DNA from: Bacillota bacterium
GTDB taxonomy: Bacteria > Bacillota > UBA4882 > UBA8346
DNA length: 40,083 nt
Assembly (NCBI GenBank): GCA_012735315.1
Contig: JAAYHS010000077.1
Coordinates: 1 to 40,083, forward strand
Direction: 5' to 3'
The position numbers and the translations under genes were made by a program. The notes below the pieces were generated by a model. It saw nothing but the letters and a program-made list of their open reading frames with translations. It ran no database searches and was not told the DNA's origin. Below, one piece after another: positions 1-40,083 of the stretch (its first letter is position 1; each line of letters begins with the position of its first letter).

Positions 1-70
1 ACATAAACGCTCCCACAGCTAAAAGAATTACCAAAAATAAAACTCCGATGATTATTTTCAATTTTTTCAT
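1..70 (-). CDS. N-terminus of a membrane-anchored or secreted protein (partial)
   Basis: An ATG at 68-70 on the minus strand is preceded by AAGGGGG (78-84) at good spacing. The 23 visible residues begin with a Lys-rich head (MKKLK) followed by an unbroken hydrophobic run (IIIGVLFLVILLAVGAF), as in a signal peptide or N-terminal membrane anchor. The gene runs off the left edge of the window, so nothing can be said about its function. Confidence 0.6.
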   Translation of the reverse strand, partial: MKKLKIIIGVLFLVILLAVGAFM

Positions 71-247
71 CTTAATACCCCCTTAAAATTTGCTAATTTT
101 TCAGCAATCGCTTATTTCAATTTCTCCGGTTCCTCCGCGCCGATATTTACTATTTTATTCACCTTTGCCAACCAGCCACCCAAGAAAAACGGACCGGCGA
201 AAAAGTAGCCGACGAGTGCCGCCGGAAGATTATTCAAGTTATTTAAA

Positions 248-892
248 TCATTTTTTTCGCAGAATAAAATAGCTTCTCTTGCTCTCGTATTCAACATTTT
301 CATAGGGATACCGGATCAGGATATCAATGATTTGAAATCCCAATTCTTCCACCAAACGCTTGATCTCATCGACCTTAAAATAGTAAAAAGTCAGCTCATT
401 GCCTTCTTTATTAAAAAAATTCCGCACACAGGTTTGGGCTTCCTTTTCGAAAATATGAAAGGTGAAAATGAACAATCCATTATCCTTTAATACCCGCCAC
501 ACCTCTTCAAACGCCCGACGGATCTCTTCCAACGTCAAATTGACGATGGCATAATAGGCAATAACGGCAAAGAATGATTCATTGCCGTAGCCCAGGTTGA
601 AAAAGTCCCGCACTTCGAACCGGACTTCCGGGAAGTACCTTTGGGCGTTTTCGATCATCCGGGGGCACAAATCGGTACCGATACATTTTACGCCCCGCTT
701 GGCAAGATAGCCCGACACTTCTCCCGGCCCCGCGCCTATTTCCAAAATCATTTCGTTTTCGGGGATTTGTGAAGCGAACCAGTTGAGAATCAACCGGTCG
801 AAATGCTTCTTCTCGAATTCGTTCCAAAATTGGGCGGCATAATCGTCTGCCGCCAGATCTTAAGCTTTGACAATACTTGCTTTGGTGTTCAC
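248..892 (-). pseudogene. SAM-dependent methyltransferase with an in-frame stop near its N-terminus
   Basis: The main reading frame is a class I SAM-dependent methyltransferase (Methyltransf_25/11 type). Motif I reads ILEIGAGPGEVSGYLA, followed by an acidic GTDLCP strand and a WRVLKDNGLFIFTFH segment. The substrate is unknown. The best start is GTG at 890-892, with GGGGAG about 10 nt upstream. That frame gives VNTKASIVKA, then TAA at 860-862, then DLAADDYAAQFWNEFEKK and the rest. Relatives commonly read 'AYD.LA..YA' here, so TAA appears to stand in place of a Tyr codon. After the stop, 203 codons are open. Internal restart is possible (TTG at 791-793), but it would drop the N-terminal helix that normally precedes motif I. 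The gene lies 55 nt downstream of the DUF2164 gene and was probably co-transcribed with it. A base-calling error is the alternative explanation. Confidence 0.65.
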
Positions 893-946
893 CGGCGATC
901 ATCTCCCCTTTTGATTTTAGAGGGATAAAGGGCACTATCAATTCTT

Positions 947-1198
947 TTAATAAGAAAGCTTGAGCGGTATTTTAAGGGCGTCGACATCCGATTCAAGCAA
1001 GGCCGTTTTTTGAGTGATCACCGTTTGAACGTCATCGATGGCTTGATTATATAAATAAGGGCCGATTTGTTTGATGATGAAATCCAACAACAATTCAGCA
1101 GCCAGATTGCCGATTTCCTCGTCCCGCTCTTCCCGGAAATATTGCTGGATCAGACTAATGATTTGCGTTTTTTGTTCTCTCGGTATTTTTTGAAGCAT
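947..1198 (-). CDS. DUF2164 family small protein
   Basis: This 83-residue protein has the signature of the DUF2164 family: REQKTQIISLIQQYFREERDEEIGNLAAELLLDFIIKQIGPYLYNQAIDDVQ. The run of E-E-R-D-E-E-I-G, L-L-L-D-F and G-P-Y-x-Y-N-Q-A is typical. The length is normal for the family and there is no signal peptide. The function is not known. ATG at 1196-1198 is preceded by AAAGGA at 8 nt. It sits directly upstream of the broken methyltransferase gene on the same strand. Confidence 0.85.
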   Translation of the reverse strand: MLQKIPREQKTQIISLIQQYFREERDEEIGNLAAELLLDFIIKQIGPYLYNQAIDDVQTVITQKTALLESDVDALKIPLKLSY

Positions 1199-1408
1199 TT
1201 GAGTTTCCTTTCTACCATTATCATTGCGTTTTTTAAAAGCAACATTGGTTTTCTTTATCTTCTAAAGTATAATTCGAAAACCTCCATTCATTTCCTGTTT
1301 TATTATTTTTCACTCCCGGCGGCGCTTGATCGGATTGGACCTTTATCGGTAGGCTAATAAACGGTTTTCAAATTTAATTCGTTATTATCGTCAATTCACG
1401 ACCCCAAT

Positions 1409-1428
1409 CCACGGATTGAAATCCGTGG
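1409..1428. repeat. REP-like palindrome, copy 1
   Basis: A perfect inverted repeat: arms CCACGGATT (1409-1417) and AATCCGTGG (1420-1428) around a 2-nt centre. It has the same style as the palindrome at 3663-3685 (CCACGGGTT/AACCCGTGG) and is preceded, like that one, by CACGACCCC. A second, smaller palindrome follows at 1443-1458 (ATCGGTT, AA, AACCGAT). Confidence 0.6.
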
Positions 1429-1497
1429 CTGCATTATGATTTATCGGTTAAAACCGATATTTCAAAAACACAAAACATATTGATATCCGAGTGTTGT

Positions 1498-1550
1498 TAC
1501 CGATTTTAACCTATATGATTTTTGATCACCAAGGGTCTTCCAACCCGTGG
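1498..1550. repeat. Dispersed repeat, degenerate copy
   Basis: This stretch is clearly related to 3632-3685. Both contain TATGATTTTTGAT followed by a palindrome built on CCAACCCGTGG. Here the left arm is decayed (CCAAGGGTC), so the hairpin is imperfect; the other copy is perfect. Confidence 0.55.
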
Positions 1551-1776
1551 TCACCCCCGGAACTTCTTCCAATCTACCGATTGAAATCATAACGAGTTTA
1601 GCGCATAAAATATTGGTTACGGGTTCAAAAAGACTTCATGAAATTGTCCTTTCTTTGTTTTATACGGTAAAAGGAAACCTTTGGGAATATGTAGAATTCA
1701 TCAAGCAAATCTAACTTAAGCTGGATTCCATGAAAAAAACGGGCTAAAATAACCAAACTGGCGGAAACTTATTAAA

Positions 1777-2445
1777 TCAATTACGAACACTTTCTGCTGC
1801 TTTTTGTTTATTACCCAAGCGATCGACTTCTTTTAAATAGAGAACTCCAAGTTCCCAATCTTCAATCATGGCCTTATGTGGTTTGTCATCATCATCACAT
1901 TCAAATATGTAACTGAATTTATACGGGATTTTTGTAAGAGGTTTGGGGGGTGGACCAAAAAGGGTCAGTTGTCTATATAGTTCTTGCCATTGCGGTTTCC
2001 ATTCTTCTTCATCTTCTTCGATTACAAGATCCAAAACTCGTTTGGGACGAATAATTCCGAGTGAAGTCTTATCTCTTTTATAAAGTTCACGAAGCTCGTT
2101 GCAGGTATGGACCGGAAGTTTTTCGATAATCTGACGCCTTTCGAGCCAGTTATTTTTAGTCGATAACGGCTCCCCCAATAATTTAATCGAATTCAAATCC
2201 GGTTTACGGCTCTCTTTACGATTATCATTTCCTTTTCCCCTAGATGCAAGACCAACTTCAATCCATTGATACTTTTGAAACTGTTGATTTCGTGGTCGAT
2301 AACGATAATCAATCGGATAAAGCCTTACCCACTCCAAATCTTCAGTTATACCGGCCGTACAAACCAATTCTTGATAGCCACGGGAAGGGTGCGGATAAGT
2401 CATAACTAGGATTAGCACCCGTGTCTTTTGAAATACTTCGTTCAT
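1777..2445 (-). CDS. Conserved protein of unknown function, partner of the DUF488 gene
   Basis: This 222-residue soluble protein has no signal peptide or membrane segment. ATG at 2443-2445 has GGGGGA just upstream. The N-terminal third reads VLILVMTYPHPSRGYQELVCTAGI and then EWVRLYPIDYRYRP..QFQKYQWIEV, a pattern I associate from memory with uncharacterised genes next to DUF488 genes. The C-terminal half is rich in charged residues (EEDEEEWKPQ, ECDDDDKPH). No catalytic motif is recognised. The start lies 2 nt after the stop codon of the DUF488 gene, so the two are almost certainly co-transcribed and translationally coupled, which suggests they act together. Confidence 0.75.
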   Translation of the reverse strand: MNEVFQKTRVLILVMTYPHPSRGYQELVCTAGITEDLEWVRLYPIDYRYRPRNQQFQKYQWIEVGLASRGKGNDNRKESRKPDLNSIKLLGEPLSTKNNWLERRQIIEKLPVHTCNELRELYKRDKTSLGIIRPKRVLDLVIEEDEEEWKPQWQELYRQLTLFGPPPKPLTKIPYKFSYIFECDDDDKPHKAMIEDWELGVLYLKEVDRLGNKQKAAESVRN

Positions 2446-2447
2446 AA

Positions 2448-3311
2448 TTATTCCCCCAGGTCTATTATATTAAGGCCTGTCAGGTTGTTTATATGTTTAG
2501 CCAGCCTTGTTCGATGGCAATAGCGCGGGTTTGCTTCTTTACAAACAAGTACCGAAGGTTCTTCAGTTATTAATTCAGCTATCTTCTTTACTTTTTCTTC
2601 ATTAATAATCTCTTGCTCATAGCGGTTAAATAACCTTTCATAATCTGAAAGTCTGTTTAGATTACAGCGCCAATCTGATGGAATACCGACTTCCGGTAGA
2701 TGCACATATTTAATATTCAAATTATTAGCTAATCGATTTAAAGTAGTTTTATGAAAGCCAAATCGGCGGGCTACAGGATTATAACGCACATCAATAATTT
2801 TCTTTATCCCTGCTTTAAGAAGTATATTCAAAAAACCATCCACCTGTAAGTTTTCGTAACCAGCAGTATAAATCGCAATTTTTGCCTCAACTGGTGGAAA
2901 TCTTCGAGATTCTATTTTTACGCTGCATAAGGTAAACCACGGATAACGATTGTAAACGGTATTGAGTAATTCAGTATTAGATAAACCGCCATATTTCTGA
3001 CAAATATAATTAATGGCCTTATCGAGAACCGGTTCTAGCTTTAAAACTGATAAATTGATTGCTTCTCCCAACTTAAGGTCTTGCTCATTTATTTTAGCAA
3101 TCAATCCTTGATTTATTAGTTTTTCAATTTCGTGATAAAGGCCGAACGAAAACGGACCATATTTATAAGGGACGAACTGATAGAATGAATCAGGCTTTCC
3201 CAATATTATTTCGTTGGCGAATAAAAAGGAAAGCTTAACCAATTGAAGACGGGAGATACTTTTCCCAGCGGATTCAATTATCTTTAATATAATCTGTTGA
3301 CGTTTTAGCAT
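2448..3311 (-). CDS. Panacea-like/DUF488 fusion protein
   Basis: This 287-residue protein has two parts. Residues 1 to about 125 (LQLVKLSFLFANE, FVPYKYGPFSFGLYHEIEKLINQGLI) resemble the SocA/Panacea (DUF4065) domain, known as an antitoxin domain. Residues from about 145 to the end (AIYTAGYENLQVDGFLNILLKAGIKKIIDVRYNPVARRFGFHK, VHLPEVGIP, VLVCKEANPRYCHRTRLA) match DUF488, a family with a conserved Cys...CHR motif and unproven biochemistry. An upstream ATG at 3369-3371 would extend the frame by 20 codons, but an extended -10 promoter element lies inside that extension. ATG at 3309-3311 has AGGA 5 nt upstream and is preferred. The gene is the first of a two-gene unit. Confidence 0.8.
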   Translation of the reverse strand: MLKRQQIILKIIESAGKSISRLQLVKLSFLFANEIILGKPDSFYQFVPYKYGPFSFGLYHEIEKLINQGLIAKINEQDLKLGEAINLSVLKLEPVLDKAINYICQKYGGLSNTELLNTVYNRYPWFTLCSVKIESRRFPPVEAKIAIYTAGYENLQVDGFLNILLKAGIKKIIDVRYNPVARRFGFHKTTLNRLANNLNIKYVHLPEVGIPSDWRCNLNRLSDYERLFNRYEQEIINEEKVKKIAELITEEPSVLVCKEANPRYCHRTRLAKHINNLTGLNIIDLGE

Positions 3312-3335
3312 CTGTATCCTCATGTTTTTGTGTAA

Positions 3336-3344
3336 ATTATACCA
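3336..3344 (-). promoter_or_regulatory. Extended -10 promoter for the DUF488 unit
   Basis: On the minus strand the sequence reads TGGTATAAT, an extended -10 element (TGn plus perfect TATAAT), about 25 nt upstream of the chosen start codon. No good -35 box is seen, which fits an extended -10 promoter. It gives a very short 5' leader. Confidence 0.6.
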
Positions 3345-3791
3345 TATATTTATAAATATACTCTTTCGCATATTGATAAGATATCTTCTCTTGTTCCAAT
3401 CTAATTTTTGGTTTTAACATGATTGAAAACTTGTTTTTCATCCTCAGTCAAATTATTGGGAAAACTTTTTTTATTACCTTTCTAACCATATTGGAATTCC
3501 AAAATATTATTTCAATTTTAAACTCAGTTTTCCTGCTTTGGTAACATAAGGTGGCATTTAAGTATTCTTATTTGTCCACGATTCATCCCCAACCCACGAC
3601 CCCACATAAAACATGTCGATGAACAGGATCATTACAGGTTTCAACCGGTATGATTTTTGATTGCCACGGGTTTCCAACCCGTGGCGGTCGGTTCTTACAC
3701 TTCCAAATAGCCCCCCATACAACCCAAAACCAATCCCATCCTTCCCCTCCAACACATATTCTATGGTGAGGAAAGTCCTGGAAGGATACAG
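3345..3791. other. Intergenic region with a repeat and the upstream part of a duplicated gene
   Basis: No intact gene is supported here. Positions 3632-3685 hold a palindromic repeat. From about 3750 onward the DNA resembles the upstream region of the gene at 5408 (compare CTATGGTGAGGAAAGTCCTGG with CTATGGTAACAAAGGTCTTGG). A short minus-strand stretch around 3416-3475 reads like a protein tail (SFPNNLTEDEKQVFNHVKTKN) but has no start codon. Confidence 0.45.
3632..3685. repeat. REP-like palindrome, copy 2
   Basis: Contains a perfect 10-bp inverted repeat, GCCACGGGTT (3663-3672) and AACCCGTGGC (3676-3685), around TCC. It is preceded by TATGATTTTTGAT, which is shared with 1514-1526. No T-run follows on either strand, so a terminator role is unlikely. 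Confidence 0.6.
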
Positions 3792-3920
3792 ATGAAGCGC
3801 TTCCAATCCCAAAGCGGCATCATTATTTCCATCAGCGATTTGTTAACATTCCCCGGCTTCCTGATTAGCTGTTATAATATAATCTCCATCCAAAGAATGG
3901 ACGGAGAAATAGTTATATAA
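3792..3920 (+). pseudogene. 5' remnant of a paralogue of the gene at 5408
   Basis: Reading from ATG at 3792 gives MKRFQSQSGIIISISDLLTF, then PGFLISCYNIISIQRMDGEI, V, I and a stop at 3918-3920. The intact gene at 5408 begins MINFQSISGIIIAISDLLTV and continues with GCYKIISIQKMDGEIVNFII. The two agree codon by codon for about 40 residues and also in the DNA just upstream. Here the frame closes where the intact gene reads GTTAATTTTATA, and homology is lost afterwards. This is a partial, decayed duplication. Confidence 0.75.
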
Positions 3921-4117
3921 TGATAATGACTGGCCTATAACCTGCCTTAATATTTCGGATACATTTTTGAATTAGCGCTTCTCCGGGGGATGTAGTAACA
4001 TGGATACATTATCAACCACAAAATCCACTGCTCTACCTCTTACAACGTCAGCTACTGAAAAAACATGATGTTTATCTTATCATCCCCCATTATTAATGTT
4101 AATTTCGCTCCTACCAG

Positions 4118-4420
4118 ATGTTGGAGCACAGCTCCAACGTATTGTGTGCCACCCTACGGGAGAACCTGCCCCACCTGGTCTTCCACTCCCCGAAAGAATG
4201 TCAGAAGATACTGAAAATGGGAGACAAGACCATCGATTTCATCTAAAATCCTTGGAATACTACTAAAACAACCCCGACTTGGTCCCGTTGTACATCAACA
4301 TCGCAGAACTGGAGGTTGACACCGCCACCATCAAAACCTTTCGTTTTCTCCATCAACCCATATCCCAAATCTTTGGTGGTCTCTCCGACATCATGATCTT
4401 TTGTAGCCCTTTGCAGCTAG
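4118..4420 (+). pseudogene. Frameshifted remnant of a small conserved protein
   Basis: ATG at 4118 opens 42 codons (MLEHSSNVLCATLRENLPHL, then VFHSPKECQKILKMGDKTID, F, I) ending at TAA 4244-4246. Shifting to the frame that starts at 4246 continues the sense: KSLEYY, stop (4264-4266), NNPDLVPLYINIAELEVDTA, TIKTFRFLHQPI. From memory, a family of unnamed bacterial proteins has the pattern KMGDK..AFV.KALEYAKQNP.LVPPY, which this matches across the break. One frameshift and one nonsense change (an AAA/CAA-like position turned TAA) therefore interrupt the gene. The start and end are approximate. Confidence 0.55.
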
Positions 4421-4428
4421 ACAATAAT

Positions 4429-4448
4429 AAAGAGCCTTTCGGCTCTTT
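4429..4448 (-). terminator. Rho-independent terminator of the DUF5610-like gene
   Basis: Arms AAAGAGCC (4429-4436) and GGCTCTTT (4441-4448) around a 4-nt loop. Read on the minus strand, the 3' arm runs into a T-rich tail (TTTATTATTGT). It lies 22 nt after the stop codon of the minus-strand gene. Confidence 0.8.
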
Positions 4449-4470
4449 GAAAATCTTAGTTTTAAAGTTA

Positions 4471-5115
4471 TTAAGCTTTTAAAGAAGAAGTCAAATCTTC
4501 GGGAGTACACTCCTCTGCCTTATCTTCATTTATCCAAGCCTCAAGTTTTTCCATGGTTAATTGATAAGTCTCCTTACAGACACCGGGCAGTTCATCCCCG
4601 AAATCGATCCTTGCCGCTTCGAACCCATCATCGATTGCCTTTTTTAATAGGTCAAACTTGCTTTTGTCCCCGCCGGAGATTGCTTTGGCAAAGTTCACGA
4701 TCCTGTCGCTCACCTTCGCCGGACTTAACTCCCCATCTCCTTCCAGCATAGTCTGGGCTTCCGCTTGGGCTATTTCGTCGATGGTTACATCGTCCCACTC
4801 CTTCGGCTTGATCTCGCTAATGTCCCGGAATTCCAATCCCTGGCGTTTCAACAACGCCGTCACGATTTGCCTCAGATGGGAAAGAGAGTTTTCGCATTCA
4901 TCCTTTAATTCCTGGATCGTCTTTTGATGTACTTTGGGTCTGTCATAAGTTACTTTCCGTTCCAACGTTAAAGATTCATAAATAGTCTGTTGTTGCTGAA
5001 ATTGGGGACTTTTTTCGACATCATTTCCCTTCTTGTAGTCCAATTTGACTTCCGTGACTTTGGACTTGATGGAACGATAAGAGAGAGCGAGTTTCGGAGT
5101 CATCATAACATCCAT
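4471..5115 (-). CDS. DUF5610-like protein of unknown function
   Basis: This 214-residue soluble protein has ATG at 5113-5115 with AGGAGG 9 nt upstream. It has no signal peptide. Residues 1-100 are polar and Gln/Lys-rich (YDRPKVHQKTIQELKDECENSLSHL), probably helical or coiled. The C-terminal part (NFAKAISGGDKSKFDLLKKAIDDGFEAARIDFGDELPGVCKETYQLTMEKLEAWI) resembles DUF5610: a regular 'I..GF..A...LG.LP......TY....+.LW' pattern. The function of that family is not established. A terminator follows immediately, so the gene is probably monocistronic. Confidence 0.65.
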   Translation of the reverse strand: MDVMMTPKLALSYRSIKSKVTEVKLDYKKGNDVEKSPQFQQQQTIYESLTLERKVTYDRPKVHQKTIQELKDECENSLSHLRQIVTALLKRQGLEFRDISEIKPKEWDDVTIDEIAQAEAQTMLEGDGELSPAKVSDRIVNFAKAISGGDKSKFDLLKKAIDDGFEAARIDFGDELPGVCKETYQLTMEKLEAWINEDKAEECTPEDLTSSLKA

Positions 5116-5407
5116 GTTATTCTACCTCCTAAAAATATTGCTGTTTAAATTATCGGTGATTGACTCTATTTTTTTTATGACGATATTTCCTTCGAAAATC
5201 AAAGCTTCATTTATCTAAATGCAGGTAAATCGAGTTAAAAAAATTTTATTTACTACTTTCCAAAGAACATCTTGTTTATGTACGAAAAGTGCACGTATCC
5301 CAATTATTTAAAAAGTGAAAATGAGAATCATCAGCTGAGATTTTAGTATTATCATACGGTTCACCGAAGGCATATGCTATGGTAACAAAGGTCTTGGAGG
5401 AGTGGGC

Positions 5408-5914
5408 ATGATAAATTTCCAATCAATCAGCGGTATCATTATTGCGATTAGTGATTTATTGACTGTCCCGGAAAAAATGGGCTGCTATAAAATAATCTCC
5501 ATCCAAAAAATGGACGGAGAAATAGTTAATTTTATAATTTCACCGGAAACTTATTTTGTAGACCATATTATGGTCCGGCCCGGCGACATGGTCTCCGGGT
5601 TTTACGACGCCAACGCTCCCGTGCCTTTGATCTATCCGCCCCAGTATCAAGCGGTGGTTATGGCGCGGGCCGAACCGGGACGAAATGTGAAAGTCGACTT
5701 TTTTGACGAAGACTTGGTAAGCAGCGACGGTCTGTTAAAATTGACCCTCGCCCCCACCACCCGAATCCTGCTCGAAAACGGGCAAGCCTTCACCGGAAAC
5801 CCGGCCAAACGGTATTTGATCGCCGTCTACGGCCCAACCACCCGGAGCATCCCCGCTCAAACCACGCCGGAGCAGATTGTGGTGCTATGCTTGGGAATTG
5901 GAACCAATTGCTAG
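5408..5914 (+). CDS. Conserved hypothetical protein (intact copy of a duplicated gene)
   Basis: 168 residues. ATG at 5408 is chosen because GGAGGAG (5396-5402) lies 5 nt upstream; a GTG at 5402 is part of that ribosome binding site. Segments such as FVDHIMVRPGDMVSGFYDANAPVPLIYPPQYQAVVMA and GNPAKRYLIAVYGPTTRSIPAQTTPEQIVVLC are, from memory, typical of an unnamed clostridial protein family. The profile is beta-rich, with no signal peptide and no membrane segment, possibly an OB-like fold. No enzymatic motif is seen. A decayed copy of its 5' end lies at 3792-3920. The 3' end overlaps the convergent RNA ligase-like gene by 4 nt. Confidence 0.75.
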   Translation: MINFQSISGIIIAISDLLTVPEKMGCYKIISIQKMDGEIVNFIISPETYFVDHIMVRPGDMVSGFYDANAPVPLIYPPQYQAVVMARAEPGRNVKVDFFDEDLVSSDGLLKLTLAPTTRILLENGQAFTGNPAKRYLIAVYGPTTRSIPAQTTPEQIVVLCLGIGTNC

Positions 5915-6456
5915 AGATCATGCTTAAAGCTAACCTCACAGGCAAGGATACCATCCTTCGGTTGACATTTAATCAATTCCAACCGGGATATCGTGGCCTT
6001 TATCGGAAACTTAACCTTGATCAAGGTTTTGATCGCTTTTAAGACCTCATCTTCAGTAAGCTTTGTCGCCAAAGTGCAATGGGGGACCCAATAGTCCGGG
6101 GTATAGTTTTGGACGTAGTTTTCGACCCGTCCGCTTAAGTTTTGATAAAGTCTTTTATGAAGCTTAATCAAACTTTCGTCTTTAACGGGAGATAAATAAA
6201 CAACCTTCGGATCAGTCGGAAAAATCCCGATGCTGCTAAATAACACGCCGGTTCCTTTCACTTCGGCGGCGAATCGTTTGATCGCATCCGTTACATCGAT
6301 CCCCTGTTGATCTTGCCAATAGGCCAAAGTGAGATGCGGTCTGATGCCGAGATCAAGCATATAGCGGTTTACCCCGGCGCGACACAAATCCTCCATCATC
6401 CCTAATAATCGGGCCTGACTTTGCTCATCAAAGTACAGCGTCACCGCGTAATCCAT
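5911..6456 (-). CDS. 2'-5' RNA ligase / cyclic phosphodiesterase family protein
   Basis: This 181-residue protein of the 2H phosphoesterase superfamily carries both signature motifs: HLTL near residue 41 and HCTL near residue 128. These are the paired H-x-T-x active-site motifs that act on 2'-3' cyclic or 2'-5' phosphodiester bonds in RNA or nucleotides. The opening MDYAVTLYFDEQSQARL and 'GIRPHLTLAYW' fit the LigT/YjcG branch. ATG at 6454-6456 has GAGGAGTG upstream. The natural substrate cannot be inferred. It lies just downstream of a truncated iron-sulfur gene on the same strand. Confidence 0.85.
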   Translation of the reverse strand: MDYAVTLYFDEQSQARLLGMMEDLCRAGVNRYMLDLGIRPHLTLAYWQDQQGIDVTDAIKRFAAEVKGTGVLFSSIGIFPTDPKVVYLSPVKDESLIKLHKRLYQNLSGRVENYVQNYTPDYWVPHCTLATKLTEDEVLKAIKTLIKVKFPIKATISRLELIKCQPKDGILACEVSFKHDL

Positions 6457-6474
6457 AATTCACTCCTCAATTCC

Positions 6475-6705
6475 CTACTTCTTCCGCTTTCCAAACCTCA
6501 TCGGACAGACTACCCTACATTTGTTGCAATTAACGGTACTAAATCCTCTGGCATTGGTCCCGTAGGTATTCGGTCTGCATTTCGACTGATCGGCGCGATA
6601 TCCGTCCAAGGCCTGGGAAGGACAGTTCTTGATGCAAAGGTTGCAACCTTCGATACAAATGCTCTCCGCCAATGGTTCGAAGGCCAGATCCAGCATCGGC
6701 AACAC
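6475..6705 (-). pseudogene. C-terminal stump of an epoxyqueuosine reductase-like 4Fe-4S protein
   Basis: The readable part is LPMLDLAFEPLAESICIEGC, then NLCIKNCPSQALDGYRADQS, KCRPNTYGTNARGFSTVNCN, KCRVVCPMRFGKRKK. It contains two 4Fe-4S-type cysteine clusters (C..GC..C...CP and NCNKCR.VCP), as in the C-terminal domain of QueG-like reductases of Bacillota. Those proteins are about 250-300 residues, so roughly the first 180 residues are missing. An in-frame TAG lies 5 codons before the first Met, and the upstream DNA does not encode the missing domain in any frame I can recognise. No good ribosome binding site precedes the Met. Confidence 0.65.
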
Positions 6706-6882
6706 GCTCTAATACTTCAATATTATATTTGTAATACATTCGCTGATTTCTTCCAAGTCCCCTTTTTAGATGTCGATAAAATTCCCCCATTGGTAATTGG
6801 AATTATTTAGTATAATATGTAACTATAATAAAATCTCAGCGATAGATTAAGGAATTGCACAATTCTCATTTCAGCTTTAACT

Positions 6883-6921
6883 CACAATATTTGATTTCCG
6901 TGCCGGCCTCAAAATATTGTG
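6883..6921. promoter_or_regulatory. Long inverted repeat upstream of the esterase gene
   Basis: CACAATATTTGA (6883-6894) and TCAAAATATTGTG (6909-6921) form a 12-bp inverted repeat with one bulged base around a 14-nt spacer. No T-run follows on the plus strand. A TATACT -10-like box lies at 6944-6949, which places the right arm next to the expected -35 position. This could be an operator for the secreted esterase gene. Confidence 0.4.
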
Positions 6922-7013
6922 GTCAAAGGGTTTATTAAGGTAATATACTATTTCCTTAAATAACTGTTTTTGAAAACTCTTAAAATCAAAACTTAGCAAA
7001 GGTGGTCGAAGAG

Positions 7014-8378
7014 ATGGATTGGAAGATCATTTGGGCATTATTATTGTTGTTATTGTTTTTAAACCCGGCTGCATACCTGGCCTCACCGGTTGAAGAGCTA
7101 AATAAACCTTTCGCGGTAGGTAATGATATTTATAATTTCAATATCATCATGGAGAGCTTCATCATCAAGCCACAAAACACTTATACCGAATTTCAGGTCG
7201 ATCTCAGTTACCTCCCGGATAGTAAAAACTTAACAAACCTTCCGGTTGTCTATCTCACCGACGGTCAATGGCGGCGAATGGATCATAAGTATATCCACTA
7301 TCTCACCTACAAAAAAATCATTCCCCCCGTGATCGCCGTCGGAATCGGCTATCCTGAAAAATACGACGCCGGGCGGGTTCGAATCCCCGATTTGTTGCTG
7401 AACCCGGACAATTTTCTGAAAGTCATCAAACAAGAGATCATCCCGGCGGTGGAAAGAAGAATCAATGGCGATCCTAAAAAAAGGATTATCTTCGGCGCTT
7501 CCCTCGGCGGACATTTTGTAACCCACGTCTTTTTGAAAAATTCTTTGGATAAGGACAACGCCTTTTGGGGTTATATCGGCAGCTCGCCTTATCTTTTGGG
7601 ACCGGGGGCCAAAGTGTTTGAAACGGCCAGGGAATTAGCGTCAAAAAAGGGGGTAATCAAGTCCCACGTCTACTTGGCTTATGGGGAACTGGAAGACCAA
7701 GAGGAATATCATATTCCCAACGACACCCTCTTCGAAATCTTGGATAATAATAAACTGAAAGACTTTTATTTCTTTCACCACGTGTATCCCAATTCCGACC
7801 ACTTCTCCAACACCCGTTTGACCCTGATCGATGGTCTGCGGCTGTTGCTTGGGGAGCGAAACAACCGGGGGATCGGCGCAATTGACCTCAACTACGGAAC
7901 TTTTAGTTATGACTTTAAAACCACCACCCAATATTACGACTGGCAGACTAATGTCTTCGCCCAAAACTCCTATGCCGTCGATCCCAAATATTCAATCGAC
8001 AATAGTCCGGGAAGTTTTAAAGTCGCCGCCGACTTCGGCAAATACAATTCCTTAAATTTCAACACCTCTTCGGTCTTTTTCGAAAACTTCGCCGACCGGG
8101 AGTTGGAAATCAGTGTCTATATCCCGGAAGAGCTGGCGCAAATGGATTACACCCTTCAATTTTTAATCTACTCCACCTTTGCCTCGGAGTGGATTATGGA
8201 TACCAGTGAAAAGTTTATGTTGAAAAAAAGCGGCTGGAATACCTTTAAATACATATGGCGCGGTAAAGTGGCATATGGAAACGCCGATTGCATCCGGGGA
8301 TTCGGCGTCCTGATCAACCGGCCGGAAACCGCGCCCGTTTGGAAGGGAGAGTTGTATTTCGATGGGATCAAGTGGTAG
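7014..8378 (+). CDS. Secreted alpha/beta-hydrolase of the putative esterase (esterase D/Fes) family
   Basis: 454 residues. ATG at 7014 has AAAGGTGG 8 nt upstream. The N-terminus is a signal peptide or anchor (MDWKIIWALLLLLLFLNPAA). Residues about 40-285 form an esterase domain (PF00756 type). The nucleophile Ser163 lies in GASLGG, the segment VIAVGIGYP precedes it, and His263 in YPNSDHFS is a likely catalytic residue. The last 150 or so residues (from FSYDFKTTTQYYDW to WKGELYFDGIKW) look like a beta-sandwich domain, perhaps carbohydrate-binding. It probably hydrolyses an ester of a sugar, siderophore or polysaccharide outside the cytoplasm; the substrate is unknown. The gene stands alone, transcribed away from its neighbours. 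Confidence 0.85.
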   Translation: MDWKIIWALLLLLLFLNPAAYLASPVEELNKPFAVGNDIYNFNIIMESFIIKPQNTYTEFQVDLSYLPDSKNLTNLPVVYLTDGQWRRMDHKYIHYLTYKKIIPPVIAVGIGYPEKYDAGRVRIPDLLLNPDNFLKVIKQEIIPAVERRINGDPKKRIIFGASLGGHFVTHVFLKNSLDKDNAFWGYIGSSPYLLGPGAKVFETARELASKKGVIKSHVYLAYGELEDQEEYHIPNDTLFEILDNNKLKDFYFFHHVYPNSDHFSNTRLTLIDGLRLLLGERNNRGIGAIDLNYGTFSYDFKTTTQYYDWQTNVFAQNSYAVDPKYSIDNSPGSFKVAADFGKYNSLNFNTSSVFFENFADRELEISVYIPEELAQMDYTLQFLIYSTFASEWIMDTSEKFMLKKSGWNTFKYIWRGKVAYGNADCIRGFGVLINRPETAPVWKGELYFDGIKW

Positions 8379-8485
8379 ATGAGGGGCTATCCATATGATT
8401 GATTACTAAATCAAATAACAAAGCTCCAATGACCGACGCTGATCAAAACCACTCTCTACACTATTAAGCATCAGATCGGGATTTT

Positions 8486-9718
8486 CTATATCGCCGTGAT
8501 CGGAATCGCAATGACTTTTTCCTCTATCGGCTGTGCTTTGTCGGCGAGACAAACCACCGCGCCGAATCCCCGTTGCAGTTTCAACCGATCCAGCGTCCGA
8601 AATCCTTTGGCCCATAATCGTTTGATACTGGCGGCGCTTTTTATTTCAACCGGGTATACGAAACCGTCTTTTTCAATCAACAAATCAATCTCCACACCGT
8701 CTTTATCGCGGTAATAATACATGGGAACCTCTCCGGCTTCAAACCACCAGCTTTTCAATATTTCGGTAATCGCGTACGTTTCCACGAAAGCTCCGTTCAT
8801 GGCGCCGTTTCGAATGGTTTCCGGAGACGTCCATCCGGTCAGATAAGCGCATAAACCGGTATCCAAAAAATAAAGTTTAGGGGTCTTTATTAGTCTTTTA
8901 GTAATGTTGGTATGGTAAGGCGGTAGGAGTATCACCTGAAAACTGGCGATTAAAATTGAAAGCCAGTTTTTAGCCGTCATTACACTGATGTCCACATCCC
9001 GCGCCAACTCCGAATAGTTTAACAACTGGCCGGTCCTTGCGGCGCAAGCCTTTACAAAACGGGTAAATTGTTCAAGGTTCCCCACTTGGCTCAAATCCCG
9101 GACATCTCTCTGAAGGTAAGTCTGTAATAATGAATTATAAAAAACCGATACTTCTAAGTTGGGATCAGTTACCAACCTTGGAAAAGAGCCGCGCCAAATA
9201 CTTTCATATAGATCGGCGATGTCTACGTTTGAATAGTATTGTTTTAAATAATCCTCCGATGGTAAAAACGGCTTGGCGCCCGATATATTTCGTCTCTTTT
9301 CCCGCTCGGAAAACCCTAATAACTTTAGAATGGCAACCCTACCGGCCAAGGTTTCGGAAATGCCTTTCATCATTTGATACTGTTGGGAACCGGTTAACCA
9401 ATAGGCGCCGTTTTTTTGGTCCCGATCCACATTTATCTTGATATATGGAAACAGTTCCGGAGCGTACTGGATCTCATCGATCAGAACCGGTGGTTTATAT
9501 TGTTTCAAAAAAAGCGCTGGATCTTCCCGGGCTAATTCCCGCAAGGAAAGATCGTCCAAACTAACATAAGTCCGTTCCGCTTCGCAAATATGCCGTAACA
9601 AGGTAGTCTTGCCAACCTGTCTCGGCCCGGTTAATAATAAGACCGGAAATTGTTTTGTTATTTCCTTAATCCGTTTTTCCAAAATCCGATTGTAGTATTC
9701 CATTTCCAACTCACTCAC
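8486..9718 (-). CDS. AAA ATPase with DUF4143 domain
   Basis: 410 residues. An N-terminal AAA_14 domain has Walker A GPRQVGKT (31-38) and Walker B PPVLIDEIQ (76-84). A central winged-helix region (ELARDVDISVMTAKNWLSIL) follows. The C-terminal DUF4143 part carries a PD-(D/E)xK-like signature, GVEIDLLIE...YPVEIKSA (about 341-361). These proteins are widespread, often mobile, and their function is not settled; a nucleic-acid-linked role is usually assumed. The start is GTG at 9716-9718, with a weak ribosome binding site; ATG five codons later is possible. It is monocistronic. Confidence 0.9.
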   Translation of the reverse strand: MSELEMEYYNRILEKRIKEITKQFPVLLLTGPRQVGKTTLLRHICEAERTYVSLDDLSLRELAREDPALFLKQYKPPVLIDEIQYAPELFPYIKINVDRDQKNGAYWLTGSQQYQMMKGISETLAGRVAILKLLGFSEREKRRNISGAKPFLPSEDYLKQYYSNVDIADLYESIWRGSFPRLVTDPNLEVSVFYNSLLQTYLQRDVRDLSQVGNLEQFTRFVKACAARTGQLLNYSELARDVDISVMTAKNWLSILIASFQVILLPPYHTNITKRLIKTPKLYFLDTGLCAYLTGWTSPETIRNGAMNGAFVETYAITEILKSWWFEAGEVPMYYYRDKDGVEIDLLIEKDGFVYPVEIKSAASIKRLWAKGFRTLDRLKLQRGFGAVVCLADKAQPIEEKVIAIPITAI

Positions 9719-9948
9719 TGTTCTTCGTCCAATTTACATTTTAATTATAAATTGGCCGCTTGAATTAAGCAAGTATTATTTATACTATTAACATTCATGT
9801 TATGTTTTGTCAAAACGTCCGGGCAGTTATCTAAATCCCTTTTAACCCCCCAAGAGCTGAATAACTTTTTTAGCTATAATTGATAAGCTAGTCTCCTTAG
9901 CTACACTGCTTGAATATTTAACCAAGCCCATGCAATGGGGTTAAGAAT

Positions 9949-10959
9949 CTACCTTTGAAACAGAATATAAACCGCAATCAAATAGATCGCAATAATTATT
10001 ATCGAATCAATCCCCACCCCGGCATACTGCTTTTTCGACCGGTAGCTTAAACCGAGGATCACCACGCCGCTGAGGACCAACCCAAACAGCGCCGTCACGG
10101 CGTGCAAGGAAGAACCTATACTGAGAATAGGGCCGCCCCGATAAGCCAAATCACTGATAAAGATCGTAAATATATTAAAAATATTACTCCCTAAAACATT
10201 GCCGACGGCCATGTCGATGGCCCCGATCTTAACCGCAGCAATACAGGATACCAATTCCGGCAGCGAAGTGACCAAGGATACCAAAATACTACCGATAAAA
10301 GTAGCCCCAACACCGGTAATATCGGCGATCTCTCCGGCGCTGTAACTAAGGAAAATCCCGCCGCCAATGATTAAAAGCGCATTGAGCGCTAACCCTCTGA
10401 TCGCCTTGACAAGTGTGATATCCGCCTTGGTCTCCCGCGCCTCCGCCACAATGCCGTCAGCCAGGTAGACCAATTTTTCCTCCCGTGGTTTTTGTTCATA
10501 GCGGCTAATCGTCCGCAAGCCGATAAAATAGATGATCGCCAGGAGCATGGCGTCGATACCCACTCCGAAAACAGCGGCTTTGAGCTTCAAAAGAATAAAG
10601 ATGGCGGCGATTGCCGCTAAGAGCATGCCGTAAGTGGCGGCCAGGATATGACCGGGCGAAATCTTGGTAAAAATGGCTGACTTGCGTTCGACAATGTCCA
10701 TCACCGCGATGATAATCACATTAAAGATGTTGCTCCCGAACACATTTCCCAAAGCAATATCCGGAAGGTTCAACACTCCGCTGCTTATGGAGGTGACCAT
10801 CTCCGGCAGCGAAGTGGCGCCGGCCAGGATCACACTGCCTACCCAAAGACCGCCCAGCTTGGTATTGACCGCGATCGCTTCGCCGTAGCGGGATAACTTG
10901 ACACCGCTGATAAAAACCACGCCCGCGCTGATGATGAAGATTATCACTATCCAAAGCAT
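9949..10959 (-). CDS. Na+/Ca2+ (CaCA family) antiporter
   Basis: This 336-residue integral membrane protein has about ten hydrophobic segments. The two hallmark alpha-repeats are present: TSLPEMVTS...GNVFGSNIFNV in the N-terminal half and TSLPELVSC...GNVLGSNIFNI in the C-terminal half. These form the ion-binding site in this family, which exchanges cytoplasmic Ca2+ (or other cations) for Na+ or H+. The central loop is hydrophilic (SRYEQKPREEK). ATG at 10957-10959 has AGGTG upstream. The length is normal for the bacterial YrbG-type branch. It is monocistronic; ion specificity is inferred from the family only. Confidence 0.92.
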   Translation of the reverse strand: MLWIVIIFIISAGVVFISGVKLSRYGEAIAVNTKLGGLWVGSVILAGATSLPEMVTSISSGVLNLPDIALGNVFGSNIFNVIIIAVMDIVERKSAIFTKISPGHILAATYGMLLAAIAAIFILLKLKAAVFGVGIDAMLLAIIYFIGLRTISRYEQKPREEKLVYLADGIVAEARETKADITLVKAIRGLALNALLIIGGGIFLSYSAGEIADITGVGATFIGSILVSLVTSLPELVSCIAAVKIGAIDMAVGNVLGSNIFNIFTIFISDLAYRGGPILSIGSSLHAVTALFGLVLSGVVILGLSYRSKKQYAGVGIDSIIIIAIYLIAVYILFQR

Positions 10960-11248
10960 CCGCTACACCTCAAAAATTGTTTTATCTAATTCTATATCCT
11001 TTTCATTCTCTTATTATGTTTTCTTAATATTCGTAAATCAATCCCACACCAACTAGAGGGATTACAAACAAGCAAATTAATGCATTATTATTTACTATAA
11101 TTCCGCCAAAAAGGGGAAAAACCTCCCCGCGTTAATCTCAAGGATGAATGAGATATCGCCGACACCGCGTCATAATTTAATAAAAGCTAGGGTTTAGTGG
11201 TAACCTAAACACACCGAAGAAATTGAAATCTTAATAAGGAGAAAAAAT

Positions 11249-11374
11249 ATGGATCGTCAACTAGCCTTGGAAATTATTGAGTCCCCTCGGAACATACACG
11301 TGACCTACCAAAACATTCCAATTTGAATTGACGAAATCGGAGATGATTCGTCTCCCCAATCTAAATTGAAATGA
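11249..11374 (+). pseudogene. sspH: H-type small acid-soluble spore protein gene with in-frame stops
   Basis: ATG at 11249 has a perfect AAGGAG 7 nt upstream. It reads MDRQLALEIIESPRNIHVTY, QNIPI, then TGA (11324-11326), then IDEIGDDSSPQSKLK and a second TGA (11372-11374). The first part matches the SspH pattern (RA..I..SP..I.VTY...P.WI), in which the residue after P-x is a conserved Trp. A TGG-to-TGA change would produce this stop. SspH proteins bind and protect spore DNA. TGAGAT and CATAATTTA upstream (about 11151-11179) loosely resemble a forespore sigma-G promoter. TGA is an ordinary stop elsewhere in this window, so recoding is unlikely. The gene is probably dead, or makes a 25-residue product. 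Confidence 0.65.
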
Positions 11375-11404
11375 GTATTTCAGGTTAATTTTCCCAAAAA
11401 AATA

Positions 11405-11433
11405 TTGCCTAAATCAAGCTCCCATGTTATATT
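11405..11433 (+). promoter_or_regulatory. Sigma-A-type promoter of the OPT transporter operon
   Basis: TTGCCT (11405-11410), a 17-nt spacer, then TATATT (11428-11433). Transcription would start near 11440, giving a leader of about 190 nt before the transporter start codon, with the structured element at 11442-11566. Confidence 0.65.
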
Positions 11434-11441
11434 ATTTCCAT

Positions 11442-11566
11442 GGCGGCATCCTCGGAGCCGCACTAGCGCGCGATTATTATTATATTACCGGTATGTCCGC
11501 TTGGATCGTTAGACTGAGACGGAAGATAACGAATTTTCGCCTTCCTGTCTGCAGGGAGGCTTTTTT
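11442..11566 (+). promoter_or_regulatory. Candidate riboswitch/attenuator leader before the OPT transporter
   Basis: The leader can form competing structures. (a) Terminator: GCCTTCCTG (11539-11547) with CAGGGAGGC (11552-11560), 9 bp including one G-U, then six T (11561-11566). (b) Antiterminator: AGACGGAAG (11517-11525) pairs with CTTCCTGTCT (11541-11550) with one bulge, which takes up the 5' arm of the terminator. (c) TCGTTA (11506-11511) pairs with TAACGA (11527-11532), enclosing and possibly sequestering AGACGGAAG. (d) Upstream, the hairpin GCGGC/GCCGC (11443-11447/11457-11461) has a loop whose ATCC and CGGA can pair with TCCG...GGAT (11496-11506), a possible long-range helix or pseudoknot. 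I do not recognise a known riboswitch class. No T-box GGNACCGCG motif is present. Confidence 0.6.
11539..11566 (+). terminator. Intrinsic terminator inside the OPT leader
   Basis: A 9-bp stem with TCTG loop followed by TTTTTT, lying 62 nt before the transporter start codon and 106 nt after the predicted promoter. Its position between promoter and gene implies conditional termination. Confidence 0.75.
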
Positions 11567-11627
11567 GTCTTGGTCTCCCGGTTAAAATCCATTCGGATCA
11601 ATAAGCTATTAAACAGGAGGTTATAGC

Positions 11628-13283
11628 ATGTCGGATCAATCCAGTCAGGAACGCAAACTATTCGGGGTCGAACAATTATCCTTACGCAGCCTTATCTTAG
11701 GTACGCTCGGCTCAATAATCATCACCGCCAGTTCGATGTATGTGGCGCTTCGTTTGAGCGCTCTCCCCTGGCCGACTATTTTCGTAGCCGTGCTTTCGAT
11801 GGCGCTTTTAAAAATACTCGGTAAAACAACCCTGAACGAAATCAATGTTACCCAAACGGGGATGTCGGCCGGGGCAATGGTCGCCGGCGGTTTGGCTTTT
11901 ACCCTTCCCGGCTTGTGGATTAACGGCATCTGGGAAGGCCAGGCGTTTACCCAAGCCCGCCTTTGGCAAGTAATCTGCATTGCTCTGGCCGGGGTAATCC
12001 TCGGGAGCATCCTCACCTGGTTTTTGCGACGCAGATTTGTTGATCAGGAAGCATTACCGTTTCCCGTCGGCAAAGCGGCCGCCGACACAATCATCGTCGG
12101 TGACGCCGGCGGAAAAAAATCGGCCCTGCTCTTCGGTTCAATGACTCTCTCCGCGCTTTTCACTTTTTTGCGGGATAATTTCGGTTGGATTCCGGCGTTC
12201 ATCAGTTCCCAACGGCTTAATGCCAGGAACCTGCAGCTCGGATTTTGGATGTCGCCGATGGCCGTCGGTATCGGATATATCATCGGGACCCTTTATACCG
12301 GCGTCTGGTTCTTGGGAGCAGTGCTTTCCTATTTAGTAATCATCCCTTTGGGAACAGCCTTTAAACTTTTCTCCTCGGTCCAAGCCGCGGTCGATTTCAA
12401 GAATACTCTCGGTATCGGCCTAATGGTCGGGACCGGCATCGGTATTTTGCTGGGATACCTTCTTTCCTTACTTAAAAAGAAAAAAAGCGCTCCCGTCGCA
12501 ACTGGATCGCTGCAAAACGACACCGAAGTCAATAAAGGAACGACGGGGGTTTGGACGCTGCTTGGGGTGGCAGTTGCCTTTGTGCTCTCGGTAGTCTGCG
12601 GAATCGGTCCGATTCCGTCGCTCTTGCTGATGTTGGGGGTATTGTTCGCCTCGGCGATGGCCGCGATCATCAGCGGCGAGACCGGAATCAATCCGATGGA
12701 GGTCTTCGGCATCATCGTCTTACTCGCCGTCCGCTTAATCGTCCCGGTAGACGCCGCTACTTCCTTTTTCATCGCCGCCGCCGTCGCCGTCTCCTGCGGC
12801 TATTCAGGCGATCTGCTCTTTGACTATAAGGCCGGACGGATTTTAGGAACGAACCCGGTAGCCCAGCTGATCTCCCAAGTTGTCGGCGGTTTAGCCGGGG
12901 CCGTAGTCGCCGCTCCGGTAATGTTCGCGGTGGTAAGGCAGTTCGGCGGAGTCGGACCGGGCACGGAACTGCCGGCGGGTCAAGCCTTTTTGGTCAGCCA
13001 AATGATTAGCGGAGTTGGGGAACCCGTAGTCTTCGGAATCGCCGCGGTTGCCGGAGCCTTATTGTATCTTCTCAAAGTTCCGGTAATGACTCTGGGAATC
13101 GGAATTTATCTTCCGTTTGGGATATCGGCCCCCATGTTCCTAGGCGGCGCTCTTAGGTTTATCACCGACCGGCTGCGCCCGAAAGCGGCGGAAACCGGGA
13201 ATATCGCCGCTTCCGGATTATTCGGCGGCGAAGGAATTACCGGGGTTGGAATCGCGATTGTCAAAATGATCACCGGAGGTTGA
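11628..13283 (+). CDS. OPT family transporter
   Basis: This 551-residue polytopic membrane protein has about 14 hydrophobic segments. The N-terminal region contains the OPT/YSL signature NEINVTQTGMSAGAMVAGGLAFTLPG, and the C-terminal part has the repeated glycine-rich membrane segments typical of the family (LPFGISAPMFLGGALRFITDR). OPT proteins are secondary transporters for oligopeptides, glutathione or metal chelates. ATG at 11628 has AGGAGG upstream. It is followed after 4 nt by the pantothenate kinase gene, so the two form one operon, probably controlled by the attenuator-like leader. This pairing hints at uptake of a substrate linked to coenzyme A metabolism; that is inference only. Confidence 0.88.
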   Translation: MSDQSSQERKLFGVEQLSLRSLILGTLGSIIITASSMYVALRLSALPWPTIFVAVLSMALLKILGKTTLNEINVTQTGMSAGAMVAGGLAFTLPGLWINGIWEGQAFTQARLWQVICIALAGVILGSILTWFLRRRFVDQEALPFPVGKAAADTIIVGDAGGKKSALLFGSMTLSALFTFLRDNFGWIPAFISSQRLNARNLQLGFWMSPMAVGIGYIIGTLYTGVWFLGAVLSYLVIIPLGTAFKLFSSVQAAVDFKNTLGIGLMVGTGIGILLGYLLSLLKKKKSAPVATGSLQNDTEVNKGTTGVWTLLGVAVAFVLSVVCGIGPIPSLLLMLGVLFASAMAAIISGETGINPMEVFGIIVLLAVRLIVPVDAATSFFIAAAVAVSCGYSGDLLFDYKAGRILGTNPVAQLISQVVGGLAGAVVAAPVMFAVVRQFGGVGPGTELPAGQAFLVSQMISGVGEPVVFGIAAVAGALLYLLKVPVMTLGIGIYLPFGISAPMFLGGALRFITDRLRPKAAETGNIAASGLFGGEGITGVGIAIVKMITGG

Positions 13284-13287
13284 GCGA

Positions 13288-14133
13288 ATGGGTAAAATTA
13301 TCGGAATCGACATCGGAGGCAGCATCACAAAAATTATTGGTTTCGACAATTCGCAGCTCTTCAGCCCGCTGCTGGTCCGGGCCACCGATCCGATTGCCTC
13401 GGTTTACGGGGCCTTCGGTAAATTCTTAAGCGTCAATGGATTAAGTTTGTCCGACATCGAACGGATCATGGTCACCGGAGTCGGTTCTTCGTATATCACA
13501 GCCAAGCTCTACGGAATCCCCACCGGGAAGGTTGATGAATTTCGGGCCATTGGAACCGGCGGGCTTTTCCTAAGCGGCTTGACCAATGCGGTTATCGTTA
13601 GCATGGGTACCGGAACGGCCTTTGTCAAGTCCGACCAAAACGGAGTGCGTCATATCGGGGGCACCGGGGTCGGAGGCGGCACGCTGCTCGGGCTTTCCAA
13701 CCGGATGCTCAACGTTCGGGATTTCAATGATCTAATCGAAACCGCCCAAGGCGGCAGTCTGGCTCAGATCGACTTGGCGATCAGCGATATTAGCCACGAC
13801 CCCGTGGCGAGCCTGCCGCCGGAAACCACCGCCTCCAACTTTGGGAAAATAAGCGATCTGGCGACCAAGGCCGATGTGGCCTTGGGTATCATCAATCTGG
13901 TTTTTCAGACTATCGGGATGCTTGCGGTCTTCGCCGCCAAAATCGATCAGACCCGGGATATAGTGCTTACCGGAAACCTTACCAATGTGCCGCAGTCGGG
14001 AGAAATCTTCACTCAGCTCAGCCGGTTGTATAACGTAAATTTCGTGACTCCGCCCAACGCTGAATTTGCGACCGCTTCCGGAGCGGCGATCTCGTTTACC
14101 CAAAAAATGCCTTTTACCGAGCTTCCGGTTTAA
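13288..14133 (+). CDS. coaW: Type II pantothenate kinase
   Basis: 281 residues of the ASKHA kinase fold. Visible motifs are the phosphate-1 motif IIGIDIGGSITKI (residues 4-16), the region TGVGSSYITAKLYGIP...VDEFRAIGTGG, SMGTGTAFVK and the glycine-rich GGTGVGGGTLLGLS. Together these define the staphylococcal CoaW/eukaryote-like type II enzymes. They phosphorylate pantothenate (or pantetheine) with ATP, the first step of coenzyme A synthesis. The length is normal. The GGAGG ribosome binding site lies within the end of the OPT gene. The 3' end overlaps the convergent DUF3298 gene by 4 nt. Confidence 0.88.
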   Translation: MGKIIGIDIGGSITKIIGFDNSQLFSPLLVRATDPIASVYGAFGKFLSVNGLSLSDIERIMVTGVGSSYITAKLYGIPTGKVDEFRAIGTGGLFLSGLTNAVIVSMGTGTAFVKSDQNGVRHIGGTGVGGGTLLGLSNRMLNVRDFNDLIETAQGGSLAQIDLAISDISHDPVASLPPETTASNFGKISDLATKADVALGIINLVFQTIGMLAVFAAKIDQTRDIVLTGNLTNVPQSGEIFTQLSRLYNVNFVTPPNAEFATASGAAISFTQKMPFTELPV

Positions 14134-14720
14134 CCTAAAACCTTGCCGATCGCTCCGTCGGGATCAATAACTCCGATGATTTTGGAATATGGAATCTTAA
14201 ATTCCAAAACCCCATAAGCCCCCGGAGTATAGACGTAAGGTTGGTAATAGATTACCAGACTATCGGGGGTAAGATAATAATCTTCATCCGGGCCAACGCC
14301 CGCGAATGGTTTCAGTAAAGGTATTTGTTCCGCGACGATCTGCGCATGAATGATTTGGTCAAGGATCACTTGATAATTTGAGTCCTTGACGAAAAGTTGG
14401 TCAAATTCATAGACCCGCCCGGTTTTAAGAGCGACAGTGACCGAACTGACTCCGGTTACCCCATGGGCGGCCATTTCCGGGTAGAAATAGTCTTCAAATC
14501 TTAGACTTAAAATTCCTTTCATATTCAGAGTGGTTTTATAACTGCTAACGGCTTCACTGACGCTTGTTCCCGGGTCATAATCGGGAATAGCGTCATAAGC
14601 CGCTTTTTTAATAGCGGAATTAACTTTACTCCTTACTTTGCCCGGAAGATTCACCGCCTTGGGATAAGTTGTTCCCGCTTGTTTCAATAATGCTTGTAAG
14701 TTTCTGTCGGTAGTCGCCAT
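14130..14720 (-). CDS. DUF3298 (RsiV-like) domain protein
   Basis: 196 residues from ATG at 14718-14720, chosen because AGGGGAGGG lies 5 nt upstream. The central and C-terminal parts (LSLRFEDYFYPEMAAHGVTGVSSVTVALKTGRVYEFDQLF and YYLTPDSLVIYYQPYVYTPGAYGVLEFKIPYSKI) match the DUF3298 domain found in anti-sigma factor RsiV and related proteins. There is no signal peptide or membrane segment from this start, unlike RsiV. The frame is open upstream to a TTG at 14826-14828 (includes IGYWYKNATYPLIQKRVADI, which itself looks like the usual N-terminal strand of such proteins), but that start has no ribosome binding site. The upstream part may be a remnant of a longer ancestral gene. Confidence 0.75.
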   Translation of the reverse strand: MATTDRNLQALLKQAGTTYPKAVNLPGKVRSKVNSAIKKAAYDAIPDYDPGTSVSEAVSSYKTTLNMKGILSLRFEDYFYPEMAAHGVTGVSSVTVALKTGRVYEFDQLFVKDSNYQVILDQIIHAQIVAEQIPLLKPFAGVGPDEDYYLTPDSLVIYYQPYVYTPGAYGVLEFKIPYSKIIGVIDPDGAIGKVLG

Positions 14721-14828
14721 TAAACTCCCTCCCCTATTTATATCCGCAACTCGTTTCTGAATCAATGGATAAGTCGCGTTCTTATACCAATAGCCTATGT
14801 CCCGGTTAAGAAGTTGGTGATAAATCAA

Positions 14829-15176
14829 CGCGGTAATTTATAACCGGGATTCGCTTTTCCGGAGCCAACGCCTACCAGACCAAAGCAAGGTAAATAGTTG
14901 ATCGATTCACTGCTTCAAGAATAGCGGACATCAAAATAACGAACCCTTGGCAACTTGGCAATCAGTCTTTAACAACAAAATAAAAACCCGTTAGACTTCG
15001 CTGATGAGTTAGCCGGGATGACGGTCGCGTCGGAAAAGCAAAAGGGCTTAAAGATTATCAATCGATAAGATATGGAATAAGCATCGCCCGGGGTCCGAAA
15101 CCCCGGGCTGTTATTTTTTAACCGTTTAAACCTCGTCTGTGACGGGTATCCGTCAATGTTTCAAGACTTCAAAGGA
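14829..15176. other. Intergenic region with one strong hairpin
   Basis: No gene is supported in these 348 bases. A strong GC hairpin lies at 15086-15108 (listed separately). The rest shows nothing I can identify. Confidence 0.5.
15086..15108 (+). terminator. Strong hairpin followed by T-rich tract (terminator or REP-like palindrome)
   Basis: GCCCGGGGT (15086-15094) and ACCCCGGGC (15100-15108) around CCGAA form a perfect 9-bp stem. On the plus strand it is followed by TGTTATTTTTT, like a terminator, but no plus-strand gene lies upstream. On the minus strand, where the M32 carboxypeptidase gene ends, no T-run follows. It may end an unrecognised transcript or be another member of the palindromic repeats. 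Confidence 0.5.
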
Positions 15177-16682
15177 TTATAAACTGTAAAGCTCCCTATA
15201 CTTCGTCTTCAAATACCTGACATACGGCTCGATCTCCAATTCCCGTCCCGTGGCCGATTTAATAATCTCCACCGCCGGATATTGCCGCCCGAACCGGTAA
15301 ATATTCCTTTTGAGCCATTGATGCAAACTTTGAAAATTGCCGGCTTTGATCTCAACCGGGATCCCGGAGTTAGCCCGCAATGCCGCCTCGAAAATCTGGG
15401 CGCTCAAAATATTTCCCAAAGTATAGCTTTGAAAATAACCGCCGATGGTTCCGCTGTACCAATGAACATCCTGCAGGACCCCCAAACCGTCGTCGGGAGG
15501 CAGCAGCCCTAAATCCTGTCGATATCTTTCATTCCATGCCTCGGATAGATCCTTGACCGCCAATTTCCCTTCCAACATTTCGATTTCCAAGTCGAATCTG
15601 AGCATGACGTGGAGATTGTAGGTGACCTCGTCGGCGTCGGTCCGGATCAGGGACGGTTCCACTTTATTGATGGCCCGGTAAAAAGCATCCAGGGAAACGG
15701 CTCCCAACTGATCGGGGAAGAACCTTTGGAGCTTTGGGAAAAAATGCTCCCAAAAATTCCGACTGCGCCCCACCAGGTTCTCCCAGAGCCGCGACTGACT
15801 CTCATGAAGCGACATCGAAGCCCCGTCGGCCAGAGGCGTCCCGTCAAAATCGGGGTTGATTCCCTGCTCGTATAAGGCGTGACCGGCTTCATGAATAGTG
15901 CTGAAAAGCGCCTCTCCCAAAAAATCCGTTCTAACCCGGGTTGTAATCCGGACATCCCCAATGCCGAAACTGGTGGTAAACGGATGGGGACTCTGATCCT
16001 GACGCCCCCTGGTAAAATCGAAGCCAAGGCTTTTAGCCACCTCCAGACCGAACTCCAACTGCTTGGCCTCGGAAAATTGACCGCGTAAACAAAAGTCATC
16101 CGGCGCCGGCCGGGAGGTTATCGCTTTCACCAAAGGAATTAACTCTTCCCGTAATTTCCCAAAAAGGGGCCGGATAATCGCCACCGTCATCCCTTCATCC
16201 AATTGGTCGATTAAGGGATCGGCGATATGTTGGTAACCGGGGAAAAAGTTCGCTAACCGCCTGCTCAGCTCCAACGTCTTTTCAAGCAACGGTTCCACCG
16301 GTTTAAAGTCGCGTTCCGTTCGGGCCTTGACCCAAGCCGTATAGATTTTAGAGGTGTGCTCCGAAAATTCCGAGGTGAATGAGGGAGGTACTTTAACCGC
16401 TTGTTCATAATCACGGGCGGCGACTCTGATTAACGCGGCCTCTTCCGATTCCGGCGGCAATTCCGTGAGTAAAGGCCGGAGCTCATCCAATAGCTTGCCG
16501 AGCTCCGAGTCGATCAGTTTTTCATGGGACAAACGGTTTAAGACGGCTATTTGCCGTCCTCTGGCCTCGGCTCCACCCGGAGGCATCAAGGTCATCTGAT
16601 CCCAGGATAAAACCGCCAGCGCCGCTTTTAAATCGCTGATTTCGGTTAAGCGTTTTTTCAGTTCCCGAAGTTTGAGGTTCAT
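15177..16682 (-). CDS. M32 family metallocarboxypeptidase (carboxypeptidase Taq type)
   Basis: 501 residues, the usual length. The zinc motif HEAGH is at 264-268. Other family hallmarks are HPF (233-235), the strand motif GDVRITTRV (242-250) and the downstream MSLHESQSRLWEN helix supplying the third zinc ligand. M32 enzymes remove single residues from the C-termini of peptides in the cytoplasm. ATG at 16680-16682 has AAAGGAG 8 nt upstream. No signal peptide is present. It is monocistronic. Confidence 0.93.
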   Translation of the reverse strand: MNLKLRELKKRLTEISDLKAALAVLSWDQMTLMPPGGAEARGRQIAVLNRLSHEKLIDSELGKLLDELRPLLTELPPESEEAALIRVAARDYEQAVKVPPSFTSEFSEHTSKIYTAWVKARTERDFKPVEPLLEKTLELSRRLANFFPGYQHIADPLIDQLDEGMTVAIIRPLFGKLREELIPLVKAITSRPAPDDFCLRGQFSEAKQLEFGLEVAKSLGFDFTRGRQDQSPHPFTTSFGIGDVRITTRVRTDFLGEALFSTIHEAGHALYEQGINPDFDGTPLADGASMSLHESQSRLWENLVGRSRNFWEHFFPKLQRFFPDQLGAVSLDAFYRAINKVEPSLIRTDADEVTYNLHVMLRFDLEIEMLEGKLAVKDLSEAWNERYRQDLGLLPPDDGLGVLQDVHWYSGTIGGYFQSYTLGNILSAQIFEAALRANSGIPVEIKAGNFQSLHQWLKRNIYRFGRQYPAVEIIKSATGRELEIEPYVRYLKTKYRELYSL

Positions 16683-16730
16683 TCCGGATTCTCCTTTGGA
16701 TTAATGAAAAAATCGGCCTTCGAAACGATT

Positions 16731-16793
16731 TCTCCGTGTCTCAGTGTCTCTGTAGCCAATATTTAGCAGAGACGCAGAGCACACAGAGTTAAA
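16731..16793. repeat. Dispersed repeat with CTCCGTGTCTC ends, copy 1
   Basis: Begins TCTCCGTGTCTCAGTGTCTC and ends GACGCAGAGCACACAGAGTTAAA. The two ends are partly complementary, giving a long imperfect hairpin. A related element is at 28785-28850; both are intergenic, lying upstream of a start codon (16682) or downstream of a stop codon (28880) on the minus strand. Confidence 0.6.
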
Positions 16794-16853
16794 ACTAGTT
16801 TTCATCCCTTAAAATGTACTCCCATTGAACTTTTGACCTTTGACCGAATTTGA

Positions 16854-17519
16854 TCATTTCGTAGAGGCCTTTTTTATTCCCGGAATTTTCAGCAATTCGT
16901 TCATGAGATTAGCGCCGTTAAAGTGAACCGGAAATCTGACCGCCAATTTAACGGAGGTCTTTTCTTTATTTTGATCGTTTTCATATTCAATATTTCTGAT
17001 GATCACGCCGCAGCTTTCCAATAGCGCGCTGATTTCACCAATCAAACCCGGACGGCTTTCCAACTGAACAAAGATCGTGCCGTACCGGCTTGTTTTCGAG
17101 ATACTGGTCTCAAACTTTTTCAAAGCCAATAAAGTAATAAAAATGAAGATGGTCGCCACAACGGCGCCGCTGTATAAACCGGCCCCCACGGTAATTCCGA
17201 CGCAAGAGACCGCCCAAAGGCTCGCCGCCGTCGTTAAGCCCTTGACGCTGAATCCCTCCCGGATAATGGTTCCGGCCCCTAAAAAACCAATCCCGCTTAT
17301 TACCTGCGCTCCCAATCGGGCGGGGTCCAGATTCGCCAGCGCATGATAGCGTTCAAAAATAAATTCCGAGGTAATCATGACCAAGGCCGCGCCGACACAA
17401 ACAAGGATATGGGTTCTGAAACCCGCCGGCCTCTGGGTATGCTCTCTTTCATAACCGACTATCCCGCCCATAATTCCCGCCAGGATCAGTCTAACGATCA
17501 CGCTAAGGATAAACGGCAT
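16854..17519 (-). CDS. MgtC/SapB family membrane protein
   Basis: 221 residues. The N-terminal 145 residues hold about four membrane segments with the MgtC core: RLILAGIMGGIVGYEREHTQRPAGFRTHILVCVGAALVMITSEF and GAQVISGIGFLGAGTIIREG....GLTTAASLWAVSCVGI. The soluble C-terminal region (about 145-221) resembles an ACT-like domain (FVQLESRPGLIGEISALLESCGVIIRNIEYEN). In pathogens MgtC inhibits the F-type ATPase and supports growth at low Mg2+; the role of environmental members is less clear. ATG at 17517-17519 has GGGAGG upstream. Confidence 0.9.
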   Translation of the reverse strand: MPFILSVIVRLILAGIMGGIVGYEREHTQRPAGFRTHILVCVGAALVMITSEFIFERYHALANLDPARLGAQVISGIGFLGAGTIIREGFSVKGLTTAASLWAVSCVGITVGAGLYSGAVVATIFIFITLLALKKFETSISKTSRYGTIFVQLESRPGLIGEISALLESCGVIIRNIEYENDQNKEKTSVKLAVRFPVHFNGANLMNELLKIPGIKKASTK

Positions 17520-17746
17520 CCGGATTCCTCCCTTCCAAGCCGTGACTCCGTAAACCCGAAAAGATAGTATAACAAATCCGGGTTTTGATTAACTGTTTCA
17601 TTATAACAAAATTTTCCTCTCAACTCAAGCAGTCCTATTTTTAAGGCCGTTTTTTCCGACAATTCGTTTCGCTCCGCCTCATTGCCGCGCCTGGAGGATT
17701 GGAAAGATGAATAGTAAAAAATGTTAGGAAAACTACTATTTTTTGT
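17520..17746. other. Divergent intergenic region
   Basis: This stretch separates the minus-strand MgtC-like gene from the cold-shock gene and its promoter (317 bases gene to gene). Apart from the promoter listed next, I see nothing specific in it. Confidence 0.5.
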
Positions 17747-17775
17747 TTGACCTAGCTACGGTACTGTGCTATAAT
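17747..17775 (+). promoter_or_regulatory. Sigma-A-type promoter of the cold-shock gene
   Basis: TTGACC (17747-17752), 17-nt spacer, perfect TATAAT (17770-17775). The predicted 5' leader is about 55 nt, shorter than the long cold-responsive leader of enterobacterial cspA. Confidence 0.85.
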
Positions 17776-17836
17776 TCGATTCATGTGAGCGCCAACAAAT
17801 TTTCGCGGTCACGGATTTTGTTTAGGAGGAATATCA

Positions 17837-18034
17837 ATGCAAGGTAAGGTCAAATGGTTTAATTCGGACAAAGGTTTCGGTTTCATCGAACGGGAAGACG
17901 GCGACGATGTATTCGTCCACTTCTCCGCCATTCGGATGGATGGCTACAAAACCTTGGAAGAAGGTCAGTTGGTGGAGTTCGATATCGTTCAAGGCGATCG
18001 CGGTCCACAAGCCTCGAACGTTACCAAACTATAA
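17837..18034 (+). CDS. Cold-shock domain protein (CspA family)
   Basis: This 65-residue single cold-shock domain is of normal length. RNP1 (KGFGFIE, residues 15-21) and RNP2 (DVFVHFSAI, residues 26-34) are intact, as is the N-terminal [11 protein letters not shown]. It binds single-stranded RNA and DNA and acts as an RNA chaperone in the cytoplasm. ATG at 17837 has AGGAGG upstream. It has its own strong promoter and terminator, so it is monocistronic. Confidence 0.95.
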
Positions 18035-18050
18035 ATCTCGAATCAAACCG

Positions 18051-18076
18051 AAGACCCCGGTGAAATCCGGGGTCTT
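18051..18076 (+). terminator. Terminator of the cold-shock gene
   Basis: AAGACCCCGG (18051-18060) and CCGGGGTCTT (18067-18076) form a perfect 10-bp stem with a 6-nt loop, followed by TTAATT. It lies 16 nt after the stop codon. Confidence 0.9.
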
Positions 18077-18221
18077 TTAATTCTTGAAAAGAAGAAGTTC
18101 TTCCCCCTCTATAGCTTCAGAGTCCGTGAAGAAGCGTTTATGCATAACTTACCTTCATATTCCATTACGAAACCAAAAGGGCGGGCCTTGAGCGTTGTCC
18201 GATGGCGGCCAAATAAAATAA

Positions 18222-18249
18222 AGGAGGCGACCGTTTCGGTCAACCTCCT
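18222..18249 (-). terminator. Terminator of the SleB-like hydrolase gene
   Basis: On the minus strand AGGAGG, an unpaired pair, GACCG, loop, CGGTC, one unpaired base and CCTCCT form a hairpin with a small internal loop. TTTATTTTATTT follows. It lies just after the stop codon of the minus-strand gene. Confidence 0.85.
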
Positions 18250-18254
18250 CTGAT

Positions 18255-18872
18255 TCAGATAGCGAAAACATGCCGGCCGATCCTTCCGATCACCTGACGG
18301 GTCCAGATCCAATTATCTTTGGAATGGATCTTGGCCGGGTTATAGAAGTATAACGCGCCTCCGGTAGGATCATAGCCTGAAATCGCGGCCTCGGCCGCTT
18401 TCAATGCCGACAGCGCCACCTCTTCCCAGATTTGCCCGTTGGAAACCGATTCAAATTCGCCTTTTTTGTAGACATTACCGGCGATTGTGTTCGGAAAATC
18501 CTTGCTGTTAAGCCGGTTCATGATCACCGCGCCAACGGCCGCCTGTCCCAAAAAAGGTTCTCCCCGCGCCTCGCCGCTGATCAACCTCGCCAGCAAGTAA
18601 AGGTCGCTTTGGCCCCGCGAATTTTGCATTGGTTCGGCTTCGGCATCGGGAATCCAGAGCGTATCTCCGGCCAAGATCAAATCCGCCGTGCGCAACCCGT
18701 TGTTATTTTTTAAGGCACTTACTGTGGCGCCGAACTCTTTTGATAACTTAAAAAGCGTATCTCCTTTCTTAATTCGATAGGTCCAGGCCATGGCGGGCGA
18801 AACGGATGCCATAACTCCGGCGCATAATACGGTAAAAATAAAAAAACCCATGATAATCCTTTTTAACTTCAT
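18255..18872 (-). CDS. LysM-SleB-type cell wall hydrolase
   Basis: 205 residues. ATG at 18870-18872 is chosen over an upstream in-frame ATG (19008-19010) because AAAGGGG lies at 7 nt and a signal peptide (MKLKRIIMGFFIFTVLCAGV, ending ...SPAMA) begins here. A LysM domain follows (YRIKKGDTLFKLSKEFGATVSALKNNNGL...LWIP), which binds peptidoglycan. Next is a Hydrolase_2 (SleB/CwlJ) domain with the catalytic-type Glu in LISGEARGEP and the segments GAVIMNRL and ALYFYNPAK. Such enzymes cut spore cortex or vegetative peptidoglycan as lytic transglycosylases. It could act in germination or in growth; the sequence does not decide. Confidence 0.9.
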   Translation of the reverse strand: MKLKRIIMGFFIFTVLCAGVMASVSPAMAWTYRIKKGDTLFKLSKEFGATVSALKNNNGLRTADLILAGDTLWIPDAEAEPMQNSRGQSDLYLLARLISGEARGEPFLGQAAVGAVIMNRLNSKDFPNTIAGNVYKKGEFESVSNGQIWEEVALSALKAAEAAISGYDPTGGALYFYNPAKIHSKDNWIWTRQVIGRIGRHVFAI

Positions 18873-19082
18873 TGCATTTCCCCTTTCTGTTCTCGGTATC
18901 TTACCCAATGCCGTTCGCGGAGCCGGTTGGGATATCGGGCCCAGAAGGGCTGTAGCGCTTAAAGGATTATACCAGGCGTTTACCAACCTGTCTACCCGAG
19001 GATTCTTCATTATATAAGAGTATACCCAAGCAAAATGAAGAATCCGGTCGCTAATTAAGTTAACATAAAAATTTTCCGCCGT

Positions 19083-19334
19083 TCATTGATAAAAAAAAGG
19101 CTTGCCGTATTCGTTAAAACCAAACGATATCTTATGATTTTGAATGCCCAGTATGGTTACGATCAAGTGCCGGATCAACAGCTCGGAAAGCAAAACCATT
19201 TCGGCGTCTTCGCGCCTAACAAATTTGAGGATCCTTTCCTTTTTGGCTTTGGAAACAAAACCTAACAATCGGCAAAACACCGGTTCGGCGATTTTATTTC
19301 CCAGTTTTACCGCATAAACATTGATTCGATCCAT
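19083..19334 (-). pseudogene. N-terminal fragment of an Sfp-type phosphopantetheinyl transferase
   Basis: 83 residues: VYAVKL..., LLGFVSKAKKERILKFVRRE, DAEMVLLSELLIRHLIVTIL, then FNEYGKPFF. The order 'S..K+++I..F....DA...LL.++L+R..+......I.F...EYGKP' is the N-terminal lobe of Sfp/AcpS-type transferases, which attach 4'-phosphopantetheine to carrier proteins. The full proteins are about 210-230 residues. The catalytic half (NISHSG, GVDIE, WTxKE) is absent: TGA follows YQ directly, and the frame after it is open but not recognisable. It lies at the end of the kinase/nucleotidyltransferase operon. It may be a truncated relic; an unrelated short protein is less likely. Confidence 0.6.
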
Positions 19335-19359
19335 AAAAACCTAAAACCTTCGTCAAAAA

Positions 19360-20106
19360 TTATTTAAGCCTTTTTTCAAAGAGATCCTTCACTTGATAAT
19401 AGCTTTCGAGAGCGCCGATATCATAGCGCTCCCCTTCAAATCTAAAAGCATGAACCGGCCGGCGCTTGATCAACCAGGGAATAAAATTGCCCGGCGCGTC
19501 GGGGTTGTTGCCGCCGTCTAAATATTCTTTAATTAAGTTAACAGCGGTGTCCTTTTGGTAAATATAAAAAGGAGGAACCGCCAGATTCGACTTGGGGGAA
19601 ACGGGTTTTTCCTCGAAGTCAAGCACTTTACCGTGGGCGTCGATTTGAATCACTCCGGTGCGCCGCAGACGGTCGATATCGTTTATTTCATGGGTAGTAA
19701 TAATATCCGTGCCCTTTTCCCAATAATAATCGACCATGGCCGTGATTTCAAAATCGAACAAATTATCGCCGGCCATTACTAAAAGATCTTCCGCCAGTTT
19801 TTCGTTCTCAATGACATAATAAAGATCGGCGATGGCTCCTAGTCGGTCTTCATTTGAGGTGGTGCGATCGTCGATTATTTTAACCTCTTTTCGATAATTC
19901 GCCTGATCGGCCCAATTAATAAAGCGGTCATAGAAACGGTGATTGGTGACGATATATACTCCATCAATCGCGCTTACCCGCTCAACCTTAGCCATTAGAT
20001 GATCGATAATGGTTTTCCCGCCAACCTCCAAAAGCGGCTTGGGAAAGTTTTTGGTCAACGGATACATTCTGGTGGCGTATCCGGCCGCTAAGATTATCGC
20101 TTTCAT
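19360..20106 (-). CDS. Sugar-1-phosphate nucleotidyltransferase family protein
   Basis: 248 residues. The nucleotide-binding signature AIILAAGYATRMYPLTKNFPKPLLEVGGK is at residues 3-31, and the metal-binding stretch LLVMAGDNLFDF is in the middle. The C-terminal part has the EEKP motif (DFEEKPVSPKSN) and FIPWLIKRRPVHAFRFEGERYDIG. It belongs to the NTP_transferase (RmlA/GlmU-like) family, which makes NDP-sugars from NTP and sugar-1-phosphate. The nucleotide and sugar are not evident. ATG at 20104-20106 has AGAGGG upstream and lies 3 nt after the kinase stop codon. The coupling suggests the kinase product is its substrate. Confidence 0.88.
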   Translation of the reverse strand: MKAIILAAGYATRMYPLTKNFPKPLLEVGGKTIIDHLMAKVERVSAIDGVYIVTNHRFYDRFINWADQANYRKEVKIIDDRTTSNEDRLGAIADLYYVIENEKLAEDLLVMAGDNLFDFEITAMVDYYWEKGTDIITTHEINDIDRLRRTGVIQIDAHGKVLDFEEKPVSPKSNLAVPPFYIYQKDTAVNLIKEYLDGGNNPDAPGNFIPWLIKRRPVHAFRFEGERYDIGALESYYQVKDLFEKRLK

Positions 20107-20109
20107 GAT

Positions 20110-21351
20110 TTACAACCCTCTTGATACGATTCGAGCCCCGGAGCCGGTCTTCACGAAAGACACTTGATATTTATCCCGGTATTCGGGATATTGTTGCAAA
20201 TATTCGGCGTCAATTTTAGCTTTGATCTTTTCCTTGCAAGCGGGATCCACCAATCCGATGCAACAACCGCGATACCCCGCGCCGCTGAACCTTGCCCCAT
20301 ATACTCCGGGTGTTTTCTTTAAAATATTAAAGATCGTGATCAGTTCCTTACAGCCGCATTCGTAATTATGAATCGAACTCTCCCCCGATTCAAACATCAG
20401 ACTGCCGAATTTGGCCAGATCACCGTTTTTCCAGGCCAAAACTCCTTGATTGACCCGCTCGTTTTCGCTAAAGAAATGTTCGGCCCGTTTGCGAAACCTG
20501 CCCGGCAGTTTTGATTTAAACCGTTGATAAATCGCGGGGGCGATATCCCCCAGCCAGGTTTCACTCAAGCCGGTAATGGGTAAACCGGCTAATTCCCGCA
20601 AGATCAAAGCGGCCACTTTACATTCATCGACCCGGTTGTTATAATCGGTTCCGATTAAAGATTTACCCACTCCGGAATAGACGATGATCACCTCAAAGGG
20701 GGGCATCGATTCGGGCTTTTTAATCAGTTCATAGTTGCCGGTTTTGGTGTCCATGAAAGTTAAATAACCGTCTCGGCTCAAGATATTAATCGCTTGATCG
20801 AGAATTCCATTATTCAGTCCGATAAAGTTTCGCTCAACCCAGTGGCTGTAATTGATTAGCTCAAACAGAGTCGGTTTAATCCCGTTGACATCGCAAAGCG
20901 CCATCAAATAACCGGTGGTGACCGCGGCGGAAGAGCTTAAACCGCCAATCGGGTGTTTTCCGCTAACCAAAGCATTAATTCCGTTTTTTAATACATAATC
21001 CTTTTGTAGCGCCAGGACCGCCCCTCGCAAATAATTGCCCCAGAATCCCGGCACCATGGCCGGAACTTGATTAATATGAAAGTATTCCTCATCGGGAAAA
21101 TCCAAACTCTGAACTCTATTATAACCGGCGTCGTTTGGAGCATAGACGATATCGATTGTGATATCCAAGGCCATTCCGGCAATCAAACCCAGTTGATGGT
21201 CAACGTGAGCCCCGAACGGGCAAATCCGCAGCGGGGATTTGATCCGGCAAATGTTATCGGCAACTTGAGGATATCTTAGTTTTAACGATTCAACCATCCG
21301 ATCCACTGATACCCTATCCTCTTTTACACAGTTTTTTATTTTCCAATTCAC
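20110..21351 (-). CDS. GHMP-family sugar kinase, galacturonokinase/galactokinase-like
   Basis: 413 residues. Motif 1 is SPLRICPFGAHVDHQLG (39-55), motif 2 GGLSSSAA (136-143) and motif 3 GARFSGAGYRG (352-362). The 'CP.GAH.DHQ.G' form of motif 1 is like plant galacturonokinase rather than canonical galactokinase (GEHTDY). The likely reaction is ATP-dependent C1 phosphorylation of a sugar or sugar acid. The start is GTG at 21349-21351, overlapping the stop of the upstream gene as GTGA, so translation is coupled. The nucleotidyltransferase follows after 3 nt: together they could turn a free sugar into an NDP-sugar (a salvage route). Confidence 0.88.
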   Translation of the reverse strand: MNWKIKNCVKEDRVSVDRMVESLKLRYPQVADNICRIKSPLRICPFGAHVDHQLGLIAGMALDITIDIVYAPNDAGYNRVQSLDFPDEEYFHINQVPAMVPGFWGNYLRGAVLALQKDYVLKNGINALVSGKHPIGGLSSSAAVTTGYLMALCDVNGIKPTLFELINYSHWVERNFIGLNNGILDQAINILSRDGYLTFMDTKTGNYELIKKPESMPPFEVIIVYSGVGKSLIGTDYNNRVDECKVAALILRELAGLPITGLSETWLGDIAPAIYQRFKSKLPGRFRKRAEHFFSENERVNQGVLAWKNGDLAKFGSLMFESGESSIHNYECGCKELITIFNILKKTPGVYGARFSGAGYRGCCIGLVDPACKEKIKAKIDAEYLQQYPEYRDKYQVSFVKTGSGARIVSRGL

Positions 21352-22457
21352 GGCTTTGCCGCTTTTTTAGAACATTTTTTAAGCAGCTTGGCGATTTCCG
21401 CGCCGAATAAAAATCCTTTCAGCAAATCATTCTCATTGGGCCGTCCCCGGTATAGTCCGAATCGGGGGTTATAAGCCTTACAGGAAAACACGGCCAACGG
21501 TTTCCGTTTTAACGCCTTTTTAAAATATGAATAGCACAGTCTGGTGGAAAGCCAACCCCAAAGCGGAACGCCGTAAGTAATGAACACCGCGTAGTTTCTG
21601 AGGTCCGGATGTTCTTTTAAAAAGTCTCTCACCTTTAAAGACGGCGCTGAATTGACATTTGGCGAACCAATGATTACCAAATCAAAGTCGCGTACTTTCA
21701 AATCAACGGTCTCTTCGATTTTCCGGACTCCCGAATTTAAGCAATGGGATATCTCTTCGGCGATTTTCTCGGTATTACCGGTCTGCGAATCATATACCAC
21801 TAAAATTTTTGCGTTGATCTCCGCATACTTCTCCCCATTCAACCATTCCAGCTTAAAAATTTGGCGGAAGGTGCCCCGCAAGCGGTTGACTACCGTAATC
21901 TGCCCGATTCCGAAAATGACGACCAGCAACCATTCCAGGAGCATTAACCGCCGTCCGAAAAAGATCGCCTCCGGCTGGAAATATTGGATTAGTGTAAAAA
22001 TTAAGACTAAAATCAAGCCGGCTTTTTTTCCCAACGGCCCCTGGCGCTGAAGTTCCACGCCGATCGTTTTCCCTAAAATTCCGGCGATCTCGATCATAAA
22101 AATCGTTATTAATCCAAGCAAAACATAAATCGGACGGCAAAATCCGGATAAGCCGATCCCCAACATTAAGACGGCGTCGCCGAAAATATCCGGTACAATT
22201 ATAACCATCTGTTCCTTCATCGAAAGTTGGCCCCGGTGATAAACCAACGCTTCTTCCAAAATATTTAATAATAACCGGACTAACAATAAAAAAACCGCTC
22301 CCAGTAACATCCCCGGGCTGGAAAAGCCCGAAATGTAACAACCGGCGGCTCCAATGGTAAGAATCAGCGCTGAATAACTTAACCAAGTCGGCTTAATGAA
22401 ACTCAGCTTGTCCATTACCGGCAACATTTTACGTGGGACAACCGAAAATGACTTCAT
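21348..22457 (-). CDS. CDP-alcohol phosphatidyltransferase-like membrane domain fused to flavodoxin
   Basis: 369 residues. Residues 1 to about 200 contain about six hydrophobic segments and resemble CDP-alcohol phosphatidyltransferases. ILEEALVYHRGQLS (66-79) aligns with the canonical LDGxxARxxGQxS, and VPDIFGDAV (88-96) with PDRLxDAL; GPLGKKAG (140-147) also fits. However, the DG..AR residues are replaced (E68, E69, V72, Y73); Asp90 and Asp94 remain. Residues 217-369 form a flavodoxin-like domain (ILVVYDSQTGNTEKIAEEIS, IIGSPNVNSAPSLKVRDFL, FITYGVPLWGW) that probably binds FMN. I know of no standard protein with this fusion. ATG at 22455-22457 has GGAGGGG upstream. It is first in the operon. 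Confidence 0.72.
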   Translation of the reverse strand: MKSFSVVPRKMLPVMDKLSFIKPTWLSYSALILTIGAAGCYISGFSSPGMLLGAVFLLLVRLLLNILEEALVYHRGQLSMKEQMVIIVPDIFGDAVLMLGIGLSGFCRPIYVLLGLITIFMIEIAGILGKTIGVELQRQGPLGKKAGLILVLIFTLIQYFQPEAIFFGRRLMLLEWLLVVIFGIGQITVVNRLRGTFRQIFKLEWLNGEKYAEINAKILVVYDSQTGNTEKIAEEISHCLNSGVRKIEETVDLKVRDFDLVIIGSPNVNSAPSLKVRDFLKEHPDLRNYAVFITYGVPLWGWLSTRLCYSYFKKALKRKPLAVFSCKAYNPRFGLYRGRPNENDLLKGFLFGAEIAKLLKKCSKKAAKP

Positions 22458-22704
22458 CTAAGCCCCTCCTTCGCTCTTTCAAAGATGATCGGATCTTGGA
22501 ATTGATAATATATTACTCGGAAAAAAATTGAAAAAAGTTAATCCGTCAACTTATTCTTAATCCATTCACCAGCTTCGTCAATTTTTAATTCGGGAAGCGC
22601 CATCCCTTTCCAGGAGCAGGATTTCTCGTTGCGGAGAAGAATATAGATCGTCCATAGGGAAGGAATGGAGGCAATAAGCCCGCTATATCAGGCTTAGCTA
22701 TTTT

Positions 22705-23289
22705 ATGAACAAAACTATCTGTGTTTATAGCTCCTCAAGCTGTACGATTGACCGCCGTTATTTTGAAGTAGCCGCGGAATTAGGCAAGGAAATCGCCCGG
22801 CGCGGCGATATCTTATTATTTGGAGGCGGACTGATCGGATTAATGGGCGCTACCGCCAAAGCCGTCCACCAATACGGCGGCAAAGTGATCGGGGTTATTC
22901 CGGAAGCCTTAAATGTGAAGGGAGTAGTCTATGAAACCTGCGATGAGTTAATCGTCACCACCGGCTTAAGAGAACGAAAAGCGGTTATGGACTCCCGTTC
23001 CGACGCTTTCATCGCCTTGCCGGGCGGTTTCGGCACTTTGGAAGAAATCCTGGAGATCATCACTTTAAAACAATTGAAATACCATAACAAACCGGTGGTA
23101 ATCATCAATGTCAACGGCTTCTATGACCGTTTGCTCGCCCAATTTGAGGAAATCGTCAAGCAACGGTTCGCCAAACCCGAGTCGCAGGGATTATACTTCG
23201 TGACCGCCAATGTCAAGGAAGCGCTGGAGTATATCGATTCCTATCAGCCGCGGATTTTTAAGGAAAAATGGTTGACCGACGTGGAATAA
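22705..23289 (+). CDS. LOG family protein (nucleotide 5'-monophosphate phosphoribohydrolase-like)
   Basis: 194 residues. The LOG signature PGGFGTLEEILEIIT is at about 98-112, with the paired active-site Arg region GLRERKAVMDSRSDAFIALPGG before it and the nucleotide-fold segment LLFGGGLIGLMGATAKAVHQYGGKVIGVIPEAL. Members remove ribose-5-phosphate from AMP or cytokinin-like nucleotides. The length is normal. An in-frame TAA at 22675 limits the start to ATG 22705. No good ribosome binding site is seen; a small inverted repeat TAAGCC/GGCTTA (22675-22680/22691-22696) lies just upstream instead. It converges on the barrel protein gene with a 2-nt gap. Confidence 0.9.
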   Translation: MNKTICVYSSSSCTIDRRYFEVAAELGKEIARRGDILLFGGGLIGLMGATAKAVHQYGGKVIGVIPEALNVKGVVYETCDELIVTTGLRERKAVMDSRSDAFIALPGGFGTLEEILEIITLKQLKYHNKPVVIINVNGFYDRLLAQFEEIVKQRFAKPESQGLYFVTANVKEALEYIDSYQPRIFKEKWLTDVE

Positions 23290-23291
23290 AG

Positions 23292-23963
23292 CTAAAAATA
23301 ATACTGAACTCCCAGGCTGGCGACAGTATTGGCCATTATGACATCGCCTTGCGGCGGTTCCTCCTTACCCCCAAAATACTTAACTGTGTCCATATCATAC
23401 CGATAGTAAGCAACCGAACCGTCAATCGCAATCCGTCTGCCCAACCTCCAATTCAAGCCGAATCCCAAATGAAACCCGGTACCTTCATATTTGGCGGTAC
23501 TTATGAAAACTTCGGACCCAATTGTCATTATTGCCCCATTTTCCACCTTAAATTTGGATATACCCCACCCCACCAACGCGTAAGGCCGGCAGCGCTTATC
23601 TATAAAACTTGACGGGTTAATTTTAACGCTGATGTTTAACGTTTCCAATTTGGCGTCGGATTCCGGAATTAAGTTCAAAATACGATGCTCCGACTGGGAA
23701 TAGCTGATCTCGCAAGCATACATTTCCCGCGTCGCCCCAAAAGCCAACCCGTAACCCAAACTCTCTTTCAGTTCGTAAAGTTGATAAATCTTGGGCGAAT
23801 CAAGTTTGCCGTCAAAATCGCCGCCAATCCGGGTATAAGGCGCTTGTAAATTTAGATAATACATTTGGTCCATCCCCGCCGCCCAAACCGGAACAACGTC
23901 AAAAGCCATTAATCCCAATGAAAAAATCAAAATTAAAAAAATGTTATTGATGATCCGTATCAT
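23292..23963 (-). CDS. Putative outer-membrane beta-barrel protein A
   Basis: 223 residues. ATG at 23961-23963 has GGAGGAG upstream. A signal peptide (MIRIINNIFLILIFSLGLMA, ...PVWAA) is followed by alternating polar/hydrophobic strands and short turns. The C-terminus VASLGVQYYF ends in Phe, like the last strand of outer-membrane barrels. The N-terminal motif YTRIGGDFDG recurs in the neighbouring gene as ENRIGGDFEG, so the two are paralogues. The function is unknown; the OmpX/OmpA-type barrel fold is inferred. It is second in a two-gene unit (18-nt gap). Confidence 0.68.
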   Translation of the reverse strand: MIRIINNIFLILIFSLGLMAFDVVPVWAAGMDQMYYLNLQAPYTRIGGDFDGKLDSPKIYQLYELKESLGYGLAFGATREMYACEISYSQSEHRILNLIPESDAKLETLNISVKINPSSFIDKRCRPYALVGWGISKFKVENGAIMTIGSEVFISTAKYEGTGFHLGFGLNWRLGRRIAIDGSVAYYRYDMDTVKYFGGKEEPPQGDVIMANTVASLGVQYYF

Positions 23964-23981
23964 TGGCTCCTCCATCCGATT

Positions 23982-24719
23982 TTAAAAATAATAGTTCAAC
24001 CCAATACTATAACTCCGCCCGGTTCCCTCCATTCTGTCCATGGGAACCCTCTCTTGTCCGAAAGCGGTCGCTTCTTTAATCCGAATATACCGGAAGGCGG
24101 CCCTGCCGGTAACGGCCAAGTTAGGATGAAGATGAATTAATACTCCGAGGCCGAGATCCGCTCCGTAACCGGTGAAAGTGACATCGGCGGTATTGTGATA
24201 AGAATTCTCTTGATAAGCGCCATTTTCCATTGTTATTTGGGGGACGAAAATTCCGAACTCTCCAAAAGCCCGAATGTTATTCCTGAACAAATTGGCGAAG
24301 TAATATTTTATATTACCGCCTATTACCTGGCACTCACCGTCCTTTTTATAAACGGCTTCTTCACCGACATCATAGAAACCGTTTCCGTTAAAATCGGAAA
24401 ATATAAAAGAAGTGTCATGATTGGAACAGCTATAATACACTTCACCCGCTATCTTTCCCTTATAACCGCCGATTAAAATCTCGAACCCCCGGCCGTCTTC
24501 AATCTTGGGAAACCGGCAAAAGACCGTGGAATCCACAAACTTGCCGGTAACGACGCCCTCAAAATCCCCTCCAATCCGGTTTTCCACACCCAAAATACTA
24601 AAATACATCCCTTCTTCCTTCAGTTCCGCCCTGGCTGCCGAATCAATACCAAATATTAAAATCAAAATCAACAGTCCCAAGCAAAAACTTTTTACCGAAA
24701 GTAATCCGTTGCGCACCAA
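23982..24719 (-). CDS. Putative outer-membrane beta-barrel protein B with an EF-hand-like loop
   Basis: 245 residues. The start is TTG at 24717-24719, with GGGAGG 6 nt upstream; GTG one codon later is possible. The signal peptide is LLSVKSFCLGLLILILIFGI, ...ARA. The body is beta-rich and ends SIGLNYYF. It shares RIGGDFEG and general layout with the downstream paralogue. A segment DFNGNGFYDVGEE has the D-x-N-x-N-G-x-x-D-x-x-E spacing of a calcium-binding EF-hand/dockerin loop. The function is unknown. Confidence 0.68.
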   Translation of the reverse strand: MVRNGLLSVKSFCLGLLILILIFGIDSAARAELKEEGMYFSILGVENRIGGDFEGVVTGKFVDSTVFCRFPKIEDGRGFEILIGGYKGKIAGEVYYSCSNHDTSFIFSDFNGNGFYDVGEEAVYKKDGECQVIGGNIKYYFANLFRNNIRAFGEFGIFVPQITMENGAYQENSYHNTADVTFTGYGADLGLGVLIHLHPNLAVTGRAAFRYIRIKEATAFGQERVPMDRMEGTGRSYSIGLNYYF

Positions 24720-24916
24720 TCCAAACCTCCCGGCTCTAAAAATAAAAAATCATTTTTATCAGTGTAAAGCTGCATAGGTTTAATCGCTTTGTCTTTCGAA
24801 ATCAGTATCACCCATACTAATATCGGCAGTTTTTTGATATTATTAATCATAATTATTGCAAGATCTCGCTTCCGGTGATTCGATCGCCAGCCGGCGCAGG
24901 CAGCGCCGGAAAAAAT

Positions 24917-24956
24917 AAAAACGGCAGGTTCTAATATATTGGACCTAGCCGTTTTT
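24917..24956 (-). terminator. Terminator of barrel protein C gene
   Basis: AAAAACGGC plus AGGT (24917-24929) pairs with ACCT plus GCCGTTTTT (24943-24956), with a single bulged A. The long A/T flanks make it usable on both strands; on the minus strand the tail is TTTTTATTTTTT. It lies about 60 nt after the minus-strand stop codon at 25014. Confidence 0.85.
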
Positions 24957-25013
24957 AAGTTGCAAATATTTCAAAATTAACCGACGACTACTACCCTTTT
25001 GGAACCCTTCCGT

Positions 25014-25601
25014 TTAAAAACTAACTCCCAAGCCGGCTTCCAAACTTGCGCTGTTTAAATGGTAGTCGTATAAGGCGCCGCCATATAAAAATAAGTTCTC
25101 AGTCAAACTCATCCGGCCTTGGGCTTCGAAGTACAATGAGAAGTATGCCCATTCATCCGGGTTTTGATCCTCGTCAAAACAAACCATTGACAATCCGGCC
25201 CCAAAATAGGCCTGAAAGATTTCATTGACCGGATAGTGTTTATAAGCCCCAAAGTGAGAAATCGAGCCGTCATCGCCGTATTTCGAAAAATTAAACCTCA
25301 ACAAATACTTTTCTTGATAGAGAGTTGTCGCTTGCAATTCATAATAAAGGTTATCATAGTCTTTTGATGAATACTCCAGCCCGATATTCCATGCTGAGGT
25401 CAGCGGGATTAAAATGCCGATCCCCGAATCGGAAAAAGATTCCATTTCAGACCCTTTGATATCCCCGCCGTTAAAATCATTATAAATCCCGTAAAATAAA
25501 ATTTTGTCAAATTCGCCGGAAACGGGTGAAGCCATTGCGGAAAAGGATGTCAATAGAATTAAAATCAACGCCGCACCCAAAGTATGAAATGCCTTCTTCA
25601 T
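25014..25601 (-). CDS. Putative outer-membrane beta-barrel protein C
   Basis: 195 residues. ATG at 25599-25601 has GTGGAGG 7 nt upstream; a longer in-frame extension lacks any signal. The signal peptide is MKKAFHTLGAALILILLTSF, ...AMA. The mature part has aromatic, alternating strands (WNIGLEYSSKDYDNLYYELQ, LFLYGGALYDYHLNSASLEA) and ends GLGVSF. It contains FNGGDIKGSEME near the N-terminus, loosely like the RIGGDF segments of the two downstream barrels. It has its own terminator. The function is unknown. Confidence 0.65.
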   Translation of the reverse strand: MKKAFHTLGAALILILLTSFSAMASPVSGEFDKILFYGIYNDFNGGDIKGSEMESFSDSGIGILIPLTSAWNIGLEYSSKDYDNLYYELQATTLYQEKYLLRFNFSKYGDDGSISHFGAYKHYPVNEIFQAYFGAGLSMVCFDEDQNPDEWAYFSLYFEAQGRMSLTENLFLYGGALYDYHLNSASLEAGLGVSF

Positions 25602-25840
25602 CTGAAAACCTCCACTTGTAATGTAATTTATAGATAAATTCCGTTTAAATGTAAAAATTGTGGAATGCATTGGAGAACAGTCTCCAAAGTTAATTGCGAG
25701 TTTTCGGTGAAATTTAAAATTTCTCGTTGGCGGACTACTTATTTTTAAAGCTAGAGATGATTTCAACATCTTCAGCCGAAACCTTTTAGTAAATTAATTC
25801 AATAATTAGAAAAAATTAAAACTGAATAAAAAATTAAAAA

Positions 25841-25867
25841 AAAGCGGGAACCGTTATGCCCCGCTTT
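25841..25867 (-). terminator. Terminator of ppdK
   Basis: AAAGCGGG (25841-25848) and CCCGCTTT (25860-25867) form the stem. On the minus strand the 3' arm merges into a run of eight T. It lies 20 nt after the ppdK stop codon. Confidence 0.9.
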
Positions 25868-25886
25868 CTTTTAAATGTCGGTCAAT

Positions 25887-28616
25887 TTATTTCTGTTTAC
25901 CCTCTGCCGCAGCTTGAGCGGCGGCCAAACGGGCAATCGGCACCCGGAAGGGCGAACAGGAAACGTAATTCATCCCCACCCGGTGGCAGAATTTTACCGA
26001 TTCGGCATCGCCGCCGTGCTCGCCGCAAATTCCGACTTTGAGGTCTTTTCGGGTGGCGCGGCCGCGCTCGATTCCCAACTTGATTAATTCGCCAATGCCT
26101 TCTTGGTCGATGGTTTGGAAGGGATCGTCCTTTAAAATTTTCTTATCGAGATAATCAGGCAAGAAACCGCCAATGTCGTCCCTGGAGAAACCGAAGCCCA
26201 TCTGGGTCAAGTCATTGGTGCCGAATGAGAAGAACTCGGCAACTTCCGCCATCTTGCCGGCGGTCAAAGCCGCGCGCGGGATTTCGATCATCGTGCCGAA
26301 CATAAACGGAATTTCGTTGAGTCCCAGTTTTTGGCGAACTTCTTCATAAACCCGGTCAACCATTTTTCGTTGGTCGGCAAGTTCGTTGACAATGCAGGTA
26401 ACCGGGATCATAATCTCCGGATAGGCTTTCTTGCCTTCTTTAATCAATTCGCCGGCCGCCTCGAGAATAGCCCGGACCTGCATCTCGGTTATTTCCGGAT
26501 AAGTGATTCCCAAGCGGACACCGCGATGGCCGAGCATCGGGTTGTTTTCACGCAATCCTTCGCCGCGTTTTTTGACTTCGGCAAGATCTACGCCGAGCTC
26601 TTTCGCCAAAGCCGCCAGTTTATCCTCGGAATGGGGCACGAATTCATGCAAGGGCGGATCCAACAACCGGATGGTAATCGGCAGTCCGTTCAGCACCTCC
26701 ATGGTCGCTTTGATATCATTTTTCACGAACGGGAAGAGTTCGTCCAAAGCGGCACGGCGTTCCGCAACGTTCCTGCTCATAATCATCTTCCGGAGCAGGA
26801 ACAACGGTTTATCGCCGCCCTCGCCGTAGAACATATGCTCAGTCCGGAAAAGCCCGATCCCTTCGGCGCCGAATTGGATCGCCTTAGCGGCGTCTTTCGG
26901 AGTGTCGGCGTTGGTCCTAATCTTTAAGGTCCGGATCTCGTCGCAAAGCTTCATCAAATCCAGATAAGAGGCGTTATGCTCGAGGTCCGCGTCTACCAAC
27001 GGAAGCTCTCCTTGATATACCAAGCCTTTAGTGCCGTTGATCGAGATCCAGTCGCCTTCTTTAACCACGATTCCATCCTTCGTAGTAAAGGATTTTTGGC
27101 CTACTTCAATGTCGGAACACCCGACCACACAGCACTTACCCCAGCCCCGGGCGACCAATGCCGCATGCGAAGTCATTCCTCCCTTACTGGTAAGGATCGC
27201 TTGGGACTTATGCATTCCATCAACATCTTCCGGAGAAGTTTCCTCACGAACCAAGATTACTTTCTCACCTTTAGCCGCCCAGGCTACCGCATCCTCGCTG
27301 GTGAAAACCACACGCCCCTTAGCGCCGCCGGGGCCTGCCGGCAGCCCTTTCGCGATCGGTTTAACGCTCTTTTCAGCAGCCGGATCGAGCATCGGCAGCA
27401 GTAATTCAATCAGTTGGGTCGGGGCTACCCGCATCACCGCGGTTGCGGCGTCAATTAATTTTTCCTTATACATCTCGGTAGCCATCCGGACGGCGGCCAC
27501 GCCGTTTCGCTTACCGACCCGGCATTGCAACATATATAACTTGCCCTTCTCTATGGTAAACTCGATGTCTTGCATATCGCGGTAATGTTTTTCAAGGCGT
27601 TTTTGAATATCGAAGAGTTCCTTATAAATCTCGGGCATGGTCTCTTCCAAGGTAGGAAGATGCGCGCTTTGAGGATTCTTGGAATACTCGTTGATCGGCG
27701 CCGGAGTGCGGATACCGGCGACGACATCCTCGCCCTGAGCATTGATCAAATACTCGCCGTAAAACTGGTTCTCGCCGTTGCCGGGGTTGCGGGTAAAGGC
27801 GACGCCGGTCGCGGAGTCATCGCCCATATTGCCGAAGACCATAGCTTGCACATTAACCGCGGTGCCCCAATCATCGGGGATTTTTTCAATTCTGCGGTAT
27901 TCCACGGCCCGTTTGCCGTTCCAACTCAGAAAGACCGCGCCGATACCGCCCCAGAGTTGATCCAAAGGATCTTCAGGAAACGGTTTGCCAAGCGTATCTT
28001 TAACGATCTGCTTAAACTCGCCGACCAATCCTTTTAAATCTTCGGCGGTCAAGTCGGTGTCTGACTGGTAACCTTTCTGCTTCTTAACTTCTTCCAAACG
28101 TTCGTCAAGAATTTTACGAACTCCTTTGCCGTCCTTAGGCTCAATACCCGCGGCCTTCTCCATCACGACATCGGCGTACATCATAATCAATCGCCGGTAA
28201 GCGTCATAAGCAAAACGCGGATTATTAGTCTTTTCAATCAAGCCCTGAATAGTCACATCATTTAAACCAATGTTCAAAACGGTATCCATCATTCCCGGCA
28301 TTGATTTGCGGGCGCCGGAGCGAACCGAAACCAATAGCGGGTTCTTAGGATCGCCGAATTTCTTGCCCATCAATTTTTCCACTTTTTCAAGGGCTTCTTT
28401 GACTTGAGCTTGAAGTTCCTTGGGGTAAGTACGGTTATTGGCATAATAGTAAGTACAAACTTCAGTGGTAATGGTAAATCCGGGAGGAACCGGCAAGCGC
28501 AGTTGAGGATGACCGGCCATTTCCGCCAGATTTGCTCCCTTTCCGCCCAATAAGTTCTTCATTGATTCATTGCCGTCGGCTTTACCGCCGCCGAAAAAGT
28601 AGACGTATTTCGCCAT
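25887..28616 (-). CDS. ppdK: Pyruvate, phosphate dikinase
   Basis: 909 residues, slightly over the usual 875-890. The N-terminal nucleotide-binding domain has NLLGGKGANLAEM (21-33) and SVRSGARKSMPGMMDT (97-112). The phosphohistidine (swivelling) domain has the catalytic His484 in KGGMTSHAALVARGWGK. The C-terminal TIM-barrel PEP/pyruvate domain has SFGTNDLTQM and Cys864 in GICGEHGG. The enzyme interconverts pyruvate + ATP + Pi and PEP + AMP + PPi; in fermenting Bacillota it often runs in the glycolytic direction. ATG at 28614-28616 has AGGAGG upstream. It is monocistronic with its own terminator. Confidence 0.97.
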   Translation of the reverse strand: MAKYVYFFGGGKADGNESMKNLLGGKGANLAEMAGHPQLRLPVPPGFTITTEVCTYYYANNRTYPKELQAQVKEALEKVEKLMGKKFGDPKNPLLVSVRSGARKSMPGMMDTVLNIGLNDVTIQGLIEKTNNPRFAYDAYRRLIMMYADVVMEKAAGIEPKDGKGVRKILDERLEEVKKQKGYQSDTDLTAEDLKGLVGEFKQIVKDTLGKPFPEDPLDQLWGGIGAVFLSWNGKRAVEYRRIEKIPDDWGTAVNVQAMVFGNMGDDSATGVAFTRNPGNGENQFYGEYLINAQGEDVVAGIRTPAPINEYSKNPQSAHLPTLEETMPEIYKELFDIQKRLEKHYRDMQDIEFTIEKGKLYMLQCRVGKRNGVAAVRMATEMYKEKLIDAATAVMRVAPTQLIELLLPMLDPAAEKSVKPIAKGLPAGPGGAKGRVVFTSEDAVAWAAKGEKVILVREETSPEDVDGMHKSQAILTSKGGMTSHAALVARGWGKCCVVGCSDIEVGQKSFTTKDGIVVKEGDWISINGTKGLVYQGELPLVDADLEHNASYLDLMKLCDEIRTLKIRTNADTPKDAAKAIQFGAEGIGLFRTEHMFYGEGGDKPLFLLRKMIMSRNVAERRAALDELFPFVKNDIKATMEVLNGLPITIRLLDPPLHEFVPHSEDKLAALAKELGVDLAEVKKRGEGLRENNPMLGHRGVRLGITYPEITEMQVRAILEAAGELIKEGKKAYPEIMIPVTCIVNELADQRKMVDRVYEEVRQKLGLNEIPFMFGTMIEIPRAALTAGKMAEVAEFFSFGTNDLTQMGFGFSRDDIGGFLPDYLDKKILKDDPFQTIDQEGIGELIKLGIERGRATRKDLKVGICGEHGGDAESVKFCHRVGMNYVSCSPFRVPIARLAAAQAAAEGKQK

Positions 28617-28655
28617 TCATATACCTCCTGTTTTTTTAAGATATGCGCTCCAAGA

Positions 28656-28679
28656 AAGTGTATTAAATTATTTACACTT
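28656..28679. promoter_or_regulatory. Inverted repeat upstream of ppdK
   Basis: AAGTGTA (28656-28662) and TACACTT (28673-28679) around a 10-nt AT-rich spacer, about 40 nt upstream of the ppdK start codon. This layout fits a repressor operator or a small leader hairpin. No regulator is identified. Confidence 0.35.
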
Positions 28680-28784
28680 CCAGACGTAAACTCGAAAAAT
28701 ATGATTCGCGATTCTTGATTAAGTTCCTCCTTAGATTCATAAATTTAAGTAAATTGATACTTATAAACTAGTTGGGAAATAATT

Positions 28785-28850
28785 TCTCCGTGTCTCCGCG
28801 CTTCGGCGGCTGATAACTCAGCCACGGTGACGCAGAGACACAGGGTTAAA
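28785..28850. repeat. Dispersed repeat with CTCCGTGTCTC ends, copy 2
   Basis: Starts TCTCCGTGTCTCCGCGCTTC and ends GTGACGCAGAGACACAGGGTTAAA. It shares both ends with 16731-16793; the centres differ. The ends are complementary (CCGTGTCTC..., ...GAGACACAGG), so the RNA would form a hairpin. It lies between ribF and ppdK. Confidence 0.6.
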
Positions 28851-28879
28851 TACTAATCTTCCTCATCCGGTAATTTTAT

Positions 28880-29806
28880 TTATAAATAACTTCGGGCTAC
28901 CTCAATGTCTTTTGCTATTTGGGCGCGTAAAGCCTCCGGCCCCGCAAACCGGTTTTCCGGTCTGATAAACCTTAAAAACTCGACTCGAACTAAGCGATGA
29001 TAAAGATCAAGTTCGATATCGAATAAATAGGCCTCCACCAAAGGGATTGTCTTTCCAAAAGTCGGCTTGACGCCAACATTGGCGACCCCGAAATAAAACC
29101 GGTCTTCCAGAGACAGCCGGACTAGATAAACTCCGTAACGCGGAAATAAATATCCGGGTTTTAAACGGATATTCGCCGTAGGATAGCCGAGTTTCCGGCC
29201 CAGTTGTTCTCCCTTTATAACTTCACCTTCAATGATAAAACTATACCCCAACATCCGGTTGGCCGTTTCAATATCGCCTTCGGCCAATAGCCGCCGAATT
29301 ACCGAACTGCTGATTACCTCGCCGTCAACCCTTACCGGCGCCACTCTTTCTAAGACAATACCCTGATCAACCGTTAATTCTTCCAACAACCGGTAATCGC
29401 CGCGTCCGGCGGAGCCGAAGCGAAAATCGTGCCCCACCACCAACGCCTTAATATTCAAAGCCTCCCGTAGCCAGGTATGGAAAAAGATTTCCGGTTCCAA
29501 AGCAGCGAAGCTTCGGGTAAACTCAATTTCCAAAAGCGCGTCCAACCCCTGTTTGGCTAATAATTCCCTTCTGATTGAAGGCATATTTAATAAAAAAGGG
29601 CCTTCTCCCAAAATACTCTCGGGATGGTTGGAAAAGGTCAAGGCGACCGCCAAGCAATCAAAGCGACGAGCATTGGCAATGGCGCGTTTCAGGACGGCTT
29701 GATGTCCCAGGTGGACCCCGTCAAAATTGCCGATGGTCGCCACCGTTTGTTTTTTTAACTCGGCAATCTCTTGTCCGGCCTCTAAAATTGAATTCCAAAC
29801 CTTCAT
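28880..29806 (-). CDS. ribF: Bifunctional riboflavin kinase / FAD synthetase
   Basis: 308 residues, normal length. The N-terminal adenylyltransferase domain opens with TIGNFDGVHLGHQAVL (24-39) and has the downstream SSSVIRRLL motif. The C-terminal kinase domain has GKLGYPTANI-like GRKLGYPTANIRL. It makes FMN and then FAD from riboflavin. ATG at 29804-29806 has GAGGGAG upstream. It is the last gene of the rimP-nusA-infB operon, 32 nt after truB, the usual position in Bacillota. Confidence 0.97.
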   Translation of the reverse strand: MKVWNSILEAGQEIAELKKQTVATIGNFDGVHLGHQAVLKRAIANARRFDCLAVALTFSNHPESILGEGPFLLNMPSIRRELLAKQGLDALLEIEFTRSFAALEPEIFFHTWLREALNIKALVVGHDFRFGSAGRGDYRLLEELTVDQGIVLERVAPVRVDGEVISSSVIRRLLAEGDIETANRMLGYSFIIEGEVIKGEQLGRKLGYPTANIRLKPGYLFPRYGVYLVRLSLEDRFYFGVANVGVKPTFGKTIPLVEAYLFDIELDLYHRLVRVEFLRFIRPENRFAGPEALRAQIAKDIEVARSYL

Positions 29807-29838
29807 AACTACTCCCTCAGGAAAGCAAATTACCAGCT

Positions 29839-30762
29839 CTAATCATAATGAAATACTTTCACCGGTTGCCAAAAACAGTAGGAACCGTTATCTTCCAACT
29901 TTAAAACGGCGATTGTCCGGTCTGTTTCAACTTCTAAAGCCTTAATCAGACTTCCCGGCGCCATGGGCTGATTGTATTTAGCAAAGGATAATTTACCTCC
30001 GTTTTTAACCTTGAGAAGGTCTTCATCCGAGGGGTAAACGGACGGCAAATGTCCTAAAGCCTTTGAAATCGGCATTAATAATTCATCTAAACAACCGCTT
30101 GCTGAACGCTCTTCGATTTGTTTCAAGGTTACGGCGTTTTCCAACCGGAAAATTCCGGAGCGAATCCGTAGTAAAGCTCCCATATGGGCCCCACAGCCCA
30201 ATTTTAACCCCAAATCATTAATCAAGGTTCTGATGTAAGCGCCTTTGGAACAGGTAATTATGGAATCAAAATGTTCTTGAAAACCGTAAGTATTTCGGGG
30301 ATTTTCAATTGTCCAGCTATAAACCGTTACCGGCCGGGGTTTACGTTCGACTTCAATGCCGCGGCGAGCCAAATCATAAAGTTTTTGTCCCTGCAGCTTA
30401 ACCGCTGAAAACATCGGCGGAATTTGTTGGGTGGTTCCGATAAAACCGGCAATGGCTTTTTGGATTTCCGCCAAAGTCAGACAGAATCCGGGATGCTCCG
30501 CAATTACTTTTCCGGACTTATCCTGGGTGTCGGTCTGTCTCCCTAGAATTACTTCAGCTCGGTATACCTTAATGGATTCGTCCAAAAATGAAAAGGAACG
30601 AGTCGCTTGACCCAGTCCCACCACCAAAACACCCTCCGCTTCGGGATCTAAAGTCCCGGTATGCCCGATTTCGGTTTGTTTCAAAATCCGGCGCAAGGCG
30701 GCGATCACTTGATGGGAGGTAATCCCCCGCTCTTTGTTGACGGTTAGATATCCGTGCCTCAT
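29839..30762 (-). CDS. truB: tRNA pseudouridine-55 synthase
   Basis: 307 residues. The catalytic-Asp motif is GHTGTLDPEAEGVLVVGLGQATR near residues 34-56, and the downstream KGAYIRTLINDLG motif is typical. The C-terminal PUA-like region is shorter and less conserved. TruB converts U55 to pseudouridine in tRNA T-arms. ATG at 30760-30762 lies 2 nt after the nrnA stop codon; its ribosome binding site is inside nrnA. Confidence 0.97.
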   Translation of the reverse strand: MRHGYLTVNKERGITSHQVIAALRRILKQTEIGHTGTLDPEAEGVLVVGLGQATRSFSFLDESIKVYRAEVILGRQTDTQDKSGKVIAEHPGFCLTLAEIQKAIAGFIGTTQQIPPMFSAVKLQGQKLYDLARRGIEVERKPRPVTVYSWTIENPRNTYGFQEHFDSIITCSKGAYIRTLINDLGLKLGCGAHMGALLRIRSGIFRLENAVTLKQIEERSASGCLDELLMPISKALGHLPSVYPSDEDLLKVKNGGKLSFAKYNQPMAPGSLIKALEVETDRTIAVLKLEDNGSYCFWQPVKVFHYD

Positions 30763-30764
30763 GG

Positions 30765-31742
30765 CTAACGGGCCTCATAAAAGCCGGCGACAAACCTTAA
30801 AACATCGTCGACAACTTTCTTAACCGGACCGTTCAGGGTGCAACCGGCCGCCCTGGCATGACCGCCGCCTCCAAAATAAGCCGCCAATTTACTAACATCC
30901 ACATTCACCGATGACCGCCAACTGAGTTTGATTTCATTTGCCCGCAGTTCTTTAAATAAAATCCCGATCTCCACACCTTCAATTGAACGGGCGTAATTGA
31001 CGAAACTCTCGGTCTCTTCATTTTCCACCGGATATTTATTTAACATTTCCTGGTCCAAAACCATCCAAGCGACTTTACCGCCGACGCCCACCTTCAAAGT
31101 GCATAAGACTTCGCCCAATAAACGAATGGAATTAAAGCTTTTTTGTTCATGTACTTGTTCCGCGACCTTTGCTGGTTCGACGCCGTATTCTTTAACGAGC
31201 GTCGCCGCCAATTCCAATGTAAAGGAAGAGGTGTTTGAATAACGGAAGAAACCGGTATCGGTCGCCACCGCCGTGTATAAAGCGGTAGCGACTCCTTGTT
31301 CAAGAGCGATACCGGCCTCCTTAAATAAACGTAGTAATACTTCTCCGGTAGCGGCAGCCTGAGAATCGACAATGTTTAAATTGCCGAAACCGGTATTGGT
31401 GATATGATGATCAATATTGATAACGATTAACCCGGGGATTCCCCAGATCTCTTCCGCCAACGCGCACCGTTCCCTTTCGGCGCAATCAACCGCGATCAAT
31501 ACCTCCGGAAGAAGGGAGGGGCCGCGTTCTTTCTTGATCAATTCGCTTCCTTCAAGAAAAGTATATACCGTGGGCACGCCCTCGGAACAAACTAATTCCA
31601 CGTTTTTCCCCAACTTCTTTAATAAAAACCCGACCGCCAGCAATGAACCGATTGCGTCGCCATCCGGATGTACATGACAAGTAACAATAAATTGATTTTT
31701 GGCTTCAATTAACTTAAAAAACCCCTGCCAATCTGATGTCAA
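30765..31742 (-). CDS. nrnA: DHH/DHHA1 family oligoribonuclease (NrnA)
   Basis: 325 residues. DHH phosphoesterase motifs are CHVHPDGDAIGSLLA (near residue 20), AVDCAE and NIDHHITN. The C-terminal DHHA1 domain ends with FGGGGHARAAGC. NrnA degrades short oligoribonucleotides (nanoRNA) and pAp. The start is TTG at 31740-31742, overlapping the rbfA stop as TTGA. Such tight coupling is usual for this operon. Confidence 0.95.
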   Translation of the reverse strand: MTSDWQGFFKLIEAKNQFIVTCHVHPDGDAIGSLLAVGFLLKKLGKNVELVCSEGVPTVYTFLEGSELIKKERGPSLLPEVLIAVDCAERERCALAEEIWGIPGLIVINIDHHITNTGFGNLNIVDSQAAATGEVLLRLFKEAGIALEQGVATALYTAVATDTGFFRYSNTSSFTLELAATLVKEYGVEPAKVAEQVHEQKSFNSIRLLGEVLCTLKVGVGGKVAWMVLDQEMLNKYPVENEETESFVNYARSIEGVEIGILFKELRANEIKLSWRSSVNVDVSKLAAYFGGGGHARAAGCTLNGPVKKVVDDVLRFVAGFYEAR

Positions 31743-32101
31743 CTAGGATTCTCCTCTTTGCCTTGTTTTACTTGTTCCAGTAATTCGAAGATTCTTGCTC
31801 CTCTTTCAATGGAATCGTCGGCAATAATATGAATCTCCGGGGTATGTCGGAGCCGGATTCGCTTGCCTAATTCGGAGCGGATAAACCCCTTGGCGCTTTC
31901 CAATCCTTCCATGGTAAGCTTTTTGGCCGCATCATCCCCAAAAATGCTGACAAAGATCTTTACATGACTATAATCATTCGAAACTTCCACATCGGTTACG
32001 CTGACGAATCCAATCCGCGGGTCTTTGATATCCCGTTGCAAAATGGATCCGAATTCCGATTTTATAAGCTCGCTCAATCTTTCACTACGATGTTCCGCCA
32101 T
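31739..32101 (-). CDS. rbfA: 30S ribosome-binding factor A
   Basis: 120 residues from ATG at 32099-32101, chosen because AAGGGGG lies upstream and the RbfA fold begins at once (RSERLSELIKSEFGSILQRDIKDPRIGFVSVTDVEVSNDYSHVKIFVSIFG). The longer open frame upstream has no support. RbfA is a KH-like protein that helps mature the 17S rRNA 5' end and the small subunit, especially in the cold. The tail GKEENPS is short. There are about 160 nt between infB and rbfA, without a terminator. Confidence 0.95.
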   Translation of the reverse strand: MAEHRSERLSELIKSEFGSILQRDIKDPRIGFVSVTDVEVSNDYSHVKIFVSIFGDDAAKKLTMEGLESAKGFIRSELGKRIRLRHTPEIHIIADDSIERGARIFELLEQVKQGKEENPS

Positions 32102-32260
32102 TTTAGAACCCCCTTTATTGAGAGGTGAAAGGGCGAAGCGAGAAGTCGGGCGGCAACTCTTCGCCATCCGCTGTTCAAGTCTTTAGAGGACCTCAAGGTT
32201 TAAATATGCCCTTTTCCTTTTGAACCTTCCATCTCTTGAACTCTTTAAAACCATTAACTA

Positions 32261-34666
32261 TTATTTTACCGCCGTCCGTTTAATTTCTTCCATGGCATAG
32301 GCTTCGATGATGTCTCCTTCTTTGATGTCATTGAATTTCTCCAAACCGATACCGCATTCGAAACCCTCCGAAACTTCGCGGACGTCATCTTTAAACCTTT
32401 TTAAAGAGAGAATTTTACCGTCGTGAAGCACAATATTGTCGCGAATCAAACGAATGTTGTTATTGCGGCTGATTTTACCTTCAATCACGTAGCAGCCCGC
32501 TACATTACCAACCTTCGGAACTTTATAAATCGCCCGGATTTCCGCTCGTCCGGTTATTACCTCCTTATAATCCGGGGCCAACATTCCTTCCATCGCTTTT
32601 TGAACATCGTCGATAATTTCATAGATTATCCGGTAAAGACGGATATCGACGCTCTCTTTTTCCGCGATTCTTTTGGCCATCGGATCGGGCCGTACGTTAA
32701 AACCGATAACTATCGCATTCGAAGCGGAAGCCAGCATCACGTCGCCCTCACCGATACCGCCGACCCCGCCGTGAATGACTTTTACTCTGACTTCATCATT
32801 GCTCAGACGTTCCAACGATTGTCGAATCGCTTCCACCGACCCTTGAACGTCCGCCTTCAAAACGATTTTTAACTCTTTTATTTCGCCCTCTTTTATTTTA
32901 GTAAATAAATCATCCAGAGTAACCTTTTGATTTCGTTTCAGCTCGTTTTCCCTTTTCAGTTGCATCCGCTTGTCGGCCAATACCCGCGCCACTCGATCTT
33001 CGGTAACCGCATAGAAAATATCACCGGCTTCCGGAAGTTCGTTAAAACCGATTACCTCCACCGGAGTTGACGGACCTGCTTTTTTAAGCTTTTTACCTTT
33101 TTCGTTGGTTAAAACTCTCACTTTACCCGCGGCGGTGCCGGCGATAATCGGATTGCCGATCTCCAAGGTGCCTGTTTGGATCAACACGGTGGCCACCGGG
33201 CCCCGGCCTTTATCCAATTGGGCTTCGATAACCGTCCCTTTAGCCGGGCGATTAGGATTGGCTTTCAATTCTTTCATATCCGCCACCAGCAGAATCATTT
33301 CCAGCAATTGTTCAATACCTTCACGTTTCTTGGCTGAAACCGGGACGAAGATCGTATCGCCGCCCCACTCTTCGGCGACCAAACCGTGCTCGGTCAAATC
33401 CTGTTTGATTCGATCAGGATTGGCCCCGGGTTTGTCGATTTTATTAATCGCCACAATTATGGGCACATTCGCGTCTTTTGCATGGTTAATCGCTTCCACA
33501 GTTTGAGGCATTACTCCGTCGTCGGCGGCGACCACTAAGATGGCGATATCGGTCGCCTGGGCTCCACGGGCCCTCATTGCCGTAAACGCTTCATGCCCGG
33601 GCGTATCCAGGAAAGTGATTTTACGCTCTTTTAACTCAACCTGATAAGCGCCGATGTGTTGAGTAATCCCACCGGTTTCCTGAGCCGTAACGTTTGTCTC
33701 CCGAATCGCATCCAAGAGGGAGGTTTTCCCGTGATCGACATGGCCCATGATGGTAACCACCGGCGGCCTCGGAACTAATGATGCCGGGTCATCCTCGATC
33801 TCTTCCACCTGTAATTTCTCTTCTTCGGTTTGAGCGGCGGAAGCGCTGATATTATATTCATCCGCCAATAGAATCATCGTATCCAAATCGATCTCTTGGT
33901 TAATAGTGGCCATCATTCCCAAGCCCATCAGCTTTTTAATGACATCTCCGGCCGAAACTTCGATTAATTGTGAAAAATCCTTTACCGTCATTGCCGGCGG
34001 CAGCTGAACCGATTTTACGGTGGTCATCGGTCCTTTTGGTTTGGCGGATTTAAGCGTTTGGCTATCGGTCGGTTTTGTTTTCCGGTTAACCGTGGGACGC
34101 GCGACCGGCCCTTTGGGCATACTTGTCTTTTGCTGTTTTTTAGCGGCGGCTTTCGGTTGCGGCCGGGCTTGTTCCGGACCGCTCTTAATCGTTTTTGCCT
34201 TTCGCTTATCGTCGCTTGTTTTAGCCTTAGCCGCCCGGGCTTCCGGTTTAATTGGAGGTTTTAGCGACGCCGCCCTTTTCTCTTGGGCCCGCTCTCCAAC
34301 CCGCCCTGAAACGGCCGTGGTCTTTTTGGCAGTTTCCGGCGTTCGAGAATGACTCGATTTTTTACTTGATTCATTAACTCTAGTTCTTTCGGCTTTTAGC
34401 GCCGCAGGCGCCGGACTCACGCTCAGTTCGGGCGTTGGTTTTCCTTGCGTCGGTTTCGGAACTGATTTCGCCGGCGATGCCTCCGCGGCGTCCGTCTTGA
34501 GAAATCGCGATTGTTTATTACTTGGAAAAGTTTGCCGCGCTTGTTCGACAAACTTATCTTCGATGGTGCTCATGTGATTCCTGACATTGGCGCCCAAGTC
34601 ATTAAGAAAATGCAACAATTCTTTGGGTGATATTCCCAACTCCTTGCTTAATTCATGAACTCTCAT
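32261..34666 (-). CDS. infB: Translation initiation factor IF-2
   Basis: 801 residues. An N-terminal IF2_N helix module ([20 protein letters not shown]) is followed by a long Lys/Ala/Pro-rich linker, then a second IF2_N-like module ([21 protein letters not shown]). The G domain has G1 GHVDHGKT, G3 DTPGHEAF and G4 NKID. Domains II-IV follow. It places initiator fMet-tRNA on the 30S subunit. ATG at 34664-34666 begins 4 nt after the ylxQ stop; an upstream in-frame extension would overlap ylxQ and is unlikely. The ribosome binding site candidate is GGGGGTGAG, at rather long spacing, inside ylxQ. Confidence 0.96.
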
Positions 34667-34670
34667 TTTG

Positions 34671-34985
34671 TTAATGGTGCTCACCCCCGTCATTGAATAA
34701 TGAACCGATTTCGTCGGCAAACCGCTGTGAGGTTATCCCGATTACGCCTCGTCCCGGATTGCCGATCCAACGTCCGAGTTCGGAAATAGCGCCGTAACAA
34801 TAAAAAGCGATCCGGTTTTTACTGCATAATAAGTTAAAATTTTTAATAGTCTTCGGCGACAAATCAGCGGCGCAAATTACCAATTTGATTTGCCGCTTCT
34901 TTATTCCCGCCTCTACGGCGGCGGCGCCCGCTACCAATGCACCGGCCTTAGCGGCAAAACCGAGAAAGGTTTGCAATCGGTTCAT
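34671..34985 (-). CDS. ylxQ: L7Ae-family ribosomal protein (YlxQ)
   Basis: 104 residues of the L7Ae/L30e/S12e RNA-binding fold: [43 protein letters not shown] and GIT in the C-terminal part. The length and position between rnpM and infB match YlxQ of Bacillota. It probably binds kink-turn RNA; its exact role is not settled. The start overlaps the rnpM stop by 4 nt. Confidence 0.92.
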
Positions 34986-35263
34986 TTTATAATATCTAAT
35001 AGCTTGGTTCTCAAATCCGCTTTGATTTGATCGGTGATGCTGATTTCCAATGCTTTATCAAGCAAAGCCCCTTTAAAAGCTTTCTCCAAACATTCCCGTG
35101 TCGGACAGGTATAAGCGCCCCGTCCCGATTTTTTGCCGGTAGAATCGACCACCACTTCTCCCTCGGGAGTCCTGACGATCCGAATCAGTTCTTTTTTGGA
35201 TTTGACGCTTCGGCAACCCAAGCAAGTTCGTTGGGGAATCTTTTTAATCTTCAAGAAAATCAC
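34982..35263 (-). CDS. rnpM: RNase P modulator RnpM (YlxR)
   Basis: 93 residues. The family signature is complete: RTCLGCRSVKSKKELIRIVR, then GEVVVDSTGKKSGRGAYTCP, then ECLEKA. YlxR binds RNA and has been reported to modulate RNase P in B. subtilis. The start overlaps the nusA stop by 4 nt. DUF448 is the Pfam name. Confidence 0.94.
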   Translation of the reverse strand: MIFLKIKKIPQRTCLGCRSVKSKKELIRIVRTPEGEVVVDSTGKKSGRGAYTCPTRECLEKAFKGALLDKALEISITDQIKADLRTKLLDIIK

Positions 35264-36795
35264 TCCCCCTTAGTTTTTTTGCTTTTTTGGCGCGCTTTTT
35301 TCAATTCATCCCCGAATAATTGGCCGATGGTAAATCCTTCTTGTTCGGATGATGAATCGTAGTCGCTACCGGCTTCTTGGGGAATTTCTTCTGAAGCATC
35401 GTCATTACTCTTTTCAGCTTCACGCTCCTTCAAGACATCGACGAAGAAATATCCCTCATCCAAAGAGATGGGTTCGTCATCCAGCTCGATCTTGGCCAAG
35501 TGTTTGGAAACGGCTTTACTCTTTTTGGTCTTCTTCTTGATTACAATTTCTTCTTCATTATCCTCGTCCGGCTCCGGGATCGGTTCGGAATAATCCTCCG
35601 TTTCCCATTCCGCATCCCCCTCGGCCGCATCGGTTTCAATTCCCGGCGTCTCTTCCAAGCCCGGCGTCTCTCCATCAACCGGAGTGGATTCCTCAATCTC
35701 GGTTTCATAGTCCCGGAAGCCGATCTCTTCGCATACTAGACGTTCAATTTCTTCGGCTTGTTCTTCGGCTTGGGTCTCGCTCTTGATATCAATTCTCCAG
35801 CCGGTTAGTTTTGCGGCCAAGCGGGCGTTTTGACCTTCCTTGCCGATGGCCAGGGAAAGTTGATAATCCGGCACGATTACGATCGCCGTCTTTTTGGAGG
35901 GCAGTATTTTGACATCACTGACTTTCGCCGGGCTCAAGGCGTTAATAATAAATTCAACCGGGTCCGGATCCCAGGGAATCACGTCGATCTTTTCGCCCTT
36001 TAGCTCCCGCACAATCATTTGAACCCGAATTCCCCTAGTCCCGACGCAGGCTCCCACCGGATCGATTTGATGATCGCGGCTGGCAACAGCTATCTTGGAA
36101 CGGTAACCGGGTTCACGGGAAATTGATTTAATTTCCACAATCCCATCTTGGATTTCGGGCACCTCCAACTCGAACAGCCGCTTTAATAAGCCGGTTCGGG
36201 TCCGCGAAAGCAAAACCTGAGGTCCTTTAGTGGTCTTTTTAACCTCAACCACATAAGTTTTGATCCTCATTCCCTGTTCATAACGTTCATTCGGCATCTG
36301 TTCATTAGCGGGAAGGATCCCCTCAATCCTGCCCAAATCAACAAAGATATTCCGTTGTTCAAAGCGTTGGACGACACCGGTTATTAAGTCGCCGACCCGG
36401 TTGATAAATTCATCATAAATGATACTCCGCTCGGCTTCTCTGATCCGTTGAACGACCACTTGTTTTGCCGTTTGGGCCGCTATTCTTCCAAATTCCTTCG
36501 GAAAAACCTCAAACTCGACCAAATCCCCCAGCTCATAGTTGGGATTTATCTTCTGAGCGTCTTCCAGACTAATTTCGTTGTTTTCGTCTTCGACTTCATC
36601 GACAACCGTCTTATGAGTATACACATGAAAAGCCCCGGTCCCGGAATCAACTCGAACCTCAATGCTTTGAGCCACTTTTTGGTCCCTTTTGTAAGCGGAC
36701 GCCAAAGCGGTTTCAATCGCGTCCAATAAGATCTCCTTGCTGATGCCCTTTTCACGTTCGATCTGTTCCAGGGCATCCATAAACTCCCGGTTCAT
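35260..36795 (-). CDS. nusA: Transcription termination/antitermination factor NusA with an acidic tail
   Basis: 511 residues. The N-terminal RNAP-binding domain (MDALEQIEREKGISKEILLD), the S1 domain (GDLITGVVQRFEQRNIFVDLGRIEGILP) and tandem KH domains (DPVGACVGTRGIRVQMIVRELKGEKIDVI, YQLSLAIGKEGQNARLAAKLTGWRIDI) are intact. Residues from about 365 to the end form an unusual 147-residue, mostly acidic tail, followed by a short mixed segment FTIGQLFGDELKKARQKSKK. Typical Bacillota NusA is about 350-400 residues. NusA controls pausing, termination and antitermination. The start overlaps the rimP stop by 4 nt. Confidence 0.96.
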   Translation of the reverse strand: MNREFMDALEQIEREKGISKEILLDAIETALASAYKRDQKVAQSIEVRVDSGTGAFHVYTHKTVVDEVEDENNEISLEDAQKINPNYELGDLVEFEVFPKEFGRIAAQTAKQVVVQRIREAERSIIYDEFINRVGDLITGVVQRFEQRNIFVDLGRIEGILPANEQMPNERYEQGMRIKTYVVEVKKTTKGPQVLLSRTRTGLLKRLFELEVPEIQDGIVEIKSISREPGYRSKIAVASRDHQIDPVGACVGTRGIRVQMIVRELKGEKIDVIPWDPDPVEFIINALSPAKVSDVKILPSKKTAIVIVPDYQLSLAIGKEGQNARLAAKLTGWRIDIKSETQAEEQAEEIERLVCEEIGFRDYETEIEESTPVDGETPGLEETPGIETDAAEGDAEWETEDYSEPIPEPDEDNEEEIVIKKKTKKSKAVSKHLAKIELDDEPISLDEGYFFVDVLKEREAEKSNDDASEEIPQEAGSDYDSSSEQEGFTIGQLFGDELKKARQKSKKTKGE

Positions 36796-37298
36796 TTCCG
36801 TTTTTTACCTCCTTCTCCGCCAAAAATATCCGAAATAAGCTTCGCTTTCACGATTTCATTCCGGGGAATTTCCACAATCTTTGAGTCGTTTACCTTCAAA
36901 CCCACCTTTTGTTCCGAACCTTCCCCGCTGATTCCCAACAGTTCGCCGCGATAAGTTTTTTGATTATTAATCGCCTTAACGAGCTTAACCTCAACCATCC
37001 TTCCGGCAAAACGCGAAAAATCCGCCGCTTTTTTTAAGGGACGTTCGATCCCCGGCGACGACACCTCCAATAAATACTTGCCGGGTATCGGATCGGCTTC
37101 ATCCAAAACCCGATCCAGAGATTCGCTGAACCTTTGACAATCCTCAATCCCTATTCCCGACTCCTTGTCGATGGTACACCGTAAAACCCAATCCGGCCCT
37201 TCTTTGCGGTATTCGACTTCCACCAGTTCATAGCCTAAATCGACGGCAACCTTATCCCCCAATCTCTCCACTACGGTTTCAATTCGTTCTTTTACCAA
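36792..37298 (-). CDS. rimP: Ribosome maturation factor RimP
   Basis: 168 residues from TTG at 37296-37298. Earlier codons in this frame fall inside the promoter and the leader hairpin, and GAGAGGG (37309-37315) lies 10 nt upstream, so this start is preferred over ATG at 37431-37433. Family features are LGYELVEVEYRKEGPDWVLRCTIDKESGIGIEDCQRFSESLDRVLD and YLLEVSSPGIERPLKKAADFSRFAGR. It assists 30S subunit maturation. First gene of the operon. Confidence 0.93.
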   Translation of the reverse strand: MVKERIETVVERLGDKVAVDLGYELVEVEYRKEGPDWVLRCTIDKESGIGIEDCQRFSESLDRVLDEADPIPGKYLLEVSSPGIERPLKKAADFSRFAGRMVEVKLVKAINNQKTYRGELLGISGEGSEQKVGLKVNDSKIVEIPRNEIVKAKLISDIFGGEGGKKRK

Positions 37299-37329
37299 AC
37301 CGGTTAATCCCTCTCTTTTACTACAAACT

Positions 37330-37355
37330 GAAGGAGTGGGTTTCCCCACTCCTTC
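37330..37355 (-). promoter_or_regulatory. Hairpin in the rimP leader
   Basis: A perfect 11-bp stem: arms GAAGGAGTGGG (37330-37340) and CCCACTCCTTC (37345-37355) with a 4-nt loop (GAAA on the transcribed strand). It lies about 15 nt after the predicted transcription start and 31 nt before the TTG start. A GGAGTGGG/CCCACTCC hairpin before rimP is, from memory, common in Bacillota; its role (RNA stability or autoregulation) is unproven. No T-run follows, so it is not a simple terminator. Confidence 0.65.
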
Positions 37356-37375
37356 ACGCGCAATTCTTCTAAATA

Positions 37376-37404
37376 AGTTTACCACAAATAACCCATTTTG
37401 ACAA
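37376..37404 (-). promoter_or_regulatory. Sigma-A-type promoter of the rimP-ribF operon
   Basis: On the minus strand TTGTCA (37399-37404), a 17-nt spacer, then TAAACT (37376-37381). Transcription would start near 37369, giving a leader of about 70 nt with one strong hairpin. Confidence 0.75.
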
Positions 37405-37453
37405 GGGAACTTTTTTGAATCGATCCGGACCAAACCATAAGCCGCGGACTTTT

Positions 37454-39172
37454 TTAATCGCCCACCGCCGTTAATTTGGATAAACCTTTCACCTGAGACT
37501 TTAGTTCTTCCAGTTTACCCAGTTTTGCCAAGGTTTGTAAATAAGCCCGGTTAATCTCCGTGTCGTTCCGGTGAAATTTAAAGGCCTGCCGTAAAAAGGG
37601 GAGACTCTTTTGATAGTTCCCTTTGTTCCAATAGTATAAGCCAAGTTCTTTCAATAAAGGAAATCCCGGTTGCAGCTTTGATCCGATCAACCAAAAAGCG
37701 ACCCGTAGCCGGTATAAATTTAAGTGTTGGGCGACACGGCTCCATAGATACCAATAAAACCAAAGTTTCCTGCCGTTCAAATATAACTTTATCAAATTAA
37801 GCAATACCAGCCAATGTTTGCCTGCCTCCCACAGTCTGGCCAGTTTCCTAATCCGCAATTCGGTTTTAATCCGGGGGTCGCTCATTTGATTTAGCAATTG
37901 CAGACTCAAGCGCCTGACGGTATTATCCGGAGCTATCTTCAATAAATGGAGCAAGCTTTCCTGGGCTTGATCGTATTTACCCAACTCCAACTGGGCAACC
38001 GCCAGATTTTGAAAAGTCGGATAGTGACCGTCGTTTATGGCGGCCGCTTTTTCAAACCAATAGGCCGCTTCCTCATGACGTTTCTGTCGCTGGCAGAAAG
38101 AACCGTAATAATAGAAAGCCCCCCACCATTCCTCTTGGACTTGAACCGCTCGTTGATAATATTCTTCAGCGAGTTGCGGGTTCTCTTTCTCTTCGGCAAG
38201 CAAGGCCAAATTAACCAACAGGTTTACCCGGGAAGGTTCAATCGCTAAGGCTTTCAGCCACGTATCTTCCGCTTGCTTGCGCTCGCCGACGCCGGCATAG
38301 ACCGCGCCCAGCAAATCTAAGACCGCAGCGTTATCCGGTTCATAGACGAGCGCCTTTTGGAGGGTTTGCAAAGCCTGCTCGAAATGACCGCGGTTATTGT
38401 ATAATAAGGCCAAACGGACCCATCCTTCAATGAATTCCGGGAAAGACTCGGTTAATTCGTTTAATAATTGAAACGACCGATTATAATTCCCGAATCGGTT
38501 GTAAATTTCAGCCAGGACTAAAGGAATCCGGGGGTGATAATGACCGGAGATTTGGCGTAAACGTTCCAGAATATCAATGGCAAAATCGGAGTTATAGGTC
38601 AAATCGTTTTGGATCAAAAATAATAATAAAATGTCAACGGCTTCATTAAACTCGGGATCATAAGCCGCCGCTTTTAATAGGTATTCCATGCCTTCTTCCC
38701 GAGCTTGACCGGTTTTGGCCTGAGCTAAGATCTCCAACCCTTTTCGAAAAGCTAAAAAGGCCTCTAAGGATTTGGTATAAATCCTCGGGGATGGAGTCTC
38801 CTTCTTCTGAAAATATTGGAGAAGACCGCTAAAGCTTTTTTCCCATTCATGCAAAAATTTATCTTCCGGAACCTGAAACTGGTCCCGGTAAATCACTTGT
38901 TGCGCTTGGGGATCATAAAGGACGAGCGTTAATGAAAGATCCCCTTCCCCGCTTAAATTCCCGGAAAACCAAAGTTCACGCTCATTGTTCCACTCGAACT
39001 TCTCGAGTTGCGACGGTTTTTGCTCCCACTGCCCAAACTCGATTTCCGTATTAACCTGTGCCGGAATCTCAACCGCATTTAAACGCAATGCGGTTAGATC
39101 GGATAAACCTCTTGCCAATAACGGCAAAAATTTCGGTTCGCGATCCGCTGTAAAAGGTATGACTTGAATCAA
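37454..39172 (-). CDS. Tetratricopeptide repeat protein
   Basis: 572 residues. The start is TTG at 39170-39172, with GGAGG 5 nt upstream. Residues 1 to about 120 form a beta-rich domain (VIPFTADREPKFLPLLARGLSDL, LVLYDPQAQQVIYRDQFQVP) that resembles the periplasmic-type N-terminal domains before TPR arrays, but no signal peptide is present. From about 130 onward there are at least eight TPR-type helical pairs, for example PEFIEGWVRLALLYNNRGHFEQALQTLQKAL and NAAVLDLLGAVYAGVGERKQAEDTWLKALAIEP. It is probably a scaffold for protein contacts; partners are unknown. It is close to, but separate from, the rimP operon, which has its own promoter. Confidence 0.85.
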   Translation of the reverse strand: MIQVIPFTADREPKFLPLLARGLSDLTALRLNAVEIPAQVNTEIEFGQWEQKPSQLEKFEWNNERELWFSGNLSGEGDLSLTLVLYDPQAQQVIYRDQFQVPEDKFLHEWEKSFSGLLQYFQKKETPSPRIYTKSLEAFLAFRKGLEILAQAKTGQAREEGMEYLLKAAAYDPEFNEAVDILLLFLIQNDLTYNSDFAIDILERLRQISGHYHPRIPLVLAEIYNRFGNYNRSFQLLNELTESFPEFIEGWVRLALLYNNRGHFEQALQTLQKALVYEPDNAAVLDLLGAVYAGVGERKQAEDTWLKALAIEPSRVNLLVNLALLAEEKENPQLAEEYYQRAVQVQEEWWGAFYYYGSFCQRQKRHEEAAYWFEKAAAINDGHYPTFQNLAVAQLELGKYDQAQESLLHLLKIAPDNTVRRLSLQLLNQMSDPRIKTELRIRKLARLWEAGKHWLVLLNLIKLYLNGRKLWFYWYLWSRVAQHLNLYRLRVAFWLIGSKLQPGFPLLKELGLYYWNKGNYQKSLPFLRQAFKFHRNDTEINRAYLQTLAKLGKLEELKSQVKGLSKLTAVGD

Positions 39173-39383
39173 AGGGACCTCCGCTTTTCCTTGACTATGG
39201 GCGTGATTGTCTTGCCATGGATTTCGTTTTATCGAAAAAATCTTTGAAATACCGCCTATAGCTCTCTTTTAGAAAAAAGTAACATAATCGCCCAGGTTAG
39301 TCAAGGGGAAAAGGCCTTGAAAAGCGGCTGTTCGAAAAGATGAAAAGAAGCGGGACGAATGCCTTGGCAAGCTAAGAAACCGT

Positions 39384-39947
39384 TCAGATGCCGACGCTCA
39401 ACTGCTGTCGTGAAGTGCCTACGATTTTTACCGGCACCGTTAACCAATCGTTGGTTTTAATCAAATAAGTCTTGCCGATGATATCCTGTTGGATAAGCGC
39501 TTCCACCATTTCGTAAGCGTTTCTGCCCAACCGTTCTTCATATTCGGCAGTGTTATAATTATTAATGGTGTTGATGATGGCCTCTTCAATAACCCGGTTA
39601 AACTCGCCCTTAATGGCGCCGATAACTTCCGGCGGCAAGTTCACTTGACTCTTCCCGATCCCAATCGTAAAGTCTTCCAAGCCTTGTAAATTTTCACTCA
39701 CTTCAACCGGAAGTTCTTTTTTCAACTGTTCCAGGATTTGTGGAATATCCCGTTTGGCTTCGGCTTGGACCTTCGCTTGCACCAAACGAGCGATTTGTTG
39801 AGGGTTTATCGCCACTTTTAACCCTTGCATTCTGATGACCATTAAAATCGAGAGCGAAATGATGAAACAACCTAAAAATACTCCGGTAAACACTCCGCTC
39901 CAATAACGATCTTTATCAATTGAAGTTTTGGTTCGCGTTTTCGACAT
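39384..39947 (-). CDS. Single-pass membrane protein of unknown function
   Basis: 187 residues from ATG at 39945-39947, with GGAGGG upstream. A short charged head (SKTRTKTSIDKDRYW) is followed by one membrane segment (SGVFTGVFLGCFIISLSILM). The extracytoplasmic part is helical with many charged residues (QIARLVQAKVQAEAKRDIPQILEQLKKEL) and ends in a small beta segment (TNDWLTVPVKIVG). No domain is recognised. It lies upstream of the TPR gene with a gap of 211 nt. Confidence 0.7.
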   Translation of the reverse strand: MSKTRTKTSIDKDRYWSGVFTGVFLGCFIISLSILMVIRMQGLKVAINPQQIARLVQAKVQAEAKRDIPQILEQLKKELPVEVSENLQGLEDFTIGIGKSQVNLPPEVIGAIKGEFNRVIEEAIINTINNYNTAEYEERLGRNAYEMVEALIQQDIIGKTYLIKTNDWLTVPVKIVGTSRQQLSVGI

Positions 39948-40083
39948 CAAAATCCCTCCGTCCAGACAACCTATCCTTTCATAGTATGCCAAAAGATGGA
40001 GAAAATATGAATGATTAAATCAAATACCACAGCACTGGAATCGTCTTTCTTGGATTTTTCGGCGATAAAAAAACAGCGGCAAA

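What the first reader, a model, noticed from the sequence alone, without database searches (positions are those of the whole stretch)
11405..11627. Unrecognised riboswitch-like attenuator before an OPT transporter-pantothenate kinase operon
A good promoter (TTGCCT-17-TATATT) is followed by about 100 nt of structured leader, then an intrinsic terminator, then the transporter. AGACGGAAG (11517-11525) can pair with CTTCCTGTCT (11541-11550), removing the terminator's 5' arm, while TCGTTA/TAACGA (11506-11511/11527-11532) encloses the antiterminator strand. Further upstream, ATCC and CGGA can pair with TCCG and GGAT across 40 nt, and a GCGGC/GCCGC hairpin competes or forms a pseudoknot. This is the classic logic of metabolite-controlled termination, but I recognise no known aptamer. 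The ligand could be linked to the operon's function (peptide, pantothenate-related or CoA-related); that part is a guess.
Basis: partly seen in the sequence, partly recalled or inferred. Interest (0 to 1): 0.78.

Follow-up and report, generated by a model that had tools for sequence, protein, structure and literature searches.

The report
pan RNA switch before pantetheine-salvage operon
The leader is a copy of a known but uncharacterised RNA switch ("pan"), here placed as an on/off terminator before a transporter and a kinase that probably import and activate pantetheine, a coenzyme A precursor whose bacterial importers are largely unknown.

Summary
In detail: promoter, structured leader, antiterminator and terminator lie at the stated coordinates. 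But the element is not unrecognised. Window 11440-11526 is a full-length match to Rfam RF01749, the orphan "pan" motif (47.9 bits, cut-off 36.2). The same genome has a second pan RNA before panB-panC. Both pan hairpins covary across 48 homologues. P2's 3' strand doubles as the antiterminator strand, and that pairing is specific to each leader across 117 pan leaders. So a formed P2 should mean termination: an OFF switch.

The regulated genes are the newer part. The 2010 description names only pantothenate-synthesis operons. Among 149 Bacillota loci I also find pan before PanF, PanS-like, ECF S (often with CoaX), Opp-type ABC and OPT-CoaW genes. OPT (56% identity or more) and CoaW nearly always occur together. 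In one genus, seven of eight genomes keep OPT and CoaW but lack PanB, PanC, CoaB and CoaX, the published signature of pantetheine dependence. Yeast Opt1, an OPT protein, imports pantetheine disulfides, and type II kinases phosphorylate pantetheine. I predict a pantetheine-salvage operon. Two pan-bearing genomes lack PanB and PanC, so the effector is probably pantothenate or a later CoA-pathway compound. Effector and substrate are inferred, not shown.

The parts
11405..11433 (+). sigma-70-type promoter, TTGCCT-17-TATATT, TG before the -10
   Evidence: same spacing in homologous leaders
11440..11526 (+). pan RNA (RF01749), full length
   Evidence: cmscan 47.9 bits over gathering score 36.2
11442..11463 (+). 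pan hairpin P1 with bulged A at 11448 and 11462
   Evidence: covariation
11496..11523 (+). pan hairpin P2 with bulged A at 11505 and 11519
   Evidence: covariation
11517..11550 (+). antiterminator: 11517-11525 pairs with 11541-11550; excludes both P2 and the terminator
11539..11566 (+). intrinsic terminator (stem 11539-11560, then T run)
11615..11620 (+). Shine-Dalgarno AGGAGG of the OPT gene
   Evidence: sequence
11628..13283 (+). OPT-family transporter, 551 aa; predicted importer of pantetheine (disulfide) or pantothenate
   Evidence: PF03169 184 bits; TIGR00733 139 bits, below its cut-off of 182.5
13288..14133 (+). CoaW, type II pantothenate kinase, 281 aa
   Evidence: NF009842 271 bits over cut-off 234; relatives of solved type II pantothenate kinases

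Best explanation
The leader is a member of the pan RNA class (RF01749) working as a transcription attenuator. When CoA-precursor supply is adequate, an effector stabilises the tandem bulged-A hairpins P1 and P2. P2 then holds the strand 11517-11525, the terminator 11539-11560 forms, and transcription stops before OPT-coaW. When the effector is scarce, 11517-11525 pairs with 11541-11550 instead, the terminator cannot form, and the operon is read. The OPT protein imports pantetheine, probably as a disulfide, and CoaW phosphorylates it to 4'-phosphopantetheine for CoaD. Shown here: class membership, covariation of P1/P2 and of the antiterminator, terminator, operon conservation. Inferred: that the effector favours P2 (OFF), the effector itself (pantothenate or a later CoA-pathway compound, with CoA or 4'-phosphopantetheine favoured), and the transporter's substrate.
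For: RF01749 match. Covariation of P1/P2. Strong terminator after 117 of 149 pan RNAs against 22 in reversed sequence. Leader-specific antiterminator pairing and ordered folding. Sibling pan RNA before panB-panC in the same genome. pan upstream of OPT in seven genomes. CoaW in 15 of 16 OPT-positive and 0 of 13 OPT-negative genomes of the class, adjacent wherever one contig covers both. pan also precedes PanF, PanS-like, and ECF S with CoaX. G001 and G003: pan and OPT-CoaW but no PanB or PanC. Genus g8: OPT and CoaW in all eight; no PanB or PanC; no CoaB or CoaX in seven; CoaD in seven of eight. Literature: yeast Opt1 imports pantetheine disulfides, and type I/II but not type III kinases phosphorylate pantetheine (PMC12406275, PMC11487621).
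Against: No experiment shows ligand binding or termination for any pan RNA in the papers I could search; Weinberg 2010 thought the tandem form suggested a protein partner. Genus g8, G011 and L034 have OPT-CoaW without a detectable pan RNA, so the tie is not universal. In g8, the genus that best supports pantetheine, pan is absent. The window's own genome has PanB, PanC, CoaBC and CoaX, so it does not depend on salvage. G020, G021 and G023 lack CoaB but keep CoaX and have no CoaW, which my scheme does not explain. All genomes used are draft assemblies. The OPT protein scores below the TIGR00733 cut-off and is a distant relative of yeast Opt1.
Confidence: 0.6

Rival explanations
1. Same pan attenuator, but OPT imports pantothenate itself (or a pantothenate-containing peptide) and CoaW phosphorylates pantothenate as usual.
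For: G001 and G003 lack PanB and PanC but keep CoaBC, so imported pantothenate would suffice there. pan RNA controls the known pantothenate importer PanF elsewhere.
Against: Seven g8 genomes have no CoaB, so pantothenate alone should not reach CoA there. The genomes outside g8 already have CoaX, so a second, pantetheine-competent kinase beside OPT needs another reason.
Confidence: 0.25
2. pan RNA is not a metabolite riboswitch but the binding site of a dimeric regulatory protein that senses CoA-precursor status; the attenuation logic is the same.
For: Weinberg 2010 suggested it from the tandem simple stems (PMC2864571). About 27 of 149 copies seem to lack P1, as if each hairpin were a separate binding unit.
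Against: No candidate protein was found or sought here. Tandem bulged stem-loops also occur in a true riboswitch, the nadA (NAD+) motif (abstract of PMC7297122).
Confidence: 0.35
3. The OPT protein is an ordinary peptide or metal-chelate transporter that merely shares an operon with CoaW.
For: Best-known OPT proteins carry peptides or metal-nicotianamine (general knowledge). OPT homologues of about 53% identity or less lack CoaW and pan.
Against: Near-perfect OPT/CoaW co-occurrence in the class, pan upstream in seven genomes, linkage to the panB-panC-panD-coaB-coaC-coaX cluster in G011, and a 50%-identical OPT directly after panB in G105 (L083).
Confidence: 0.1

Closest known systems
pan RNA motif, RF01749 (Weinberg 2010, PMC2864571)
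   Same: Full-length match over the gathering score; tandem hairpins with bulged A; leader of CoA-pathway genes
   Different: Published contexts are panB, panC and aspartate decarboxylase operons; here a transporter and a kinase
NAD+ (nadA motif) riboswitch, PMC7297122
   Same: Two similar tandem bulged stem-loops in a cofactor-gene leader
   Different: Different sequence and family; only an analogy of layout
Yeast Opt1 pantetheine uptake (PMC12406275)
   Same: OPT-superfamily transporter bringing in a CoA precursor that bypasses the pantothenate route
   Different: Eukaryotic and distant in sequence; needs glutathione mixed disulfides; no kinase partner in an operon
B. subtilis cysteinopantetheine salvage by TcyJKLMN and CoaA (PMC11487621)
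   Same: Import of a pantetheine disulfide plus a kinase able to phosphorylate pantetheine
   Different: A cystine ABC transporter and a type I kinase, not a dedicated OPT-CoaW operon under a pan RNA

Membership tests
pan RNA (RF01749) | Covariance-model score at or above the gathering score | tested here: met
   47.9 vs 36.2 bits, model 1-92
pan RNA (RF01749) | Two tandem hairpins, each with conserved bulged A residues | tested here: met
   A at 11448/11462 (P1) and 11505/11519 (P2); alignment and pair counts
pan RNA (RF01749) | Leader of pantothenate-pathway genes | tested here: met
   CoaW in the operon; sibling copy before panB-panC
Riboswitch | Direct metabolite binding that changes expression | not testable with these tools
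   Needs probing and in-vitro termination; only the anatomy was tested
OPT transporter family (PF03169) | Profile match over the curated cut-off | tested here: met
   184 vs 25.8 bits; the narrower TIGR00733 is not met (139 vs 182.5)
Type II pantothenate kinase (CoaW) | Equivalog profile over the cut-off | tested here: met
   NF009842 271 vs 234 bits
Pantetheine-salvage module | Genomes that keep kinase and CoaD but lack CoaB (pantetheine dependence) carry it | tested here: inconclusive
   True for seven g8 genomes (CoaD missed in G028), but G020, G021 and G023 lack CoaB without OPT-CoaW
Pantetheine-salvage module | Uptake and phosphorylation of pantetheine by the two proteins | not testable with these tools
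   Needs transport and kinase assays

The most novel reading that the evidence does not exclude
OPT-CoaW is a dedicated bacterial pantetheine (disulfide) importer plus kinase, and pan RNA is a metabolite-binding OFF switch for a compound at or below pantothenate in the CoA pathway that governs synthesis, import and phosphorylation of CoA precursors together.
Probability: 0.35. Interest if true: 0.75.

Novelty: new member of a known kind. Interest (0 to 1): 0.5.

Why it matters
Two open questions become testable. First, what pan RNA senses: its presence in genomes without PanB and PanC argues against synthesis intermediates and points to pantothenate or a later compound such as CoA. Second, how bacteria take up pantetheine: a 2019 survey found known B5 transporters in only 12% of about 90 pantetheine-dependent gut genomes (PMC6593275), and a 2025 review calls the route unknown apart from cysteinopantetheine in B. 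subtilis (PMC12570885). OPT-CoaW is a concrete, co-regulated candidate.

Tried and rejected
Rejected: a new RNA class (Rfam match). The TCGTTA/TAACGA stem (TAACGA absent in L031). The CGGA/TCCG and ATCC/GGAT long-range pairs (they compete with conserved hairpins, and CGGA is not conserved). A simple rule 'OPT present means no pantothenate synthesis': 6 of 16 OPT-positive genomes have PanB. No solved structure resembles the OPT protein by sequence. No paper found links pan RNA to transporters, or OPT to bacterial pantetheine uptake. A tree of OPT proteins puts the CoaW-linked ones in one group of 19 (support 90/89) that also holds two CoaW-less rows, so it adds little beyond identity. Structure prediction was not used because it would not decide the substrate.

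Full report
What is there. The window carries a promoter (11405-11433), a structured leader, an intrinsic terminator (11539-11560), an OPT-family transporter (11628-13283; PF03169 184 bits) and a type II pantothenate kinase, CoaW (13288-14133; NF009842 271 bits over a cut-off of 234).

It is a known RNA class. Rfam's models find one element in the whole window: RF01749, the pan motif, at 11440-11526, full length, 47.9 bits against a gathering score of 36.2. The motif was described in 2010 as stems with two bulged A residues, mostly in tandem, upstream of panB, panC or aspartate decarboxylase operons, and possibly protein-binding (PMC2864571). I found no ligand assignment in the paper library; two transcriptome papers list it before panB operons. 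The library lacks most subscription journals, so a ligand may have been reported elsewhere. The window's genome holds a second pan RNA (59.1 bits) before panB-panC.

Structure. I collected pan RNAs from relatives and from a sample of 398 genomes of the phylum. In 48 of them, P1 (11442-11463) and P2 (11496-11523) are paired in 94% of cells, 16 of 19 pairs have changes on both sides, and none of 500 shuffles reaches this.

Switch. Of 149 pan loci, 117 have a strong terminator within 150 nt, against 22 in the same bases read backwards. In those 117, the P2 3' strand pairs with its own terminator's 5' arm at -10.9 kcal/mol on average, against -9.3 +/- 0.19 when partners are dealt anew (0 of 2000). 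Relatedness can inflate this test. Still, leaders with an unusual P2 strand show matching changes in the terminator arm, for example L218 (-10.0 vs -5.7 with other arms) and L063 (-12.5 vs -6.1). Some leaders do not fit (for example L003 and L018). Folding the growing window transcript gives P1 and P2 first, then the antiterminator at 11550, then the terminator at 11561. P2 and the antiterminator use the same bases, so a formed P2 means a free terminator: an OFF switch. That the effector stabilises P2 is inference.

What it controls. By the tblastn labels the 149 pan loci fall into 119 synthesis operons, 14 with an ECF S component (several with BirA or BioY and with the type III kinase CoaX), 6 PanS-like plus panC, 5 OPT, 2 PanF, 2 Opp-type ABC and 1 unclear. 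Profile searches of examples confirm PanF (647 bits, over its cut-off), CoaX, a PF12822 ECF S component and SBP_bac_5; the PanS model matches at 300 bits, below its cut-off of 400. So pan RNA covers synthesis, import and phosphorylation of CoA precursors, wider than the published description.

The OPT-CoaW module. OPT homologues of 56% identity or more have CoaW beside them wherever the contig reaches far enough, with G007 the one exception; the homologues of about 53% or less that I examined do not. In the window's class CoaW is in 15 of 16 OPT-positive and 0 of 13 OPT-negative genomes. pan lies upstream of OPT in seven genomes: the window's, G001, G003, G004, G009, and those of L032 and L036. 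In L032 and L036 it is about 250-450 nt from OPT and P2 overlaps the Shine-Dalgarno of a short leader peptide. In G011 the OPT-CoaW pair sits beside panB-panC-panD-coaB-coaC-coaX without a detectable pan RNA. In G105 a 50%-identical OPT follows panB directly (L083).

Substrate and effector. G001 (99% complete) and G003 (91%) have pan and OPT-CoaW but no PanB or PanC, so the effector there is unlikely to be a synthesis intermediate unless it is imported. In genus g8 all eight genomes keep OPT and CoaW. None has PanB or PanC. Seven lack CoaB by two profiles, although the eighth, G018, shows it strongly. The same seven lack CoaX. CoaD over the cut-off is present in seven of the eight, the miss being the 88%-complete G028. 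Kinase plus CoaD without CoaBC is the published pattern of pantetheine dependence (PMC6593275). Type II kinases phosphorylate pantetheine while type III cannot (PMC12406275, PMC11487621), which fits the pairing of OPT with CoaW and of ECF S components with CoaX. Yeast Opt1, an OPT protein, imports pantetheine as glutathione disulfides (PMC12406275).

Weak points. Three OPT-negative genomes of family f2 (G020, G021, G023) lack CoaB but keep CoaX; I cannot explain them, and they leave room for an unrecognised CoaB in that family. All genomes used are draft assemblies. g8, G011 and L034 have the module without a detectable pan RNA. Nothing here measures binding, termination, transport or kinase activity.

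Verdict. The RNA is an ordinary member of a known orphan class, well conserved and with convincing attenuator anatomy. The operon behind it is the interesting part: a testable candidate for bacterial pantetheine uptake, and a constraint on what pan RNA senses.

Noticed in passing
window 11249-11374 (+): An SspH-type small acid-soluble spore protein frame (PF08141, 31 bits with X at the stop) has an in-frame TGA at 11324-11326, just upstream of the pan promoter. It may be a pseudogene or a sequencing error.
   Followed up: partly
L215 201-286 (G025:C29) and L216 4185-4269 (G023:C38): pan variants with a different P2 sequence (TTCGGAACC...GGTCCGAAA) sit before Opp-type ABC transporter operons in two genomes lacking PanB and PanC; possibly a variant with another specificity.
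   Followed up: partly
L032 163-310, L036 1155-1300: In these OPT leaders the P2 3' strand carries GGAGG before a short peptide frame (MSMCSISNQF, MKNIKFISS), which suggests translational control instead of, or besides, termination.
   Followed up: no
L220 6001-6096 (-), G030:C110: A pan RNA with a strong terminator but no recognisable CoA-pathway gene within 6 kb downstream on its strand.
   Followed up: no
genomes G020, G021, G023: These lack PanB, PanC and CoaB yet keep CoaX and have no CoaW; how they make CoA is unclear.
   Followed up: no
about 27 of 149 pan loci, e.g. L025, L213, L219: Copies without a recognisable P1 box, apparently with P2 alone, which suggests that one hairpin can suffice (pattern search only).
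   Followed up: no
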